Below, one piece after another: positions 1 through 64,000 of a stretch of DNA of 64,000 nt. Under the pieces are notes generated by a model. That model worked only from the letters and a program-made list of their open reading frames with translations. It was not told where the DNA came from and did no database searches. Position 1 is the stretch's first letter; every line of letters begins with the position of its first letter. The stretch is from Acidobacteriota bacterium (lineage in GTDB: Bacteria; Acidobacteriota; Thermoanaerobaculia; Multivoradales; Multivoraceae): NCBI GenBank assembly GCA_029263415.1, contig JAJCXN010000015.1:248001-312000 (forward strand), given 5' to 3'. The position numbers and the translations under genes were made by a program.

Positions 1-33
1 TCCATCGCCGTCGCCACCACCGCATCATCCGCC

Positions 34-1488
34 TCACAAATACGGCGCCAACAACCCCACAGTCCCCTCCAACAACCGCTCCACCAAAGGCCGCCGCGCC
101 AACTCATCCCCCGACACCGCCCGCGACCTCAACCTCTTCGTTGCAAAAACATTCTCCAAAGCCCGATTCAACTCCGCACTAGCAACCTCAACGTTCAACT
201 CAAAGTTCAAGCGCAAGCTCCGCGGATCCCAATTCGCACTCCCCACAAACGACCAGTCGTAATCCACAATCATCAACTTCGAATGATCAAACGGCCCCGA
301 CACAAGCCACAGTTGCGCTCCCCCATCGATCACTTGTTCCCAGTAGCTCCGAGACGCCCACTGCACCAGTCGCAGGTTGCCGTTCTCAGGCAGAAAAATG
401 TCCACGTGGACGCCTCGCCGAGCAGCCGCCTGGATGGCCTTGTCCAACCCATTGATTGGCAGGAAATAGGGGGTAGCAATCTGCACTCGATGTCGAGCAC
501 AAGCGAGGGCCGCAAGAATCGTCCACTGGATTTTGTCGAGATCAAGGTCCGGCCCATCTGAAATAGCGCGCGCGTGCATCTCTCCCGTGGGCTCGAGCTT
601 GGGGAACCACAATCTGCCTTGCAGTTCTTCGTGCGCGGCGAACAACCAATCTTGAGCAAACACACCCTGCAGCTGCTGAACCACGGGGCCCGTCATCAGA
701 AAGTGGGTATCGCGGATCTGGTCATCGCCTTGAGTGCTGCGGTGGCCTTCGCGAATGTTCATGCCACCGGTGAAGGCGGTAGCGCCGTCGGTGATCAGTA
801 GCTTGCGATGGTTGCGCAGGTTGAAATACGGGGCGCGCAGTGGGTGGCGGGTCGGCAAGAAGACCTGAGCATTGACACCCCGCTTGCGCAGCTGGCCGAC
901 CATTGACACCTTGGAATAGCGCTGACCAACGCCATCGATCAACACTCTCACCTCGACCCCTCGGTTCGCAGCTGCTGAGAGCGCGTCGGCAAACTCGCGC
1001 CCAGCCGGATCGTCGTCGAAGATATATGAGGCCATGGTCACTGAGCGCTCGGCGTTTGCGATCGCTTTGATCATGGCGCCGTAGGCCAGTTCGCCGGTGG
1101 CTAAGAGCTCCACATGGTTGCCAGCAAGAATCGGGCGCGGCACCACGCCATCGACAAAGCGTCGCAACCCTAAGGTTCCGAAGCACGGCTCCACTGAGAC
1201 ATTCGCAGGCAGCACCGGCACTGCCGAATCTTGATCGCGGTCGCCAAAGATTGCGCTAGCGCGACGGTTGATTCGGTTGACGCCTAGGATCCAATAGGCC
1301 ACCGGCCCGAAGAAGGGGGCTGCAATGCACACCACGACCCAACCGATGGCTGCACGGACATCGTGCTTGGTGAGGATCGCATGGGCACTCGACCAGGCGG
1401 CCATCCCCGCACAAAGAATCGGGAACACGAACACCGCGATCACCACCGCGTTCGTTTGAGTCAGCGATTGTTGGATTGTTTCGAGCAC
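34..1488 (-). CDS. cls: Cardiolipin synthase, phospholipase D family
   Basis: Predicted to condense phosphatidylglycerol into cardiolipin at the inner membrane. Two hydrophobic segments lie in the first 70 residues, as in bacterial Cls enzymes, followed by two phospholipase D domains. Each domain shows an HKD motif: HRKLLITDG near residue 228 and HSKLMIVD near residue 405, both followed by the expected G(S/G)xN stretch (GGMNI, GSANWD). The length of 484 residues is normal for the family. The start is a GTG codon with only a weak AGG upstream. The gene lies 72 bases after the outer-membrane barrel gene on the same strand and may be co-transcribed with the lipid-export operon, which would suit a phospholipid role. 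After its TGA, the first 33 bases of the window could hold the start of another minus-strand gene (ATGATG preceded by GAGGCGG), but too little is visible to call it. Confidence 0.9.
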   Translation of the reverse strand: MLETIQQSLTQTNAVVIAVFVFPILCAGMAAWSSAHAILTKHDVRAAIGWVVVCIAAPFFGPVAYWILGVNRINRRASAIFGDRDQDSAVPVLPANVSVEPCFGTLGLRRFVDGVVPRPILAGNHVELLATGELAYGAMIKAIANAERSVTMASYIFDDDPAGREFADALSAAANRGVEVRVLIDGVGQRYSKVSMVGQLRKRGVNAQVFLPTRHPLRAPYFNLRNHRKLLITDGATAFTGGMNIREGHRSTQGDDQIRDTHFLMTGPVVQQLQGVFAQDWLFAAHEELQGRLWFPKLEPTGEMHARAISDGPDLDLDKIQWTILAALACARHRVQIATPYFLPINGLDKAIQAAARRGVHVDIFLPENGNLRLVQWASRSYWEQVIDGGAQLWLVSGPFDHSKLMIVDYDWSFVGSANWDPRSLRLNFELNVEVASAELNRALENVFATKRLRSRAVSGDELARRPLVERLLEGTVGLLAPYL

Positions 1489-1560
1489 GGGTTAAACCTA
1501 GTCGCAAAGCTTCCCAAACCCAAGCCGCTCAAGGATCTACTTCGGCGATCAACTCGACCA

Positions 1561-2820
1561 CTAGAAGGAGATCTTGAATGCCGCCCACACTGTGGACACC
1601 GTGGATCCAAACTCGCTGCCCACCAAGTTGCCTGGTTCCGGCTCATCGCCCAGCCCGTAGATCGCGCCAAAGAGCAGGTCGGCATTGTTTGAGAGCGACC
1701 GCGAGCCTCCGGGTTGCAGTAACACCGAGCCGTCGTGCCAGTTGCCAAGCAGCGACACATTCAATGAGGTGAGCGGCGAGAGCAACCAAGACAGGGCCAC
1801 GCCTGATGAGAGTTCGCCCAGTGACGTGATCTCTCCTCTACGAATGCGGTCCCTACCGATAAGCGGGATGAACTCCTGGGCTCGGCGCACCCCATACTGA
1901 TTCCAAGTGGTCTCGAACACCAACGAAACCGCAGGCGACAGCAGACGATCAACTCCAATGGTCACTCGCACAAAATCATCGGGATCGCCTTCCGCGCGAG
2001 CGAGGTCACTGGTTTCGGTTCGGGCCACTTCAGCACGTACCCCAGTGCCGAACAGACTTGCGGTCACAAATGCGCCAAGAACTCGATCGCGATGGAAGTC
2101 ACCGATCATCAGGCCAAGATCCGCTCCACCAAGATGGAAGCGACCGAGCGCACCAAAGCTACGATCACGATCGGTCTCGGGGCCTTGCACCGCACCAATC
2201 ACCTCGATTTCTGAGAACTGCCCCACCGGGACATTGATGCGCACGGCATCGACGCCCGGCTTGTAGTCCCGGTCGATGCGTTCCGGCGAAAACGGTGAGA
2301 ACAGGTCGAGCACCGGCCAGAAATAGTTCACGCCCCAGGTGACAGCCTGCCGGCCGAGGGTCACCCGGATGTAATCGTTCTGGAAGCGAACATTGACGCG
2401 ATCGATGTCGCCCCCGATGGAGCGATCACCATTGGTGTCGATGTCAGTGTCGAGATCCCAATAGCGCACCGAGCGCCTCGCATTGGCTCCGCCGGTCTCG
2501 AACCCACCTCTGAGCGCGGATGGTGAGGCACCCTCGATCAAACCATGGAGTTCGAACTGCCAGTGATCAGACTTGGCGTCGAACTTGAGCCTGAACGCAC
2601 CCCGCTCGCTGTGGTCATCCTGCGCAGAACTCTCCAAGGCCTGAAACTGGAACCAACGCGCGTCGCCACCGATGGAGATGTCGGTCTCAGCACCCAGGAC
2701 TGGACCAACCGATGCGGTCAGCCAAATGGCGATCGTGAACCTGAAGCCGAGTGCGAGTTTCGTTCTCCTATTGAGGCCGACCGAACTGAGGCCGACGGGA
2801 CTGTGGCAGGCTGAACTCAC
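1561..2820 (-). CDS. Outer-membrane beta-barrel protein (DUF1302/alginate-export-like)
   Basis: A secreted protein of 419 residues with a hydrophobic signal segment around residues 24-42 (cleavage probably near VLGAE). Alternating short strands rich in Gly, Arg and aromatic residues follow, and the protein ends in the aromatic residue typical of outer-membrane barrels (AAFKISF). The middle region, with WGVNYFWPVLDLFSPFSPERID, resembles DUF1302 or alginate-export type barrels; the exact family is uncertain. The GTG start overlaps the TGA of the ABC ATPase gene (GTGA at 2817-2820), so it is the last translationally coupled cistron of the export operon. I infer that it is the outer-membrane exit or docking component for cargo moved by the two permeases, the ATPase and the LolA-like carrier. 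Confidence 0.75.
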   Translation of the reverse strand: MSSACHSPVGLSSVGLNRRTKLALGFRFTIAIWLTASVGPVLGAETDISIGGDARWFQFQALESSAQDDHSERGAFRLKFDAKSDHWQFELHGLIEGASPSALRGGFETGGANARRSVRYWDLDTDIDTNGDRSIGGDIDRVNVRFQNDYIRVTLGRQAVTWGVNYFWPVLDLFSPFSPERIDRDYKPGVDAVRINVPVGQFSEIEVIGAVQGPETDRDRSFGALGRFHLGGADLGLMIGDFHRDRVLGAFVTASLFGTGVRAEVARTETSDLARAEGDPDDFVRVTIGVDRLLSPAVSLVFETTWNQYGVRRAQEFIPLIGRDRIRRGEITSLGELSSGVALSWLLSPLTSLNVSLLGNWHDGSVLLQPGGSRSLSNNADLLFGAIYGLGDEPEPGNLVGSEFGSTVSTVWAAFKISF

Positions 2821-3527
2821 GCAGCTTGACTGTCCTCTTGAACTTTGCCGTCCACTAAGCGAACGATCCGCCGAGCACGCTCCATCACCAGAGGATCGTG
2901 CGTGGAGAAGACAAAGGTCACGCCGCGTTCGCGATTGAGACGTTCCATCAAGTCGAGCAGTTTGATCGCGGTCTCTGAATCGACGTTGGCGGTCGGCTCG
3001 TCCGCGAGCACCACCACGGGATCTGAAGCGATCGCACGGGCGATCGCCACCCGCTGCTGTTGGCCACCAGACAGTTCATTCGGGCGTCGATCCTCGAGAC
3101 CTTCAAGGCCCACTTCGGCGAGCAGCCCCATTACCTTGTCGCGCCTGATCTGAGGATCGACCCCTTGCACCCACAACACCATCTCCGCGTTCTCATAGGC
3201 AGAAAGCACCGGCATCAGGTTGTATGCCTGGAACACAAAGCCAATGCGATCGCGACGGAGTTCGCTGAGTTCCTTGCGGCTCATGCGTTCGAGATTGTGG
3301 CCTTCAAGTTCGATCGACCCGCTACTGGGCTGGTCCAAGGCACCGACCAGATTGAGCAACGTGGTCTTGCCCGATCCGGATGGTCCACACAGCGCGAGGA
3401 ACTCGCCCGGTTCAACGTCCAAGCTGACGCCATCAAGGGCAGTCACTTGAAGCTTGCCTTGCTGGTACACCTTACCGACGCTGTTGAGCCGGATGATGCT
3501 GTTGGCCTGTTGGGGACTATCGCTCAT
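2817..3527 (-). CDS. LolD/MacB-type ABC transporter ATP-binding protein
   Basis: ATPase of a type VII (LolCDE/MacB/FtsE-like) ABC system; it should power the two FtsX-family permeases encoded just upstream. Seen in the protein: Walker A GPSGSGKTT, the signature LSGGQQQR, Walker B VVLADEPT and the switch His in FSTHD. At 236 residues it has the usual LolD length. I place the start at the ATG at 3525-3527 (MSDSPQQ), which has AGAGGA upstream. A longer reading frame from 3644 would run through the CT-rich tandem repeat at 3549-3616 and produce a low-complexity, highly charged N-terminus, so it was not used. The 3' end overlaps the barrel gene by four bases. Confidence 0.92.
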   Translation of the reverse strand: MSDSPQQANSIIRLNSVGKVYQQGKLQVTALDGVSLDVEPGEFLALCGPSGSGKTTLLNLVGALDQPSSGSIELEGHNLERMSRKELSELRRDRIGFVFQAYNLMPVLSAYENAEMVLWVQGVDPQIRRDKVMGLLAEVGLEGLEDRRPNELSGGQQQRVAIARAIASDPVVVLADEPTANVDSETAIKLLDLMERLNRERGVTFVFSTHDPLVMERARRIVRLVDGKVQEDSQAA

Positions 3528-3548
3528 TGATTTCCTCTGCTGTCTCTT

Positions 3549-3616
3549 CTCTGTCTCTGATCTGGCTCTGTCTCTGATCTGGCTGCTGTCTCTGCTCTCT
3601 GCTGTCTCTGCTCTCT
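3549..3616. repeat. Tandem repeats upstream of the ABC ATPase gene
   Basis: Two perfect copies of a 17-bp unit (CTCTGTCTCTGATCTGG) at 3549-3582 are followed by two perfect copies of a 16-bp unit (GCTGTCTCTGCTCTCT) at 3585-3616. The block fills most of the gap between the first permease stop and the ATPase start and, on the transcribed strand, is a purine-rich AGAGACAG-type leader. Further AGAG-like copies extend toward the ribosome-binding site. Confidence 0.9.
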
Positions 3617-3663
3617 GCTGGCTCTTCACTCTTGGTTCAATCAACCAGCACGACGTTCGCGAC

Positions 3664-4935
3664 TCACACCAGGCGGATAGTCTCGACCGGGTTGATGCGG
3701 CCAGCTCGCCAAGCGGGGTAGATGCCTGATGCGAGAACCGCGAACATCGCGGCTCCCAGAATGATCACTAGGCTCATCGGGAAGATGCCGACCTTAAGTA
3801 CCGGCGCCATCGCCACTCCCGCGATCTCCATCGATTCATCGGTCAGCATCTTGGAGATGTCGATACCGGTCTTCTCAAGATAGAGGTACGGCCCAACGGT
3901 CACCAAGCCCGCCAGAATGAGACCGACGACTCCCAACCACAGGCTCTCCAGCATGACCAGCCTGAACAGGCGTCCGGGGCTCCACCCGATGGCCAGCATG
4001 ATCCCGAACTCGCGCATGCGCTCCATGACGCTGACGAACAGCGTGTTGAAGATTCCGGCCGCCACCAGGATGCCGATCAGCCCCTCGACCACCCAAGCGC
4101 CGCCGACCTTCGCAGCAATGAAGCCAGCGAGTTCCGGTTGCGCCTTGTTCCAGCCGAGGACTGCGACATCGTCTCTGAGCGCGCTCACCAATGCGGAAAC
4201 AGCGCGTTCGGTACTGCGCTGATCGGAGAGAAAGATAGCCACTTGATTCGCTTCGTCTGGGCCGTAGCCGATGACTTCGCGCAATGGCTCGATCGGCAGC
4301 AGGACCAGGCTCGCATCGACGCTCGGGGCACCGGTAGTCACTAGTCCTCGCACCCGGCACAGAGCGCTGGTGATCTCGCCATTGCGATCGGTGACCGTGT
4401 AGACCACTTTGTCTCCCACTTCGGCATCGAGGTTGTAGGCAAGCTTGGTGCCCAACAAAATGCCTTGTCGATCATCCGGTCTGAGGCCCTCGTCTTCCGC
4501 CACGCCGTTCAGGATCGCCAGTGTCTCACTGGTCTCAAGCGCTGGGTCGTAGGCGATGAAGCCAGCGCCGAAACTCTCGTGCGCGGTGCTCAGCATGAGA
4601 TTGCCAACGATCCGCGGGCGTACGGCATCGATCGGCACCGCGCCCTCGACAGCAGCCGCCAACTCGCTGACCTCTTGGACACTGTGACGCAAGGTCGGTG
4701 CGTCTTGGTACTCAGGGTGCTGCAGAGTGACGTGTCCGCCGCCCATTTTGGCTGCGAGGTCGATCATGTCGGCCCAGTTGCGGTCCTGTAGCGCGGTCAT
4801 GAGGATCGCAAAGAACACACCAAACACGATCGAGGAGAGCGTAATCAGCGTTCGTCGACGGTTCGCCCAGAGGTTGCGCCAGGCGAGCGACACCAACGAT
4901 CCTGAAGTGGCGGCGCGTTGAGTTGTTTTGGCCAT
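3664..4935 (-). CDS. FtsX/MacB-family ABC transporter permease (second)
   Basis: Inner-membrane permease subunit with the classic type VII layout: one N-terminal transmembrane helix after SLVSLAWRNLWANRRRT, a periplasmic MacB_PCD-like domain of about 220 residues, then three C-terminal helices (near residues 275-300, 325-350 and 385-410). It ends with PAWRAGRINPVETIR, the conserved closing motif of FtsX permeases. Length 423. It pairs with the neighbouring permease (4959-6176), as LolC pairs with LolE. It lies 23 bases downstream of that gene; the short gap carries two copies of CCTATTGG. Likely role: extracting a lipid, lipoprotein or hydrophobic molecule from the inner membrane and handing it to the LolA-like protein. 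The cargo is not known. Confidence 0.88.
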   Translation of the reverse strand: MAKTTQRAATSGSLVSLAWRNLWANRRRTLITLSSIVFGVFFAILMTALQDRNWADMIDLAAKMGGGHVTLQHPEYQDAPTLRHSVQEVSELAAAVEGAVPIDAVRPRIVGNLMLSTAHESFGAGFIAYDPALETSETLAILNGVAEDEGLRPDDRQGILLGTKLAYNLDAEVGDKVVYTVTDRNGEITSALCRVRGLVTTGAPSVDASLVLLPIEPLREVIGYGPDEANQVAIFLSDQRSTERAVSALVSALRDDVAVLGWNKAQPELAGFIAAKVGGAWVVEGLIGILVAAGIFNTLFVSVMERMREFGIMLAIGWSPGRLFRLVMLESLWLGVVGLILAGLVTVGPYLYLEKTGIDISKMLTDESMEIAGVAMAPVLKVGIFPMSLVIILGAAMFAVLASGIYPAWRAGRINPVETIRLV

Positions 4936-4958
4936 CCTTGATCTACCTTCCTATTGGC

Positions 4959-6176
4959 CTATTGGTGACGCATGGCTTCGACCGGTCGCAGTCGCGCAGC
5001 CTTGAGGCCGGGATAGAGCACACCGAGAAAGACCAGTACAAAGAAAGTGACAATCGGACCAAGGATGGTGTGCGGAGCAACGGCGCCAAACATGCGAGTG
5101 CCAATGCTCATGCCGCCAGCGGTGATGTCGCCAAAACCGCTGACGTCAATGCCACGCTCAACCAGGAGCCACAACAACGGAGCACCGACCGCCAGCGCGA
5201 TCACCGTCGCCACCACTGCTTGCAACATCGCTTCGGTCAACACCAACGAGAGAACGGTGCGCGGCGACAGGCCCACGGCCTTCATTACTCCTAGTTCACG
5301 GATGCGCTCGAAGACGGACATCAGCATCGCGTTCAAGATCAGAATCGCGATCGCCACGTACATCACCACAAACATCAAGATGATCATCGATCGTGAGATG
5401 TCGATCATCTGCGACATGAGCGGCTGCAGTTCGCGCCAGGTCTTGACCTCGTGACCCTGGATTGTTGATTGCGCCAGTGCGCTCGCGGCATCGAGACCGA
5501 GGTTTGCAGGCCTCCTCATCAACACCTGGTGCACGCCTTGATCGAGCGCGAATGTCTCGCGGAAGATGCTGTCAGCGATCAACACACCCGCTAGGTCGGT
5601 CTCCGCTGTGACCGCTTCTAAGATGCCCCGCACTTGGAACAGCTCATTGGCCATGCTGCCGTCTGTTGCTTGGCCCAGCACAATCAGCTCGTCGCCAACG
5701 TCCACCGCCAACGCCCGCGCCAAGCCGCGTCCTAAGACTGCCCCATGCGGATCGCTTGCCGCCAGCCACTCACCGCGATCGACCCGTTCGGCAATCGCGC
5801 TCACGGCATCATTGGTCTCGAGATCGAGGCCCTTAATCAGTGCGCCCGACGAGGATTCGCCGGCGGCGACCAAGCCGCCCGCCAACAGCCTGGCGGTGGC
5901 CACAAACCCCGCACCTTCGAGTGAAGCGATCATGGCGTCTGAGTCGTCAATGGTGGTGTAGAGCGACGGACGGTCGCGATAGCCCTCAGCGTGGACCTGC
6001 AGATCGCCGACCTCGACCTCGACCAGGTCTGCTTCCAGGTCGCGCACGTAGCCTTCGACCAGCGAGGCGTAGAGCAACATAGCCAGCACGGCGACGGTCA
6101 TCGCACCAATGGTGACCACGCTCCGACGTGGTGTGCGCCAGAGATTACGCCAGGCGATGACGAAGACCTTGTTCAT
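4959..6176 (-). CDS. FtsX/MacB-family ABC transporter permease (first)
   Basis: Second type VII permease of the same operon, 405 residues. It starts MNKVFVIAWRNLWRTPRRS (N-terminal cytoplasmic elbow helix), has one transmembrane helix at about residues 20-42, a large periplasmic domain, three C-terminal helices and the closing motif LYPGLKAARLRPVEAMRH. The core AMLMSVFERIRELGVMKAVGLS is diagnostic for the FtsX domain. Its ATG lies inside the last unit of the 14-bp tandem array that separates it from the LolA-like gene. The two permeases differ clearly in their periplasmic domains, so the complex is probably a heterodimer like LolCE rather than a MacB-like homodimer. Confidence 0.88.
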   Translation of the reverse strand: MNKVFVIAWRNLWRTPRRSVVTIGAMTVAVLAMLLYASLVEGYVRDLEADLVEVEVGDLQVHAEGYRDRPSLYTTIDDSDAMIASLEGAGFVATARLLAGGLVAAGESSSGALIKGLDLETNDAVSAIAERVDRGEWLAASDPHGAVLGRGLARALAVDVGDELIVLGQATDGSMANELFQVRGILEAVTAETDLAGVLIADSIFRETFALDQGVHQVLMRRPANLGLDAASALAQSTIQGHEVKTWRELQPLMSQMIDISRSMIILMFVVMYVAIAILILNAMLMSVFERIRELGVMKAVGLSPRTVLSLVLTEAMLQAVVATVIALAVGAPLLWLLVERGIDVSGFGDITAGGMSIGTRMFGAVAPHTILGPIVTFFVLVFLGVLYPGLKAARLRPVEAMRHQ

Positions 6177-6285
6177 TGCTTCTGCTTCATTGCTTCTGCT
6201 TCATTGCTTCTGGTTCATGGCGTCTGGTTCATGGCGTCGGGCTCATTGGTTTTGACTGATCGCTTCTGACTCATTGCTTCAACGA
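6172..6285. repeat. 14-bp tandem array spanning a stop/start junction
   Basis: About eight 14-bp units run from the start codon of the first permease gene back into the last codons of the LolA-like gene. On the coding (minus) strand the best-conserved unit is CAGAAGCAATGAAG, and every well-kept unit contains ATGA. The LolA-like stop (CAA TGA, 6271-6273) and the permease start (ATGAAC, 6174-6176) are themselves units of the array. Units nearest the permease are almost identical; those nearest the LolA-like gene are more diverged. Confidence 0.9.
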
Positions 6286-7047
6286 TTGCAGTGAAAACAG
6301 GCGGTCTGAGATGTCGATATCGAACTCGAGCTTTGAGTGCTCGACGCGAGTGAATTCCCCGTCCTCGCCGGCGGGAATAGCGGTCAATACGGTCGGAATG
6401 CGTTTGCCACCCATCGTACGGACGTTCTCATACTTCATGGTGCGCACGAGCTCGTCATCATCGTCGTAGAACATGCTCTGGGTGGGCAACTCAGAGGCCT
6501 TGTCGAGCAGCATCGATACTTTGCCCCACACCACCGCCACGTCCTCGTTGGGGATGCAGTCGATGCGCAGTTCCTTGACACTCGGCTCGCGGGTGGCGGG
6601 GTCGAAGCTACAAGCGAAGTCTTCTGAGTAGCGGATCTTGGCGACCAAGTCGTCGTTGGTGAAGTGACTGCCCATCCAACTGGCACCCATCATGGATCCT
6701 GGAACCTTGATGGTGCGATCGACCTTGGGCAGGTAGTTCCAGATCTTGTCGCCGACCTTGAGCGTGGCGGTGCCCTTCTCCTTGACCGGTTCTAGGATCC
6801 GCACCAGGCTCTTGTCGGTGCCCTTGGACCACGTCTGCATGCTCAAGGTGCGCTCGAAGCGTTTGGTCTTGACCGTCATGGTCATGGTGCCTTGGCTCGA
6901 TGCGCCGCGCAGAAGATCATCGAACAGGCCTAGCAACCGCTGCATCTCGGCGTCCTCAGACGGCTGGCGTGCAAGAGCCCTCGGTGACATGGCCACGCTC
7001 ATCCAGACGATTGCCAGCAGAACTATCCAGGGACTTTGTTTCAACAT
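6271..7047 (-). CDS. Outer membrane lipoprotein-sorting protein (LolA-like)
   Basis: Periplasmic carrier with a LolA-like fold, expected to shuttle a lipid or lipoprotein from the ABC permeases to the outer-membrane barrel. It has a signal peptide (hydrophobic stretch WIVLLAIVWMSVAM, cleavage near ALARQ) and the family pattern KGTDKSLVRILEPVKEKGTATLKVGDKIWNYLPKVDRTIK followed by SWMGSHFTNDDLV, typical of the outer-membrane lipoprotein-sorting family rather than classic LolA. I choose the ATG at 7045-7047, with AAGGTGAGA just upstream. A GTG at 7060-7062 overlapping the tetR stop as GTGA is an in-frame alternative adding five residues. Length 258. Confidence 0.88.
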   Translation of the reverse strand: MLKQSPWIVLLAIVWMSVAMSPRALARQPSEDAEMQRLLGLFDDLLRGASSQGTMTMTVKTKRFERTLSMQTWSKGTDKSLVRILEPVKEKGTATLKVGDKIWNYLPKVDRTIKVPGSMMGASWMGSHFTNDDLVAKIRYSEDFACSFDPATREPSVKELRIDCIPNEDVAVVWGKVSMLLDKASELPTQSMFYDDDDELVRTMKYENVRTMGGKRIPTVLTAIPAGEDGEFTRVEHSKLEFDIDISDRLFSLQSLKQ

Positions 7048-7058
7048 CGATCTCACCT

Positions 7059-7838
7059 TCACCGCTTGTCTGCGACTGTTGCTTTCGTCGTTGCGCGCGT
7101 TGCTGCTGCGCGCCGGGCGCTCCGACCTGCTCTCCGCTTAGCGGGCGCTTCGTCTTCGTCTTCGTCTTCGTCTTCGTCTTCGTCTGAGTGCAGGATGCCT
7201 GCAACCAGCATACGCACCAGACTCTCGAAGAATTGCTGGCGGGCTAGGCCTAGATGGAGTTTTTCGTCAGAGAAGAAGGAGGCCGAATGGAAACTCGCGA
7301 GCAGAACCTTCGCTTGCTCACGATCGACGTCCTCCACCTCAGGCTTCGCCTTGGCTTCAGCGATCAAGGGGGCTAAGAAGCTCACCTTCATGTCCATGGC
7401 TTGCGATACCAGGTCAGCGCCGAGTTCGTCGAGCACAAAGTCGAACTCCCGATCGCCTTCGAGCAACCTGGATGTGAGCGGCATTTCCTGAAACGACTCG
7501 AGCACCGTGAGCAACCACAACTTCAAGCGTTCCTCGCCCGGAATCGACTCAGAGAACAGCGGTTTGAAGCGCTCGAGGATCGACTTCTTCTCTTCCACCA
7601 GAGCGTGCATCAGCAGATCCGCCTTCTTGGGGAAGTACAGATAAACGGTGCCCTTAGCAACCCCAGCCAAGCGAGCCACATCATCAACACTTGCTCGCCG
7701 GTAGCCGTGCTGGATGAATAGGTCGGTCGCGGCAGCGAGGATTCGAGCACGCTTGCGGGCCTTGGCTGGGTCCAACAGCTCACCCGCGCTCATCACGCTG
7801 AGCACTCGCTCGATGTCTTCATAGGACCAGGACTGCAT
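7059..7838 (-). CDS. TetR-family transcriptional regulator
   Basis: First cistron of the export operon and its probable repressor. The N-terminal helix-turn-helix is clear at about residues 27-75 (ARILAAATDLFIQHGYRRASVDDVARLAGVAKGTVYLYFPKKADLL); the rest is an alpha-helical ligand domain. The C-terminus carries a run of Asp-Glu pairs (DEDEDEDEDEDE) encoded by a GAAGAC hexamer array at about 7151-7186, then a Lys/Arg/Ala-rich tail, which is unusual for this family. The first ATG (7836-7838) has no ribosome-binding site and lies two bases from the operator-like dyad. A second ATG (7791-7793), just before the conserved domain, is possible. Ligand unknown; a fatty acyl or lipid effector is a guess from the context. 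Confidence 0.85.
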   Translation of the reverse strand: MQSWSYEDIERVLSVMSAGELLDPAKARKRARILAAATDLFIQHGYRRASVDDVARLAGVAKGTVYLYFPKKADLLMHALVEEKKSILERFKPLFSESIPGEERLKLWLLTVLESFQEMPLTSRLLEGDREFDFVLDELGADLVSQAMDMKVSFLAPLIAEAKAKPEVEDVDREQAKVLLASFHSASFFSDEKLHLGLARQQFFESLVRMLVAGILHSDEDEDEDEDEDEAPAKRRAGRSARRAAATRATTKATVADKR

Positions 7839-7840
7839 TA

Positions 7841-7868
7841 ACTGACTGTATCAGACGATCTGGTCAGT
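7841..7868. promoter_or_regulatory. Candidate TetR operator (inverted repeat)
   Basis: Two 12-base half-sites face each other around a 4-base centre: ACTGACTGTATC (7841-7852) and GATCTGGTCAGT (7857-7868). Nine of the twelve positions are symmetric, including the outer hexamers ACTGAC/GTCAGT. It sits immediately upstream of the tetR start and within the divergent gap before the dehydrogenase gene, so binding could control both directions. Many TetR proteins bind dyads built on TGACTG/CAGTCA-like halves, which this resembles. Confidence 0.65.
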
Positions 7869-7966
7869 TTGCCCATTAGATCGCAGTCGAATCAACCACG
7901 GCGGGTGCGCTACTGTTTGCCACATCCGAACTCCTTGCAATCTCTAAAAGAACCAAAGGTGCTCCA

Positions 7967-8746
7967 TTGACCGACCTCACAGAGTTCTCTCGCTCCATCG
8001 ATGGCCTGGTGGCTTTCGTCACCGGCGCCGCTAGCGGCATGGGCCGTGCTACCGCCAAGGTGTTCGCAAACGCGGGCGCGAAGGTCGCCGCTTGCGACGT
8101 CAACGCCGAAGGACTCGAAGAAACCATCGCGGCGATTCGAGCTGCGGGCAAGGAGGCACAAGCCTGGCACCTCGACGTCTCCGATCAAGGAGAGGTGGCA
8201 ACGGTGATCGAAGCGGTGGCAGCGCACTACGGCGGCATCGACCTCTTGATCAACAACGCAGGCATCTCGAGACCGACCCCGATCGACGCCGAGGACTACG
8301 GCGAGAAGTGGCAACAGACCATCGCAGTGCTGCTCTCGGCGCATACCTTTACCGTGCGTGCAGCCCTCCCCTATCTGCGCAAATCGCGCTCGCCGCGCAT
8401 CGTCAACATCGCTTCTACAGAGGGACTTGGCGCAACGCCCGGGTCTTCGCCCTATTCGGCTGCGAAGCATGGCGTGATCGGGCTCACTCGCTCCTTGGCA
8501 GTTGAGCTGGGCAAGGAGGGCATCACCGTAAATGCGATTTGCCCTGGACCGATCAACACCGGAATGACCGAAGCGATCAACGATGAACACAAGCAGATCT
8601 ATGCTCGACGCAGAACGGCCCTCAGGCGCTACGGCGAACCCGAGGAGGTGGCCCAGATGACCCTAAGCCTCTGTTTGCCCGCGGCATCGTTTGTCACCGG
8701 CATTGCCCTGCCGGTCGACGGCGGCCTCACCATCCGACGCGCTTAA
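7967..8746 (+). CDS. Short-chain dehydrogenase/reductase (SDR)
   Basis: NAD(P)-dependent oxidoreductase of 259 residues with the classical SDR signature set: TGAASGMGRA cofactor loop near residue 20, NNAG near residue 92, a catalytic Ser in NIAST and the YSAAK active-site Tyr/Lys near 165-169, then PG for cofactor contact. The TTG start has AAAGGTG upstream. The substrate cannot be told; such enzymes act on 3-hydroxyacyl, sugar or alcohol groups. It is transcribed divergently from tetR across the putative operator, so it may belong to the same regulon and modify the lipid or effector. The next gene follows after 11 bases. Confidence 0.88.
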   Translation: MTDLTEFSRSIDGLVAFVTGAASGMGRATAKVFANAGAKVAACDVNAEGLEETIAAIRAAGKEAQAWHLDVSDQGEVATVIEAVAAHYGGIDLLINNAGISRPTPIDAEDYGEKWQQTIAVLLSAHTFTVRAALPYLRKSRSPRIVNIASTEGLGATPGSSPYSAAKHGVIGLTRSLAVELGKEGITVNAICPGPINTGMTEAINDEHKQIYARRRTALRRYGEPEEVAQMTLSLCLPAASFVTGIALPVDGGLTIRRA

Positions 8747-8757
8747 GGAGCGTCGCG

Positions 8758-9801
8758 GTGGCAGCCGAACGACTGATCGAGATCCTGGTCCCGACCGCAC
8801 ACGAGGAGTCCATACGCCGAGTGGTGCGCACCTCGGATCTGCGCTGGTCGTGGCACCAATCGGCGAACGGCAATACCGTCTTCAAGCTCGCGGTGCCCGC
8901 AAATCGCGTCGAAGACATTCTCGATCCGCTCGAGCCCGTGCTCGAAGGCATCGAGGACGCGCGTTTGGTGGTGTTGCCAGTCGAGGCAATGCTGCCTAGG
9001 CGCAGCCAGCTCGACGAGGAAGAAAAGGGACCGGCGAATGTGCTTGATCCGCAGAAGTCGAAAAACATCCGGGGGCGTTTGAGTCGCGAAGAGCTCTACC
9101 TCGACGTCAAGGGTTGGTCCAACCTCAACGCCGATTTCATCGTGATGACTGTGCTGTCAACCGTGGTTGCGAGCATTGGGCTGGCAAAGGACAACGCCGC
9201 CGTGGTGCTGGCGGCAATGGTGATAGCGCCCTTGCTTGGGCCCAACATGGCGCTGGCGATGGCCACCACTCTGGGCGATCGCAAGTTGCTGTTGGAATCC
9301 CTGCGCACCGGCTTGATCGGGATTTCCGTGGCAGCGGCTACAGCCTTCATGGCCACCGCTGTGCTACCGATGCAGCTCGTGAGCGACACTAGCATCACGG
9401 CTAGCAAGGAGATCCTGTCGCGCACCACGGTCGATCTCGCGGACATCGTCTTAGGACTTGCCGCCGGCGCTGCCGGAGCGTTGGCCATTACCTCCGGGGT
9501 GGCGAGTTCGCTGGTGGGAGTGATGGTCGCAGTGGCACTGCTGCCACCGCTGGTGGTCACCGCGGGCCTCTTTGCCCAAGGACAGATTTCACTCGCTCTG
9601 GGCGCAGGCCTGCTGCTCACGGCCAACCTCGCCTGCGTCAATCTCTCAGCAGTCACCGTGTTTGCGATTCAAGGAGTGCGGCCACGCGGCTGGTGGGACG
9701 CGAAGCGTTCGGCACAGCTGACCGGGATCGCCGTCGGTAGTTGGGCGTTGCTTCTGGTCGCGTTGATTGCGCTGGTCTTGTGGCTTCAGTGGAACGGCTA
9801 A
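8758..9801 (+). CDS. DUF389 / TIGR00341-type integral membrane protein
   Basis: A 347-residue protein. Residues 1-80 are a soluble ferredoxin-like domain (RLIEILVPTAHEESIRRVV...). From about residue 120 there is a membrane domain with six or so helices and the signature SVGLAKDNAAVVLAAMVIAPLLGPNMALAMATTLGDRKL-type loop (here SIGLAKDNAAVVLAAM). This pattern identifies the DUF389 family, whose function is not settled. GTG start with a strong AAGGAG at 8744-8749; probably co-transcribed with the dehydrogenase. Nothing in the neighbourhood fixes its role. Confidence 0.85.
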   Translation: MAAERLIEILVPTAHEESIRRVVRTSDLRWSWHQSANGNTVFKLAVPANRVEDILDPLEPVLEGIEDARLVVLPVEAMLPRRSQLDEEEKGPANVLDPQKSKNIRGRLSREELYLDVKGWSNLNADFIVMTVLSTVVASIGLAKDNAAVVLAAMVIAPLLGPNMALAMATTLGDRKLLLESLRTGLIGISVAAATAFMATAVLPMQLVSDTSITASKEILSRTTVDLADIVLGLAAGAAGALAITSGVASSLVGVMVAVALLPPLVVTAGLFAQGQISLALGAGLLLTANLACVNLSAVTVFAIQGVRPRGWWDAKRSAQLTGIAVGSWALLLVALIALVLWLQWNG

Positions 9802-9881
9802 CGGCGTGGGCGCCTTAGCAAGCTTGCGTCAGCGACACACGTCGCCAGCCGATTCCTCAAACGGTGAGCGCTGAACCCGCG

Positions 9882-11144
9882 CTACGCGTGACGCCTAAGA
9901 CTCTGACCTTGATCGCGGGCATCTTCGGCACCTGCGGCCAAGGCGCGGTCTAACCCGCGACGCAGATCATCAACGAGGTCCGCCGTAGCTTCGAGTCCGA
10001 TCGACAGCCGCAGCAACTGATCGGAGATACCTGCGGCGGCTCGCGCTTCCTCGCTCATCACCACATGCGTCATGGTGGCTGGATGAGCCACCAAACTTTC
10101 CACTCCGCCGAGCGATTCGGCCAGCGAGAAACATCGCAGATCGCTTAAGAAAGCGCGCAGACCCGCTTCACCGCCACACAGCTCGAAGCTGACCATGGCG
10201 CCGAAGCTGTCTTGCTGAGCGCGCGCAATCTTGTGCCCCGGATGCTGTCGCAAGCTCGGGTGATAGACCGCTGTCACAGCTTCATGACCGCTCAAAAGAG
10301 CGACCACCGCTCCAGCATTCTCGTCATGGATGCGCCAGCGTGCTTCCAGCGTACGCAGCCCCCTCAGGCACTGGTAGCTATCAAAGGGCGATGCCGAGAG
10401 GCCCAGACAGTTGCACCAGAAGGCCAGACGTTCACCTACTTCTGGAGTTCGCGCGACCACCGCACCGCCCACTACGTCAGAGTGGCCGTTGATGTATTTG
10501 GTGGTCGAGTGAACCACGACGTCAGCACCGAGTGCCAGCGGCCGTTGTCGTGCTGGCGACAAGAAGGTGTTGTCGACCACCGTCAGGCAGTCGGCTCGAC
10601 CGGCAAGCTCGGAGGCACGCCGGATGTCGGTGATCCGCAGCAGCGGATTGCTTGGGGTCTCGATCCACAGGAGCGCAGCTCCCACCAACGCTGTTTCGAG
10701 CGTGGCGAGATCAGTCTGATCAACAAACCGAACCTGATACTGGCCTCGCTCAGCCGCCGTTTCGAGCAAACGAAAGGTACCGCCGTAGCAGTCATGCGGA
10801 GCAACCACGATCGCACCCGGCTCGACCAGTTGTAGCGCAAGATGCACTGCCGACATTCCAGAACAGGTAACCAAGGCTTCTGCCCCGCCCTCTAGAGCGC
10901 ACAGGGCATCACCGAGCTGATCGCGCGTTGGGTTGCCCGATCGCGTGTAGTCATACTGGCGCTTGACGCCAAGCTCTGAGAAGGTGAAGTTCGAGGACAA
11001 ATACAGCGGCGGCATGACTGAACCGTGCTGTTGATCGTGACCAATGCCTGCACGCACCGCGTTGGTGGTTCGGCTCAATGCTGGCTTCTGCGGACGGACG
11101 GCCCGACTACGGGCCTCAAGGGGAGTGACTCGTTCGTGATTCAT
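9882..11144 (-). CDS. metB: Cystathionine gamma-synthase / Cys-Met metabolism PLP enzyme
   Basis: PLP-dependent enzyme of the Cys/Met metabolism family, 420 residues, predicted to join activated homoserine with cysteine (cystathionine gamma-synthase) or with sulfide. Family marks: YDYTRSGNPT near 65-73, CSGMSA, ETPSNPLLRITD, VVDNTF and the PLP lysine K216 in HSTTKYINGHSD. The SAM-I riboswitch upstream confirms a methionine-biosynthesis role; which acyl-homoserine or thiol it uses cannot be decided from sequence. The ATG has GGAGG ten bases upstream. Transcription probably starts from the promoter at 11520-11548, giving a leader of about 370 bases. Confidence 0.88.
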   Translation of the reverse strand: MNHERVTPLEARSRAVRPQKPALSRTTNAVRAGIGHDQQHGSVMPPLYLSSNFTFSELGVKRQYDYTRSGNPTRDQLGDALCALEGGAEALVTCSGMSAVHLALQLVEPGAIVVAPHDCYGGTFRLLETAAERGQYQVRFVDQTDLATLETALVGAALLWIETPSNPLLRITDIRRASELAGRADCLTVVDNTFLSPARQRPLALGADVVVHSTTKYINGHSDVVGGAVVARTPEVGERLAFWCNCLGLSASPFDSYQCLRGLRTLEARWRIHDENAGAVVALLSGHEAVTAVYHPSLRQHPGHKIARAQQDSFGAMVSFELCGGEAGLRAFLSDLRCFSLAESLGGVESLVAHPATMTHVVMSEEARAAAGISDQLLRLSIGLEATADLVDDLRRGLDRALAAGAEDARDQGQSLRRHA

Positions 11145-11159
11145 GGGAAAGCCTCCAGT

Positions 11160-11210
11160 CCCTCAATCGCTGATTCCGATCGAGGGTTCAATAGAGATTC
11201 GTTTGAACCC
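11160..11210 (-). promoter_or_regulatory. Overlapping leader hairpins before metB
   Basis: Two inverted repeats share three bases, so they cannot both be fully formed. The first has perfect 8-bp arms GGGTTCAA/TTGAACCC (11184-11191 and 11203-11210). The second has 10-bp arms with one mismatch (11160-11169 and 11177-11186) and ends a few bases before the metB ribosome-binding site. Mutually exclusive hairpins next to the start are what an expression platform of a riboswitch should look like. No U-tract is present, so control of translation rather than termination is more likely. Confidence 0.5.
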
Positions 11211-11361
11211 GAAGCGAGGCGGCGTCACATCTTTTCGACGAAGCGGTACCTCAACTCCGGACGACGCTCTATCGAGAGACTCTCTGCGGAGGAGGTGGTC
11301 GCACGTTCACAATTCAGCCAGCAACGCCCAGAAATGGGAGGCCGGTGAATAGGAACCTTTG

Positions 11362-11496
11362 CTCATCTCTCGACATCCACTTTTCCCCTTTTAGGGAAGG
11401 CGTGAACGCCGCAGGAGTTGGCACCTTCTTCCGAACGCGAATTCGGATTGGTTGCCCCGGCGTCAAAGGGCCTGTCCCTCAGCCGGTCTCGATGAG
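11362..11496 (-). promoter_or_regulatory. SAM-I (S-box) riboswitch aptamer
   Basis: Read on the minus strand, the conserved S-box core is present in order: GGCTGAGGGACAGGCCC, then GCCGGGGCAACC, then AAGGTGCCAACTCCTGCGG. The P1 helix is closed by CTCATC (11491-11496) and GATGAG (11362-11367). These blocks match the known SAM-I consensus closely. It lies between a good promoter and the cystathionine gamma-synthase gene, the standard arrangement: S-adenosylmethionine binding should switch the gene off. A small TCCGCA/TGCGGA hairpin precedes the aptamer. Confidence 0.95.
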
Positions 11497-11519
11497 TGTC
11501 CGCAAATGCGGACTCAGAG

Positions 11520-11548
11520 AATATAGCGACCATTCCGGCACGATGCAA
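11520..11548 (-). promoter_or_regulatory. Promoter of the riboswitch-metB transcript
   Basis: On the minus strand, TTGCAT (11543-11548) and TATATT (11520-11525) are separated by exactly 17 bases, a good sigma70-type match. The predicted start near 11513 lies about 17 bases before the first P1 strand of the riboswitch. Confidence 0.75.
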
Positions 11549-11615
11549 CTGGAAAGTAACAAGGGCCGCTCAGGGTAGTAGACCGGCGCTGCGCCCGCGG
11601 AACTTGAGCTTGTTC

Positions 11616-12707
11616 CTAACGGCCGCCGATTTCCTCGACCACACGTTCTTGCACCGACAGATCAAGGTCGAGTCGATTGGTGTGGATGAACGACAAGATC
11701 TCACGCGCAATAATCTTCTGCGGATGACTCATTGCTAGCAGCGTACGGCGATGACTCTCTGAACTCACTGCCACCATCCGATGCTTGAGCCCCCACTCTC
11801 GCAAAGCCGTCGACAGGAGTCGGTTCTGGCGAGCAAGCGCGGGCAGGTCCTGGTTCGAGTAAAGCAGTAGGAACCGCAGCTGCTCATCCTCCGAGCGCCT
11901 GGAGTTCTGAGCGCAACCACAGGTGGCCATTAGCGGGACGATCGACGCTGCTTCCTTCCAGTCGGCCGGCTCGGGCACGGAAAAACGCTCAGCCCACCAG
12001 TCCTCCTTCGGATACAACTCCCAGGTTCGCTGATCGGTCATCTCGAAGCCGGACCCTGAGATCGAGATGACGCCCGCGATGCGGTCATCGGTCAAATCGA
12101 ATCGTTCCCGAACCTCATGGTCCAATGACACTCGGGACACCAACCACGCTCCGGCTGAATGACCCGAGAGGTAGATCCGAAACTCCCGATCGCGAGCGCT
12201 TGCCGCACCGTACAGGAGGATGTTTTCGCGCACCCATTGCACTGCCGCGGCCACATCCTCGACTTGCTCACGCCAGCCGACCAGCGGCTGCAGACGGTAG
12301 TTGACCACCGCCACCGCAATACCGCGAGCCGAGTAGAAGCGCCCAATGTTGCCGTAGAAATCGAGGCCCGCGACCGCTAGATCTTTGTCGCCCTTAAACA
12401 GAGAACCGCCGTGGGTGAAGACCAGCACCGGGATGCTGCCTTCGTCAGCGATGAAGGGTTCCTCAGGCAGATAAAGATCGAGGCGGTGCTTTTCGGGATC
12501 CGCTTGGGCGCCCTCTAAGTACGGGATGTCCCGTACGACGGTAACGCCAGTGCTCAGTTCCGCCTCTTGATAAAGCGGTCTTACAGCCTTCTGGACCGCG
12601 TTCGTACAACCGATCACAGCGAAGCACACGAGCAGCAGGCCTAGAGGCAGCAATCGAAGTGGACCGTACTTCGTCGCCGTTCCACTCCTTTGCTCTTTGC
12701 TTCCCAT
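11616..12707 (-). CDS. Lipoprotein alpha/beta-hydrolase (carboxylesterase-like)
   Basis: A 363-residue lipoprotein. A hydrophobic stretch ends in the lipobox VIGC (Cys near residue 34), so it should be anchored to the cell envelope. The body is an alpha/beta-hydrolase of the esterase/lipase type: HGG oxyanion motif (FTHGGSLFKGD), nucleophile elbow GHSAGA, and a likely catalytic His in SESHRR near residue 326. Substrate unknown; proteins of this group cleave short esters or polysaccharide decorations. The gene lies 24 bases after the YajG-like gene on the same strand and may be co-transcribed with it. Confidence 0.8.
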   Translation of the reverse strand: MGSKEQRSGTATKYGPLRLLPLGLLLVCFAVIGCTNAVQKAVRPLYQEAELSTGVTVVRDIPYLEGAQADPEKHRLDLYLPEEPFIADEGSIPVLVFTHGGSLFKGDKDLAVAGLDFYGNIGRFYSARGIAVAVVNYRLQPLVGWREQVEDVAAAVQWVRENILLYGAASARDREFRIYLSGHSAGAWLVSRVSLDHEVRERFDLTDDRIAGVISISGSGFEMTDQRTWELYPKEDWWAERFSVPEPADWKEAASIVPLMATCGCAQNSRRSEDEQLRFLLLYSNQDLPALARQNRLLSTALREWGLKHRMVAVSSESHRRTLLAMSHPQKIIAREILSFIHTNRLDLDLSVQERVVEEIGGR

Positions 12708-12731
12708 GATCGCAACGCGCCCAGGCTGAGA

Positions 12732-13472
12732 CTAGCGTGCGGCCTTCTGCAGAGCGCTGTGGAAACTATCTTGCACAGCCATGCTGTGCACCGTTTCCAT
12801 CAACGACTCAGATAAGACCACGAAGTAGTTCTCGCAGCTGTAGGAGCGCCCGAATGTGGTTTCGCCTTCGCCATGCATGCCTTCGTAGATCACCTGGCCG
12901 TTGGCGGTCGCCTTAAGAAGCAACCGCGTCGTCGCTTTGTATGTGCTGTCTTCTTCGGCGTGAAACGAGCGCAGTTCACCGGTGATCTTCACCTTGCCCT
13001 CGCCGGGCCCCACGATGTTGTAGCCGAGCTCTGACAGCACGACCTCAGTATGGCGAGCAACAAAGTCGGCCACGTTGTCGTCGGTGGTGACGTAGAGCGT
13101 CTTGCGATCGTCCGAGTCTTCGTCGTCGGCGTCTTCGATGTTGCGTCCGATCTCGCGCAGATCGTCAATCTTGCGTTTATCCTCGAAAGCACCCACCTCG
13201 ATGGGCACTGACGAGACTCCGGTGAGATTGACTGAATCCAGATCGGAATAGTCCTCTTCAAGAACCCACTCGAGCGAGACATCTTCGCAGCGTTGATCAG
13301 CTGGCTTCTTCTTCGCCTTCTTTTTGCCTTCGTCTGTGGTCTCTTCAGCGTTCTTGTCGCCCATGCCGACCTTCTTCTTCATCTTCTTCCACATCTGACC
13401 TTCTGCCGGGTTCGCAAGTAATAGCGACCCAACGGCCATGGTGGCAAGCAACATCAGACTTCGTTTAGCCAT
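12732..13472 (-). CDS. Secreted YajG-like protein of unknown function
   Basis: A 246-residue protein with a signal peptide (LMLLATMAVGSLLLANPAEGQ), a Lys/Glu-rich linker and a C-terminal domain. Its pattern, VEVGAFEDKRKI followed by VADFVARHTEVVLSELGYNIV and VKITGELRSF, resembles the YajG/LPP20-like envelope protein fold (threshold similarity, function unknown). I use the ATG at 13470-13472, which has AGGAG seven bases upstream; a longer frame would start at a TTG inside that ribosome-binding site. It is divergent from the copper monooxygenase gene. Confidence 0.65.
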   Translation of the reverse strand: MAKRSLMLLATMAVGSLLLANPAEGQMWKKMKKKVGMGDKNAEETTDEGKKKAKKKPADQRCEDVSLEWVLEEDYSDLDSVNLTGVSSVPIEVGAFEDKRKIDDLREIGRNIEDADDEDSDDRKTLYVTTDDNVADFVARHTEVVLSELGYNIVGPGEGKVKITGELRSFHAEEDSTYKATTRLLLKATANGQVIYEGMHGEGETTFGRSYSCENYFVVLSESLMETVHSMAVQDSFHSALQKAAR

Positions 13473-13620
13473 CTCTATTCTCCTCAACTAGTTGGTCTTA
13501 CGTCCGCACCGGAACGGGGGGTTCAGAAACCCTCAGATTCTAGCCCCGCACTCAAGCTCCGTGCTCGCTACAATCACCTCTACGCACAACAACAATCCAA
13601 GCGGACTGCCGAGGCTCCTG

Positions 13621-15321
13621 ATGCACTACGCAAGCTACACCTCTCACTTAAGCAACCTGTCGGCGAAGGCCTCAGTTGCGCCACTCGCCGTGCTCACTTT
13701 GATCCCAGTGTTGAGCCTGTTCGCGATGCCCGCGCTTGCCGGCACCACAGCAGCCACTGCACTCGACGCGCCAACCTTCAGCGAAGACGTGGCGCCGATC
13801 TTCTTCAACCATTGCGCAACCTGCCACCGGCCGGATCAAGTGGCCCCGATGTCGCTACTCTCATACAAAGAAGCACGGCCTTGGGCTCGCTCGATCGCTC
13901 GCCAGGTCGCGAATCGCGACATGCCACCGTGGAGCGGTGACTCTGACAAGCACACCTGGTCAAACGACATTTCGCTCAGCGATCAGCAGATTGCAACCGT
14001 GGTCCAATGGGTCGAGGCTGGAGCACCTGAGGGAGACCCCGCAGCGTTGCCAAAGGCTCCATCCTTTCCCGACGCATGGACCCTAGGCGAGCCCGACCTG
14101 ATCCTCACCCTAGACGCGGTCGAGATTCCCGCCGATGGCGAAGATCTGTTCCCCAAGCAGGTGCTCAAACTCGATGGGCTCGATCGCACCCGTTGGGTGC
14201 GCGCGATCGAGTTTCTCCCTAGCGATCGACGAGCCGCGCACCACTTTCTGACGACCTATTCAACCCCCAGCGGCGGCGAACGGGTTGCTGGCCAAGGCAC
14301 GGGGCAGAGCCTCGAAGGTCGTGGCGGCAGCGGCATCTTCGGCGTTTGGACCGCCGGCATGCCGCCCTACGCTTTCCCAGAAGGCATGGGTCGAATTCTC
14401 TCTCCAACCAGCCAGATCAACGCAGATCTGCACTACCACCCGTTCGGAGAAGCTACCGTTGACCAGACCAGGATCGGTATCTACTTTGGCGAAGGCGAAC
14501 TACAGAAAGAGGTGGCCACCCTCTTCGGCTCCAATACTGGCATCCGCATTCCCGCCGGCGCCAACAACCATCTGGAAACTGCGTTTCATATCTTCGATCG
14601 CGACATGCAGGTCCTCGCCTTCTCACCCCACATGCACGTGCGCGGCAAGGCCATGAGCTATGAGCTCACCTATCCCGACGGCAGCAAGGAGACGCTGCTC
14701 GATGTGCCCAAGTACGACTACAACTGGCAGTGGTTGTACTACCCGAACCAGCTGATCGACATTCCCAAAGGCAGCCGCCTGGACATCACAGCCGCCTGGG
14801 ACAACTCGGAAGACAACGTCGCCAACCCTGACGCAAGCCAAGAGATCATCTACCGCGGCGACACCTTCAACGAAATGTTTGTCGGCTTCTTCGAGGCAAT
14901 CCCGAAAGACGGCACTTACCATGAAGCGCCCAAGCCAGAGACTAGGATCACCAACCTATTGAGCGCTCATGATCCGGCTCATTCCTATTCAGTGGGAGGA
15001 TTCCTGCCCTTCGGTTTCTATGCTCCCAAAGAGGGCGAAGGCTGGCTCTACTTGGCCTCCGGAGTCGCCATGTTCACCATCAGTCTCGACGACTTTGAGT
15101 GGACCGGAAACAAGCTGCGCATCGTCGCTCAGTTCCCAACTGTGGAGGCCAGCGCCACAGAGACCATCATCGAAGGCACTCTCAACGACAAGGGGGAACT
15201 GGTGGGCACGTTTCACTACGCGATCGACAGTCCACGGCCTCTGAAGTTGCCGCTGCTGGCAAAGCCGCTGGCTGCAAACGCGGTCGCAAGTGCAGGCGGG
15301 GGCGCAGTAGCTGAGCAGTGA
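13621..15321 (+). CDS. Cytochrome c / copper type II ascorbate-dependent monooxygenase-like fusion
   Basis: A secreted 566-residue enzyme. After a signal segment (about 20-41), a small c-type heme domain shows CATCH (Cys65, Cys68, His69). The rest resembles the copper monooxygenase fold of peptidylglycine hydroxylating monooxygenase and dopamine beta-monooxygenase. It has the His pair AHHF (207-208), HYH (271, 273), HMH (337, 339) and a Met in FNEMF (419), placed like the two-copper ligand set. I infer that the fused heme domain delivers electrons in place of ascorbate. Substrate unknown. ATG start at 13621 with GAGG upstream; a TTG-started extension from 13492 would cover the divergent promoter region. 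Confidence 0.8.
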   Translation: MHYASYTSHLSNLSAKASVAPLAVLTLIPVLSLFAMPALAGTTAATALDAPTFSEDVAPIFFNHCATCHRPDQVAPMSLLSYKEARPWARSIARQVANRDMPPWSGDSDKHTWSNDISLSDQQIATVVQWVEAGAPEGDPAALPKAPSFPDAWTLGEPDLILTLDAVEIPADGEDLFPKQVLKLDGLDRTRWVRAIEFLPSDRRAAHHFLTTYSTPSGGERVAGQGTGQSLEGRGGSGIFGVWTAGMPPYAFPEGMGRILSPTSQINADLHYHPFGEATVDQTRIGIYFGEGELQKEVATLFGSNTGIRIPAGANNHLETAFHIFDRDMQVLAFSPHMHVRGKAMSYELTYPDGSKETLLDVPKYDYNWQWLYYPNQLIDIPKGSRLDITAAWDNSEDNVANPDASQEIIYRGDTFNEMFVGFFEAIPKDGTYHEAPKPETRITNLLSAHDPAHSYSVGGFLPFGFYAPKEGEGWLYLASGVAMFTISLDDFEWTGNKLRIVAQFPTVEASATETIIEGTLNDKGELVGTFHYAIDSPRPLKLPLLAKPLAANAVASAGGGAVAEQ

Positions 15322-15340
15322 GTCCGTTCAGGATGGAGAG

Positions 15341-15424
15341 GCGAGAAGCTACTGCTTACCGTTACGGGGGAGGCAAGAAGCCACTACTTACCGTTAGGGG
15401 GCAAGGAGTTACTCCTTTCCGTAG
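15341..15424. repeat. About 30-bp triplicate at the amidohydrolase stop codon
   Basis: Three imperfect copies of a 27-31 bp unit read on the minus strand: TACGGAAAGGAGTAACTCC, TAACGGTAAGTAGTGGCTTC and GTAACGGTAAGCAGTAGC, each followed by TTG/CTC and a C-run. The first copy is the real 3' end of the amidohydrolase gene including its TAA; the other two extend into the gap before the convergent monooxygenase gene. Confidence 0.8.
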
Positions 15425-16845
15425 GCCTTAGCTACCGCGTTGACCTTGGCAGTAAGCGTCGCGCGATCCAGCCAGCGACCGCGGGTGATCACTCCGAAGA
15501 TCCGCTCCGTGTTTGCAATGTCTTGCAGCGGGTCAGCGTCCAGCAACAGAAGGTCAGCCTCGAGACCAGCCTTGACCTGGCCAAACACAGCCTCTTGGCC
15601 TAAGAAGCGTGCGGGCTGAACGGTCGCAGTCCGCAATGCCTGCCAGGGCGAAAGGCCAGCCTCAACGAAACGACGCAGTTCTTCGTGTACCGAATAGCCC
15701 GGGAAGACAAACGGGTTCGGAGTGTCCGTTCCCAACATCAATTCTGCCCCAGCGTCGTGAAGAGCCTTGACGATCGGCATGTGCAGCCTCGCCGAGCGTT
15801 GCCGAGCGAGCAGCTGCTCCTCAGTCACGTTCTGCAATCGGAAGTCGTTGGCTGGGTTCCAGAAGTTCTCAGTCATCTGGCCTTGTGTCCGCATCTGCGG
15901 ATGTGTCTCGAACCATTCACTCTTTTGCTGTGCAGACGCACTAATGCGCTCGAGAACCAAGAAGGTTGGGATGTTCCACACCTTGTGCTTGACCATCAAC
16001 TGCGCCACTTCTGGCAGCCGTTTGGGGTCGAAGCCCTCCGCGCTCAATCGGGCGCGGTCCGAGAAGCCCAGCTTGCGTCGGTCCGCTTTGCTCATCGTCT
16101 GCAACTCGGAATCCGCAGCTTGCATCGCTGGCAAGAACTCCTGCAAATGCTCGATGAAGTCCATGCCCGCTTCAACCGCATCCGCGAGCGGCACAGATAG
16201 CGGCACATGTCCGCCAACCTTGAGGCCTGCCTCTTGTGCTGCCTCGAGCGCAGCGAAGAACGGCTCGGGCCGCAGCAAGCTATAGACCTTGATGAAATCG
16301 TAGCCAGCCTCGGCTTGGTCCTTAACCGCTGAACGCGCCGCATCGGCAGTGGCCACAGCCGCAGAGCCGGGCCAAAGCGCGGGGTCACCATCGATGATCG
16401 GGCCGGCTGTCCACATCCGCGGCCCCCACAGCTCGCCGGTTCTCACCCGCTCGCGCAAGTTGAGACTCAGTGGATTGCCAAAGAGGTTGCGAACCGAGGT
16501 GACGCCCCAAGCCAGGTTGAGTTCGAGATCGAGAGGAGCGTTGAGGTGCACGTGCCCATCGGTTAAGCCAGGCATCAGCACCTTGCCGGCGCCGTCGATG
16601 CGGGTGGTTTCAGGCGGCACCTCAAGAGAACCCACATCACCGATCGCCCTGATCTGCTGCCCGCAGATCAGCACGTCCTGAGCAGTTGTGGGCGCTTCGA
16701 CCTCAGCACCTTCCATAGTCAAGATGGAAGCGCCCGCAATCAAGAGGCAGTCGTCGGTGGCGGGAAACTCTTGGGCGAGGCTCAGCTGAGGCGAGACAAC
16801 AACACTGGTCAGTAGGAGCGCGCACGGCAGTAATCTGGTGTTCAT
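15409..16845 (-). CDS. Secreted amidohydrolase (imidazolonepropionase-like)
   Basis: Metal-dependent hydrolase with a signal peptide (LLPCALLLTSVVVSPQLSLAQ). The amidohydrolase marks are present: DGHVHL near residue 98 (metal-binding His pair), FIKVY (candidate carboxylated Lys), GGHVP, FIEHL and the catalytic Asp in GTDTPNP. About 478 residues, normal for the imidazolonepropionase-like secreted group that cleaves cyclic amides or dipeptides. I use the ATG at 16843-16845; a GTG two codons earlier is also possible. Its 3' end is part of the local repeat. It is convergent with the monooxygenase gene and stands alone on this strand. Confidence 0.85.
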   Translation of the reverse strand: MNTRLLPCALLLTSVVVSPQLSLAQEFPATDDCLLIAGASILTMEGAEVEAPTTAQDVLICGQQIRAIGDVGSLEVPPETTRIDGAGKVLMPGLTDGHVHLNAPLDLELNLAWGVTSVRNLFGNPLSLNLRERVRTGELWGPRMWTAGPIIDGDPALWPGSAAVATADAARSAVKDQAEAGYDFIKVYSLLRPEPFFAALEAAQEAGLKVGGHVPLSVPLADAVEAGMDFIEHLQEFLPAMQAADSELQTMSKADRRKLGFSDRARLSAEGFDPKRLPEVAQLMVKHKVWNIPTFLVLERISASAQQKSEWFETHPQMRTQGQMTENFWNPANDFRLQNVTEEQLLARQRSARLHMPIVKALHDAGAELMLGTDTPNPFVFPGYSVHEELRRFVEAGLSPWQALRTATVQPARFLGQEAVFGQVKAGLEADLLLLDADPLQDIANTERIFGVITRGRWLDRATLTAKVNAVAKAYGKE

Positions 16846-17007
16846 CGCCACATCATGCCACGCCGCCTAGCAGGCGAGTTACCAAACGAAGCATTGGCGG
16901 TTCGCGTCCGAGTGTGACGCCACAGTCGTTCGTCGCGACATTCAGGGATGTTCAGGAACTTTCGAGTTGCGAAGGCGCTTGCCGCGATTCGCCGCAGCAA
17001 TCCCCGC

Positions 17008-18621
17008 TCAGCTGCGCTGGAAGTCTCGGCTGAAGCGATCACGCAGGCTTGTCTTCTGCACTTTACCCATGGCGTTACGCGGGAGTTCGTCGAGACGGTG
17101 GAAAACACGTGGGCGCTTGAAATCGGCGAGGTCGGGCTTGAGGTAAGAAGCGAGTTCCTCATCGGTTGGCAACTCGGCGCCCACCTGAGCCACCAAGCAC
17201 GCAACCACGCCTTCCCCCATCACCGGATGCGGTACTCCGACAACAGCTACTTCGGAAACCGCCGAGAGATTCAAGAGACAGTCCTCGATCTCGCGAGGGT
17301 AGACGTTGTAGCCGCCAACGATGATCATGTCCGACGACCTTCCGACCAGGGTCACTCGACCGCGATCATCGCAACTGGCGAGATCGCCACTGATCAACCA
17401 GCCCTCCTCGGCCATCGTTTCAGCGGTCTTCTCTGGGAGCTGCCAGTATCCGGCGAACACGTTCGGGCCGCGAGCGCGCAAGATTCCGACCTCACCTGGG
17501 CTCAGTTCGTCACCGCCGTCACCACAAATGGCAACCTCAACCCCGGGCAACGGAAATCCAACGGTGCCGGCAACACGGTCCCCGTGGGGGAAGCCTGCCT
17601 CACTCGCACCGCAGCCGCGCTGGTACGGGTTCGAGCAGATCATGCCTGCCTCAGTCATCCCGTATCGCTCAAGGATCGACAACTCAGTCCGCGCCTCGAA
17701 AGCTTGAAAGGTGATCGGATCAAGCGGTGCCGACCCCGAGGTGAACAAACGCATTGTCGAGCAAGCGGCGCGATTAAATCCTGCCTGCTCCAGAAGACGC
17801 GTGTAGTGGGTCGGTACTCCCATGAAAACGGTCGCTTCAGGCAGTGATTCCACCGCCCGTGAAGCCTCAAAGCCCTCCATGAACAGCACCAGGCCGCCGC
17901 GACTGATTACCGTGTTCAGCGCCACGAACAGCCCGTGCACGTGAAAAACCGGCAACACATGGAGTAGAACGTCGTGCTCAGTGATCTCCCAGATGTCGCA
18001 GAGGGTTTCTGCGTTGGAGGTCAAGTTGCCGTGAGTCAACATCGCGCCCTTAGAGCGACCGGTAGTCCCCGAGGTATAGAGAATCGCCGCCAGATCGTCG
18101 GTGGCGGCTGGGTAGATTTCGCCTGCAGGATCACTGGAGGCGCCAGGAACACTGGAGGAGGCCGTCGACCAAGGCAGCAAGGCCTCCGCGTGCTTCGGCA
18201 ACCCGATCACATCGTCCGCCAGCACGGCTGCTAAGACGCCGTTGGCAACGCCAACGCTGGAAACTCGGTCAAACGTCGCTTGATCTCCGACCAACAGCCG
18301 CGGTCGGGCATCCGCGACAAAGAACGAGACCTCCTTTTCGGTGTAGGCCACATTCAGAGGAACATAGACCGCACCCAAGCGCAGCACCGCCAGATACAGC
18401 ATTACCCCGCCCAAACTCTTATCGACCTGCACCACCACGCGATCTTTGGGGGCCACGCCCAACTCGCACAGTCGCTCCGCGAGTCGCGCCGAACAGCGCT
18501 CAAGATCGCCGTAGGTGAGCGTTTGGGGCGCGGATGAGGGCGCAGCGGGAGAGACGCGCCGGAAACAAGGGCGGTTCGGTTGATCGCGGGCAACCGCTAG
18601 CAACATGGTGGCAAGGTTCAT
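17008..18621 (-). CDS. Acyl-CoA synthetase, AMP-forming (malonyl-CoA synthetase-like)
   Basis: Activates a carboxylic acid with ATP and CoA. ANL-family motifs: the P-loop YTSGTTGRSKGAM near residue 160, HVLPVFHVHG, GSAPL, ERYGMTE, the hinge SGDLA...GRVTLVGRSSDMI and the C-terminal lysine in RNAMGKVQK. Of 537 residues with the ATG at 18619-18621; the frame is open for another 53 codons upstream but these lack family similarity and a good start. Overall character is closest to malonyl-CoA synthetase (MatB) and medium-chain ligases; the substrate is not fixed. It is divergent from yceI, with a 302-base gap holding no other gene; a TAGAAT box near 18816 could serve yceI. Confidence 0.85.
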   Translation of the reverse strand: MNLATMLLAVARDQPNRPCFRRVSPAAPSSAPQTLTYGDLERCSARLAERLCELGVAPKDRVVVQVDKSLGGVMLYLAVLRLGAVYVPLNVAYTEKEVSFFVADARPRLLVGDQATFDRVSSVGVANGVLAAVLADDVIGLPKHAEALLPWSTASSSVPGASSDPAGEIYPAATDDLAAILYTSGTTGRSKGAMLTHGNLTSNAETLCDIWEITEHDVLLHVLPVFHVHGLFVALNTVISRGGLVLFMEGFEASRAVESLPEATVFMGVPTHYTRLLEQAGFNRAACSTMRLFTSGSAPLDPITFQAFEARTELSILERYGMTEAGMICSNPYQRGCGASEAGFPHGDRVAGTVGFPLPGVEVAICGDGGDELSPGEVGILRARGPNVFAGYWQLPEKTAETMAEEGWLISGDLASCDDRGRVTLVGRSSDMIIVGGYNVYPREIEDCLLNLSAVSEVAVVGVPHPVMGEGVVACLVAQVGAELPTDEELASYLKPDLADFKRPRVFHRLDELPRNAMGKVQKTSLRDRFSRDFQRS

Positions 18622-18923
18622 TCCTTGGATGCTACGCGAGGTGCCGGGCACTTTGCTGCGATTCGAGTATCGAGGAATGGCTAGAAACATCTCCTGCAGG
18701 TAGCGAGTCAATCGACTGCCTGCGGCGCGCACCGCGATCCAACGGACTGTCGGCGCCCGTACCAACAAGCTAACCTCCAAGCCTGCTGCGCTCGACCCTC
18801 CAGTTTCGCGCGCGGCTAGAATCTGAAGAACCCGGCCAATCCTCCTTCTGCGTCAAGCTCGACCGTCAAGCACAGACCCATCGCTCAATCCCTCAACACT
18901 TCGAACCCTCAGGAATCACAACC

Positions 18924-19508
18924 ATGAAGAACACCCTCCTCCGCTCGGGCCTTACGATCCTCTTGATCGTCGCACTGACTGCCCTCGCTGCACCAGCAAC
19001 TGCGACTGACTACACGATCGATACCAATCACTCCTCGGCGATCTTCAAGATCAAGCATTACGGAGTGTCGTACTTCTATGGTGCCTTCAAGACGGTGACA
19101 GGCACCGTCCAGTACGACTCGGATAACCCTGCGGCCTCGTCGATAGACCTCACAATTGATGCCGAGAGTGTCGACTCGCGCGTGCCCAATCGCGACGACC
19201 ACATCAAGAGTCCCGATTTCCTCAACGCCAAGCAGTTCCCAGCGATCACCTTCAAGAGCAAGAGCGCAACGGCTTCTGGCGACACCATTGACATCACTGG
19301 CACCTTGACGCTCCACGGCGTCTCGAAAGACATCACAGTCACCGCCACCAAGATCGGCGAAGGTGAGCATCCGCGCAGCAAGAAGGCAATGGTCGGTTTT
19401 CACTCCGAGTTCACCGTCAAGCGCTCCGACTTCGACATGAACTTCATGATCGGCCCGCTCGGCGACGAGGTGACCTTCATTCTCTCGTTGGAGACAGCGG
19501 CTCAATAG
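18924..19508 (+). CDS. YceI family periplasmic lipid-binding protein
   Basis: A 194-residue secreted protein. The signal peptide runs to about residue 27 (APATAT) and is followed by the YceI lipocalin-like barrel: YTIDTNHSSAIFKIKHYGVSY at the N-terminus, SVDSRVPNRDDHIKSPDFLNAKQFPAITFKS in the middle and GTLTLHGVSKDITV. YceI proteins bind polyprenyl-type isoprenoids or amphiphiles in a deep pocket. Length and order are typical. The membrane protein gene follows after six bases, so the two are probably one transcript. Confidence 0.92.
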   Translation: MKNTLLRSGLTILLIVALTALAAPATATDYTIDTNHSSAIFKIKHYGVSYFYGAFKTVTGTVQYDSDNPAASSIDLTIDAESVDSRVPNRDDHIKSPDFLNAKQFPAITFKSKSATASGDTIDITGTLTLHGVSKDITVTATKIGEGEHPRSKKAMVGFHSEFTVKRSDFDMNFMIGPLGDEVTFILSLETAAQ

Positions 19509-19514
19509 CTGGCT

Positions 19515-20462
19515 ATGCTGTTCGACAACATCGTGCTGCCCAGCGTCGTGATCCCGATGATCGCGGCGCTGGTGGCGTTGGTGCTTTGCGGCCTCCTCAG
19601 ACGTTGGCAACAACGTCGAGCTTCGGGCTCTGTGGTGAGACCGCAGGGCGGAGCGGCAGCGCTGGCGCTTGCCTTCGCCTCGGCGCTAGTGGCTATGAAC
19701 GGCTGGCCGCGAATGCCGCCAGTCGAAGCGACCCAGCGACTCTTCGTCTTTGTTCTGCTCGCCCTGGCGCTCTCCTACTTCGTGCGCAAGCTGAGCGATG
19801 GCAAACAGCTGGCGACGACTTTCGTGCTGGCACTGCCCGTGCTGGCATTCTTGCTCGAATCGCAGATCGAGCACCGATGGTCAACGCTTGCGAGCGTGAT
19901 TTGGATTCTCAGTCTCGCTGCCGTCGGCGTGCTTTTAGCTTGGGGCTGGTCCACTTCAATCGTGAGGGCCTCCGTCGAAACCGCGCCGAAAGGCTCTGAT
20001 CCGCTCTGGGCGGCAGCAATCAGACCTACGCTCCTTGGCCTCGCTGCGCTGTGCCTTGGCTTGTCCGGCTCCGCCCTGCTCGGCCAGCTGATGGGCGCGC
20101 TGGCTGCCGCCACTGCCACCGTCGAGGCGTGGCAGTTGCTCAAGAAGGAACAGGTTTGGCTCAAGGCCGATGCCCTCGTGTGGACGGTGGCATCTGGCGG
20201 CTTGATCGCCAACACCTTCTTTTACGCCGAACTTGCGCCGATTCCCGCAGCCCTGCTGGTTCTTGGTTTCACGCTCCTTGCCCGCAACCGTAGCGGCGCC
20301 CCCGCCCTGTTCCGCTTGGCTTGCTTACTACCAATTTTGGTTGCCGCCGGGTTGGTGATTCAAGGCGAGCTGCAACAGGCCCGTGGTGGAGACGACTACT
20401 ACGACTACGGTGCTCTTGAGACACCGCAGGCCGCTCCGTTCGAAAGCACCGTTAGGTCCTAA
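19515..20462 (+). CDS. Polytopic membrane protein of unknown function
   Basis: A 315-residue hydrophobic protein with roughly nine or ten predicted transmembrane helices, short basic loops (LLRRWQQRR, YFVRKLSDGK) and an acidic, Tyr-rich C-terminal tail (GGDDYYDYG). I do not recognise a family motif. It starts six bases after yceI and has no strong ribosome-binding site of its own, suggesting translational coupling. By position it may work with the YceI protein, for example in handling an isoprenoid lipid; this is context only. Confidence 0.7.
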   Translation: MLFDNIVLPSVVIPMIAALVALVLCGLLRRWQQRRASGSVVRPQGGAAALALAFASALVAMNGWPRMPPVEATQRLFVFVLLALALSYFVRKLSDGKQLATTFVLALPVLAFLLESQIEHRWSTLASVIWILSLAAVGVLLAWGWSTSIVRASVETAPKGSDPLWAAAIRPTLLGLAALCLGLSGSALLGQLMGALAAATATVEAWQLLKKEQVWLKADALVWTVASGGLIANTFFYAELAPIPAALLVLGFTLLARNRSGAPALFRLACLLPILVAAGLVIQGELQQARGGDDYYDYGALETPQAAPFESTVRS

Positions 20463-20589
20463 GTTCTCCGGGCCATCGCCCGAACAACACAACTTCGCGG
20501 TGTTCGCGTACTCTTCTTCTCAGCACTCTCCGCGGCCCAAGCACGCGGCAACTTGCAGCCCTCATCAATCGAAGAAAGAGACCTCAATC

Positions 20590-22482
20590 GTGTGCACGAC
20601 CAGACCCCGCAGATCCGCGCGCTCAGCCGCACGAGAGTTTCACCACAGGCTGCTAGCACTCGCCACAACGGTGCTACTGCTATCGGCACCAGCAGCCTTC
20701 ACAGCATCAGCTGTCGATCCCGACAAGGCCCTTCAAGGCTTCGACGAGTGGGTCGAGAGCGTGATGAAGGAGTGGAAGGTGCCGGGCTTGGGCGTGGCGA
20801 TCATCCACGACAACCAATTGCTCATGGCTCGCGGCTACGGCTATCGCGATCTTGAAGGCAAGCTCAAGGCAGACGGTGACACCTTGTTTGCCATCGGCTC
20901 GAACTCCAAGTCGTTCACCGCCACCGTCCTTGCCATGCTCGAGGACGAAGGCAAGCTCGATTGGGAGCAACCGGTGCGCGAAGTGCTAAGGGACTTCGAA
21001 CTCCACGACCCAGTGGCCACGGCGCAGATGACTGCCGTCGACCTCTTGAGTCACCGATCCGGACTGCCACGCCACGATCTACTTTGGTACGGCTCGCCGC
21101 TTGATCGTCGAGAACTACTGGCACGCCTACGCTACTTGGAACCAACGGAGCCATTCCGCGCCAAGTTTCAGTACCAAAACCTGATGTTCATGACTGCCGG
21201 GATCCTGGCAGAGGAGATCACCAACAAGACTTGGGAGCAGCTGGTCAAAGAGCGCGTTTTCGAACCCCTAGGCATGGAGCGTTCCAACTTCTCGGTAGAT
21301 GAGATGCAACGTGACCCCAACTTCTCCTATCCCCATTTTCACGCCGACGAGTCAGAGATCGCCCGGATTCCGTTCCGCAACATCGACGCGGTTGGTCCGG
21401 CTGGCTCGATCAACTCGACGCCGCGCGAAATGGCCCGGTACGTCTTGTTCCATTTGAACCGTGGCGCAGCCGGCCCAGGTGAAGATGCCGCACGCTTGCT
21501 GAGTGAAACCAACGCGGCCCGGATGCAGTCACCCCAGATGGTGATTCAAGGAGCGCTCGCCGCCCGCGTGCCTGGGGAAACCGAGCGCGGCGACCCGGCC
21601 TACGGTCTGGGACTGATGGTCTCGACCTACCGCGGCCACAAGCACGTGGCACACGGCGGTGGCATTGACGGCTTCATCTCGGCCATGGATTGGCTCCCGG
21701 ACGACGGCATCGGTGTGGTCGTGTTGAGTAACACCAATGGATCAGGAGTGGTACCCCAACTGGTCACGTCCAACGTCTTCGATCGGCTTTTGGGACTGGA
21801 TGAGGTCGACTGGGCGGGCCGTGTTCGCAAGCAACAAGAGCAAGCCCAAAAAGCAGCGGCGGCGATCGAGAAGCAAACACTTGAGGATCGCCATCAGGGC
21901 ACTCAGCCCTCGCACGCGCTGGATGACTTCACTGGCACCTACCAACACCCCGGATATGGGAAAGCAACCGTGAGCTTGGTCGACGGCCAATTGCGCCTGG
22001 CCATCGGCTTTATCGACGCACCACTTGAGCATCATCACTACGACGTCTTCGTCGTGCCTGAGAGCGACGAACCGGTGGTTGCTGACTTCAGCGGCACCAA
22101 AGTACAGTTTCTATACACCAAAGACGGTCGGGTCGATCGTCTGACGATACCGCTTGAGGCCGCTCTTTCAGACATCATCTTCGAACGCGTTGCAAGCGAA
22201 GCGTTGAGCGACCCTGAGTTCCTGGAGCGACTGACTGGCACGTATCAGCTCGGAGGAATGGACGCTGTGGTGGCGTTGAGCACGGATCACCTTACTCTCT
22301 CAGTACCGGGCCAACCGCTCTACGAGATGGTCCCGGAGTCAGGCCTCTCGTTCGAGATCAAGGGACTACAGGGCTTTCGCGTCGAGTTCGAACTCGACCA
22401 GGGGAACGTTGAGAGCACAGCTTCAGCAATGATCGCTCATCAGCCAAACGGCACATTCAGGGCCGAACGCAAGGCCAACTAG
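20590..22482 (+). CDS. Serine hydrolase, beta-lactamase/penicillin-binding protein class C fold
   Basis: A 630-residue secreted enzyme. The signal segment LLALATTVLLLSAPAAF is followed by a beta-lactamase-like domain with the catalytic triad of motifs: SNSK (SxxK, near residue 105), YQN (YxN, near 197) and HGGGIDGF. A C-terminal extension contains two repeats of a lipocalin-like domain (LDDFTGTYQHPGYGKATV and LERLTGTYQLGGMDAVV), as in esterase EstB/DUF3471-type proteins. The substrate may be a D-amino peptide or an ester. The GTG start at 20590 is a choice; the frame is open further upstream into the previous gene. Codons 2-22 lie in a sequence related to the 48630-48944 element. Confidence 0.8.
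   Translation: MCTTRPRRSARSAAREFHHRLLALATTVLLLSAPAAFTASAVDPDKALQGFDEWVESVMKEWKVPGLGVAIIHDNQLLMARGYGYRDLEGKLKADGDTLFAIGSNSKSFTATVLAMLEDEGKLDWEQPVREVLRDFELHDPVATAQMTAVDLLSHRSGLPRHDLLWYGSPLDRRELLARLRYLEPTEPFRAKFQYQNLMFMTAGILAEEITNKTWEQLVKERVFEPLGMERSNFSVDEMQRDPNFSYPHFHADESEIARIPFRNIDAVGPAGSINSTPREMARYVLFHLNRGAAGPGEDAARLLSETNAARMQSPQMVIQGALAARVPGETERGDPAYGLGLMVSTYRGHKHVAHGGGIDGFISAMDWLPDDGIGVVVLSNTNGSGVVPQLVTSNVFDRLLGLDEVDWAGRVRKQQEQAQKAAAAIEKQTLEDRHQGTQPSHALDDFTGTYQHPGYGKATVSLVDGQLRLAIGFIDAPLEHHHYDVFVVPESDEPVVADFSGTKVQFLYTKDGRVDRLTIPLEAALSDIIFERVASEALSDPEFLERLTGTYQLGGMDAVVALSTDHLTLSVPGQPLYEMVPESGLSFEIKGLQGFRVEFELDQGNVESTASAMIAHQPNGTFRAERKAN
20594..20656. repeat. Diverged end of the 48.6-kb inverted-repeat element
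   Basis: These 63 bases align along their whole length with 48883-48944, sharing GCACGA, CAGATCC, CGCGCTCAG, then CACCAC and GCTGCTAG, and ending at the same CTAG. The partner end with CTAGCAG was not found on the other side, so this is a half or decayed copy. It now codes for the first residues of the serine hydrolase. Confidence 0.7.
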
Positions 22483-22527
22483 CAGCCGCTCGTTTCAGTT
22501 GGGATCTACAGAAGCGCCTAGGCCCTT

Positions 22528-23784
22528 CTAACGGTCCCGACTCTTGCGCCGCCGGCGAGCTTTGGGTCGATGAGGCGCGGCGGCTGCTTCGGTCTGCCAC
22601 TCGGCAAGCTGTTCGTGGCCTTGGTCGGTGGCCTCGGTCAGTAGTTCGAATAGCTTCAAGGCGTCGCGAAAGGCAGATCGCGAGACGATCGAGTGCCGCT
22701 GGCCAACAGGCTCGGGCATCGGTTCGCATAGACGTTGGAAGGTCTCAAGTGTCTGGTAGGTGCGAGCGCTCCGCAAATTGGACAAGCTGAACCGGCGACC
22801 CAATCGCTCCACGGCATTCTCGACGATCTGCTGCAGCTGTCCACGAGCCAATGTGCCTTTCCTTTCTTCGGCTGCCATGCGCTGCTCAATGATGGTCGGC
22901 GTCAGCAAGGTTGCCAAGGCGAACCACTCGCTCACGCCTCGCTGCTTTTCGACCCACACATCGAGCGTCTCGTAGATACGACCGAGCGCGTGATTCTCGG
23001 GATCATCGAGCACTGGCTTTGCTTCAGGGAGCAGAATCTGCAGCAATCCGGAGTAGTTCATCCAGTCAAGGGTGGCATCGGCGTGACCACTGCTCAGAAT
23101 GCCGATGATCTCTTCGACCATGCGCGCGGGCGATGCCTTCTCGATCTCCTTGCCATAGCGGCGGATGCCTTCGAGCGTGCCTCGTTCAATACGGAAGCCC
23201 AAGCGCCCTGCAAACTCACAGGCTCGCAGCATGCGTACCGGATCTTCTTGATAACGAACCTTGGGGTCGCCAATGATGCGAATGACTTCATCATCCAGAT
23301 CGTCGAGACCGCCGACGTAGTCGACGATCGCGTAGTCGCCGATCCGGTAGAACAAGGCGTTGATCGTGAAGTCGCGCCTAAAGGCGTCTTCGCGCGGCGT
23401 GCCGTAGGTGTTGTCGCTGGTGACTAACTTGTCGTTGCGGCCACCCTTCTGCATGCGCGGATCGGGATCCTTGCGGAAAGTGGCAACTTCGACCAACTCG
23501 TCGTGGTAAACGACGTGCACCAGCCTGAAGCGACGGCCAATAATCCGCGAGTTACGGAACAGCCGCCGGACCTTCTCGGGCCGAGCGTCGGTGACGATGT
23601 CAAAGTCTTTTGGGCGCAGGCCGAGCAAAAGATCACGGACCCCGCCGCCCACCACATATGCCTCAAAACCTGCGCGGTCAAGGCGATACAGAGTCTTTAG
23701 TGCTCCTGGGGAGATGTGTTGTCGCGATAGGGGATGGTCACGCCGAGGGATGACTTCGGCTTCGCTTTTGTCGGGTGGGGACAC
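22528..23784 (-). CDS. pcnB: Poly(A) polymerase I
   Basis: Adds 3' poly(A) tails that steer RNA decay. Nucleotidyltransferase motifs: GGGVRDLLLG (46-55), the metal-binding DFD (60-62) and RRDFTINALFY. The stretch IIGRRFRLVH (81-90) is the signature that separates bacterial poly(A) polymerases from CCA-adding enzymes. The C-terminus is Arg/Lys-rich (RPKARRRRKSRDR), as usual for RNA binding. 418 residues with a GTG start and no ribosome-binding site; a TATAAT lies only seven bases before the GTG, so the message may be leaderless. It is convergent with the serine hydrolase gene. Confidence 0.93.
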   Translation of the reverse strand: MSPPDKSEAEVIPRRDHPLSRQHISPGALKTLYRLDRAGFEAYVVGGGVRDLLLGLRPKDFDIVTDARPEKVRRLFRNSRIIGRRFRLVHVVYHDELVEVATFRKDPDPRMQKGGRNDKLVTSDNTYGTPREDAFRRDFTINALFYRIGDYAIVDYVGGLDDLDDEVIRIIGDPKVRYQEDPVRMLRACEFAGRLGFRIERGTLEGIRRYGKEIEKASPARMVEEIIGILSSGHADATLDWMNYSGLLQILLPEAKPVLDDPENHALGRIYETLDVWVEKQRGVSEWFALATLLTPTIIEQRMAAEERKGTLARGQLQQIVENAVERLGRRFSLSNLRSARTYQTLETFQRLCEPMPEPVGQRHSIVSRSAFRDALKLFELLTEATDQGHEQLAEWQTEAAAAPHRPKARRRRKSRDR

Positions 23785-23791
23785 GTTGGGG

Positions 23792-23797
23792 ATTATA
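23792..23797 (-). promoter_or_regulatory. Possible -10 box of pcnB
   Basis: A consensus TATAAT on the minus strand, seven bases before the pcnB GTG. No convincing -35 is visible at 16-18 bases. If used, transcription would begin at or next to the start codon. Confidence 0.4.
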
Positions 23798-23915
23798 GGG
23801 GCCGCGGCTGCAGGAGTTGTGTGTTTGTCTCGTGTTTCGCACCGGCCTGCCGTGCGAAGCCAGAGGGCTCGCTGCTACGATCCAGCCTCGTACAGCTATC
23901 AAAAGCGAGAGCACT

Positions 23916-25067
23916 TTGACCGTTACCGAACTGGATGCACAGAATACCGGCCCGTTGGTTGGGATCCGTGTCTTGGACTTTTCTCGGCTCGCCCCCGGCC
24001 CCTATTGCGCAATGCTGCTGGGAGATCTCGGAGCCGATGTGGTGCGGATTGATGCGCCGGTGGCGCCGGTTAGGACCTATCAGATGTTGGCGCGTAACAA
24101 GCGTAGCCTGGTCCTAGACCTCAAAACAGAGGCCGGACGTGGCGTCATGCATCGCTTGGTCGAGTCAGCAGATGTGGTACTGGAGGGAAATCGCCCCGGA
24201 GTGATGGCGCGCCTAGAGGCCGACTACGCGACGCTTTTCGGGATCAATCCGCGCATCATCTATTGCTCCTTAACCGGCTTCGGACAAGAGGGCCCTATGG
24301 CTCAGGCCGCCGGCCACGACATCAATTACATCGCCCTCGCCGGGGTGCTGTCGCAGATGCAACGAGGGGCTCACGGAACCCCTTCACCGCCACTGAACCT
24401 GGTTGCCGACTATGGCGGTGGCGGCCTGTTAGCAGCACTTGGTATCACCAGCGCCTTGTATGAGCGAGAACAATCAGGCGTTGGGCAGTTCATCGATGCA
24501 GCCATGATCGATGGCTCGGCCTCGCTGATGGCGGCTCACTACTCCACTCAGGGGGAACTCTCCAAGGTCGACGGCCTACTTGGTGGCGGCGCGCCCTTCT
24601 ATCGCTGCTACGAGACCTCAGATGGCAGGTTCATGGCTGTAGGCGCAATCGAAACCAAGTTCTTCGACGCCTTGTGCGAAGCAACTGGTCTGAAGCTCCA
24701 ATCGCAGCAGATGAACCAGGAGGAGTGGCCAAGGCAGCAAGCAATGTTTGAGGAGGTGTTCCGGTCCAAGACTCGCGCCCAGTGGACTGTCATCTTCGAT
24801 GAGGTCGACGCTTGCACTTCGCCCGTACTCGATCTCGACGAGGCGCCTGAGCACCCCCATAACGTCGAACGCAATGGCTTCTTGATCGGCCCCGACGATC
24901 AGCTGCATGTAGCACCGGCACCGCGCTTCTCACGCACCCCAGGCCGCATCCGTAGCGCGGCGCCCAAGCCTGGCAGCGACACCAACGCCATTCTCAAAGA
25001 AGCCGGGTTGGAGCAACCAGCCATCGACCAACTCGCCCAAACAGGCGCTTTTGGCCCCAATCCCTAA
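23916..25067 (+). CDS. Alpha-methylacyl-CoA racemase (CaiB/BaiF family)
   Basis: Family III CoA-transferase fold, 383 residues from a TTG start with AGCGAGAG upstream. The racemase catalytic pair is visible: AGHDINYIALAG (His134 followed by an Asp) and NLVADYGGGG (Asp165), matching the His/Asp pair of alpha-methylacyl-CoA racemases. True CoA-transferases of this family carry a different loop. It should interconvert 2-methylacyl-CoA epimers. It is followed after 15 bases by a MaoC hydratase, and a CitE-like lyase lies on the opposite strand nearby, so it probably serves branched acyl-CoA or C5-dicarboxyl-CoA turnover. An upstream extension to 23817 has poor start context. Confidence 0.88.
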   Translation: MTVTELDAQNTGPLVGIRVLDFSRLAPGPYCAMLLGDLGADVVRIDAPVAPVRTYQMLARNKRSLVLDLKTEAGRGVMHRLVESADVVLEGNRPGVMARLEADYATLFGINPRIIYCSLTGFGQEGPMAQAAGHDINYIALAGVLSQMQRGAHGTPSPPLNLVADYGGGGLLAALGITSALYEREQSGVGQFIDAAMIDGSASLMAAHYSTQGELSKVDGLLGGGAPFYRCYETSDGRFMAVGAIETKFFDALCEATGLKLQSQQMNQEEWPRQQAMFEEVFRSKTRAQWTVIFDEVDACTSPVLDLDEAPEHPHNVERNGFLIGPDDQLHVAPAPRFSRTPGRIRSAAPKPGSDTNAILKEAGLEQPAIDQLAQTGAFGPNP

Positions 25068-25082
25068 GGAAGCACTCCAGGT

Positions 25083-25580
25083 ATGACCGAGACAACTCAC
25101 ACTGGCAACGTGTACGAGGACTTCGAAGTGGGCCAGGTCTTCCACCACGCCCTCGGCCGCACCATCACCACCACCGACAATTCGTGGTTCACCCAGCTCA
25201 CCCTCAACACCAACCCTCTCCACTTCGACCATGCCTACTCTGCTAAGACCGAGTGGGGCCAGCCGCTGGTCAACTCCGCCTTTGTGCTAGCGCTAGTGAC
25301 TGGCCTGTCGGTTGCAGATCTCTCCAAGAATGCAGTCAACCTCGGCTGGGACAAGGTCCGCTTGCCGGCACCTGTGTTCGAGGGCGACACAATCTACGCC
25401 CAATCAGAGGTTCTCGATTGCCGCTTGTCCAAATCCCGTTCCCATCAAGGCATCGTGCGCTTTCGCACTGACGGCTTCAATCAAGACGGAACGATCGTCA
25501 TCACCTATGAACGAACCGCCTTGGTCTACAAGGCAGGGCATGTCCCCACTCGACCGCGACCGAAGGTCGCCACTGGTTGA
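25083..25580 (+). CDS. MaoC-family enoyl-CoA/mesaconyl-CoA hydratase-like protein
   Basis: Single hot-dog domain of 165 residues. The hydratase catalytic Asp-x4-His arrangement is not exact, but the family stretch TTTDNSWFTQLTLNTNPLHFDHAYSAKTEWGQPLVNSAF is characteristic of MaoC proteins of the mesaconyl/beta-methylmalyl-CoA hydratase type. Expected reaction: reversible hydration of a 2-enoyl-CoA. It is coupled to the racemase gene upstream. Together with the CitE-like lyase at 26230-27084 it could complete a methylsuccinyl/mesaconyl/citramalyl-CoA-type sequence; this is inference from gene families. Confidence 0.85.
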   Translation: MTETTHTGNVYEDFEVGQVFHHALGRTITTTDNSWFTQLTLNTNPLHFDHAYSAKTEWGQPLVNSAFVLALVTGLSVADLSKNAVNLGWDKVRLPAPVFEGDTIYAQSEVLDCRLSKSRSHQGIVRFRTDGFNQDGTIVITYERTALVYKAGHVPTRPRPKVATG

Positions 25581-25720
25581 AGACGTCGACCTTTGCCTAG
25601 CTCAACCCACAGGATCGTGCCGTGGGGCAGAGACAGTCCGTTGGCGACCAGTTTCTCCGTCATAGCTATACTGTTCAGTGCCACCCCACGACAACCACGC
25701 ACACCCATAAGACCCGCGCC

Positions 25721-26167
25721 ATGAAATCCATCGTCAAACTCGCCGTCTTCATTGCGGTCTTGTACTCGGTCTTTCAGTACGGGAAACCGCATCTTGAAAG
25801 ACTGACTGGCACGCTGGGGATCAACGAACTGCCCGGCGCGTCGAGCGACGCGGCACATTGCGTGGGCACCGCAGAACGCACCACCGAGACCTTTGCCGAC
25901 GTCGTTGTCCGGCGCGCTCGACCCCCGGTCGATATCAACCGCTGGTCTGGCTCATACCGGCTGGCTGAAGGGCGCCTCAACGACGCCGAGCTCGCTTGTC
26001 AGTGCCCAGGTGAAGCGTGTGAACTCGGCCAACAAGCCCTGAGCCTGCTCGCCGAGCACATGACACGCTGGGATGAGAGTGTGCACAACAAGGAACCGGT
26101 CCTAAACGGCGCGCGTCGACTCGGTCGAATCTACGACCTCTTGAATACAGCTAAGCGCAAGCTTTAG
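25721..26167 (+). CDS. Small membrane-anchored protein of unknown function
   Basis: A 148-residue protein with one N-terminal membrane segment (SIVKLAVFIAVLYSVFQYG), then a soluble domain with four cysteines (about residues 47, 93, 95 and 100; CQCPGEAC) and a helical Lys/Arg-rich end (RLGRIYDLLNTAKRKL). I do not recognise the family. The clustered cysteines could form disulfides in the periplasm or bind a metal. The ATG at 25721 is chosen because the membrane segment follows directly; codons from 25622 would cover a TATACT-like box at about 25665-25670. It is convergent with the CitE-like gene. Confidence 0.6.
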   Translation: MKSIVKLAVFIAVLYSVFQYGKPHLERLTGTLGINELPGASSDAAHCVGTAERTTETFADVVVRRARPPVDINRWSGSYRLAEGRLNDAELACQCPGEACELGQQALSLLAEHMTRWDESVHNKEPVLNGARRLGRIYDLLNTAKRKL

Positions 26168-26229
26168 AGGGTTTCTCCGAACGCAACAGAGCAACCAGCG
26201 TTCTGCGCTTGCTCACCAACGCCTGGAGG

Positions 26230-27084
26230 TCACGAGCGTTTGGCCGCCACCACCGATTCCGCCCACCGGACCACCGGCGGGTCGATGAACCTGCCATCGA
26301 CCGAGACCGCACCTCGCCCTTCTTGCTCCCCAAGGGCAGCTGCAGCTAGGACCCTTTCCGCGAAGTTGAGTTCCTCATCGCTTGGCGCAAACGCGTCGGC
26401 GACCACCGCCACTTGTGCGGGGTGAATCAGGAGCCGACCGTCATAGCCCATGCGGCGGGCACGCGACGTGTCCTCCAGCAGACCTTCCAGATCGCGGAGC
26501 TTTGGGTATGGTCCGTCGAGTGCGGCGGCCAGCCCGGCGGCTCGTGCTGCAATCGCCAACCGTTGACGTGCATACAGCGTTTCCTCTGAACCCGGAGTCC
26601 ACTCACCACCGAGATCTGCCAGTAAGTCGAGCGGGCCGAAGGCTGCGTACTTGACTTGCGGGTGCGATGCGCACAACTCGAAGGCCTTCTCCACACCGAG
26701 AGCGCTCTCAATGATCACCATGATCGGTAGGTCTAGACCAACCAAGGACTCGATCTCCGAGGTCCGCTCCGCTTTCGGAAGCAGCACCGCACCTAAGAAC
26801 TCGCCCGCCAGGGCTGCCAGGTCATCGGCGAAGAACTCGGTCTCGGGATGATTGACGCGGATCGCTGTGCGATGACGATGCTTGATTGAAAGCCCCGCTA
26901 GCGCCTCCAAGCTCACGGCTCGCGCGTCGTCCTTCCGTGCTCCGGGCACGGCATCTTCCCAATCGAGGATGACCATGTCGGGACTGGCAAAACGCTCGCT
27001 CGGACCAGTGAGACTTTCTAGCGCCTTCTTCACCTTGCGGCCCTCGTGCCCGGGCGCAAACAGCCAAGTTCTCAAAGGTTGCAT
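26230..27084 (-). CDS. CitE/HpcH-like CoA ester lyase
   Basis: TIM-barrel lyase of the HpcH/HpaI, citrate-lyase-beta group, 284 residues from the ATG at 27082-27084 (a GTG three codons earlier is in frame). Marks: LRTWLFAPG at the N-terminus, VILDWEDAVP (metal-binding Asp/Glu region), AIRVNHPETEF, VLLPKAE, IMVIIESALGV (acidic metal ligand) and RLLIHPAQV near the C-terminus. Enzymes of this family split malyl-, citramalyl- or beta-methylmalyl-CoA into acetyl-, propionyl- or pyruvate-derived products. With the racemase and MaoC hydratase opposite it suggests a C4/C5 dicarboxyl-CoA pathway. Confidence 0.85.
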   Translation of the reverse strand: MQPLRTWLFAPGHEGRKVKKALESLTGPSERFASPDMVILDWEDAVPGARKDDARAVSLEALAGLSIKHRHRTAIRVNHPETEFFADDLAALAGEFLGAVLLPKAERTSEIESLVGLDLPIMVIIESALGVEKAFELCASHPQVKYAAFGPLDLLADLGGEWTPGSEETLYARQRLAIAARAAGLAAALDGPYPKLRDLEGLLEDTSRARRMGYDGRLLIHPAQVAVVADAFAPSDEELNFAERVLAAAALGEQEGRGAVSVDGRFIDPPVVRWAESVVAAKRS

Positions 27085-27197
27085 TGCGTGCACACTTGCA
27101 AGACATCATGCATCGTAGAACTCAGTACAACTCATTAGACGAGCCTATCCTTGAACTCGGCGGAAGCAACAAACGCCGCCGCCGAGGCCCGAAGCAA

Positions 27198-28643
27198 TCA
27201 ATCTGCCGAGTCTGCTCGAGCGCCGTCCATCCGACGCAACATCCAGCCATTGAGCAGGAAGAAGACCAACGCCACCACTGCCCATTCAACCAGCAGAAGA
27301 CCGAGGCCGTCAGGCGCAAACATCGGTGACGTCCGCACTTGCCAGAACCACCACACCACCAACACCAACGCTTCTACCACCACTAGGCGGATCGCCCAGT
27401 CCCACCATGCGCCGATCTTGAGGTCTTGGGCACCAGCGTTAACGAAGTCCCTTCTGAACTTGCTCACACCGTAGCGCAAAGCGATCATGGCAAAGATGAG
27501 GCCAGAGACCATAAGGGCGACACTCCACACGAAGTCCTGGTTGGCGAACACCTTCTGGCTGAGCGCGGAGGGAACACCCAAAAGCCACACTGCAAGACCT
27601 AGCATCGGCATGATCCGCTTGCGCTCGAACCCGAGCTCTTGAAAGACGCGCACCAAGACTTCGAACAGCGACAAGAGACTTGTCCAAGCAGCAAAGACTA
27701 GAGCCGCGAAGAACAGTGCTTGAAAGAAGCCGCCGCCGGGCATTTGCTCAAACAACTGGGGAATCCAGATGAAGGTCAGACCCTCGTTGTTCTGCCCCGA
27801 AAGTTCAGTCACCGCAGTCGCGCTGTCGGTGAATGAAAACACCGTGCACAGCACCATCACACCCGCCATCAACGAAATGCAGTTGTTGCCGATGGCGAGG
27901 CCAACGGCGTTCAGATTGGTATCTTCGTTCTTGCGCGAATAGATCGCATAACAGAGCACCAGGCCCCAACCAGCACCAGTATCCCAAGCGTTCTGAGTCA
28001 ACGCCTCCAGCCAAATTCGATAGTTGGCGAGATCTGCCCAGTGCGGCGTGAACAAGAAGCTCAGGCCAGCCGAAGCGCCCTCCAGCGTTACCGCTCGCGC
28101 GGTCAAAACCACCACCAGTAATAGCAGGGTCGGAATCAGTACCTTGGTGAGCCGCTCGATCCCTGCGACGCCACCCGAAACCACCAGCACCGCTAGCAAG
28201 ACCGCGACCCCATGGAAGACCAGGGCCATCGGTGAATAGGCAAAACTGTTCCAAAGCTCTTGCGACTGAGCGCCATCCAGGCGACCAACGATTGCGGCGG
28301 TCGCGTATCGCAGGGTCCAGCCCATGACGACGGCGTAGTAGAAGCCAATTGCAGCAGCGGTCCAGGCCACCCAAGCACCAGCCCAAGCGAACTTGTCGCC
28401 CAAGAACTGTCGTGCCACTCCTAGCGTTCCCTTCTTGGTCGCGTTGCCCAGGGCGAACTCCAGGATGATCAAGGGGATCGACCAGATGAGAAGGAAGACC
28501 ACCCAAGCCACTAAGAATGAACCACCACCATTGGCCGCTGCGATCCGCGGGAAACGCCAGATGTTACCGGTGCCAACCGCCATGCCCAGCATGGCGAGCA
28601 TCAAGCCCCACCTACTGGAGAAATGAAGCGCTCGCTGGGTCAT
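27198..28643 (-). CDS. Sodium:neurotransmitter symporter family (SNF/NSS) transporter
   Basis: Inner-membrane sodium-coupled amino-acid or osmolyte transporter with about 12 helices, 481 residues. The first helix WGLMLAMLGMAVGTGNIWRFPRIAAANGGGSFLVAW carries the family sodium/substrate site (GTGNIWRFP). Later FFAALVFAAWTSLLSLFEV corresponds to helix 8. It resembles bacterial NSS members such as LeuT. The ATG at 28641-28643 (MTQRALHF) has AGAGGA upstream and is preferred to a frame open to 28976. The gap behind the next gene (28644-28788) holds a small CCGGAC/GTCCGG hairpin at 28715-28731 without a U-tract. Confidence 0.9.
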   Translation of the reverse strand: MTQRALHFSSRWGLMLAMLGMAVGTGNIWRFPRIAAANGGGSFLVAWVVFLLIWSIPLIILEFALGNATKKGTLGVARQFLGDKFAWAGAWVAWTAAAIGFYYAVVMGWTLRYATAAIVGRLDGAQSQELWNSFAYSPMALVFHGVAVLLAVLVVSGGVAGIERLTKVLIPTLLLLVVVLTARAVTLEGASAGLSFLFTPHWADLANYRIWLEALTQNAWDTGAGWGLVLCYAIYSRKNEDTNLNAVGLAIGNNCISLMAGVMVLCTVFSFTDSATAVTELSGQNNEGLTFIWIPQLFEQMPGGGFFQALFFAALVFAAWTSLLSLFEVLVRVFQELGFERKRIMPMLGLAVWLLGVPSALSQKVFANQDFVWSVALMVSGLIFAMIALRYGVSKFRRDFVNAGAQDLKIGAWWDWAIRLVVVEALVLVVWWFWQVRTSPMFAPDGLGLLLVEWAVVALVFFLLNGWMLRRMDGARADSAD

Positions 28644-28788
28644 GATCGATTCCTCTTTTTGTTGCATGGCCGTACTGCTCCGAGTGATCAAGGAGCAGGC
28701 CGGGCGCTGATGGCCCGGACTGGCCGTCCGGAGTTGTTTCAAAGGTGAAGGGTGCGCCAAGGATAACCCGAGACCACACCCGCCGTGC

Positions 28789-30078
28789 TCACTTGCGACG
28801 AACCTCGACCACACACTCTTCAGCGGGCACTCCCAGGCGAATGGGAAATCCATAGTGACCAAGTCCTCGCTGGACGTAGAGCGAGTTCGAGCCTCTCCGC
28901 CAAAGGCCGTGATCGGGGATCGTCCGCGCCATCCAGCGCAACACCGTCCACTGCAAGCCAAGCGACAACAAACCAAGCTGGCCGCCGTGGGTATGCCCAG
29001 AGATCACTAGCGGCGCAAGGCCGTCGGGGAGGATCGCAAATCCGGTCGGATCATGGAGCATGACGACTCGTAGGATCTCGCCAGTCTCATCCAGTAGCGG
29101 CAGCGTTTGAAGAGTTCTGCGATGCCGGAGGATGCCTTCGGACCCACTCCCGCCCCACTGGTGACTCAACCCCACTACCTGAACCCGGGCAAAAGAGCGA
29201 CCGGGCGCCTCAAGAGTGACTGCTCCATCGACCAGCAGCTTGACCCCAACGCGCTCAAACACCGACCGCACCGTTTCCAGGTCTTCAAGGTCATGATTGC
29301 CGAGACAGGCAAACACGCGACCCCGCATCTCGCTCAATGGTTCAAGACCGAACTCCAACCAAGCCGCTTCTCGTTGCGACTCCATGGTCAAGAGGTCGCC
29401 AGCGAACACCACCAAGTCGGGATTCGCATCCACCATCCGTCGGCAGGCGCGGCGCAACCGCTGGGCTGAGACGAAGGGACCTACGTGAGCATCTGACAGC
29501 ACGCCAATGCGCAGCGGCCCTCCTAGCGCCACCGCTGTTCCCAGACCACGGCTCCGTTGGCAGGCTTGCGGTCGCGCACGGCCCAGCTCACCCTCACTCA
29601 AACTCGATCGTTTGCCAACCTCAATACACACTGATTCCTTGCGACTCGTGAACGACTGCACTACTCCTACTAGGCCCAATGCGAACGGAACCCACCAGCC
29701 CCCAATCGGACCAGGTACGGTTTGCCACCAGCGCGCGCTCACACCGATGACAGCCCACGGCAACGCAAGGATCGTCGACGCCGCAAACCACAGGGCCGGA
29801 ACGCTCACGCCAAACCTGAACCACACAGGCCTTTGTCGCGGTCGCGACAGCGCGCAGTAGTAGAGCCAGGTCACTACCTGTAAGGCGGCGAACGCCGGAT
29901 AGATGGAGGCTGGCAGTGCCCGAGACAGGCCCAGCCAACTAAGAGTCAGTACCCCGAAGACGACACCTGCGAAGGCCGCGAACAATCGTGAGCGCAGAGT
30001 CCGCGCGCAGACCACGACCAGCAACCAGCCCAGCGCAAGCACCAGCGGACTGATCGGCAAAGTGCTCAAGAGGTTCAT
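28789..30078 (-). CDS. Membrane-anchored metallophosphoesterase (YkuE/YaeI-like)
   Basis: Four or so N-terminal transmembrane helices (residues 1-140) precede a calcineurin-like phosphoesterase domain with all metal motifs: LSDAHVG, GDLLTMES, GNHD, HDPTGF and SGHTHGGQLG. The family splits phospholipid headgroups or UDP-sugar phosphates on the outer face or inner leaflet; the substrate is not determined. About 429 residues from the ATG at 30076-30078. It follows the ndk terminator by 35 bases, so it should have its own promoter, which I could not identify. Confidence 0.85.
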   Translation of the reverse strand: MNLLSTLPISPLVLALGWLLVVVCARTLRSRLFAAFAGVVFGVLTLSWLGLSRALPASIYPAFAALQVVTWLYYCALSRPRQRPVWFRFGVSVPALWFAASTILALPWAVIGVSARWWQTVPGPIGGWWVPFALGLVGVVQSFTSRKESVCIEVGKRSSLSEGELGRARPQACQRSRGLGTAVALGGPLRIGVLSDAHVGPFVSAQRLRRACRRMVDANPDLVVFAGDLLTMESQREAAWLEFGLEPLSEMRGRVFACLGNHDLEDLETVRSVFERVGVKLLVDGAVTLEAPGRSFARVQVVGLSHQWGGSGSEGILRHRRTLQTLPLLDETGEILRVVMLHDPTGFAILPDGLAPLVISGHTHGGQLGLLSLGLQWTVLRWMARTIPDHGLWRRGSNSLYVQRGLGHYGFPIRLGVPAEECVVEVRRK

Positions 30079-30112
30079 CAGCAAGCCGGCACTCGGCGAT
30101 CAAGCATTAACC

Positions 30113-30148
30113 AAAAAGAGGCAGCACCCACAACCGGGAGCTGCCTCT
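30113..30148 (-). terminator. Rho-independent terminator of ndk
   Basis: On the minus strand AGAGGCAGC and GCTGCCTCT form a perfect 9-bp stem (30140-30148 with 30117-30125) and are followed directly by TTTTTGG. It ends the transcript carrying ndk, and probably sucCD, 58 bases after the ndk stop. Confidence 0.9.
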
Positions 30149-30205
30149 CTCGCTTGCTCGCCGAGAGGGCGGAGCAAGCCGTGGATCGCGAAGCGATTTC
30201 AGCGG

Positions 30206-30619
30206 CTAGACCAAGTCGCAGCCGGCGAAGAAGAACGCGGTCTCGATCGCGGCGTTCTCATCTGAGTCGCTGCCGTGAATCGCGTTGTTCTGAATGTCGG
30301 TACCGTAGAGGTTACGCACGGTGCCTTCAGCGGCCTCTTCCGAATTGGTGGCGCCCATAACTTCACGCAAGTACTCCTGGGCGTTGTCACGCTCGAGCGA
30401 GATCGGTACACACGGACCGCTGGTCATGAAATCGACCAATTCGCCAAAGAACGGACGCTCGTTGTGCACTGCGTAGAAGGCTTCGGCCTGGGCGCGAGTC
30501 AGTTGCACCTGCCGCATGCCGAGGACCACAAAGCCCTCCTTCTGCAGCAAGGCGACGATGTTGCCGGAGTTACCGGCGCGGACTGCGTCCGGCTTGATGA
30601 TGGTCAGGGTGCGAGACAT
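30206..30619 (-). CDS. ndk: Nucleoside diphosphate kinase
   Basis: Transfers gamma-phosphate between nucleoside tri- and diphosphates. All family marks are present in 137 residues: TLTIIKPDAV at the N-terminus, RPFF near 55, the loop REVMGATNSEEAAEGTVRNLYG and the phosphohistidine H115 in NAIHGSDS. The start ATG is preceded by GAGGAAATATCG. It follows sucD after 168 bases that hold a GC-rich hairpin and hexamer repeats, and is closed by a strong terminator. Linkage with sucCD is common and fits GDP/GTP exchange. Confidence 0.97.
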   Translation of the reverse strand: MSRTLTIIKPDAVRAGNSGNIVALLQKEGFVVLGMRQVQLTRAQAEAFYAVHNERPFFGELVDFMTSGPCVPISLERDNAQEYLREVMGATNSEEAAEGTVRNLYGTDIQNNAIHGSDSDENAAIETAFFFAGCDLV

Positions 30620-30654
30620 ATCGATATTTCCTCAGAAAGAGTTTCAAATGAGAG

Positions 30655-30736
30655 GCGGCCGCCAAAGAAAGGGCGGCCGCATCGGTCAAAGCCCAGTCAC
30701 CTGGGCGCTTGTGCTTGTGCTTGTGCTTGTGCTTGT
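30655..30736. repeat. GC-rich hairpin and GCTTGT hexamer array in the sucD-ndk gap
   Basis: A perfect 9-bp inverted repeat GCGGCCGCC/GGCGGCCGC (30655-30663 and 30672-30680) with an 8-base purine loop, followed at 30707-30736 by five perfect copies of GCTTGT. The hairpin lacks a U-tract on either strand; it may slow transcription or protect the ndk message. Confidence 0.75.
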
Positions 30737-30787
30737 GCAGGGCTACTACGGGTTCGCCCGCCGGACCACCGTGGCGGTCAAGCGGGC

Positions 30788-31657
30788 CTAGCCCAAGACC
30801 TCCGCCACCTTGTTGCCCATGTCGGCGGGAGACTCCACCACGTGGATGCCGTTCTCACGCAGGGTCTTCTGCTTCGCTTCTGCGGTGCCCTCACCGCCAG
30901 AGACGATGGCGCCGGCATGGCCCATGCGGCGTCCAGGAGGGGCCGTGGCACCCGCGATGAAGCCGATCACGGGCCGGTCAAAATTCTCCTTGATCCACAC
31001 TGCAGCCTCTTCCTCGGCGGTGCCACCGATTTCGCCAATCAGGATCACCGCCTCGGTATCCGGATCGTCTTTGAACAGGCTCATGGTGTCGATGAAGCTG
31101 GTTCCGTTGATCGGGTCTCCGCCAATGCCGACGCAGGTCGACTGACCAAGGCCAACGTTAGAGAGCTGCCATACCGCTTCATACGTCAGGGTGCCTGACC
31201 GGCTCACCACGCCGACCTTGCCGGGCGAGTGGATGTGACCAGGCATGATGCCGACCTTAGCCTCACCAGGTGTGATGACACCCGGGCAGTTCGGTCCGAG
31301 CAACCGGACCGGTAGGTCCTCGATGAACGCCTTGACCTTCATCATGTCGTTGACCGGAATGCCCTCAGTGATGCAGATCACCAGTTCCACACCGGCTGCA
31401 GCCGCTTCCATGATGGCGTCGGCTGCAAACGGCGGTGGCACAAAGATCATGGACACATTGGCATCGGTCTTCTGACGCGCGCGTTCAACCGAATCGAACA
31501 CCTCGAAGCCGTCGACCGTCTGGCCGCCCTTGCCCGGGGTGACACCACCGACCACGGTGGTGCCGTACTCGCGGCAGGTTGTGGCATGAAACATGCCTTC
31601 CTTGCCAGTGATGCCTTGCACCAATAGCCGGGTGTCTTTGTTGACGAGAATCGACAT
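30788..31657 (-). CDS. sucD: Succinyl-CoA synthetase alpha subunit
   Basis: TCA-cycle enzyme subunit that carries the phosphorylated histidine. Seen in 289 residues: the CoA-binding N-terminus [32 protein letters not shown], and H247 in [20 protein letters not shown], the phospho-His loop. It starts four bases after sucC, so both are one operon producing equal amounts of subunits. Length is typical. Confidence 0.97.
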
Positions 31658-31661
31658 AGGG

Positions 31662-32846
31662 CTAAGCTCCTGAGGCGGCGCTTGCCGCTGCTACCGCCTT
31701 CTCAGCGGCGCTAGCCATCTGATCGGCAACGATGAAATCGAAATCGGCCTCTTCGAGGACGCGACGGCCCTCTTCGACGTTGGTGCCCTCGAGCCGCACC
31801 ACAACCGGCATGGTGACCGGTCCATCGGCGCTGAGCTCTTCGAGAGCGCCAACCACACCGCGCGCGATGCGATCGGTGCGAGCGATGCCGCCAAAGATGT
31901 TGATCATCACAGCCTTCACCGACGGGTCGTCGATCAGGATCTGAAACGCCGCCTTGACTGCCTCCTGTGAGGCAGAGCCGCCAACGTCGAGGAAGTTGGC
32001 GGGATCGCCGCCATACAACTTGATGATGTCCATGGTGGCCATGGCCAGACCGGCGCCATTGACCATGCAACCGATGTTGCCGTCGAGCTTGATGTAGTTG
32101 AGCCCATACTCGCTGGCTCGGACCTCGAGCTCGTTTTCTTCCGCGAGATCACGCAACTCAACCAGATCCTTGTGCCGGAACATGGCGTTGTCATCGAAAT
32201 TCATCTTGGCGTCCAAGGCGTACACGTCGCCATTGGGAGTGATCATCATGGGATTGATTTCAGCCAGTGAGGCGTCGCTCGCCATGTAGGCCTCAACCAG
32301 TGAGCGAATCAAATCACTCGCTTGCTTGGCCGTCTTGCCGGTAAGGCCGAGCCCCGAGCACAACGCTCGCAGCTGGAAGGGCTGCACCCCCAAGAAAGGA
32401 TTCACGGTGACCCTCAAGATGGCGTCGGGATCTTCGGCCGCTACCTCCTCGATGTCCATGCCGCCTGCCTTCGACGCCATGATGACTGGCAGTCCAGACT
32501 TACGGTCCAGCGTAATGCCCAAATAGAGCTCTTGGTCAATGTCCAGCGCCTCTTCGATCAAGACCTTCTTGACCTCTTGACCTTCTGGCCCGGTCTGGGG
32601 AGTCACCAGTTGCATGCCAAGAATCTCAGAGGCGATGGCCTCTGCTTCCTCGGGGGTCCCGGCGACTTTGACGCCGCCGCCCTTGCCGCGACCACCAGCG
32701 TGTATTTGGGCCTTAACAACGCAACGACCGCCGAGTTCTTCGCATATGTTGCTCGCGGCGTCGGCGGTATCCGTCACTCGACCCTGCGGGACTGGAGCGC
32801 CGAAACGGCGCAGCAAATCCTTGGCCTGATGCTCATGAATCTTCAA
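31662..32846 (-). CDS. sucC: Succinyl-CoA synthetase beta subunit
   Basis: ATP-grasp subunit of succinyl-CoA synthetase, 394 residues. The N-terminus [21 protein letters not shown] is standard; further marks are [19 protein letters not shown] and the C-terminal power-helix region with [14 protein letters not shown]. The start is a TTG at 32844-32846 with GGAG eight bases upstream; this gives the expected N-terminus, while a 39-codon longer frame does not. First gene of the sucC-sucD(-ndk) cluster. Confidence 0.96.
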
Positions 32847-33305
32847 AGCTGGTTCTCCAAAAAAAACGAAAGGCAGAAAGGCAGAAACGCCACTGATTCG
32901 AACTTGATCTGGTTGGCGATCGGGCTTCGAGCCCTCGACCGCATCCGCAACTCCGCCCTGCACCCCTCAGACTGCGTTGGCCTTTGCTTTGGTCAACTCT
33001 CCCGAGACTCTCAAGCTGCCCGGCCGGACCGCCTTGGTTCGATTCACGCCTAAGCCGGAAATCAGCTCCGGGCGAGGTCCTATGCTAGGGAACGACTCAG
33101 TTCTGCCTCGCTCCGTTTCATATCGCAGCGAGTCATGGCTAGCGTCCCTTCGGCCGAGTGTGAGAGCTGTGGCCTTGCGAAGCTCAAGCTGGCTTAACTG
33201 GATGCGCCGTTGATGGAGCTGTCCAAGGAAGGCCGCCGGCTCCGTAGAGCGGACGTGAATTGTAGCAAAGGTGCCACCCGGTCGCGACACTTGGCCGGCT
33301 TCGAT
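32847..33305. other. 459-base gap upstream of sucC without a convincing gene
   Basis: Open frames exist on both strands (for example 32967-33290 minus, 32977-33213 plus), but they lack ribosome-binding sites, are rich in Arg/Ser and show no recognisable motif. A small hairpin GGGCT/AGCCC sits near 32925-32937. The sucCD promoter must lie here; no single box pair stands out. Confidence 0.5.
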
Positions 33306-35834
33306 TCAGGGGTCTTCCGGCAAGCGCAGCACCAGCAAGGTCAGATCGTCGTCCTGAGCAGCCTGCTCTGGAGTCAACATCTGACCGGATGCAACGAATT
33401 GCGTCCAATCCTCCAGCACGCCATCCCGAACACGCGACGCATCCAGCCCAGTCAACCGCCTAAGGCTCGCCTCCAGACGCTCAAACCCGAACAGTTCTTC
33501 ACCGCCCAAACGCTTGGCCTCGACCAGCCCGTCGGTGGCAAAGAACACTGCGTCCCCCGCCTCGAGATTCACGTCACAACACTCGACTCGCAGCTGCTCA
33601 CGCACACCCAGCGGATAGGCGGTTGAGGCAAGTGTCGAGACATTCCCGCTGCTCGACAGCCGGTACGGGTACAGATGCCCCGCCGAAGCGTAGGACATTC
33701 TTCGCGAATTAGGATCAAGCAACGCATAGCACAGCGTGGTGAGTAATCGCTGTCGCGCGGAGCCATAGACGACGCTATTGAGCGCGCGCATGACGTCTTC
33801 GACCTCGGGCGCGAAGTGCACCTGCACCGAGAGCGCTGCGCGCGTCATCGACATGATCAAGCCACTCGATACGCCATGACCCGCAACATCACCGATGGCC
33901 ACCGCAAGTCGCCCGTCTTGCAATGCGATCGCGTCGTAGAAATCACCTCCGATTTCGTTCGCGGGACGATACGAGTACGCCACTTCGACACCGACCAGGG
34001 ACACGGGCAAGTCCGGCAGGATGGATGTTTGAATCCCCTTCGCGGTCTCCAGCTCCACTCGCTGGCGCTCACGATCAGCGATCATGCGAACATGTGGTGG
34101 CACATCGTCGTAGCGGTAGTGGTAGCCCGTGCGTGTCGCGACCCAGCGCAGCGATGGCACCAACGGAGCCGCCGCGAGCAAAAACACGCCCGCACCTTGC
34201 AGCCGAAGAACAGGGTCGCCACTCGCCATTAGCATCAAGGCCCCGATCCCGACGGAGAGGATCAAGTGGGCGAGCCAAGCCACCACAAAGTCGTAACGGA
34301 CAAAGAGCGCGACGGTGGCAAGCGACAACGCTCCTGCCAGCAGGCTGCCGGACCCCGTTGGCACCGTCACCACCGGACTGAAGAACAGCACCGCCAACGC
34401 GACCGCCGACACCACACCTGCTGCGACGACCCCAAACCGTTGCGCCAACAACGGCATTAAGAACAACAACGCAACCATGACCGCGGCAGTGGAAAAAGCC
34501 AGCTGTAGCAAGAACAGGCTAATCCCGGGGAGCAGAGCGCTTTGCCACCACGGCCCGAGCTGCAGGCTCAGCGGTACGGCGAGGCCCCTGCCGCCGCACG
34601 CCTCAATCGTGACCAGCAACAACGCCAGCAGCGACATTCCAGCGGCCACTCCTCGTAGTGACGAAGCAGCGACAGTTGCGTTCGACCAATGCCCGTTCAA
34701 CAGAGCATCCAGCGACGCTAGCCGACTCCGCCAGGTACCTTCAGCCATCGATTCGCCGACCGCGCAGCTCAAGCCCCCGACCAGGGCCAACGCAGGAAAG
34801 TAGATCAGCAAGAACGCTCCAGCCCAGCCCAGGGTGAGGTTGGCTCGCGTGAGCGAACCAAACTCTATGCCTTCCGAAGCGGCGCGCGAACTCAACATCA
34901 GCGCAACCGCGGCGGTAGAGAAGATGATCGCAAAGACCCGCGTCCCCCGTCGCGCCCCCACCAGGCCAAGGTGGTATCGCCGAACGAAAACAGTCCCGAT
35001 CAATGGGAGCAGCGCGAACACCGCCAAGAACTGCAACAACTGAACTTGTCCAGGTCGTTGAAGTTTGCGGAGGATATCCGCGCCCGGTTTGTGCTCTTGC
35101 CAGGCACTGAATCCCAGGAGTTCACCGCCAGCGAATTTGACCTCCACTCCATGGAGCAGGTCGTCTGCAGTGACCGCCGAGTGATCAACCAATCGCACCA
35201 ACGGTGTCTCGGCTTCACGCCGCTGGTAGCGCAACTGTTGGTAAGAGAAGGCAGCGTTCTCGACCCTCCGTTCAACCGGGTCGTAGTAATCCGCAAGCGC
35301 CAGGCCCATGCGTTCGAGAAACTCGTCTGCCCGTGCTGTCGCGTCTTCGATGGTCAGCTGGATCGGAGAAGTAAAGTCTCGCTTGACACCCTTTGACAAA
35401 GCCAAAAGCGTGCCATCGAGCGTCATTTCAACACGGTAGGTCCAGTCGCCAACCGCAGCTTCATCAGGATAGATCGTCACCAACCAAGTGTTGATGCGCG
35501 CCGACAACTCGAGGGCATGGTCCGACTGAATCGAAATGCCAGTTGCGGCCCGAGCCGTTTGATCAGCCAGCAAGTGCAGCTCCAGATCGCTACTACTGTC
35601 AAGCACCGCTACAAAGTATGGGCTGTTTGGCATCTTGCCGAGGTCAGAGACATATTCGATCGCGACCGCAATAGCAGCATCCCGATCAACGTCCCATTGA
35701 GTTCCAGGAGCCATCGGAAACGCACGCGGGAAGACTGCGATCGTCACCGTCACCGCCAGCGCCAGCGCAACGACCCAACCTAGCAACCATCGATTGTCGA
35801 GCTCGATGATCCCTTGCGATCGTGGTGCCAACAT
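33306..35834 (-). CDS. Membrane-bound SpoIIE/RsbU-type PP2C phosphatase
   Basis: About 842 residues. One N-terminal membrane helix is followed by a roughly 230-residue extracytoplasmic sensor region, then about ten transmembrane helices (residues 270-600) and a C-terminal PP2C domain of the SpoIIE type. Phosphatase motifs: NEIGGDFYDAIAL (metal-binding Asp), AIGDVAGHGVSSGLIMS, YASAGHLYPY, FFATDGLVEAK and DDDLTLLVL. It should dephosphorylate a STAS-domain anti-sigma antagonist; such a gene lies directly upstream. The ATG at 35832-35834 is preferred to an earlier TTG at 35895-35897. No cognate kinase is in the window. Confidence 0.88.
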   Translation of the reverse strand: MLAPRSQGIIELDNRWLLGWVVALALAVTVTIAVFPRAFPMAPGTQWDVDRDAAIAVAIEYVSDLGKMPNSPYFVAVLDSSSDLELHLLADQTARAATGISIQSDHALELSARINTWLVTIYPDEAAVGDWTYRVEMTLDGTLLALSKGVKRDFTSPIQLTIEDATARADEFLERMGLALADYYDPVERRVENAAFSYQQLRYQRREAETPLVRLVDHSAVTADDLLHGVEVKFAGGELLGFSAWQEHKPGADILRKLQRPGQVQLLQFLAVFALLPLIGTVFVRRYHLGLVGARRGTRVFAIIFSTAAVALMLSSRAASEGIEFGSLTRANLTLGWAGAFLLIYFPALALVGGLSCAVGESMAEGTWRSRLASLDALLNGHWSNATVAASSLRGVAAGMSLLALLLVTIEACGGRGLAVPLSLQLGPWWQSALLPGISLFLLQLAFSTAAVMVALLFLMPLLAQRFGVVAAGVVSAVALAVLFFSPVVTVPTGSGSLLAGALSLATVALFVRYDFVVAWLAHLILSVGIGALMLMASGDPVLRLQGAGVFLLAAAPLVPSLRWVATRTGYHYRYDDVPPHVRMIADRERQRVELETAKGIQTSILPDLPVSLVGVEVAYSYRPANEIGGDFYDAIALQDGRLAVAIGDVAGHGVSSGLIMSMTRAALSVQVHFAPEVEDVMRALNSVVYGSARQRLLTTLCYALLDPNSRRMSYASAGHLYPYRLSSSGNVSTLASTAYPLGVREQLRVECCDVNLEAGDAVFFATDGLVEAKRLGGEELFGFERLEASLRRLTGLDASRVRDGVLEDWTQFVASGQMLTPEQAAQDDDLTLLVLRLPEDP

Positions 35835-35956
35835 TGGTTTGCTGCGTGCTCTGCTCAACTGGCGACTTGTAGCTCGACCGCGGGTGCGGGTACACAACCC
35901 CTTACGACCTGAAACTACTTCCTAGAGGATACCTAGAAAGGGCATCAACTCCGACG

Positions 35957-36295
35957 CTAGCCCTCGGCTGCGACCGCCTCGTGAACGTTGTCATACATGG
36001 GAAACAAGTCGCTCACATGAGCGACATCGAGCAGATTCTTCACGCGCTCTGGGGCCCGCAACAGAATCAACTTGCGCTGCCGTTCTTGAAAGCGAACCAA
36101 ATAGCCCACCAACTCGCCGATGCCGGTCGAATCAATGTAGTTGATGCCCGCCAAGTCGACCATCACATTACCGCTGTCTTCGGACAGAGATCGCTTCAGT
36201 GCTTCGGCTAGAAAACGGGCGCTCTGTCCCAGTTTCACTACGCCTTCGACGGTTAGCAGGGTGCAGCCTTCGACCTTCTGTTTTTCCACGATCAT
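35957..36295 (-). CDS. STAS-domain anti-sigma factor antagonist
   Basis: A 112-residue SpoIIAA/RsbV-like protein. The phosphorylatable serine sits in the motif YIDSTGIGELVG near residues 53-64. In partner switching the unphosphorylated form captures an anti-sigma kinase and frees a sigma factor. It is the gene before the SpoIIE-type phosphatase (122-base gap), which should activate it by dephosphorylation. Divergent from the YedK-like gene. Confidence 0.92.
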   Translation of the reverse strand: MIVEKQKVEGCTLLTVEGVVKLGQSARFLAEALKRSLSEDSGNVMVDLAGINYIDSTGIGELVGYLVRFQERQRKLILLRAPERVKNLLDVAHVSDLFPMYDNVHEAVAAEG

Positions 36296-36453
36296 GTTCG
36301 TTGTCCAAGCACTTCTGGGAGTGCACCGACTGATGTTCCGGTGTCACCTCTTCGGTGCTACCCCTCTCTTAAGGTGCGACCTCGCTTTGCGGTACGGTAC
36401 CGGCGACCCTTTTGGCCTCGCTTTGTACATTGCGAATCTGCGATGCTAGCACC

Positions 36454-37221
36454 ATGTGTGGCCGCTACGTCTTGAGCAAACCGGGCGACGTAATCGCCGA
36501 GACCCTGGAGAGCCTAGAGGGTTTCGAACTGGTCGATTCGGCGGCGTCACAGATCGAGGCCCGGTTCAACGTCGCGCCGACACAGCAGATGCCAATCTTG
36601 AGGTCAACGGGCCTAGCGACGCTCGATCTTGCCTCGGCGAGCAGCGCAAGACGGTCCAGAAGCATAGAACTCTCGAGCGCGTCGTGGAGCTTCACCAGCG
36701 CCAAGCTCAACTCAAGAGCAGCAGGCAAACCTCTGATCAACGCCCGCTCGGAGACCTTGCTGGAGAAGCGCAGTTTTGCCACTAGCTTTCGTCAGCGCAG
36801 ATGCCTAGTCCCAGCAACCGGGTTCTACGAGTGGCGTCCGCGGGGCAACCGCCAACCGTTCTTCTTCAGAGCAGCTCGAGGCTCGATCCTAGTGCATGGA
36901 TTCTGTTTCGCCGGACTCTGGCAGGAATCGGTACAGCGCGCTTCATCGAAGAGCGAGATCGAATTCTGCATCGTAACCGGCAAGGCTGGTTCATCGATGA
37001 CAGAGATCCACCACCGACGCCCGGTCATTGTCGAACCAGATGGATATCGCCAGTGGCTCGACCCAGCGACATCCGAAGATCGCCTGCTTGCGCTTCTCAG
37101 AGACTCAGATCCGCCTCTGGAGCGCTATCCCGTAAGTTTCAAAGTCAACAAGGTGGCTTACGACGGGCCCGAACTTCTAGCAGAAGTGTCTGAAGCGCCC
37201 ACCAACCTGACTCTGTTCTGA
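36454..37221 (+). CDS. SOS response-associated peptidase (YedK/HMCES family)
   Basis: Binds and covalently shields abasic sites in single-stranded DNA. The family starts with catalytic Cys2 right after Met, and the ATG at 36454 gives MCGRY exactly. Further marks: RFNVAPTQQMP, NARSET, RRCLVPATGFYEW and EIHHRRPVIV. Its 255 residues include a somewhat diverged stretch (residues 50-85) where others have a substrate loop. It is divergent from the STAS gene; no LexA box was recognised. Confidence 0.93.
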   Translation: MCGRYVLSKPGDVIAETLESLEGFELVDSAASQIEARFNVAPTQQMPILRSTGLATLDLASASSARRSRSIELSSASWSFTSAKLNSRAAGKPLINARSETLLEKRSFATSFRQRRCLVPATGFYEWRPRGNRQPFFFRAARGSILVHGFCFAGLWQESVQRASSKSEIEFCIVTGKAGSSMTEIHHRRPVIVEPDGYRQWLDPATSEDRLLALLRDSDPPLERYPVSFKVNKVAYDGPELLAEVSEAPTNLTLF

Positions 37222-37306
37222 GGGTGCAGCGTTCTGACGTGCAGCGGTCTGTCGTGCAGCGTGCTGATGCCGAGTTCTGAATGGCGCAGAGTTGTGATGG
37301 CGCAGT
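37207..37306. repeat. About 15-bp repeats following the YedK-like stop codon
   Basis: From the last codons of the gene on, units of 14-16 bp recur: GTGCAGCGTTCTGAC, GTGCAGCGGTCTGTC and GTGCAGCGTGCTGATG, then GAGTTCTGAATGGCGCA and GAGTTGTGATGGCGCA. The real stop TGA is part of a TTCTGAGGGTGCAGC unit. Confidence 0.75.
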
Positions 37307-37339
37307 CGACGCACAACAGTCACTCCCGGAATCGAGCCC

Positions 37340-38413
37340 TCACAGGCGCTTCACCACCTCGATCATCTGCATCAGCTTCTCGAGGGTAATCATGCCGATC
37401 AGCGCGTCGTCGTCGACCACCAAAACCACCGAGACCTGACGCCCCTGCAGCAATCGGGTGACCTCTTCGAGCGGCGCGTCGGGTCCCACCACAGCCACTT
37501 CGCGAATCATCGCATTGAGCACCGCACCATCGCGACCGAGGGTACTGAGACCCGCCAGCAAGGACGGTCGATCGAGCACGCCTGCTGCTCGACCCCAAAC
37601 ATCGACGACGGGAAAGTCGCGCTGGTGGGTGGCGAGCAGCACCCGGCTCGCCCACTCCAAGGTGTCCTGTGGCTTGAGCACTTCAAAGCGAGTCATCATC
37701 GCTTCACGCGCATACCGATCGCGCACCATCGACTGAGTACGATGAAACGAGGCTTCTTGGCCGGCGCCTAAGAACACGAACAAGGCTATGAACAAGAGCA
37801 CTGGAGTGGCTCCACCAAAGATGGCGAACATCGCCATCATCACGGCCATCACCTGCCCGGTCATCGCAGCCCATTTGGTCGCACGATCTTGGCCAACTAC
37901 AAAACTGAGACTCGCTCGCAGGATTCGTCCACCGTCCATCGGGAAGGCAGGCAAAAGGTTGAACAAGAACAACCCGACGTTGGCGACAACCAGCCATGAG
38001 ATCAACCCAGCCGAACTACTGTCCCCAGCGGTCGCCTGGAAAGGCATGCCCAGAGCCACCATGGTCAGCGCGCCACCAGCTGCGATCGCGAGGTTCACTA
38101 GAGGACCCGCAGCAGCAATCACGAGCTCACCTATTCCGGTCGGCATTCCGTCTAGTCGAGCGACTCCACCAATCGGGTAGAGCACGATCTCCCGGGTATC
38201 GATCCCGAACCGTCGCGCGGCAAGCGCATGACCAAGCTCATGCAGCACAACCGATGCAAACACCAGTCCGACCAACAACAGCGCCTGCAAGGCGGGTTGC
38301 CCGGTGCTCGCAGCGTAAACGCTGACAAACAGCACCAAAAACACGAAGGTGAGGTGCACCCGGATGGGAATCCCGAACACGGTGAGCAGGAGGATTGAGT
38401 TGTTGCTGAACAT
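37340..38413 (-). CDS. Site-2 protease family zinc metalloprotease with CBS domains (M50)
   Basis: Intramembrane protease of the S2P group, 357 residues. The zinc motif HELGH is at 58-62 in a membrane helix and the third ligand Asp in LLPAFPMDGGRILRA (D160). Two CBS-domain-like segments follow (about 235-290 and 300-357), which usually bind adenosine nucleotides and gate activity. Its substrate, typically a membrane-bound anti-sigma factor, is not in the window. Convergent with the YedK-like gene. Confidence 0.9.
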   Translation of the reverse strand: MFSNNSILLLTVFGIPIRVHLTFVFLVLFVSVYAASTGQPALQALLLVGLVFASVVLHELGHALAARRFGIDTREIVLYPIGGVARLDGMPTGIGELVIAAAGPLVNLAIAAGGALTMVALGMPFQATAGDSSSAGLISWLVVANVGLFLFNLLPAFPMDGGRILRASLSFVVGQDRATKWAAMTGQVMAVMMAMFAIFGGATPVLLFIALFVFLGAGQEASFHRTQSMVRDRYAREAMMTRFEVLKPQDTLEWASRVLLATHQRDFPVVDVWGRAAGVLDRPSLLAGLSTLGRDGAVLNAMIREVAVVGPDAPLEEVTRLLQGRQVSVVLVVDDDALIGMITLEKLMQMIEVVKRL

Positions 38414-38489
38414 TGATCAGATCATCTTACGGCGACGACCAGCTCGGTGTTCGCGCGTTCGTTGAATATGTGCAAGCTGTAAACAAAAC

Positions 38490-39689
38490 TCAAAGCGCGG
38501 CCGCGAAGCGCTCGAGCCCTTGCCGAAGCTCATCCGAATCCCCGGCGAAAGATATACGCAAATGGCTTGGAGCGCCGAACGCCTCGCCAGGCACAACCAC
38601 AACCTGGCGCTCATCGAGCAACTTGGCAGCAATCTCGACCGTGCTGTTGCCATAGGCACAAGCATTGAGGTGGACACGCGGAAACGCATAGAACGCTCCA
38701 CGCGGCGGCACGTATCGCAGGCGTGGATGGTCGCCGAGGATGGCGCCGACCAGCTCTCGATTCGCGGCGCAATGCCTGACGTGATCGGCGCGGTAGGCAG
38801 CTTCTTGTTTGAGTGCGGCAAGTGCGCCGTGCATGGCAAAGCTCGTGGCGTTGGAGGTCGTGTGTGTTTGCAGCGACCGCATGGCACAAATCAGCTGTTG
38901 CGGACCGAGGGCATAGCCGACGCGCCACCCGGTCATGGCGTAAGCCTTAGAGAAGGCCGAGACCAGCAACACCGTGTCAGGAAACTCGCCCGCAAGGTCA
39001 GCTACTGACGTGCCGGCCGGCTTAGCGACCGGCCTATCGTCCGTTCTTGGCGAGCTGTTGTAGACAAAGGCGCCATAGGTCTCGTCGCTCACCACCACCA
39101 CATCGCGATCGGCACACTCAGCGACCAGCAACCGCAATTCATCTTGCGACATGACTGCACCGGTGGGATTGCAGGGTGAATTCAGCACCACCGCACGCGT
39201 CCGATCGGTGATCGCGTCGAGCAGCGGTGCTGCGTACAATTCAAAGCCACCGGCCGCAGACATCGGCACAGCGACCGGATCCCCGCCAGCCAATCTCACC
39301 TGAGCTTGCAAGGTCATCCAGCACGGAGACGGGATCACCACTTCGCTGCCCGGGTCGACCAACGCCAGCGCCGCTTGCACCAGCGCGGACTTGGCTCCAA
39401 CGGTCACGGTGACGTCACCTTCTCCCGTCCACGGAGCGCCAGTGCCGGAGTAGGCTGCTGCAAGAGAAGTCCGAAGATCCGCCAACCCGTCCACTGCCGT
39501 ATAACGGGTGTGCCCGGCGCGCAAAGCTGCAACTGCGCCCTCAACCGCGCTCTGCGGCGATGGCATCGAAGGTTCACCGGCGCCGAGATCGAAGAGCTTG
39601 ACGCCTTGAGCCCGCAGCTGCCCAGCTCGCCTCGCCACCGCCATGGTGGCTGATTCAGATTCGCGGAGTACCCGCTGCGACAGTCTCAT
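38490..39689 (-). CDS. Class I/II PLP aminotransferase (aspartate aminotransferase-like)
   Basis: PLP fold type I transaminase, 399 residues. Marks: FDLGAGEPS near 33, GHTRYTAVDGLADLR, LNSPCNPTG, VSDETYGAFVY and the PLP lysine in SAFSKAYAMTGWRVGY. The pattern points to the Igamma subgroup (AspC of thermophiles and prephenate aminotransferases). The exact amino acid cannot be set. Divergent from dsbD with 96 bases between. Confidence 0.9.
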   Translation of the reverse strand: MRLSQRVLRESESATMAVARRAGQLRAQGVKLFDLGAGEPSMPSPQSAVEGAVAALRAGHTRYTAVDGLADLRTSLAAAYSGTGAPWTGEGDVTVTVGAKSALVQAALALVDPGSEVVIPSPCWMTLQAQVRLAGGDPVAVPMSAAGGFELYAAPLLDAITDRTRAVVLNSPCNPTGAVMSQDELRLLVAECADRDVVVVSDETYGAFVYNSSPRTDDRPVAKPAGTSVADLAGEFPDTVLLVSAFSKAYAMTGWRVGYALGPQQLICAMRSLQTHTTSNATSFAMHGALAALKQEAAYRADHVRHCAANRELVGAILGDHPRLRYVPPRGAFYAFPRVHLNACAYGNSTVEIAAKLLDERQVVVVPGEAFGAPSHLRISFAGDSDELRQGLERFAAAL

Positions 39690-39785
39690 TAGCCGCGCAT
39701 GCTAGCATCGCGCCTAGCGAAACCCCCTTTATTTCCGGGCTTTTGCGGCGCTTCAGACAACCACGACCGACGAGAAGCCACTGCC

Positions 39786-41690
39786 ATGAAGTCCACTCCA
39801 TCCCAACGCTCAACCATGACTAGCCGGTTCTCGAGAGCCCTGCTGTTCTCGCTGGTCGGGTTGAGTATCGGCTTCAGCAGCATCAGCACCGCACAGGGGT
39901 TCTCACGCTCTGAGAAGGCGATGGTCGAGGGTTACACCGATCGGTCCTCGTACGTTGGCGGAGAAACGGCAAGGATCCTCGCGCGGGTCATGATCGCGGA
40001 CACCTGGCATATCCAAGCGCACGTTCCGACCTACGACTACCTGATCCCCACCGAGCTCGGCGTCGTCTCTAAGACGCCCGGCGTCGTTCTCCTAGCGGAC
40101 CTCAGCGCGAGCACCGCCGAAACCGGAACCACGGCTCTGCAACTCGCCGAACCTTCGTACCCCAAACCGTACATGTGGAGCGCACCGTTCGCCGGCGACG
40201 AGATCCTGGCTGTCTACGAGGGCGAGACCTTCATCGAAGCAGCCATCCAGATTCCACCGGGCACGCCCGCTGGCGACGTCGAACTCGAGCTCGTCCTCTA
40301 CTACCAAGCTTGCGACGATCGGGTCTGCCTTGCTCCGACTGACACCAGCACCAAGGCGATCCTGAGCATCGGCGCGCAGGGTGAGCCCCAGTATCAGGAC
40401 TTGTTCAAAGCAGCACTCGCAACGCGCGAAACGACTGACGACTCAAGCGCTGGCGGCTCGGCGAGCGCGAGCGCTGGGCGAGGTTTGGCATGGATGCTCG
40501 GCTTCGGCTTCATTGGCGGTTTGCTACTGAACCTGATGCCTTGCGTGTTGCCGGTACTGTCGATCAAGGTATTTGGCCTGCTGCAGTCCGCTGAGAAGGG
40601 CCAAGGAAGCGTTCGCAGTGGAGCGCTGGCATTCGCGGCTGGCATCATGGTCTCGTTCTGGGCACTCGGCGCAGCCGCGATCGGACTCCGAGCCGCCGGC
40701 GAAGCGATCGGTTGGGGCATTCAGTTTCAAAACCCCATGTTCGTCGCCTTCTTGACTTTGGTGATGCTCTTCTTCTCTTTGAACCTGTGGGGCTTATTCG
40801 AGATCCCGCTGCCTGCGTTCTTGGGTGGCCAAGCTCAAGGCGGTGGCAACGGTCCGGTCGGACACTTCACCGCAGGCTTGTTCGCCACCTTGATGGCAAC
40901 ACCGTGTTCGGCGCCCTTTCTAGGCTCCGCCGTCGGCTTCGCGCTAGCGCGACCACCAGCCACTATCCTCGCCATCTTCACTGCCGTAGGCCTCGGTCTT
41001 GCAGCGCCCAACCTGCTCTTGGCCATATCGCCCAAGGCCGCAGGTCTATTACCCCGCCCTGGGGCTTGGATGGAGACCCTGAAAGGTGTCTTCGGCTTCC
41101 TGCTCGCGGGCACAGCGGTCTGGTTGCTCTATGTGCTCAACAACCAAATTGCCCCGGAATCACTAGCCTTCGTCGAAGGCACTCTGCTGCTGGTGGGCCT
41201 CTTCGCCTACCTTCACCATCGGTGGCAACAGCAATCTGTACGCCGCCTCTCCGCGCGCCTCGGCCTGGCCGCAGCTGCCTTAGCGACGCTTTGGATCGCT
41301 AGCACTGCTCCAGCTGTCATTGCTAGCGGATCGACCGCAGACTCGGACTACGCATGGGTCAACTTCGACGAAGCAGAAGCCCTGGAGCTCGCGAGTTCCG
41401 GCGATCTCGTCTTTGTCGACGTGACCGCCGACTGGTGTGCCACATGCAAGGTTAACGAACGCGTCGTCCTTCATAGCGACACTGTGCAGGCTGCCTTCAA
41501 AGCCAACAACGTGGTCATGATGAAAGCAGACTGGACCAACCGCAACGAGACCATCGCCAACTACCTGGCCGACTTCGGTCGCTATGCGATCCCATTTTAC
41601 GTCTTGTATCGGCCCAATCAGGAGCCACACGTCTTTGGCGAACTGCTCACCAAGAGGACGGTGATCAAGGTGCTTGAAGAGTCGGTGTAA
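39786..41690 (+). CDS. dsbD: Thiol:disulfide interchange protein DsbD
   Basis: Moves reducing electrons from cytosolic thioredoxin to the periplasm. Order in 634 residues: signal peptide (to about 40), N-terminal DsbD-alpha-like domain with YYQACDDRVCLAP, eight-helix membrane domain with the cysteine pair in LMPCVLPVLSIKVFG and ATPCSAPFLG, and a C-terminal thioredoxin domain with WCATC. The start ATG at 39786 is followed by a good n-region; a second ATG 10 codons later is possible. In this organism it could serve c-type cytochrome assembly, such as the fusion at 13621-15321. Confidence 0.92.
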   Translation: MKSTPSQRSTMTSRFSRALLFSLVGLSIGFSSISTAQGFSRSEKAMVEGYTDRSSYVGGETARILARVMIADTWHIQAHVPTYDYLIPTELGVVSKTPGVVLLADLSASTAETGTTALQLAEPSYPKPYMWSAPFAGDEILAVYEGETFIEAAIQIPPGTPAGDVELELVLYYQACDDRVCLAPTDTSTKAILSIGAQGEPQYQDLFKAALATRETTDDSSAGGSASASAGRGLAWMLGFGFIGGLLLNLMPCVLPVLSIKVFGLLQSAEKGQGSVRSGALAFAAGIMVSFWALGAAAIGLRAAGEAIGWGIQFQNPMFVAFLTLVMLFFSLNLWGLFEIPLPAFLGGQAQGGGNGPVGHFTAGLFATLMATPCSAPFLGSAVGFALARPPATILAIFTAVGLGLAAPNLLLAISPKAAGLLPRPGAWMETLKGVFGFLLAGTAVWLLYVLNNQIAPESLAFVEGTLLLVGLFAYLHHRWQQQSVRRLSARLGLAAAALATLWIASTAPAVIASGSTADSDYAWVNFDEAEALELASSGDLVFVDVTADWCATCKVNERVVLHSDTVQAAFKANNVVMMKADWTNRNETIANYLADFGRYAIPFYVLYRPNQEPHVFGELLTKRTVIKVLEESV

Positions 41691-41754
41691 TCGCCTTAGT
41701 CGGTCCCCCAGCGGCGCTCTGCATCTAAGCATCTAAGAAATCTGTTCTCCGCCG

Positions 41755-43185
41755 TTAGCCCACGTCGCTACCAGCATCACTGGTCGACTGACCGAGTCGA
41801 CGTGCCTCAGCCCTGAGCCGGTCCAACTCTGAGACTCTCTTCGCCAACGCAACTTCTGCCCCCTCGCCAGATGGCTTGAAGAACTTGGTCCCGCGAACGG
41901 CCTGCGGCAGACACTCCAACCCTGCGACGCCCCCCGCAACGTTGGGTGCGTACGCATACCCTGAACCGAAGCCAACGTTTTTCATCAATTCCGTTGGTGC
42001 GTTCCGCAAACTCATTGGCACCGGTTCGGCGGGCGACTCCGCAATGGCTGCGCGGATCTCCTTCTCCGCTCGGTATACCGCAATGCTTTTTGGCGCTAAC
42101 GCAAAGTCGATCGCCAGCTGAACCAAGAGCAGGTCGCCTTCAGGCGACCCCAACCGTTCGTAGCCTTGCCAGGCCGCAACCGCACGACCAACAGCCCCAG
42201 GATCCGCAGTACCGATGTCCTCCGCCGCGAAACGTAACATCCGTCGCGCGACGTACCGAGGGTCTTCACCTGCTTCGATCATGCGTAGCAGCCAGTAGGC
42301 TGCAGCGTCTGGGTCGCTCTCTCTAAGCGACTTGTGCAGTGCCGAAATCTGTTGGAAGTGCTCGTCACCTGACTTGTCATAGAGCAGCACCTTCTTCTGC
42401 ACGGCCCGCGTCACATCGCTCATGGTGACCAGCGACCGATCATCGCGCTCTGCATCTGCGACCACCAACTCCAGTTGGCCCAGGGCGCGCCGTGCGTCGC
42501 CCGAGGAAAGCTGTACCAGCGCCTGCAACGCCTCAGCGTCGAGTTCGACTCCGCTCGCGCCCAAACCCACCTCGCGATCGGTCAGTGCGCGTTCGAGAAG
42601 GCTCTCGAGGTCCGCACTGCTCAACGGCTCAAGCATCAGTACGCGACAACGAGAGAGCAACGCCCGATTCAGTTCGAACGACGGGTTCTCTGTGGTCGCA
42701 CCAATCAGAACGATGTCGCCACGCTCGACATACGGTAAGAAAGCATCCTGCTGAGCGCGATTGAAACGATGAATCTCATCAACGAACACCACCACGCCAC
42801 GCTCGCCACCCAGCCGCTCGGCCCGCGACATGACCTCGCGTATTTCCTTGATGCCGGAACTGACCGCACTGAACGGCACAAACATCGAGGCCGTTTGGGT
42901 GGCTACGATCCGAGCAAGTGTGGTCTTGCCCGTGCCCGGTGGACCCCAGAAGACAATCGACGGCACACGGTCAGCCTCGATCGCGCGTCTCAGGAACCCA
43001 CGTGGACCTATCAACGCGGCCTGCCCGGCCACCTGATCCAGTGCAGCCGGCCGCATGCGCTCTGCGAGTGGAGCTGCCCGGCCCTGGCGGTTCGAACTGG
43101 GTGCCGCACTTGAGGCTGGCTGCCCAGTTGGCTGCTCCAATTGGTCGAACAGAGTCGGACCCTGCGCTGGTGGACGTCGGTTCAC
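41755..43185 (-). CDS. rarA: Replication-associated recombination protein A (RarA/MgsA AAA ATPase)
   Basis: Clamp-loader-like ATPase acting at stalled replication forks. AAA motifs in 476 residues: FWGPPGTGKTTLARI (Walker A), VVFVDEIHRFN (Walker B), ATTENPSF (sensor 1) and SGDARRALGQLE (sensor 2). The C-terminal tetramerisation part with KSGDEHFQQISALHKSLRESDPDAAAYWLLRM is fully typical. A GTG start is assumed; 22 bases separate it from the lipoprotein gene upstream. Convergent with dsbD. Confidence 0.95.
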   Translation of the reverse strand: MNRRPPAQGPTLFDQLEQPTGQPASSAAPSSNRQGRAAPLAERMRPAALDQVAGQAALIGPRGFLRRAIEADRVPSIVFWGPPGTGKTTLARIVATQTASMFVPFSAVSSGIKEIREVMSRAERLGGERGVVVFVDEIHRFNRAQQDAFLPYVERGDIVLIGATTENPSFELNRALLSRCRVLMLEPLSSADLESLLERALTDREVGLGASGVELDAEALQALVQLSSGDARRALGQLELVVADAERDDRSLVTMSDVTRAVQKKVLLYDKSGDEHFQQISALHKSLRESDPDAAAYWLLRMIEAGEDPRYVARRMLRFAAEDIGTADPGAVGRAVAAWQGYERLGSPEGDLLLVQLAIDFALAPKSIAVYRAEKEIRAAIAESPAEPVPMSLRNAPTELMKNVGFGSGYAYAPNVAGGVAGLECLPQAVRGTKFFKPSGEGAEVALAKRVSELDRLRAEARRLGQSTSDAGSDVG

Positions 43186-43206
43186 CTGGCTTCGTTCTGA
43201 GAGCGC

Positions 43207-44343
43207 CTAGCGCGCAGCCCACTCGACGTCGCCGTCACCGTCGCCAACAAACACATCGGCAAGTCGGCGCACGATCGCTCCGCGACTGTAGTCAAAGCAG
43301 AGATCTTCGCCGTCTAAGGCCCCGGAGATTCCGAGATCACGAAATACCACAACGAATCGGGCACCGACGCGCAGGAGGTCGCCGATTCTCACTCCACCCG
43401 TCGCACCTTCTGTCACCTGCTCTTCGGTCAAAAAGGGCTGTGTCCCGTCGAGCTCGATCAACCGCCAGTTCAGTTGCTCCTCTGGCCCCTCGGCTACCAG
43501 GTCCTGAAACAGCGGCTCTCGACTGAAGAGCAACCGTGATCGATGTAGCTCAATGATCCGCTGCCGACCCGAATCCTCGAGCCCCGGCTTGGGTTCAATC
43601 TGAGATAGACCAAAGACTGCAGCTGCGGTCTCTAGTCTGCCGCTGAGTTCCAACCGCACCCGAGGAAATGACTGAGGCTTAGCGAGCAACGCTTCAGATC
43701 CTGGCGAACGAATGCTCTGCTCGGAGACCAGTGAGGTCTCGGTCTCCAAGAACTCGACCCACACTTGATAGTTCTGGGCGCCGAAGGAAAGCTGGCGCCG
43801 ATCTTCGGCGGTCAGCACTGTGTCTCGCTGGCGCGCGGTGATGGTTGCAATGGCACTACAAGCGACGCCCCAATCGGGGTGAGAAAAGTTGGTGAACTCG
43901 AGGCTCTCGAGACGCTCAGTCGAATCGACCTCGAGCAATGGCGCCGACACTTCAAGGGTCTGCCAGAGGCAGCGCATTGGCCGATTGGGCCACGGCCGCA
44001 TCATCTCAGCGGCAACCTCTTCACCGTCGATCTCAAGTCGAGTGGCCGAGGTGTAGTAGACCGTGGTTTCGCCTTCGCGACCAACAAGAACAGCGTGCAA
44101 GCGGATCGGCTCCGTGCCGGAGAAGGTCACCGGACCGACTCGAGCCAACGCTCGAGTCTGCGCCCCAGGCGAGGCCCCAGGCGAAGCCCCAGAGTCACCA
44201 ACCGTGGGCACCTCGATCGCGACCATCGATTCAGTCGGAGCAAACTCGGGACCACGCAACGCCTCACAACCACTGAGCGCGAAACCGAGTGTAGCTATCA
44301 ACAGCAGGCGGCTCCCTGGCCAGCGGCTTCGGCGCTCAAGCAT
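43207..44343 (-). CDS. Lipoprotein of unknown function
   Basis: A 378-residue protein beginning with a lipoprotein signal (LLLIATLGFALSGC, Cys26). A short Gly-Ala-Ser-Pro repeat follows (GASPGASPGA, encoded by tandem CCCAGGCGA repeats near 44165-44190), then a long soluble region with no motif I recognise. Its ATG overlaps the TPR gene stop within ATGCTTGA, so it is translated with it. The tight coupling suggests it is an envelope partner of the TPR protein, but that is context only. Confidence 0.7.
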   Translation of the reverse strand: MLERRSRWPGSRLLLIATLGFALSGCEALRGPEFAPTESMVAIEVPTVGDSGASPGASPGAQTRALARVGPVTFSGTEPIRLHAVLVGREGETTVYYTSATRLEIDGEEVAAEMMRPWPNRPMRCLWQTLEVSAPLLEVDSTERLESLEFTNFSHPDWGVACSAIATITARQRDTVLTAEDRRQLSFGAQNYQVWVEFLETETSLVSEQSIRSPGSEALLAKPQSFPRVRLELSGRLETAAAVFGLSQIEPKPGLEDSGRQRIIELHRSRLLFSREPLFQDLVAEGPEEQLNWRLIELDGTQPFLTEEQVTEGATGGVRIGDLLRVGARFVVVFRDLGISGALDGEDLCFDYSRGAIVRRLADVFVGDGDGDVEWAAR

Positions 44344-47041
44344 CCGCCGCGCCGCCGAGAGCCGCAAGCTTTGCCACCACATCGCGATAGTTGTCGCTCG
44401 CTGCCGCGACCTGCGTGAACAGGTCTCGCGCGGCGGCGCTATCGCCGGCTGCCTGCGTGCTGTCTGCCAATTCATACAGCATCCCCACACGCTGTTCCTC
44501 TAGCAACTCTGGAGCATCGAGAGCCCGCTGATACCACTTGGCGGCCAGGTCAGCTAGGCCCTTCTCACGGAAGCACAGCCCGAGCATGGCGCAGGACTCG
44601 ATCAGGAAATCTGAACTCTTGGCCGAGATCTGAAACTCATTGATCGCCTCATCCAGCAGCATCATTTCGCGGTAGGCAATCCCTAGGTTGTAGTGGGTGT
44701 CCGACTCCTCGTCGCTAATGTTGTCCGCCACCCCACGCTTGAAGCCTTCAACTATCTCTTCGAGGCTCTGCTCCGCAGCATTGTCGGGCAGGCTCTCATC
44801 CAGCGAATTGAGGTCGGTACCGAGCTCGTCTTGAAGTTCGGTCGCGAGATCAAAGAACTCCTCCTCTTCATCGAAGATATCCTCTGCGTCCGCACTTTCA
44901 GTGGAATCCGCACCATCCAGCCAGCTCGGAGTGCTCTGGTCGGCGCTGGCCACTTGGTCGGCCTCATCGCCTACGTCGCCCGGTCGAGAATCGACGCCCC
45001 AGCTAAGTGGCCGCTCTTGCACCGGGAACTCCTTGGAGTCGAGCATGTCGTGCCCTTCACCGATTTGGATGTCCAACGACTCGCTCGCCAGCGCGGAGAA
45101 GTCTGCGCGATCTGCAGCATCCGCAACACGGTCAAGAGCATCGTCCTCGGCATCCGCGTCCTTCGGTACCTGGTCGTAGGGATCGTCAGCAACCGGCATG
45201 TCCTCGATTGCGCCCTGGGCCATCGCTAGCTCGCCCGGGGTGCGCACTCGGTCTCCGTCGATCTCGTAGCCTTCGCTCTCCAAGAGTTCTTGAATGCCGA
45301 CCCATCGGTCTCGCTCGTTGCGTTGTGCGCACAGCAGATGCAGCGTCTCTGCTTTGGTTGACGCGCGGGCCTCGTCGCCTCGCTCCACCAGGACCTGAAT
45401 CGCCTGTGAGAGCGCGTCGAGGTGATCCGGCACCAGGGCCAGGACCTCGTTCAGCCGATCCAGCGCCTTGTCGAGCAAGCCGTACTTGCGGAAGACACCG
45501 GCCTCCGACAGTTTCTCGGCAAGCCCTTCTGGTTCTTCCTCTGCAGCCGGGGCCTCCTCCATCGGCGGAGCTATCGGATCTGCCGGCGGCATCTCGCCGG
45601 CGACCGGCCCGGCCAGCTGTCCACTGCCGATGTTCATGACGGCGCCGCCCCCAAGATCAGGAAGGGCCGGGAGGTCGACCGGACCAGGATCTACTTGACG
45701 ATCGAAGGCAGCGTCGAGATCGACACCGGCAGCTGGCGGGCCTTCGACCGCGCCGGCATCCCAAGCATCCTGATCTGCCCCAACGGCACCGAGGTCGGCC
45801 GCGCTGACCGTGATATCGCCAATCTCTCCCAGATCGATCTCGCCGCTGCCCAGCGGGCCACTACCAAGATCATCCTCGGCAGCCGATGTAGGGGGCTGGC
45901 TCGGCGCAGGTATTGACTGTTCCGCGTCAGGCGCGTCTGGCCCAGGGTCGTTGAACATGGCGGCAACCCCGCCTCGCTGATGCAGCGAGAACGGTTCTTG
46001 GGGCGCCGGAGCATCCCGAGTCTCGGCAGCTGCAACTGAGACCTCAGCTGCAGGAATCTCCGGCTTTGAACTCTCCTCGAAACCGACGAATGAGGCCGGA
46101 TCCACCAGCGACTGGCGGGACTCCTCACGGTTGTCGTCGATTGCACCGAGGTCGAGTGAGATGTCGAAGTCCGTGTCATCAGAGACCATTGCTGGGATCT
46201 CGACCGGTAGCACCGGCGGGGGTGGTGCAAAATGTTCAGCCGGCTGCGCTTCGACTTCTTCGAGTGGCGCCAGCAGGTCTGCAGCAACCACAGAGCCGGG
46301 CGTTTGCTGGGGCCTCGTGATCAAACTGCGGAGTTCGCTGGCCGCAGGATTGTGCCGTTCCGCGCGAGCCACCAAATCCAGAGCGCGCTCGACTCCACCT
46401 GCATCGCGGATCTTGAGCACGGCTTGGCTCACGAACTCGAGATTGCCGGCTTCAATCGCCAGCGCGCGATCGTAGACTTGTACCGCGTGGTCCACCTGGC
46501 CCCGCTGGAGCATCAGATTCGCAATCTTCTGGTAGGCGTCCGTTGCCTTGCCGGGTTGGTTGTTCTCGCGATAAAGATCCGCGAGCCTCAGGAGAGGTGT
46601 TGGACTGTCTCTGTCTAGGTCAACAACCTTCTCGTAGACGGTGATCGCTGACGGCGTATCGTTGTTGCGAAGATGATGGTCGGCAAGTTGGTTGAGGTGA
46701 CTTCGAGCCTCGTTGATCAAGCCCTGCTTGGCGTACAGGTCAGCGAGTCGACCGTGGACTGCGACCGCGCCCGAATCGATTCTCTGAACCTTCTTGTATA
46801 CAGCAATCGCCTTCACATAGAAGCCATCGAGCGCATAGCGCTCCGCGGTCTTCATGTAGTACTCGACGGCATCTGCATGCTTGCGCAGCCGCACATAGAG
46901 ATCGCCGACGCGGTTGAGAGTGTTGGTGTCGCTAGGGTTCTTCGCGACGACCTTCTTGTACTCCTTGATGGCCGCCTCGATCTTGCCCTTCTGTACCAGC
47001 TTTTCAGCTGATTGCAGAACGTCCTTTTTAAAAAGCGCCAT
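44336..47041 (-). CDS. Large tetratricopeptide-repeat protein
   Basis: About 901 residues. Residues 1-230 hold at least five TPR units (for example AIKEYKKVVAKNPSDTNTLNRVGDLY and SAITVYEKVVDLDRDSPTPLLRLADLY). The centre (about 250-500) is a low-complexity Pro/Ala/Asp/Glu linker. TPR-like units return near 515-560, and four more lie at the C-terminus (THYNLGIAYREMMLLDEAINEF, CAMLGLCFREKGLADLAAKWY). A scaffold for protein assembly, cytoplasmic as no signal is seen. The ATG at 47039-47041 gives MALFKKDVLQSAEKLV. A good promoter lies 58 bases upstream. Confidence 0.85.
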   Translation of the reverse strand: MALFKKDVLQSAEKLVQKGKIEAAIKEYKKVVAKNPSDTNTLNRVGDLYVRLRKHADAVEYYMKTAERYALDGFYVKAIAVYKKVQRIDSGAVAVHGRLADLYAKQGLINEARSHLNQLADHHLRNNDTPSAITVYEKVVDLDRDSPTPLLRLADLYRENNQPGKATDAYQKIANLMLQRGQVDHAVQVYDRALAIEAGNLEFVSQAVLKIRDAGGVERALDLVARAERHNPAASELRSLITRPQQTPGSVVAADLLAPLEEVEAQPAEHFAPPPPVLPVEIPAMVSDDTDFDISLDLGAIDDNREESRQSLVDPASFVGFEESSKPEIPAAEVSVAAAETRDAPAPQEPFSLHQRGGVAAMFNDPGPDAPDAEQSIPAPSQPPTSAAEDDLGSGPLGSGEIDLGEIGDITVSAADLGAVGADQDAWDAGAVEGPPAAGVDLDAAFDRQVDPGPVDLPALPDLGGGAVMNIGSGQLAGPVAGEMPPADPIAPPMEEAPAAEEEPEGLAEKLSEAGVFRKYGLLDKALDRLNEVLALVPDHLDALSQAIQVLVERGDEARASTKAETLHLLCAQRNERDRWVGIQELLESEGYEIDGDRVRTPGELAMAQGAIEDMPVADDPYDQVPKDADAEDDALDRVADAADRADFSALASESLDIQIGEGHDMLDSKEFPVQERPLSWGVDSRPGDVGDEADQVASADQSTPSWLDGADSTESADAEDIFDEEEEFFDLATELQDELGTDLNSLDESLPDNAAEQSLEEIVEGFKRGVADNISDEESDTHYNLGIAYREMMLLDEAINEFQISAKSSDFLIESCAMLGLCFREKGLADLAAKWYQRALDAPELLEEQRVGMLYELADSTQAAGDSAAARDLFTQVAAASDNYRDVVAKLAALGGAADA

Positions 47042-47098
47042 CGGTAACCAAATCTCCCAGTCAATAGGCGAGCGATCTACCCGCACCCACTACGTCAG

Positions 47099-47127
47099 TA
47101 TCTATAGCGGTATCGCAAAGAATACAA
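47099..47127 (-). promoter_or_regulatory. Promoter of the TPR-lipoprotein operon
   Basis: TTGTAT (47122-47127) and TAGATA (47099-47104) on the minus strand with exactly 17 bases between. Predicted start near 47092, about 50 bases before the TPR ATG. Confidence 0.6.
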
Positions 47128-47173
47128 GCAAGTGCGGTCCGGATGGGATAATCAAGCAGGATATGAGTCCGGA

Positions 47174-47860
47174 CTATGCTCGCGCCGTTTCACTCGCGAC
47201 CGACCGCGGAACAACCGACCGAAAGGTCAGTCGATGGATCGGAGTGGGTCCAAGCTGCGCAAGCGCCTCGCGATGCGCCTTCGATCCGTAGCCCTTATTG
47301 TGCACGAATCCGTAGCCAGGGAAAGTCGTTTCCATGCGCATCATGAACTCGTCTCGTTCGGTCTTGGCAATAATCGAAGCACAGGCGATCGCATAGCTCA
47401 TCGAATCGCCACGGATCAATGGGACCGTCTTGAACTTGCTGCGCGGAGAGACCGCGTCGATCAGGGCGATGTCTGGTTGCACCTTGAGCTGTTCAAGCGC
47501 TCGGCGCATCGCTAAGCGGGTCGCTTCGAGAATGTTGATGCGGTCGATCACCTCGGCGGGCACCGCGACACTCGCTACCGCTACGGCCTGCTGACGGATG
47601 ACCGCGGCCAGCTGAGTTCTGTCACTGGCTGACAAACGCTTGCTGTCATCGACGCCGGGAATCAATGCTGATGCCCGCGGGTCCATAATCACAGCCCCAG
47701 CTACCACCGGCCCCGCCAAGCACCCACGCCCAGCCTCGTCGACTCCCGCAATCCGCAGGTAGCCGCTCATCCCCAGCAGCTCTTCCACGCCACACATCAA
47801 CCGAAGGCGATACGCCTCGGCCATCAAGCCGGTTAAGTCCAGGGTCGTTGTCGTCGGCAC
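47174..47860 (-). CDS. rnhB: Ribonuclease HII
   Basis: Removes ribonucleotides from DNA. Catalytic acidic residues are in place: GVDEAGRG near 39-46 (Asp, Glu), ALIDAV near 139 and TERDEFM near 170. Other family stretches: GPVVAGAV, DDSKRLSASDR and PGYGFVHNKGYGSKAH. The GTG at 47858-47860 gives 228 residues; an ATG at codon 13 or 30 would shorten a non-conserved N-terminus. It lies 209 bases after rplS with nothing else seen in the gap. Confidence 0.93.
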   Translation of the reverse strand: MPTTTTLDLTGLMAEAYRLRLMCGVEELLGMSGYLRIAGVDEAGRGCLAGPVVAGAVIMDPRASALIPGVDDSKRLSASDRTQLAAVIRQQAVAVASVAVPAEVIDRINILEATRLAMRRALEQLKVQPDIALIDAVSPRSKFKTVPLIRGDSMSYAIACASIIAKTERDEFMMRMETTFPGYGFVHNKGYGSKAHREALAQLGPTPIHRLTFRSVVPRSVASETARA

Positions 47861-48069
47861 ACGCCAAGCTTATTCGCAGTGCCCCGGGGTCACCTGCGCA
47901 GAGCCACAAGCGGCGCCCGTGAAGTTCCTCGGATCCGGCACGTGCATGCAACCGGCCTTGAAGCGATTGGCACACGGCAGCATACTAGGCCCCGCGACGG
48001 AGGCTCCGAGAAATCACTGATTCATGAGGTGCTCGTGGCAGCAGCGCGAGCCATCGAGCCAAAAAGACG

Positions 48070-48426
48070 TCAGACTCGGCGCTCTTGGATCCGAGCAGCC
48101 TTGCCGCGCAATTCGCGCAGGTAGTACAGCTTCGCACGGCGGACCTTGCCATGGCGGACGACTTCGATCTTGTCGATCGAAGGCGAGTTGAGCGGGAAGA
48201 TGCGCTCCACGCCGATGCTGCCTGACATCTTACGAACGGTGAAGGTCTCGCGAGTTCCGCCACCACGACGAGCAATCACGACGCCCTCAAAGATCTGGAT
48301 TCGCTGCTTGCTGCCCTCAACAACCTTGACGTGCACCTTGACGGTGTCTCCGGCTCGGAAGTCTGGAATTCCCTCTTGGAGGTAGGCCTGCTCGTGACGT
48401 TGAACGATGTCTAGTGTGCTGCTCAT
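48070..48426 (-). CDS. rplS: 50S ribosomal protein bL19
   Basis: Ribosomal protein at the subunit interface, 118 residues, full length. Diagnostic: [37 protein letters not shown] and the end [31 protein letters not shown]. Normally directly follows trmD; here 515 bases separate them, filled by the inverted-repeat element and a separate promoter, giving a leader of about 130 bases. A hairpin with a GAAA loop at about 48507-48531 lies in this leader. Confidence 0.97.
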
Positions 48427-48563
48427 GGCAGTAGTCTCCGCTATCTAAAACTTGAGTGATGAAGCGTGGATCGTGCGGGCAGCGTGCCCTCAGGGTATGG
48501 GTCCGTGTAGCTGCGAAAGCGGCAGACACAGGCGGCATCGTGCACCCGCACGTCGAACTGTGA

Positions 48564-48593
48564 ATTATCTCTCGTTCCGCTCAACCCTTGCAA
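48564..48593 (-). promoter_or_regulatory. Promoter of rplS
   Basis: On the minus strand TTGCAA (48588-48593) and GATAAT (48564-48569) are 18 bases apart. It lies between the inverted-repeat element and rplS, so it can replace read-through from trmD. Confidence 0.6.
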
Positions 48594-48629
48594 CCCTGTT
48601 TGGCTCTAGATCTAGAAAAAACTAAGGGT

Positions 48630-48944
48630 CTAGCAGTCCGTGGTGAAACTCCCGTTGGCTGAGTTTGAGCGCCGTGGCTCTAGCTGTGTTGCGCCGTGCG
48701 CGCGGGCGATGTCCCACGAGAGGCTACGCACCGGTGTCATCGTTGAGCGTGCGCAGGGACGCAGATGAACTACGACGCCCAAACCCAACGGGCGCGGGGC
48801 TTTGGGCGGCCAAACTCGTACCGAGGCTCGTCAACGATACGCCGGTGCGTAGCCTCCCGTGGGACATCGCCTCCTCGCCGCGGCACGAACTGACCACCCA
48901 GATCCCCGCGCTCAGTCCCGCGCGAGTTCACCACGGACTGCTAG
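48630..48944. mobile_element. 315-bp palindromic MITE-like element
   Basis: Bounded by perfect 18-bp terminal inverted repeats, CTAGCAGTCCGTGGTGAA (48630-48647) and its complement (48927-48944). A second pair of long arms lies inside: GATGTCCCACGAGAGGCTAC... at 48708-48748 pairs with 48828-48868 with few mismatches. A central CGCCCAAA/TTTGGGCG repeat lies at 48777-48808. No transposase frame is present. Both ends carry CTAG, which can be read as a 4-bp target duplication of the YTAR type used by IS5-like elements. The right end provides the trmD stop codon. Confidence 0.75.
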
Positions 48945-49639
48945 CGCTGACGCCCCTGCCAGCGCTGCCACAAGTCTGGCCGCTTCTCGCGGGTCGCACT
49001 CTCGGCCTGCTGCTGGCGCCAACGGTCGATCTTGGCGTGATCTCCAGAGCGCAGAACCGGCGGAACCACCAGCCCCTCAACTTCTTCGGGGCGGGTGTAG
49101 TGCGGATAATCGAGTAAACCTTTCCGGAAGCTGTCGTTGACCACCGAATCGTTGAACCCAACCACCCCAGGAATCTGTCGAGAGACAGCCTCGATCAAGA
49201 CCATCGCGGGCAGCTCGCCGCCTGAGAGAACGTAGTCTCCAATGGAGATCTCCTCATCAACCACAAGTTCCGCCACCCGCTCGTCGATCGCCTCATAGCG
49301 CCCACACAACAGCAGCAGACGCTCGTGATTCGCGAGTTCGCGAACCTTGGCCTCGCACAAGGTCTGGCCTTGGGGCGTCAACAGGATTCGATGGGGTGGG
49401 CTTGGGTGCAGCTCAGTCACGGCCCGTACCGCTTCGATCCACGGCTGTGCCTTCATCACCATGCCACCGCCACCGCCATAAGGCTCGTCGTCGACAGTGT
49501 GGTGCTTGTCGGTCGCGAACTCCCGAAGGTCTGTGGTGCACAACGTGAGCAGTTCCTTGCGTTGCGCGCGCCCGATCAAGCTGCACTCGCTAAAGCTCTG
49601 CAAGAGCTCCGGGAAGATCGTTAGAACGTCGAAACGCAT
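48941..49639 (-). CDS. trmD: tRNA (guanine-N1)-methyltransferase
   Basis: Methylates G37 of tRNAs reading CNN codons. SPOUT-fold marks in 232 residues: MRFDVLTIFPEL, DDEPYGGGGGMVMK, LLLCGRYEAIDERV and the knot loop EEISIGDYVLSGGELPAMVLIEAVSR followed by PHYTRPEEVEG. The ATG overlaps the rimM stop by 19 bases. The final codon plus TAG fall at the edge of the inverted-repeat element, so the original C-terminus may have been altered slightly on insertion. Confidence 0.96.
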   Translation of the reverse strand: MRFDVLTIFPELLQSFSECSLIGRAQRKELLTLCTTDLREFATDKHHTVDDEPYGGGGGMVMKAQPWIEAVRAVTELHPSPPHRILLTPQGQTLCEAKVRELANHERLLLLCGRYEAIDERVAELVVDEEISIGDYVLSGGELPAMVLIEAVSRQIPGVVGFNDSVVNDSFRKGLLDYPHYTRPEEVEGLVVPPVLRSGDHAKIDRWRQQQAESATREKRPDLWQRWQGRQR

Positions 49640-50226
49640 GTGTCGAGCAAGCCTTCGGGTAGGTCAAACACCAAGACCCCTTGGTCGAAGTCCATCGACT
49701 CAAGGTACGCCGAAACGAATGGCACAAGATAGACCGCCTGAGCTTCGGTAGCCACAGCAGAGGCAGTGATCTCAAGGAGCAAGCCCCCGCCATCCTCAAC
49801 CACTTGCCGAACGCTGCCAAGGAAATTGTCTGGCCCAGGCGAAGCCGTTCGCACTTCACACCCCTCGAGTTCGAAGAGGTAGAACTCACCTTCGGCTGGA
49901 ACCTCGAGCGTGGTGCTTGGAATCTCCAGCACCGCTCCTCGCAGCGACTCAGCGAGATCTCGATCCGCGCAGTCTTCGACCGTTCCGATGAGTCGGTCCT
50001 TAGCGCCGCGCACCCCCAGCAGACGACGCGCCGATCCGCGCCGATCCTTGAGCCACAGTTCGGCGCCGGATCGCACATGGGCTCCCAGTTCACCCCATGG
50101 CTCAATGGAAACTTCGCCGCGCACACCGTGCGGCTTGACCACACGGCCAACTGCTATCCGCAGTGGCCAACGGGCCTGCCGTGCGGAACCGCTACCCACT
50201 CCTGCTTCGCCCGTGCTGGGCACCAC
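49621..50226 (-). CDS. rimM: Ribosome maturation factor RimM
   Basis: Assists assembly of the 30S head and binds uS19. Family marks in 201 residues: AVGRVVKPHGVRGEV near 24-38, EFYLFELEGCEV at the start of the PRC-barrel domain, and YLVPFVSAYLESMD near the end. The GTG start has AGAGG six bases upstream; about 20 residues before the core are not conserved. Order KH-rimM-trmD, with nine bases to the KH gene. Confidence 0.93.
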   Translation of the reverse strand: MVPSTGEAGVGSGSARQARWPLRIAVGRVVKPHGVRGEVSIEPWGELGAHVRSGAELWLKDRRGSARRLLGVRGAKDRLIGTVEDCADRDLAESLRGAVLEIPSTTLEVPAEGEFYLFELEGCEVRTASPGPDNFLGSVRQVVEDGGGLLLEITASAVATEAQAVYLVPFVSAYLESMDFDQGVLVFDLPEGLLDTCVSTF

Positions 50227-50235
50227 TGTGGGCCT

Positions 50236-50478
50236 CTAGCCTTCGAGGATCTCGAGGTCGTAGTACGTCCCGGTCTCGGCACCACGGACTTCGAGCAGGG
50301 TACGCAAGGAGCGCACAGTCCGGCCTTGACGACCAATGACCTTGCCCAGATCTGAGCTGTCGACGCCGACTTCGATCAGTTGGGTGTCGCCGACATCCTC
50401 TTCGGTCAGCTCGACCGACTTCGGTTCGTCAACCAAGGCCTCGATGATTCCCTGCAGTTCAGTGAGAACTTCTGACAT
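50236..50478 (-). CDS. khpA: KH-domain RNA-binding protein KhpA
   Basis: An 80-residue single KH domain with the GxxG-type core GKVIGRQGRTVRSLRTLL. Such proteins bind RNA and cell-division-related messages together with KhpB/EloR in other bacteria. AAGG precedes the ATG by seven bases. It lies nine bases after rpsP, the usual operon position. Confidence 0.92.
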   Translation of the reverse strand: MSEVLTELQGIIEALVDEPKSVELTEEDVGDTQLIEVGVDSSDLGKVIGRQGRTVRSLRTLLEVRGAETGTYYDLEILEG

Positions 50479-50487
50479 TTATGAGCC

Positions 50488-50937
50488 TTACGCTTCCTCG
50501 GCTTGCGCCGGTTCTTCAGCTGAAGCTTCTTCTGCGGCTGGCGTCTCTTCTGCTGGAGCGGCATCTGCTGGAGCGGCCTCGACCTCACTCGCCTCCTCGG
50601 CGGGGGTTTCGTCGGCAGCAGCCTCGACGGCGGGAGCTTCTTCAGCGACCTCTGGTACTGACGCCGCAGGAGCAGCAAGCCCCTTGAGCGCAACTGCCTC
50701 GGCCGAGACGCCCTTCTTGCGAAGCTTCTTCAAGGTCTCGGACACAATGGCGCCCTGGCCCACCCAATGCTCGATGCGCTCTTCCTTGAGCGACAGCACC
50801 TTGGGGTTGCGAGTCGGATCGTAGTAGCCGAGCTCCTCAAGCGCCCTAGCGCGCGGGGTTCGCCGTGAGTCGTTGAGGACCACGCGATAGAAGGGGTTGT
50901 TGCGGGCGCCCTGACGGCGCAGACGAATCGTGAGCAT
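50488..50937 (-). CDS. rpsP: 30S ribosomal protein bS16 with acidic C-terminal tail
   Basis: The first 80 residues are standard bS16 (MLTIRLRRQGARNNPFYRVV, LGYYDPTRNPK, RIEHWVGQGAIVSETLKKL). Beyond that about 65 residues are almost only Ala, Glu, Pro and Val with repeated AEE/PAEE blocks. Tails of this sort occur in some phyla; this one is long and strongly acidic, unlike a ribosomal protein core. AGGAG lies upstream of the ATG. First gene of the khpA-rimM-trmD run. Confidence 0.95.
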   Translation of the reverse strand: MLTIRLRRQGARNNPFYRVVLNDSRRTPRARALEELGYYDPTRNPKVLSLKEERIEHWVGQGAIVSETLKKLRKKGVSAEAVALKGLAAPAASVPEVAEEAPAVEAAADETPAEEASEVEAAPADAAPAEETPAAEEASAEEPAQAEEA

Positions 50938-51255
50938 TGGAACTCTCCTGAGAGTCGTTCAGGGTCCGAGCGAACGGATGTCGCGCCCAGACGAAGAATC
51001 GGTTGCTGTCGACCGAAGGCTTGGTGCAATCTGCACAGCTCGGTTCGATCTGATGATCGGCCTCTTGAAGCACTGCTTCTGAAGTCGGCCTTCGTTAAGT
51101 CGGTTTGAAGCGTTGGTTCTGGGTTGCTGAAGCTGACCTTCGAACGGTATGAGTGCAGCTCCGCCCAGACGCGGCCGCCAATCTTACCAAGAGCCAGTCA
51201 GAATCACCATGTGTTCCACCCAAGAATCCGGCAAGTCCTGAGCAAGACGTAACTG
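50938..51255. other. 318-base gap between ffh and rpsP
   Basis: No gene or strong inverted repeat was seen. It should contain the rpsP promoter; a TTGACA lies directly after the ffh stop (minus strand, 51246-51255) but lacks a fitting -10. Confidence 0.5.
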
Positions 51256-52578
51256 TCAACCCCCCATGACATTGCTCATCCAGTCGCCCTTCATCTTTTT
51301 CATCATCTTGCGCATCTGTTTGTACTGGCGCAGGAGCTGGTTGAGTTCTTGCGGCGTACGCCCGGATCCCTTGAGGATCCGTTTCTTCCGGCTCTGGCTC
51401 AAAAGCCCCGGTTTCTCGCGCTCCCGAGGCGTCATCGAGTTGATCAACGCCTCGATCGAGACCAGCCGCGTCTCGTCGACTTCGGTGGGCATCTGCATGT
51501 TCTTGAACGGCCCGGTCTTAGGCAACATGCCCATGATCTGCGACAGCGGGCCCATCTTGCGGATCTGCCGAAGTTGATCGCGCAGATCTTCAAGAGTGAA
51601 TTGGCGCTTGGCGATCCGGCCCGCGAGCCGCTCGGCTTCGTCTTGATCGATTGACTGTTCGGCCTTCTCGATCAACGACAGCACATCGCCCATGCCCAGG
51701 ATTCGCGACACCAAGCGGTCGGGCTGGAAGAGTTCGAACTCAGTGCTCTTCTCGCCCACACCGACGAAACGGATAGGTACGTTGGCTACCGCCCGAATCG
51801 AGAGCGCAGCACCACCACGAGTATCACCGTCAAGCTTGGTGAGAACAGCGCCGGTGACCGGTAGAGCGTCCGCGAAGTGAGCTGCACTCTTGACCGCATC
51901 TTGGCCGGTCATTGAGTCGCAGACGAACAGCAACTCTTTGGGCTCGACCACGCGCACCAAAGCGATCAGCTCGGCCATCAACCCTTCGTCGACGTGCAAG
52001 CGGCCTGCGGTGTCGAAAATCACCACATCGTGGCCCGCACGCTTGGCCTCAGCCAACGCGCGAGGTGCGAAGCGAAGCAGTTCCTCGCCATCATTGGGCG
52101 TGAGCACCGGGATGTCGATGCTCTGGCCTACCTGACGCAGTTGCTCAACCGCGGCGGCACGCTGCAAATCGCCGGCGATCAGCACCGGGTTCTTGTTCTG
52201 CTGGCTGCGCAAGCGGAGCGCCAGTTTGCCGGCCGTGGTCGTCTTACCTGAGCCTTGCAGGCCGCACAGCATCACTACCGCCGGGCGACCTTTCAGCTCA
52301 AGCTCCTCTGAGGCGGCACCGAGCAAATCCGTGAGTTGATCGCGAACGATCCGAATCACCTGCTGGTCGGGGGTCAGGCTGGCGAGGACCTCTTCACCCA
52401 GAGCCTTGGCTTGCACGTCTTTGACGAACTGCCGCACCACCTTGAAGTGCACGTCTGCCTCGAGCAGAGCGAGACGAATCTCGCGCATCGCCCGTTCGAG
52501 GTCGTCCTTCGATACCCGACCTTGTCCGCGTAGTCGCGAGAATGCCGATTCAAGTTTGCCTTGGAGTCCGTCAAACAT
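51256..52578 (-). CDS. ffh: Signal recognition particle protein Ffh
   Basis: SRP54 GTPase that targets membrane proteins with 4.5S RNA. In 440 residues: N domain (1-90), G domain with GLQGSGKTT (106-114), DTAGRLH, TKLDGDTRGGA and GVGEKSTEFELF, and a Met-rich M domain with SRKKRILKGSGRTPQELNQLL and QMRKMMKKMKG. It begins 37 bases after the MMPL gene on the same strand. Confidence 0.97.
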   Translation of the reverse strand: MFDGLQGKLESAFSRLRGQGRVSKDDLERAMREIRLALLEADVHFKVVRQFVKDVQAKALGEEVLASLTPDQQVIRIVRDQLTDLLGAASEELELKGRPAVVMLCGLQGSGKTTTAGKLALRLRSQQNKNPVLIAGDLQRAAAVEQLRQVGQSIDIPVLTPNDGEELLRFAPRALAEAKRAGHDVVIFDTAGRLHVDEGLMAELIALVRVVEPKELLFVCDSMTGQDAVKSAAHFADALPVTGAVLTKLDGDTRGGAALSIRAVANVPIRFVGVGEKSTEFELFQPDRLVSRILGMGDVLSLIEKAEQSIDQDEAERLAGRIAKRQFTLEDLRDQLRQIRKMGPLSQIMGMLPKTGPFKNMQMPTEVDETRLVSIEALINSMTPREREKPGLLSQSRKKRILKGSGRTPQELNQLLRQYKQMRKMMKKMKGDWMSNVMGG

Positions 52579-52615
52579 CAGCTAGGTCCATCCACCATCT
52601 TTGATTCAAAGAAAC

Positions 52616-55267
52616 TCACGAGCTGGCCACTTGATGCGATTCGGTACGCTCCGAGTCGGATGCGATACCGCCGCGGCGGCGATCGACCAGCGCAAGGAAG
52701 GCCGGCAGCAGCGTGATCGCCACTAGCGCGGTGGATACCGCACCCATGATTGCCACCAAACCCATCGATCGTAGGCCCGGATAGCGAGACAACGACATTG
52801 AGCCAAAGCCGACGCTGGTCGACAGCGCCGCAAGGACGATCGCTTTGCCGGTCTCGGTAAGCCCGTCGAGCAGATCGGCTCGGCCAGCCTGCTCGCGATA
52901 GCGGTGAATCATATGCACGCCGTAGTCCACACCGATACCGATCACCATAGTGGTAACGAACACGTTGAAGAAATTCATATTGACGCCCAAGAGTCGCATC
53001 CCGCCCAGCATCCAGACGATGCCGACGCACAAGGGCGCTAGCGACAGCAAAGTGTCGACCACGCGTCGATAGTCCAAGAACAAGAGCAGGGCGACCACCA
53101 CGGCGCCAACGATTGCGGCCACAATGGCGTCGTTCTTGACCTGGCCTCGTAGGCGCTCGCTCACCGTGTTGACCCCAGACAACATCACGTCGGGCCCCAT
53201 CCGGTCGGCTAGCTCGACCACTGCGGGGGGAGCCTCCCGTTTCCAGATCAAAGGTGGCGGATACAAGAACACCACGCTGCGCCAAGTGCCATCCTTCTCG
53301 CGCACATAGCGTTGCAAGAGCCGTCGGGTCTCGTCGCGCGCCTCGAGTGTGGAGAGACGTACGGGCTCGGTCACCGACGCCGCCGTCTCAAGCAGATCAA
53401 AGCCCTTGCCGAACGCGGCTGGGTTAAGGCCGGCAGCGAGCGCAGCGGTTTCAAACCGTGGCAGCAACTGATCCCGCTGCAACAATCCTGCATTCTGCTC
53501 CAGCCAACTGAGAGCTAATCGTTGACGCGATGGGGCAGGCACGATGTCGCCAATGCTCGCGATCCCGTTCAGAGTTCCGTCAGCCACCAATTCGCGGGCT
53601 GCAGCTGAGACCAGAGCGGTGCGCTCAAGCACGGCTTCCTCGTCGTCGCCTGTGACCACCAACATCATGTAGTCAAAGCCCGAACCGAACTGATCCGCAA
53701 CTTCGTCTTGAAGCATCATCCCTTTGTTGCCCTCGGGCCGCATGCTGCGAATCGAGTCGACGAACTCGATCTGCGTGGCCAGCACTAAAGAGCCCATCGT
53801 CAACAGCGCTCCTAGGACAAGTACCGGCATTGGATGGCGGTATGACCACCGGATCAGGTGGTGCGACCCGAAGCTCTGTAGGTGCAATCGCGGCCTTAGG
53901 TGCTCGGGCTCCGAGGACGCCTTGAAACCTGGCAAGCGCTGCAACATCGCGCGCAGGCCGCCCTTCTTGCGATCCTCGCGCCAAGCCAGCAGTGCCGGCA
54001 ACACCACCAGAACAGACAGCATGCAAAAAACAATGCCAACCGCGATCAAGAAACCAAGCTGACGCAGACCAGTGAACTTGGTGATGGTGAAGGCCATGAA
54101 GGTAGCCGCAGTGGTGATACCACCGGTGATCACTGCCCGCCCCGACGACCCACTCATCTGGCGCAAAGCGGTGGACAAGCGCGCGCCCCGGTTTCGTTCC
54201 TCCACATAGCGACCGTAAGACACGATCACGAAGTCGATGCCCAGGCCAACCAGGAGCGCAGCGAAGCCGCTCGTTGCAGCGTTGAGTACGCCCACGGTCA
54301 TGCCGGCAAAGCCGAACGAGAGCACCAACCCGCAGGTCAGCGGAATGAACGCGTACAGCACCAAGCCGATACGCCTAAAGGCGATGGTGAACAACACCAA
54401 AACCCCGATCATCGAGGTCACCGCGTTGGTCACGACGTCTTTGACCAGGGTGCCTGCGTCCTCGAGCGCGGTGACATAGGTGCCGCCGAGCTCTACCACC
54501 GGCGGAGCGAGGGCCGTGTCGCCTTCAGCCGCAGCGATGTCGTTCCACTCGCTCAGCGTCTCGTTGACGACGCCGGTTACCGCAGCGGCCAATCGCCTGC
54601 CGAACTCAACCTCTTGGGCGGGCTCGGTGGGTTTGCCGACCATCAGCAGCATTTGCTTGTTCTTGCTCAGAACATAGCCTGAGGACCAGTCGACCTTGAG
54701 ATCGCCGCTGGTGCTCGTCAGTTGGTCGACGAACACATCCGAGATCCCCATCGGATCAAGCCGGAGGAGATCGGCAAGCGCTACCGATTGCGGTGTGCGC
54801 AGGTTGCTCCGCAACTCCAAGGCTCGAGCGGCGACCGCTTCTTCGGTCAGCCGGCCCGCAACTTGATCGAGGCCCTCTTCATCCAAGAACAAGAAGGCAT
54901 TGGGGAAGAACTCTTCCACCAACTCGTCGACCGTACCGATGCGGTAGTCGATGTACTCCATCTCGGGGAGCGCCTCAATGCGTGGACCCAGCAGGTCGAC
55001 GAAGTCCAAGTACGGGGTCAGCACCGAACTTTCCGGGATACGCACCACCATCAGCAGCACGTCCAGACTGCCGAACTGTTCAAGGGTTTCCCTGAACTGC
55101 ATCACCACCGGGTCATCAGCCGGGAGAAGGTTGAGGATCTCAGTATCTAAGCGCAGCCGAGACGCAGCGGCGATCGAGAGAAGCAAAAGCAACCCCACCA
55201 CCAGAAACACGCGTCGGTATCGCCGCCGCGAGAACAAGGCGGTCCGCTCTAGCAGACGTTCAAGCAT
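52616..55267 (-). CDS. RND/MMPL-family lipid exporter (HpnN-like)
   Basis: Large inner-membrane transporter of 883 residues with two repeats of an RND-type unit: a helix near 20-40, a periplasmic porter domain, then five or six helices. Each membrane half has the MMPL/SSD signature: GLGIDFVIVSYGRYVEERNRG near 340 and GIGVDYGVHMIHRYREQAGR near 780. The closest types are the MMPL and hopanoid-transport HpnN proteins, which move lipids to the outer membrane. It follows pgsA by seven bases, so a phospholipid context is likely. Confidence 0.88.
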   Translation of the reverse strand: MLERLLERTALFSRRRYRRVFLVVGLLLLLSIAAASRLRLDTEILNLLPADDPVVMQFRETLEQFGSLDVLLMVVRIPESSVLTPYLDFVDLLGPRIEALPEMEYIDYRIGTVDELVEEFFPNAFLFLDEEGLDQVAGRLTEEAVAARALELRSNLRTPQSVALADLLRLDPMGISDVFVDQLTSTSGDLKVDWSSGYVLSKNKQMLLMVGKPTEPAQEVEFGRRLAAAVTGVVNETLSEWNDIAAAEGDTALAPPVVELGGTYVTALEDAGTLVKDVVTNAVTSMIGVLVLFTIAFRRIGLVLYAFIPLTCGLVLSFGFAGMTVGVLNAATSGFAALLVGLGIDFVIVSYGRYVEERNRGARLSTALRQMSGSSGRAVITGGITTAATFMAFTITKFTGLRQLGFLIAVGIVFCMLSVLVVLPALLAWREDRKKGGLRAMLQRLPGFKASSEPEHLRPRLHLQSFGSHHLIRWSYRHPMPVLVLGALLTMGSLVLATQIEFVDSIRSMRPEGNKGMMLQDEVADQFGSGFDYMMLVVTGDDEEAVLERTALVSAAARELVADGTLNGIASIGDIVPAPSRQRLALSWLEQNAGLLQRDQLLPRFETAALAAGLNPAAFGKGFDLLETAASVTEPVRLSTLEARDETRRLLQRYVREKDGTWRSVVFLYPPPLIWKREAPPAVVELADRMGPDVMLSGVNTVSERLRGQVKNDAIVAAIVGAVVVALLLFLDYRRVVDTLLSLAPLCVGIVWMLGGMRLLGVNMNFFNVFVTTMVIGIGVDYGVHMIHRYREQAGRADLLDGLTETGKAIVLAALSTSVGFGSMSLSRYPGLRSMGLVAIMGAVSTALVAITLLPAFLALVDRRRGGIASDSERTESHQVASS

Positions 55268-55274
55268 CGGCTTC

Positions 55275-55826
55275 CTACTCTTGGTGGGTCAGTACTCGGC
55301 GGCCGTGCAGCACCAGGTACTCGATCCCTGAGTAGATCGTGAAAAACAATGCGATCCACAACGCGATCGGCGCCAATTGCTGCAAGCTTCCCAGCTTCGA
55401 CGAAACGATGAGCAGTGAGATCGCCACGATCTGGGATGTGGTTTTGATCTTTCCAGAAGTGCCCGCGGCAAGCACCAGATTCTGCGAAGCGGCCAGGCTG
55501 CGCAGGGTCGAGACTGCGAACTCGCGGGAGACGATGATCACCACCATCCACGCAGGCGCTAGGTCCAAACCGACTAACGAGATAAACGCCGCGGACGTCA
55601 GGATCTTGTCGGCGGCCGGATCGAGCAATTTGCCCAACTGCGTGACCTGACGACGTCGCCTAGCGAGAAACCCGTCGAGAAAGTCGGTCAGCGCTGCGAC
55701 CAGGAAGATCGTCAGGCCAATGAACTCCTTGCCGTCCACTTCTGTGAGCAGAATCACGACCAAGATCGGCACCAACAGGATGCGCGAAATGGTCAAAAGA
55801 TTGGGAAGGTTGAGCTGGCTTAGCAC
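55275..55826 (-). CDS. pgsA: CDP-diacylglycerol-glycerol-3-phosphate 3-phosphatidyltransferase
   Basis: First step to phosphatidylglycerol, the substrate of the cardiolipin synthase at 34-1488. The CDP-alcohol phosphotransferase signature DG-x2-AR-x8-G-x3-D-x3-D is visible in DGFLARRRRQ...GKLLDPAADK (about 48-70). 183 residues with four or more membrane helices. The MMPL gene follows after seven bases, then ffh, apparently one transcript. Confidence 0.93.
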   Translation of the reverse strand: MLSQLNLPNLLTISRILLVPILVVILLTEVDGKEFIGLTIFLVAALTDFLDGFLARRRRQVTQLGKLLDPAADKILTSAAFISLVGLDLAPAWMVVIIVSREFAVSTLRSLAASQNLVLAAGTSGKIKTTSQIVAISLLIVSSKLGSLQQLAPIALWIALFFTIYSGIEYLVLHGRRVLTHQE

Positions 55827-55935
55827 GGAGGACTCAAAGTGTTGTTCGACGAAACTAGAGGTCAGAGGTCCATTGGAGCTTGCCTGATCGCAACGGTCTC
55901 AGCAGACGGCCCGAACTGTAGCAAGCTGCAACCGC

Positions 55936-56049
55936 GGCTAGGGGCCAAACCGACGAGGACTAGCATTTGCCTCTATCAGCGACGCATAGCCGGGCTAGGG
56001 GCCAAACCGACCAGGACTAGCATTTGCCTCTATCAGCGACGCATAGCCG
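55936..56049. repeat. 57-bp direct duplication
   Basis: Two adjacent 57-bp copies (55936-55992 and 55993-56049) differ at a single base (CGACGAGG versus CGACCAGG). They fill most of the gap between the lytic transglycosylase gene and pgsA. A plus-strand open frame across them (55839-56174) repeats a 19-residue stretch but has no family features and overlaps the transglycosylase gene; I do not call it. Confidence 0.92.
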
Positions 56050-56093
56050 GAAGTCGCAGCTCCCGCACATTCCCGCAAACGCTTCAGCTGCGC

Positions 56094-56816
56094 CTACGGA
56101 GTGAGGATGACCAGATGGCCGTTGGCATCCCGACGAGTCTCGATTGCTCGATACCGAACCTGCTTGCTGGGTGAGAGTCTTAGGCCACCAAGCTCGATCG
56201 GAGCGCCGCGATAACGACTCAAGACGCGACGTACATAGTTGCGTGTCTCGCGGTACGGCGGCACCCCGCCGTTGGCCTCGACCGCACCCGGTCCGGCGTT
56301 GTAGGCCGCCAGGGCTAGTTCCAGGTTCTGGCCAAACCGATCGAGCATCTGACGCAGGTAGCGCGTGCCTCCCTTGATGTTCGACTCGGGATCCCAAGGG
56401 TCATCGATACCCATGTCTTTGGCAGTCCCCGGCATCAGCTGCATGAGACCGATCGCTCCCTTCTTGGACCGCGCATCCGGATCGAAGTTCGACTCTGCGG
56501 CGATTACCGACAGCACCAGTTGTTGGTCGAGGTTGGCCTGAGTGGACCAGGTGCTCACCCAATCCTCCACCTCGGGAGTGGCTGGGCTCCGCCGCGGCGA
56601 GGCGCCTCGAGACGGTTGAAGCTCCAGGACTTGCACACCTTCCGATACCGCGCTAGTCCTAGCCAAACGATTGCCAGATCGAGTGACCGTACCGCGCTTG
56701 TGGTTGGTGATGGTGACTGAGCCGTCTTTGCCTCGTTCTAAGACAACCTGTGTATGGGCTGGCACGGCAATCGCCGTCAGCGACACCAGGAGCGCAGTGA
56801 TCCACAGCACCCTCAC
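56094..56816 (-). CDS. Soluble lytic murein transglycosylase (SLT domain)
   Basis: Secreted peptidoglycan hydrolase, 240 residues. A signal peptide (to about 22) and a short DUF4124-like beta region precede the SLT domain: catalytic Glu in VIAAESNFDP, GAIGLMQLMPGTA, and AYNAGPGAV. These motifs match family 1 lytic transglycosylases. GTG start overlapping the alaS stop as GTGA (56813-56816). The C-terminal 30 residues are unassigned. Confidence 0.92.
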   Translation of the reverse strand: MRVLWITALLVSLTAIAVPAHTQVVLERGKDGSVTITNHKRGTVTRSGNRLARTSAVSEGVQVLELQPSRGASPRRSPATPEVEDWVSTWSTQANLDQQLVLSVIAAESNFDPDARSKKGAIGLMQLMPGTAKDMGIDDPWDPESNIKGGTRYLRQMLDRFGQNLELALAAYNAGPGAVEANGGVPPYRETRNYVRRVLSRYRGAPIELGGLRLSPSKQVRYRAIETRRDANGHLVILTP

Positions 56817-59515
56817 GGCGAGCCCGCAGCGCTCAGCTGCTCAGCTACGGCACTGCGCACCGCACTAAACGCACCATCCAACGAACCAGGATCTTTTCCG
56901 CCCGCCTGTGCGAAATCGGCGCGACCGCCGCCTTTGCCGCCCACCGCCTCGCCAGCACTTCGCGCCAGCTGACCAGCATGGACCTTGCCCGCAAGATCCT
57001 CGGTTACAGCTGCTAGCAGGGTCACCTTGCCATCGGCACGGGTCGCTAACACCACGACGCCTGAGCCCAGCCGTTGGCGCAAGACGTCGGCCAGGCTGCG
57101 CAGCTCGCCCATTGGAGCAGCATCGACTTCACGCACCAAGACCTTGACCCCAGCGACCTCTTCTTCGCCGGCGCCAGCGGCATCGCCGTTCGAATTGCTA
57201 CCGGACATGAGCTTCATGCGAGTACTCTTGAGTTCCTTCTCAGTATCGCGCAGGCGTTCTTTGAGCGCCAAGACTTCACTCAGGCTTTGACCTGCAGCGA
57301 CGCCCAGTTCGTTCTCAACGCTGTGCAGTTCGGCTTCGCGGCTTGCCCGATGACTTTCAGCCGCAGCTCCAGCCAGCGCTTCGATCCGGCGTACACCCGA
57401 TGCCACGCCCCGCTCCGCAACCACCGCCACGCCGCCGATTTGGCCGGTGTTTGCCACATGGCAGCCGCCGCACAACTCAAGGCTGACATGAGGCACATCG
57501 ACGGTACGCACGACATCTCCATACTTTTCGCCAAACAGCGCCATGGCCCCATCAGCGACTGCTTCAGCGTAGGGACGCGAGGTGACTACTACGGGATCCG
57601 CCTGCCGAATCCATGTGTTGACAGTCTCTTCGACGTCACGTCGCTCGGTTGGAGTGAGCGGAGCATCGTGAGTAAAGTCGAAGCGCAGTCGTTCCGGCTC
57701 GACCAGAGAACCGGCTTGCCTGACGCCCTCGCCCACTCGACTACGCAGGGCGGCGTGTAGAAGATGAGTGGCGGTGTGGTGGCGCTCGGTACGTCGGCGA
57801 CGGTCAACATCCACGTTGACGTTGACCCTGGCTCCGACCTCGAGCGAACCTTCAACCAGGTCGATCGCGTGCAAGAAGACTCCTGCATCCTTGGTCACAT
57901 CGGTGACGCGCACTACCGTGTCACCGGTTCGGATCTCGCCTGCATCGCCGACTTGACCGCCCGACTCAGCGTAAAAAACCGTTCGATCGAGGACGGCGAG
58001 CCCCTTCTCGCCAGCGCTCAATGAAGTGACAATCTCGCCTAAGGAGCTATCGTCTTCACCCGCTTCGAGGCGCGCTAGCCCAATCACCTCAGCACCTTCG
58101 AGGCTCAACTGCTCATAGCCCTTGAAGTCGGTCGGCTCTGCACTGCCGACGAGCACAGCACGGACCTCCGCCGACAGCCCTTTGCCGCCACCGGCCGCAG
58201 TGCGCGAACGCGTGCGCTGTTCCTCCAGAGCTGAAGAAAAGCCATCCTCGTCAATGGCGAACTGTTCTTCCTCAGCAATCTCTCGTACGGTGTCAATCGG
58301 CAATCCATAGGTGTCATATAGGCGAAAGACCACCGGGCCAGCCAAGATGCCGCTGCCAGAGGTCTTCGCTTGCTCGATCGCTTCTTGCACCTTCTGCGCG
58401 CCGATGGCGATGGTATTGAAGAAACTGCGTTCCTCACGCACATAGGTCGCCAAACTGGACGGCTCGGCCTTCGAAAGCTCTGGGTAGGCATCGCCCATGA
58501 GCGATGTCAGTTCCGGCAGTAACTTGCCGAAGAACGGTTCTTCTAGTCCTAAACGCATGCCATGCCGGATGCCCCGGCGCAAAATACGCCGCAGGACATA
58601 GCCTCGTCCGTCTGAAGCGGGCAGAACGCCATCCGCCAACAGAAACGCGGAGGCGCGCAAGTGATCTGCGATCACTCGTAGCGACGTGTCACGCACCCCT
58701 TCAGGGCTTTGATCAAAGCTGCCGGTATAGCGGGTGCCCGCCAACTCGGCAGCTGCATTCAGCAACGGCAGGAACAAATCGGTTCCGTAGTTTGAGTCGT
58801 GCCCCTGCATCGCGGCTGCAACCCGCTCGAGTCCCGAACCTGTGTCGATGGACGGCTTTGGCAGCGGCTCGAGTACCCCACCCTCGGAGCGCTCATATTG
58901 CATGAACACTAAGTTCCAGATCTCGAGGTAGCGACCATTCGCCTCACCCTCCTCGAACGGAACTTTCTTGAGCTCAGGAAAACGATCGATGAAGATCTCG
59001 CTGCAAGGACCACAAGGGCCGGTGTCGCCCATGGCCCAGAAGTTGTCTTTCTCACCGCAACGCGCAATGCGCTCTGGCGGCAAGCCACTGATCTTGGCCC
59101 ACAAATCGTAGGCGTCATCGTCTTCACGGAAGACAGTGGCAAAGAGATGTTCTTTAGGGAGAGCCCAAACCCGAGTAACAAGGTCCCAACCGAACTCGAT
59201 CGCCTCCTCTTTGAAGTAGTCGCCGAACGAAAAATTGCCGAGCATCTCAAAGAAGGTGTGATGGCGCGGGCTTGGCCCCACGTTCTCGAGATCGTTGTGC
59301 TTGCCCGACACGCGCAGACACTTCTGCGAGGTAACCGCGCGCGGACCGGGAGGGGTTTCGACTGCCAAAAAGTAGTTCTTGAACGGCACCATTCCAGCGT
59401 TGGTGAACATCAAAGTTGCATCCCCGTGCGGCACTAGAGGCGCACTCGGTTGATGGAGATGTCCCCGCTCGACAAAATAGTCGACGAAACTCTGGCGGAT
59501 GTCGTTGCTATTCAT
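56813..59515 (-). CDS. alaS: Alanyl-tRNA synthetase
   Basis: Charges tRNA-Ala. Full length at 900 residues: IRQSFVDYFVERGH at the N-terminus, class II core with FTNAGMVPFKNYFL and GSGLERVAAAMQG, editing domain with HHTATHLLHAALR and the Cys/His zinc set CGGCHVANTGQIG, and C-Ala domain at the end (GGKGGGRADFAQAGG). Ends in the GTGA overlap with the transglycosylase gene; the recX gene precedes it by 79 bases. Confidence 0.97.
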   Translation of the reverse strand: MNSNDIRQSFVDYFVERGHLHQPSAPLVPHGDATLMFTNAGMVPFKNYFLAVETPPGPRAVTSQKCLRVSGKHNDLENVGPSPRHHTFFEMLGNFSFGDYFKEEAIEFGWDLVTRVWALPKEHLFATVFREDDDAYDLWAKISGLPPERIARCGEKDNFWAMGDTGPCGPCSEIFIDRFPELKKVPFEEGEANGRYLEIWNLVFMQYERSEGGVLEPLPKPSIDTGSGLERVAAAMQGHDSNYGTDLFLPLLNAAAELAGTRYTGSFDQSPEGVRDTSLRVIADHLRASAFLLADGVLPASDGRGYVLRRILRRGIRHGMRLGLEEPFFGKLLPELTSLMGDAYPELSKAEPSSLATYVREERSFFNTIAIGAQKVQEAIEQAKTSGSGILAGPVVFRLYDTYGLPIDTVREIAEEEQFAIDEDGFSSALEEQRTRSRTAAGGGKGLSAEVRAVLVGSAEPTDFKGYEQLSLEGAEVIGLARLEAGEDDSSLGEIVTSLSAGEKGLAVLDRTVFYAESGGQVGDAGEIRTGDTVVRVTDVTKDAGVFLHAIDLVEGSLEVGARVNVNVDVDRRRRTERHHTATHLLHAALRSRVGEGVRQAGSLVEPERLRFDFTHDAPLTPTERRDVEETVNTWIRQADPVVVTSRPYAEAVADGAMALFGEKYGDVVRTVDVPHVSLELCGGCHVANTGQIGGVAVVAERGVASGVRRIEALAGAAAESHRASREAELHSVENELGVAAGQSLSEVLALKERLRDTEKELKSTRMKLMSGSNSNGDAAGAGEEEVAGVKVLVREVDAAPMGELRSLADVLRQRLGSGVVVLATRADGKVTLLAAVTEDLAGKVHAGQLARSAGEAVGGKGGGRADFAQAGGKDPGSLDGAFSAVRSAVAEQLSAAGSP

Positions 59516-59594
59516 AGTGGCGAAAAATGCTCGAATTCAAGGACCCACAAGGCCCGTAAGGCGTTGAAGAACAAGGCGTTAGCCGCAACCGCAG

Positions 59595-60128
59595 CTACGT
59601 GTTAAGAGCGCGGAGAATATCACCTTTGTTAAACCCCTTGCGACTCAACCGACGCGCGATTCGATCATCGTCGCTTCCCCGCGCTCGCAGCCTCTCCACT
59701 GCAGACCGAGCCCGCTCAAGGTCTCCCTCTTGATCCAACTCGCCCACCACCTGCGCTGCTAAGTCCCCATCCGCCCCCCGCTTGCGCAACTCCTGAATCA
59801 GTCGGATCCCAACCTCGCCCAACCGTCGTCGGCGCGCAGCTACAAACTGACGGGCGGTGTCCTGCTCGTCGAGAAAACCCTTGTCGGCCAGCTGCTCTAG
59901 GGTTCTCGCCACATCCTCAGACGAGAACTCCCGCTGCAGCAGCTTCGCCTCCAACTCCCTGGTGAAGTGGGACCGCAACGAGATCAAGTGCAAAGCCTTG
60001 TTGTAGCAAGCCTTGAAGTCCTTCTCGCCTTCTACACCTGGCTTCAGCATGTCGACCCCTCGGATTGGACTGAACGGAAAGGAGTCGCGCTTGGCGACTC
60101 GCACTTGGCTAATCGCACTGCCCAGCAT
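59595..60128 (-). CDS. recX: Regulatory protein RecX
   Basis: Small all-helical modulator of RecA filaments, 177 residues from the first ATG, 151 from a second at 60048-60050. Both have ribosome-binding sites (GGAG and GAGGGG). Family pattern of three-helix repeats: ALHLISLRSHFTRELEAKLLQREFSSEDVARTLEQLADKGFLDEQDTARQFV and RRLSRKGFNKGDILRAL at the end. recA is not adjacent in this window. It lies 27 bases after pilT. Confidence 0.85.
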   Translation of the reverse strand: MLGSAISQVRVAKRDSFPFSPIRGVDMLKPGVEGEKDFKACYNKALHLISLRSHFTRELEAKLLQREFSSEDVARTLEQLADKGFLDEQDTARQFVAARRRRLGEVGIRLIQELRKRGADGDLAAQVVGELDQEGDLERARSAVERLRARGSDDDRIARRLSRKGFNKGDILRALNT

Positions 60129-60155
60129 CGCTAGCTCCGTTGCCCAAGCTCGAGC

Positions 60156-61346
60156 CTAGCGTTCGATCTCGAGGTGGTCGTCGAGCTGAAAGGCCGAATC
60201 ATCCAGGTTCAACACATCGTCTGCGGTCGGCAGTCGCAAGGCGGACTCCATCTCTTCTCTAGCCAGATCGGAGGTTGACTGCACACCTTCGAGACGCAGT
60301 TTGAACTCGTCGGGATTCGACGCTCTGCGCATTGCCTCTTCTAGCGTCACCAGGCCGCCCTCGTACAACGAATGTAAGGACTGATCGAATGTCTGCATCC
60401 CGTACTGACTGGTGCCCATCGCGATCTGGTCGCGAATGTACTTGGTCTTGTCCTTGTTTTCGATGCACTCCCGAATGTAGGGCGTCATCAACATGACTTC
60501 CGTTGCCGGCACTCGACCCATAGCGTCAGCACGAGGCAGCAGGCGCAGGGAAACGACAGCCTGCAAGACCTGACCAAGCTGAATACGAATCTGCTTTTGA
60601 TGATGCGGCGGAAAGACAGAAATGATGCGATTGATGGTCTCGGCGGCATCCAAAGTATGCAGCGTGGAGAACACAAGATGCCCGGTCTCTGCGGCTAAGA
60701 GAGCCGTTTCAATGGTCTCGTAGTCACGCATCTCGCCGACCAGAATCACATCGGGATCTTGGCGAAGAGCTGCGCGTAGCGCTCGCGAGTACTCATGACA
60801 GTCAACGTCCAGCTCACGTTGGTTGATGATCGACTTCTTGTCCCGGTGCAGGTACTCGATCGGATCCTCGACCGTAACCACATGCTCTGCTCGGTTGGCG
60901 TTGATGTAGTCAAGCATTGCAGCGAGCGTCGTACTCTTGCCCGAACCTGTGGTTCCCGTGCATAGCACCAGGCCGCGACGTTCCTCACAGATGCGTTCGA
61001 GTACAGGAGGCAGCATTAGCTCCCGCACCGACAAGATGCGCGCCGGGATGACTCGAAGGACAAGACCAACGGTGCCACGCTGTTGAAACACGTTGCAACG
61101 AAATCGGCCTAGACCCGGAACCGAGTAGGCGATATCGATATCGAGCTCTTCTTTGAAGCGCTGCTTCTGCCGGGCATTCATGATGGAGAACGCCATCTGC
61201 ACGGTGTCTTCTTGCATCAACCGCTTGAGTTCGCCCAAAGGCTTCAAGTTGCCGTCAATGCGCAGGATCGGCGGACTTCCCACTTTCAGATGAACATCTG
61301 AAGCCTTGTTCTCGACACCGATCTTGAGCACATCGTTGATGTTCAT
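60156..61346 (-). CDS. pilT: Type IV pilus retraction ATPase PilT/PilU
   Basis: Hexameric ATPase driving pilus retraction, 396 residues. Marks: ASDVHLKVGSPPILRIDG (15-32), Walker A GTTGSGKST (131-139), Walker B VILVGEMRD (200-208) and the His box GHLVFSTLHT (222-231). The PilT C-terminal AIRNLI motif is not obvious, and the ending TFDQSLHSLYEGGLVTLEEAMRRASNPDEFKLRL is more like PilU, so either name may apply. No other pilus gene is present in the window. Its leader carries the 16-18 bp repeats at 61382-61433. Confidence 0.92.
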   Translation of the reverse strand: MNINDVLKIGVENKASDVHLKVGSPPILRIDGNLKPLGELKRLMQEDTVQMAFSIMNARQKQRFKEELDIDIAYSVPGLGRFRCNVFQQRGTVGLVLRVIPARILSVRELMLPPVLERICEERRGLVLCTGTTGSGKSTTLAAMLDYINANRAEHVVTVEDPIEYLHRDKKSIINQRELDVDCHEYSRALRAALRQDPDVILVGEMRDYETIETALLAAETGHLVFSTLHTLDAAETINRIISVFPPHHQKQIRIQLGQVLQAVVSLRLLPRADAMGRVPATEVMLMTPYIRECIENKDKTKYIRDQIAMGTSQYGMQTFDQSLHSLYEGGLVTLEEAMRRASNPDEFKLRLEGVQSTSDLAREEMESALRLPTADDVLNLDDSAFQLDDHLEIER

Positions 61347-61381
61347 GACGCTGTGAATCCTCTGGCTGCTGAATCGCCGGT

Positions 61382-61433
61382 CGTGTCAGCGGACTGTTTC
61401 GTGTCAGCGGACTAACGTGTCAACGGACTAGAG
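61382..61433. repeat. 16-18 bp triplicate in the pilT leader
   Basis: Three tandem copies beginning CGTGTCAGCGGACTG (61382), CGTGTCAGCGGACTA (61400) and CGTGTCAACGGACTA (61416). They lie 36 bases upstream of the pilT start. A CCTGCT/AGCAGG hairpin at about 61459-61479 follows the rsmE stop. Confidence 0.85.
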
Positions 61434-61485
61434 CCCTAACCGAACTGCCTACTTAACCTGCTCGCAAGCCTAGCAGGCGCGGAAT

Positions 61486-62205
61486 CTACGATCGGGCAAG
61501 CAGAAGAGCGCTGGCAGCAACCGCCGCCGTTTCCATACGCAGCAAGGAGCCACCCAATGCCACCGCCTGCCCGCCACATCGTTCCAGGGCCTCGACCTCC
61601 GCTGGGGTCAATCCCCCTTCAGGACCCAAGACCAAGACCGCGCGATCAGGCACAGCGACCACTGCTTCGAGCAATGTTCTCGGGGCCTCCGGCTCGAGCA
61701 CGAAGACCGGCAAAACCTCGCTGAGATCGCCGAGTGCTTGACACGCTGACTCGAAGCTGGGAACTGCATCAAACCGAGGCATCCACGCGCCACCGCATTG
61801 CAGCAGCGCAGACTTGGCCACCCGCGCTAGCCGGTCGAGTCCGCTATCGGTCATCGGCCGCGCGGTGCGCTCGGCGGCATAGAAGACGAACTCTCTCACC
61901 CCAAGCTCGGTACACTTTTCAACCAACCACGCTGCTCGCTCTGAACGCGGGGTGCAAGTCCAGATCGCGAGCTGGGTCGCCACTTGCGGAGGCTCAAGAC
62001 GCGCATCCAAACGCAGCGCTGCGCAGCGCTTGTCGATCTGAACCACGACGCCCGCACGCATCGCGCCCGCGCCGTCACTGACTTCGAGGATGTCGTGCAC
62101 GCGCAACCGCAGCGATCGAAAGAGATGTCGATAGTCGTCGCCTGAGACGGATATCAATTCATCGGAGCGCAATTGCTCCGGGGTGACCAGGAGTCGCGCG
62201 GTCAC
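61486..62205 (-). CDS. rsmE: 16S rRNA (uracil1498-N3)-methyltransferase RsmE
   Basis: SPOUT methyltransferase of 239 residues. Marks: HLFRSLRLRVHDILEVSDG (PUA-like N-terminus), WTCTPRSERAAWLVEKCTELGV, and the knot VLVLGPEGGLTPAEVEAL followed by GGSLLRMETAAVAAS. I choose the GTG at 62203-62205, which overlaps the prmA TGA as GTGA; an earlier start at 62244 would overlap prmA by 43 bases and adds an unconserved leader. Confidence 0.92.
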   Translation of the reverse strand: MTARLLVTPEQLRSDELISVSGDDYRHLFRSLRLRVHDILEVSDGAGAMRAGVVVQIDKRCAALRLDARLEPPQVATQLAIWTCTPRSERAAWLVEKCTELGVREFVFYAAERTARPMTDSGLDRLARVAKSALLQCGGAWMPRFDAVPSFESACQALGDLSEVLPVFVLEPEAPRTLLEAVVAVPDRAVLVLGPEGGLTPAEVEALERCGGQAVALGGSLLRMETAAVAASALLLARS

Positions 62206-63197
62206 CCCGCGGACCCGCTTCGACGTAAACGGACTGCCAGCCATTCACCTTCTACCAACCGATCGACTTCAGACCACCCGCAGTCGCACCATCGCTTAAG
62301 TGCAGAGGCTGCAGAGGAGTGGCCATCGAGTAGACCGGAGACCACAATCTCGCCGGGGGAACCAGTCGCGGCCCCGATTACCGCCTCTTGATGTTCGATC
62401 TTCTCAGGCAACACGTTCACCAATGCGACGTCGAAGGCGCCAACCGTTCCGGCAAAATCACCCAAGGCATGGGCAGTGCCCGCGAAGAACTGGATCGAAG
62501 TCGGCAACCCGTTGAGCGCCCGATTCTCGACCGCCAGCACCGCCGAGACCGGGTCGACGTCGTACCCGACCACACTCTTCGAGCCAAGGTGGTGCGCGGC
62601 AAAGCTCAGGACTCCGGTGCCGCAACCGACATCGAGCACTCGCTTGCCGACCAGATCGGCCAGCTGCATCAATCGTAAGACCAAGCGGGTGGTCTCATGC
62701 GAGCCCGTTCCGAAGGCGCGGCGCGCTGGGACTTGGATCACAAGACTGTCTTCACTGACCACGACCTGCAGGTCGGAATCTTCAGCTCCCAGATGATCAT
62801 CGGGCTCGCGTGGGTCGATAATGAACCGACCGACTGCTACCGGCTGCGCCAGGCCCCGATGTGTCGCCATCCAATCACGATCGATGATCAGCTCGAAGCC
62901 TTCGAACTTGCATCCTTGGGCGTTACCCAGGCCTCCCAGCTGCGCGGCGAACGCTCGCGACCATTGATGGTCAGCAAAGTAGGCATTCAGCGTCGCACGA
63001 GCGCCACCCGCCGACTCGAAGTCGCTGGCACCTTGTTCCCAAATTCCCAGAGCGCCCAAGCCGAAGAGTAGCGCTTGAAGCGACTCAATCCCCTCACCCT
63101 CAGCACCACCGATTGCAAACTGGGCAGCGAGCGTGCCCTTCGATTTGTGAGGACGCGATTCAGTCGGACCGAGGCCTCTTGATCCAGGATGTGCCAT
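62202..63197 (-). CDS. prmA: Ribosomal protein L11 methyltransferase PrmA
   Basis: Methylates lysines of uL11, 331 residues. SAM-binding core: AFGTGSHETTRLVLRLM and RVLDVGCGTGVLSFAA, then VNVLPEKI. The first 100 residues form the substrate-binding domain and are diverged, with a Gly/Arg/Ser-rich start (MAHPGSRGLGP). It lies 25 bases after dnaJ and is coupled to rsmE by GTGA; dnaJ-prmA-rsmE is a common order. Confidence 0.92.
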   Translation of the reverse strand: MAHPGSRGLGPTESRPHKSKGTLAAQFAIGGAEGEGIESLQALLFGLGALGIWEQGASDFESAGGARATLNAYFADHQWSRAFAAQLGGLGNAQGCKFEGFELIIDRDWMATHRGLAQPVAVGRFIIDPREPDDHLGAEDSDLQVVVSEDSLVIQVPARRAFGTGSHETTRLVLRLMQLADLVGKRVLDVGCGTGVLSFAAHHLGSKSVVGYDVDPVSAVLAVENRALNGLPTSIQFFAGTAHALGDFAGTVGAFDVALVNVLPEKIEHQEAVIGAATGSPGEIVVSGLLDGHSSAASALKRWCDCGWSEVDRLVEGEWLAVRLRRSGSAG

Positions 63198-63222
63198 CTC
63201 AGCGTCCCTTCACCGCACAGGC

Positions 63223-64000
63223 TTACGAGAAGAGTTCCTTGACCTTCTTCTTCAGTGACGACTTCTCTTTCACCTCAACTCCTTGAAGCTCGGCGAAGCG
63301 CCGCAGGGATTCTTCCTCTTCCTCTGAGAGATCGCGGGGCTTGGGCACCTCAAGCAGCACTTGGACTACGTGTCGACCAAAGCTCTGCGATCCCAACTTG
63401 GGAATACCCTTGCCATGCAGCACGAACTGGGCACCTTGCTTGGTTCCCGGGGGAACGTCCACCATCGCCGACCCCTGCAACGTCTCGATCTCGAAAGTGG
63501 TTCCGAACACCGCTTGAGGAAACGAGATCGTCTCCTCGGTAACCACGTCGATGCCGTGGCGCAGATAGCGCTCATCCTCTTCCACGTGCAGCACCACGAA
63601 CAAGTCACCGGCAGGCCCTCCGCGGCGACCGTGCTCACCTTCGCCGCGCAACCGCACCCGCGCACCGGTGTCGACCCCGGCTGGGATGCGGACCTCGAGT
63701 GAGCGTTCTTGCTCGACCAAGCCCTCACCGTGACATGTCTTGCACGGGTCTTTGATGACGGAGCCTTGCCCCTGACACTTATGGCAGGTGCGCGCCACCG
63801 TGAACAGCCCTTGCGAGAACCGCACCTGACCGCGACCGCCGCAGGTATCGCAAGACTCAGCCTGACTCGCACCTTCAGCGCCGCTGCCTCCACAAGTTTC
63901 ACAATGCTCGAGACGGGGGATACGTAGCTTGGGCTCAGTGCCCCGAACAGCTTCTAGGAAACTGATCTGCAGGTCGTAGCGAAGATCGGCACCGGGCGCG
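63223..64000 (-). CDS. dnaJ: Chaperone protein DnaJ, C-terminal part (cut by window end)
   Basis: Co-chaperone of DnaK. The visible 259 codons begin within the Gly/Phe-to-zinc region and continue in frame to the window edge at 64000, so the J-domain lies outside. Four zinc-finger repeats CxxCxGxG are present: CETCGGSG, CDTCGGRG, CHKCQGQG and CKTCHGEG. The C-terminal substrate domain follows (VRIPAGVDTGARVRLRGEGEHG, VFGTTFEIETLQG). A shorter reading from the GTG at 63823-63825 is only an internal codon. First gene of the dnaJ-prmA-rsmE-pilT run. Confidence 0.95.
   Translation of the reverse strand, partial: APGADLRYDLQISFLEAVRGTEPKLRIPRLEHCETCGGSGAEGASQAESCDTCGGRGQVRFSQGLFTVARTCHKCQGQGSVIKDPCKTCHGEGLVEQERSLEVRIPAGVDTGARVRLRGEGEHGRRGGPAGDLFVVLHVEEDERYLRHGIDVVTEETISFPQAVFGTTFEIETLQGSAMVDVPPGTKQGAQFVLHGKGIPKLGSQSFGRHVVQVLLEVPKPRDLSEEEEESLRRFAELQGVEVKEKSSLKKKVKELFS

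Follow-up and report, generated by a model that had tools for sequence, protein, structure and literature searches.

A palindromic MITE-like element at the trmD stop codon of an Acidobacteriota bacterium and the short repeats nested in its arms

What is the palindrome that lies between trmD and rplS in this Acidobacteriota bacterium, and has it reshaped the genes on either side? The window, i.e. the whole stretch of DNA analysed here, comprises 64,000 nucleotides (G000:C15:248001-312000, where G000 denotes the bacterium's own genome, a 6.89-Mb assembly of 60 contigs); the comparison set contains one genome per species. On the minus strand the order is rimM, trmD, the element, rplS and rnhB. 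We consider it highly probable that the locus is a two-level nest of parasitic DNA, consisting of a MITE at the trmD stop codon and of 20-21-bp repeats in both of its arms. At the first level, a MITE would have entered a CTAG with which trmD already terminated (C-TAG) and would have duplicated it; with insertion at such a pre-existing site TrmD would have remained unchanged while the gap grew to 514 nt. At the second level, the 20-21-bp repeat would have inserted into both arms without target duplication and, since both were struck at the same target sequence, the hairpin would have stayed paired. The features are listed in Table 1.

Table 1. Coordinates of features at the trmD-rplS locus (positions within the window)
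Feature	Position	Strand	Remarks
MITE-like element	48630..48944		315 bp as drawn, both CTAG copies included
Left terminal inverted repeat	48630..48647	+	18 bp, perfect; includes CTAG target copy 48630-48633
Right terminal inverted repeat	48927..48944	-	18 bp, perfect; includes CTAG target copy 48941-48944
Inner complementary arms	48698-48737 and 48839-48878 (span 48698..48878)		40 nt, 88% complementary
Central dyad	48777..48807		GCCCAAA (48777-48783) and TTTGGGC (48801-48807), read by eye; the fold prediction pairs otherwise
Micro-repeat TCCCACGAGAGGCTACGCAC	48712..48731	+	20 bp; left arm, at GGCGATG^CGG; empty site in sister C51a matches the joined flanks at 39/40
Micro-repeat TCCCACGGGAGGCTACGCAC	48845..48864	-	20 bp; right arm, mirror site; empty site in sister C51a matches the joined flanks at 38/40
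Promoter-like pair TTGCAA-18-GATAAT	48564..48593	-	rplS leader, outside the element; 1 found, mean of shuffles 0.1
trmD	48941..49639	-	Pfam tRNA_m1G_MT, 215.6 bits; stop TAG 48941-48943 within the right CTAG
rplS (ribosomal protein L19)	48070..48426	-	Pfam Ribosomal_L19, 169.8 bits

Anatomy of the element and its setting

The initial annotation described a palindromic, transposase-free element with CTAG at either end, and this description holds. Terminal inverted repeats are present and a transposase gene is absent, as in a MITE; the perfect ends and the highly complementary arms are accompanied by a predicted minus-strand fold of -201.5 kcal/mol (z -13.1), equalled by 0 of 100 shuffles. Half of each inner arm is a 20-bp micro-repeat. 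Matches of the element to Rfam families (MIR1437, 43.3 bits with a gathering threshold of 168; Xoo5, 17.2 bits with a threshold of 50) are rejected as hairpin artefacts.

The element does split trmD from rplS, with a spacing of 514 nt, measured to the start of RplS, rather than the 515 given initially. For 28 further distinct genomes of the order, gaps were measured to the residue that aligns with the first one of the window's RplS, and their median is 73.5 nt (range -17 to 444); from this set G072 was dropped as a duplicate of G045, and G036 gave no trmD match. The element's ends occur in this gap in 0 of the 28 relatives. Both genes are found in 52 of 80 more distant loci (one of which, L060, is the G045 genome again), with gaps from -16 to 2607 nt that reach at least 450 nt in 14 of the 52 and fall between 500 and 530 nt in none.

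The very stable fold, and the fact that it separates genes that are mostly close together in the order, might suggest that the palindrome is kept for a function in the host, such as a terminator, a processing site or an mRNA stabiliser between trmD and rplS. We regard such a role as improbable: the stability follows from the anatomy of a MITE, none of the 28 relatives has the ends in this gap, and a consensus scan gave no terminator-like site at the locus. The separate -35/-10 pair that had been ascribed to rplS is present as a promoter-like pair and lies in the rplS leader, outside the element. Of the 28 relatives, 14 have GATAAT or CATAAT in the interval from trmD to rplS, and 5 have the reversed motif there; for 10 longer gaps, including that of the window, the numbers are 9 and 2. 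As the motif recurs in relatives that lack the element, the pair is probably ancestral.

Copies, relatives and target duplication

The MITE is multi-copy. A search of its own genome with the element returns 40 alignments; the copy that matches best, apart from the element, has a length of 276 bp and 81% identity. The end motifs (up to 3 mismatches) are found 40 times, compared to 13 for the reversed control. The initial annotation would have been contradicted by a single copy whose spacing was conserved in distant relatives; the search for multiple copies that it proposed, like the 52 distant gaps above, gave the opposite picture. Twelve listed copies in the genome have both ends recognised and measure 62-342 bp; the others are truncated. 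Across the order, the end motif is found in 26 of 72 genomes (own included). A search with the element gave matches in 3 of 41 genomes. The sister copy has no match in the plasmid collection (distant mode).

A search for a full insertion sequence with the same ends, also proposed initially, succeeded in part. Such ends adjoin DUF772/DDE transposase genes in two relatives, G034 (C4) and G052 (C28), whose products have DUF772 and DDE_Tnp_1 domains. The G034 element has the left end CTAGCTGCCCGTGGTGAAAGTC and a degenerate right end read by eye; the G052 gene is partial and lies at a contig end. Under the NCBIfam cut-offs the G034 transposase scores 190.8 bits for IS1182 (cut-off 270) and 114.2 for IS5_4 (cut-off 140), and its family is therefore named only as the nearest, IS1182/IS5. 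The own assembly yielded no transposase gene beside matching ends (P0001 search, run without a positive control). A DUF772 gene on contig C12 was considered as a partner and rejected, as its element has other ends and is of the ISNCY type. This element (G000:C12, L381 1495-3198; 430.6 bits, cut-off 325; inverted ends CTAGCCTAGATCCTGTCC) accounts for the sole DUF772 gene detected in the genome.

Whether the flanking CTAG is a target duplication is not provable from the window copy alone: CTAG is its own reverse complement, and ends of the type CTAG/CTAG cannot separate a duplication from an inverted repeat. Two other observations bear on this point. In G002, a 280-bp copy (L143) interrupts an open frame that stays open when the flanks are joined with one CTAG and shifts when they are joined with zero or two; Pfam recognises nothing in the restored product, and the evidence here is the reading frame. 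G034 contains a pair of 166-bp copies (L369 and L370), each flanked by CTAA on both sides in direct orientation. Among a set of 16 copies, CTAG stands at both ends in 10 and the end tetramers are unequal in 6 (C39, C1, C38, C12, C46 and G002_C2); nine copies from relatives comprise two CTAA/CTAA, four CTAG/CTAG and three unequal pairs. The YTAR-type duplication suggested in the initial annotation is thus well supported by copies in relatives, as a 4-bp duplication of CTAG or CTAA.

The element at 48630-48944 is best read as a MITE whose ends match those of elements with a DUF772/DDE transposase nearest to IS1182/IS5, and a transposase of this related kind would have mobilised it. With MITEs of this type it shares terminal inverted repeats, the absence of a transposase, multiple copies, the CTAG/CTAA duplication and ends like those adjoining transposase genes. 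It differs in that no partner transposase is found in its own genome and in that the G000 copies tend to sit on TAG stop codons.

Two further groups of MITEs were observed. A second family, with ends CTAGGAGCTTGCTGAAGAA or similar, is represented by L240 and L241 (G000 C15:37000-38300 and C46:204000-205300) and by L145 and L146 (G002). It is similar to an element in G034, about 1.35 kb long, that encodes an IS5_4-type transposase (254.1 bits, cut-off 140). Its interior looks like that of the first family, and its two G000 copies carry micro-repeats. MITEs of 166 bp with the same ends as the first family and a different-looking interior occur in G034, G026, G052 and G038 (L369-L373, L376, L377 and L147).

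The trmD stop codon

The initial annotation held that the first triplet inside the right end is the TAG of trmD and that the element supplies this stop. The TAG (48943-48941 on the minus strand) in fact corresponds to bases 2-4 of the right-hand CTAG. Lying inside the duplicated target, it should predate the insertion, and we infer that it does; the trmD stop was probably hit by the element and not made by it.

Other copies sit on in-frame TAG stops likewise. Among 25 MITE ends in G000, 8 have a CTAG whose TAG terminates a frame that is open for 200 codons or more, compared to 0 of 50 for the other two frames at the same ends (p = 6e-5); inclusion of four doubtful loci gives 10 of 29 versus 0 of 58. 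The same test applied to the CTAG sites of the window yields 8 of 255. For the set labelled as relatives, which includes at least one G000 locus (L192), the bias does not reach significance (9 of 38 versus 8 of 76, p = 0.06). Five other G000 copies end frames recognised by Pfam at the TAG, namely those of a Cu2_monoox_C protein, a TPR/multihaem (cytochrome) protein, a DUF1501 protein, an AMP-binding protein and an OPT transporter. A sixth upstream frame, glutamate-synthase-like, is found at a doubtful copy, and the upstream frames of L005, L006 and L014 have no Pfam match.

The alternative of the initial annotation, that the element created the stop and altered the C terminus of TrmD, has in its favour that the TAG falls within the element as drawn and that TrmD C termini, compared as had been proposed, differ among relatives. 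The position of the TAG within a duplicated target and the five genes above, which end at a TAG in the same manner, argue against it, and we hold it to be very unlikely.

Short repeats within the arms

The account of the hairpin in the initial annotation stands, but it overlooked two nested 20-bp insertions, which we judge to be the more interesting part of the element. Each is a copy of a 20/21-bp micro-repeat, TCCCACGGGAGGCTTCGCAC. When the two exact 20-bp blocks are removed, the window element and the 276-bp sister C51a are identical in 258 of 277 columns (93%).

With up to one mismatch, G000 contains 34 matches to the 20-bp form and 20 to the 21-bp form; the reversed control gives 0 for either. 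The 71 other genomes of the order hold a single match to the 20-bp form, equal to the single match in the control and hence at chance level. A looser 21-bp pattern (2 mismatches) gives 36 matches versus 20 in the control; this search is noisy, and some of the 71 copies collected from the fetched loci (up to 2 mismatches, 41 flank clusters) are therefore due to chance. Copies with at most one mismatch number 55, or 26 when made non-redundant by their flanks (18 more strictly). The micro-repeat is thus a dispersed small repeat of about 20 nt with many copies. Of the 55 copies, 26 have a MITE end no more than about 350 bp away, 18 of these being 21 bp long, seven 20 bp and one 19 bp; of the 29 copies elsewhere, 28 are 20 bp long (20 versus 21 bp, p = 8e-8).

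Exact insertions of 20-21 bp, with filled and empty sites, occur in more than one kind of repeat. Nine of the 55 copies, the two in the window arms among them, have an empty counterpart at 36 or more of 40 bases, each above its own shifted controls; the best pair, L276 and L342, agrees at 40/40. The filled and empty sites show no target duplication. The remaining copies have weaker empty counterparts or only self-matches. An unrelated repeat, about 400 bp long, bears the micro-repeat at different positions in two of its copies, and each of the two is empty where the other is filled. We note that many copies lie inside other repeats, so that some filled sites may stem from one event. An excess of sites in hairpin loops (10 of 26, background 4.6, p = 0.01) is lost under stricter removal of redundancy (5 of 18 versus 3.05, p = 0.18) and is not claimed.

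The two copies in the window, each of 20 bp, have the rare form GGCTACGCAC in common; of the 71 collected copies, only one more contains it. Copying between the arms, or a donor common to both, may account for this pair; as both arms share GGCGATG^CGG, two independent insertions at one target suffice.

The filled and empty sites suggest that the micro-repeat moves as such. That a free-standing mobile unit of 20-21 bp is active in this Acidobacteriota lineage, inserting exactly, without target duplication and often into repeats, and being copied from arm to arm, is a tentative reading to which we give somewhat less than an even chance. Two other explanations are less probable. The segments could be immobile, an ancestral sub-motif of the MITE such as a protein-binding site, with the empty copies arising by precise deletion. 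The proximity of nearly half of the copies to a MITE end agrees with this, as does a similar sequence, TCCCGCGGGAGTTTCACCAC (3 mismatches), in the subterminal part of the MITE. We nevertheless consider it unlikely: the segment occupies several positions in the MITE (one copy, L009, has it in both orientations) and also occurs in unrelated repeats that have homologous empty copies; gain is more likely than base-exact loss at this many sites; and G002, which has such MITEs, gave 0 matches when searched for the 20-bp form. Alternatively, the micro-repeat may be a scar or an internally deleted remnant of a larger element that excises, since clean insertions without target duplication can be scars too. 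In the fetched G000 loci, 29 left and 26 right halves co-occur and the five exceptions are variant copies, which speaks weakly against a scar, as these loci were chosen for holding the whole repeat; we rate this explanation as quite improbable.

Several side observations concern the same repeats. The repeat of about 400 bp that hosts 20-bp micro-repeats is represented by L290-L293 (G000 C38, C44, C54 and C55). A second micro-repeat of about 24 bp (ACCCGAGCAAGCTCGAGCACAGG) has 8 matches with up to 3 mismatches versus 0 in the control; it is seen at G000:C41:168026-168048, C15:37645-37667 and C26:103074-103144, within MITE copies and, on C26, as a tandem of three units. Repeated, frame-broken peptides such as RYFFIPSNRLNDIV (L236, L242, L262, L265, L270 and L258) look Y1-transposase-like by eye, Pfam gave no transposase match for them, and several of these repeats have a micro-repeat inside.

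Cyanobacterial SDRs, described by Elhai et al. in 2008, are reportedly 21-27 nt long, dispersed and mobile, and occur nested and within mini-transposons. The micro-repeat resembles them in being very short, dispersed, precisely inserted, present in mini-transposons and nested; it differs in its length of 20-21 bp, its sequence and its phylum, the copies described here being from an Acidobacteriota lineage. SDR5 inserts precisely within HIP1 (PMC4390886). SMR-A of the archaeon Haloquadratum walsbyi (PMC3119063) is likewise non-coding, lacks a target duplication and prefers other mobile elements, at palindromes, its targets being IS605-type elements and PATEs; unlike the micro-repeat, it is about 110 bp long and has terminal inverted repeats. 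REP/REPIN sequences (PMC3116915) are also short and dispersed, but many micro-repeat copies lie within other repeats; a connection to a RAYT (Y1, TnpA-REP) transposase was suspected by eye from the Y1-like peptides and found no support in Pfam. See also PMC2884548 and PMC6006769. The literature searched yielded nothing joining Thermoanaerobaculia with miniature inverted-repeat elements, IS1182 with CTAG and target site duplication, or SDR elements with nested insertion in bacterial repeats.

The mini-transposon illustrates a way for an element that targets CTAG to insert into a core ribosomal operon and leave the gene unharmed, namely by landing on a TAG stop codon. For the micro-repeat, a second, unrelated lineage with base-exact pairs of filled and empty sites and dozens of copies would make targets, orientation and mechanism testable. 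To our knowledge, the movement of a sequence of about 20 bp has remained unexplained since SDRs were described in cyanobacteria. If the SDR-like reading is true, the 20-21-bp unit would be among the smallest mobile elements described, as far as we know, and would serve as an outgroup to the cyanobacterial SDRs.
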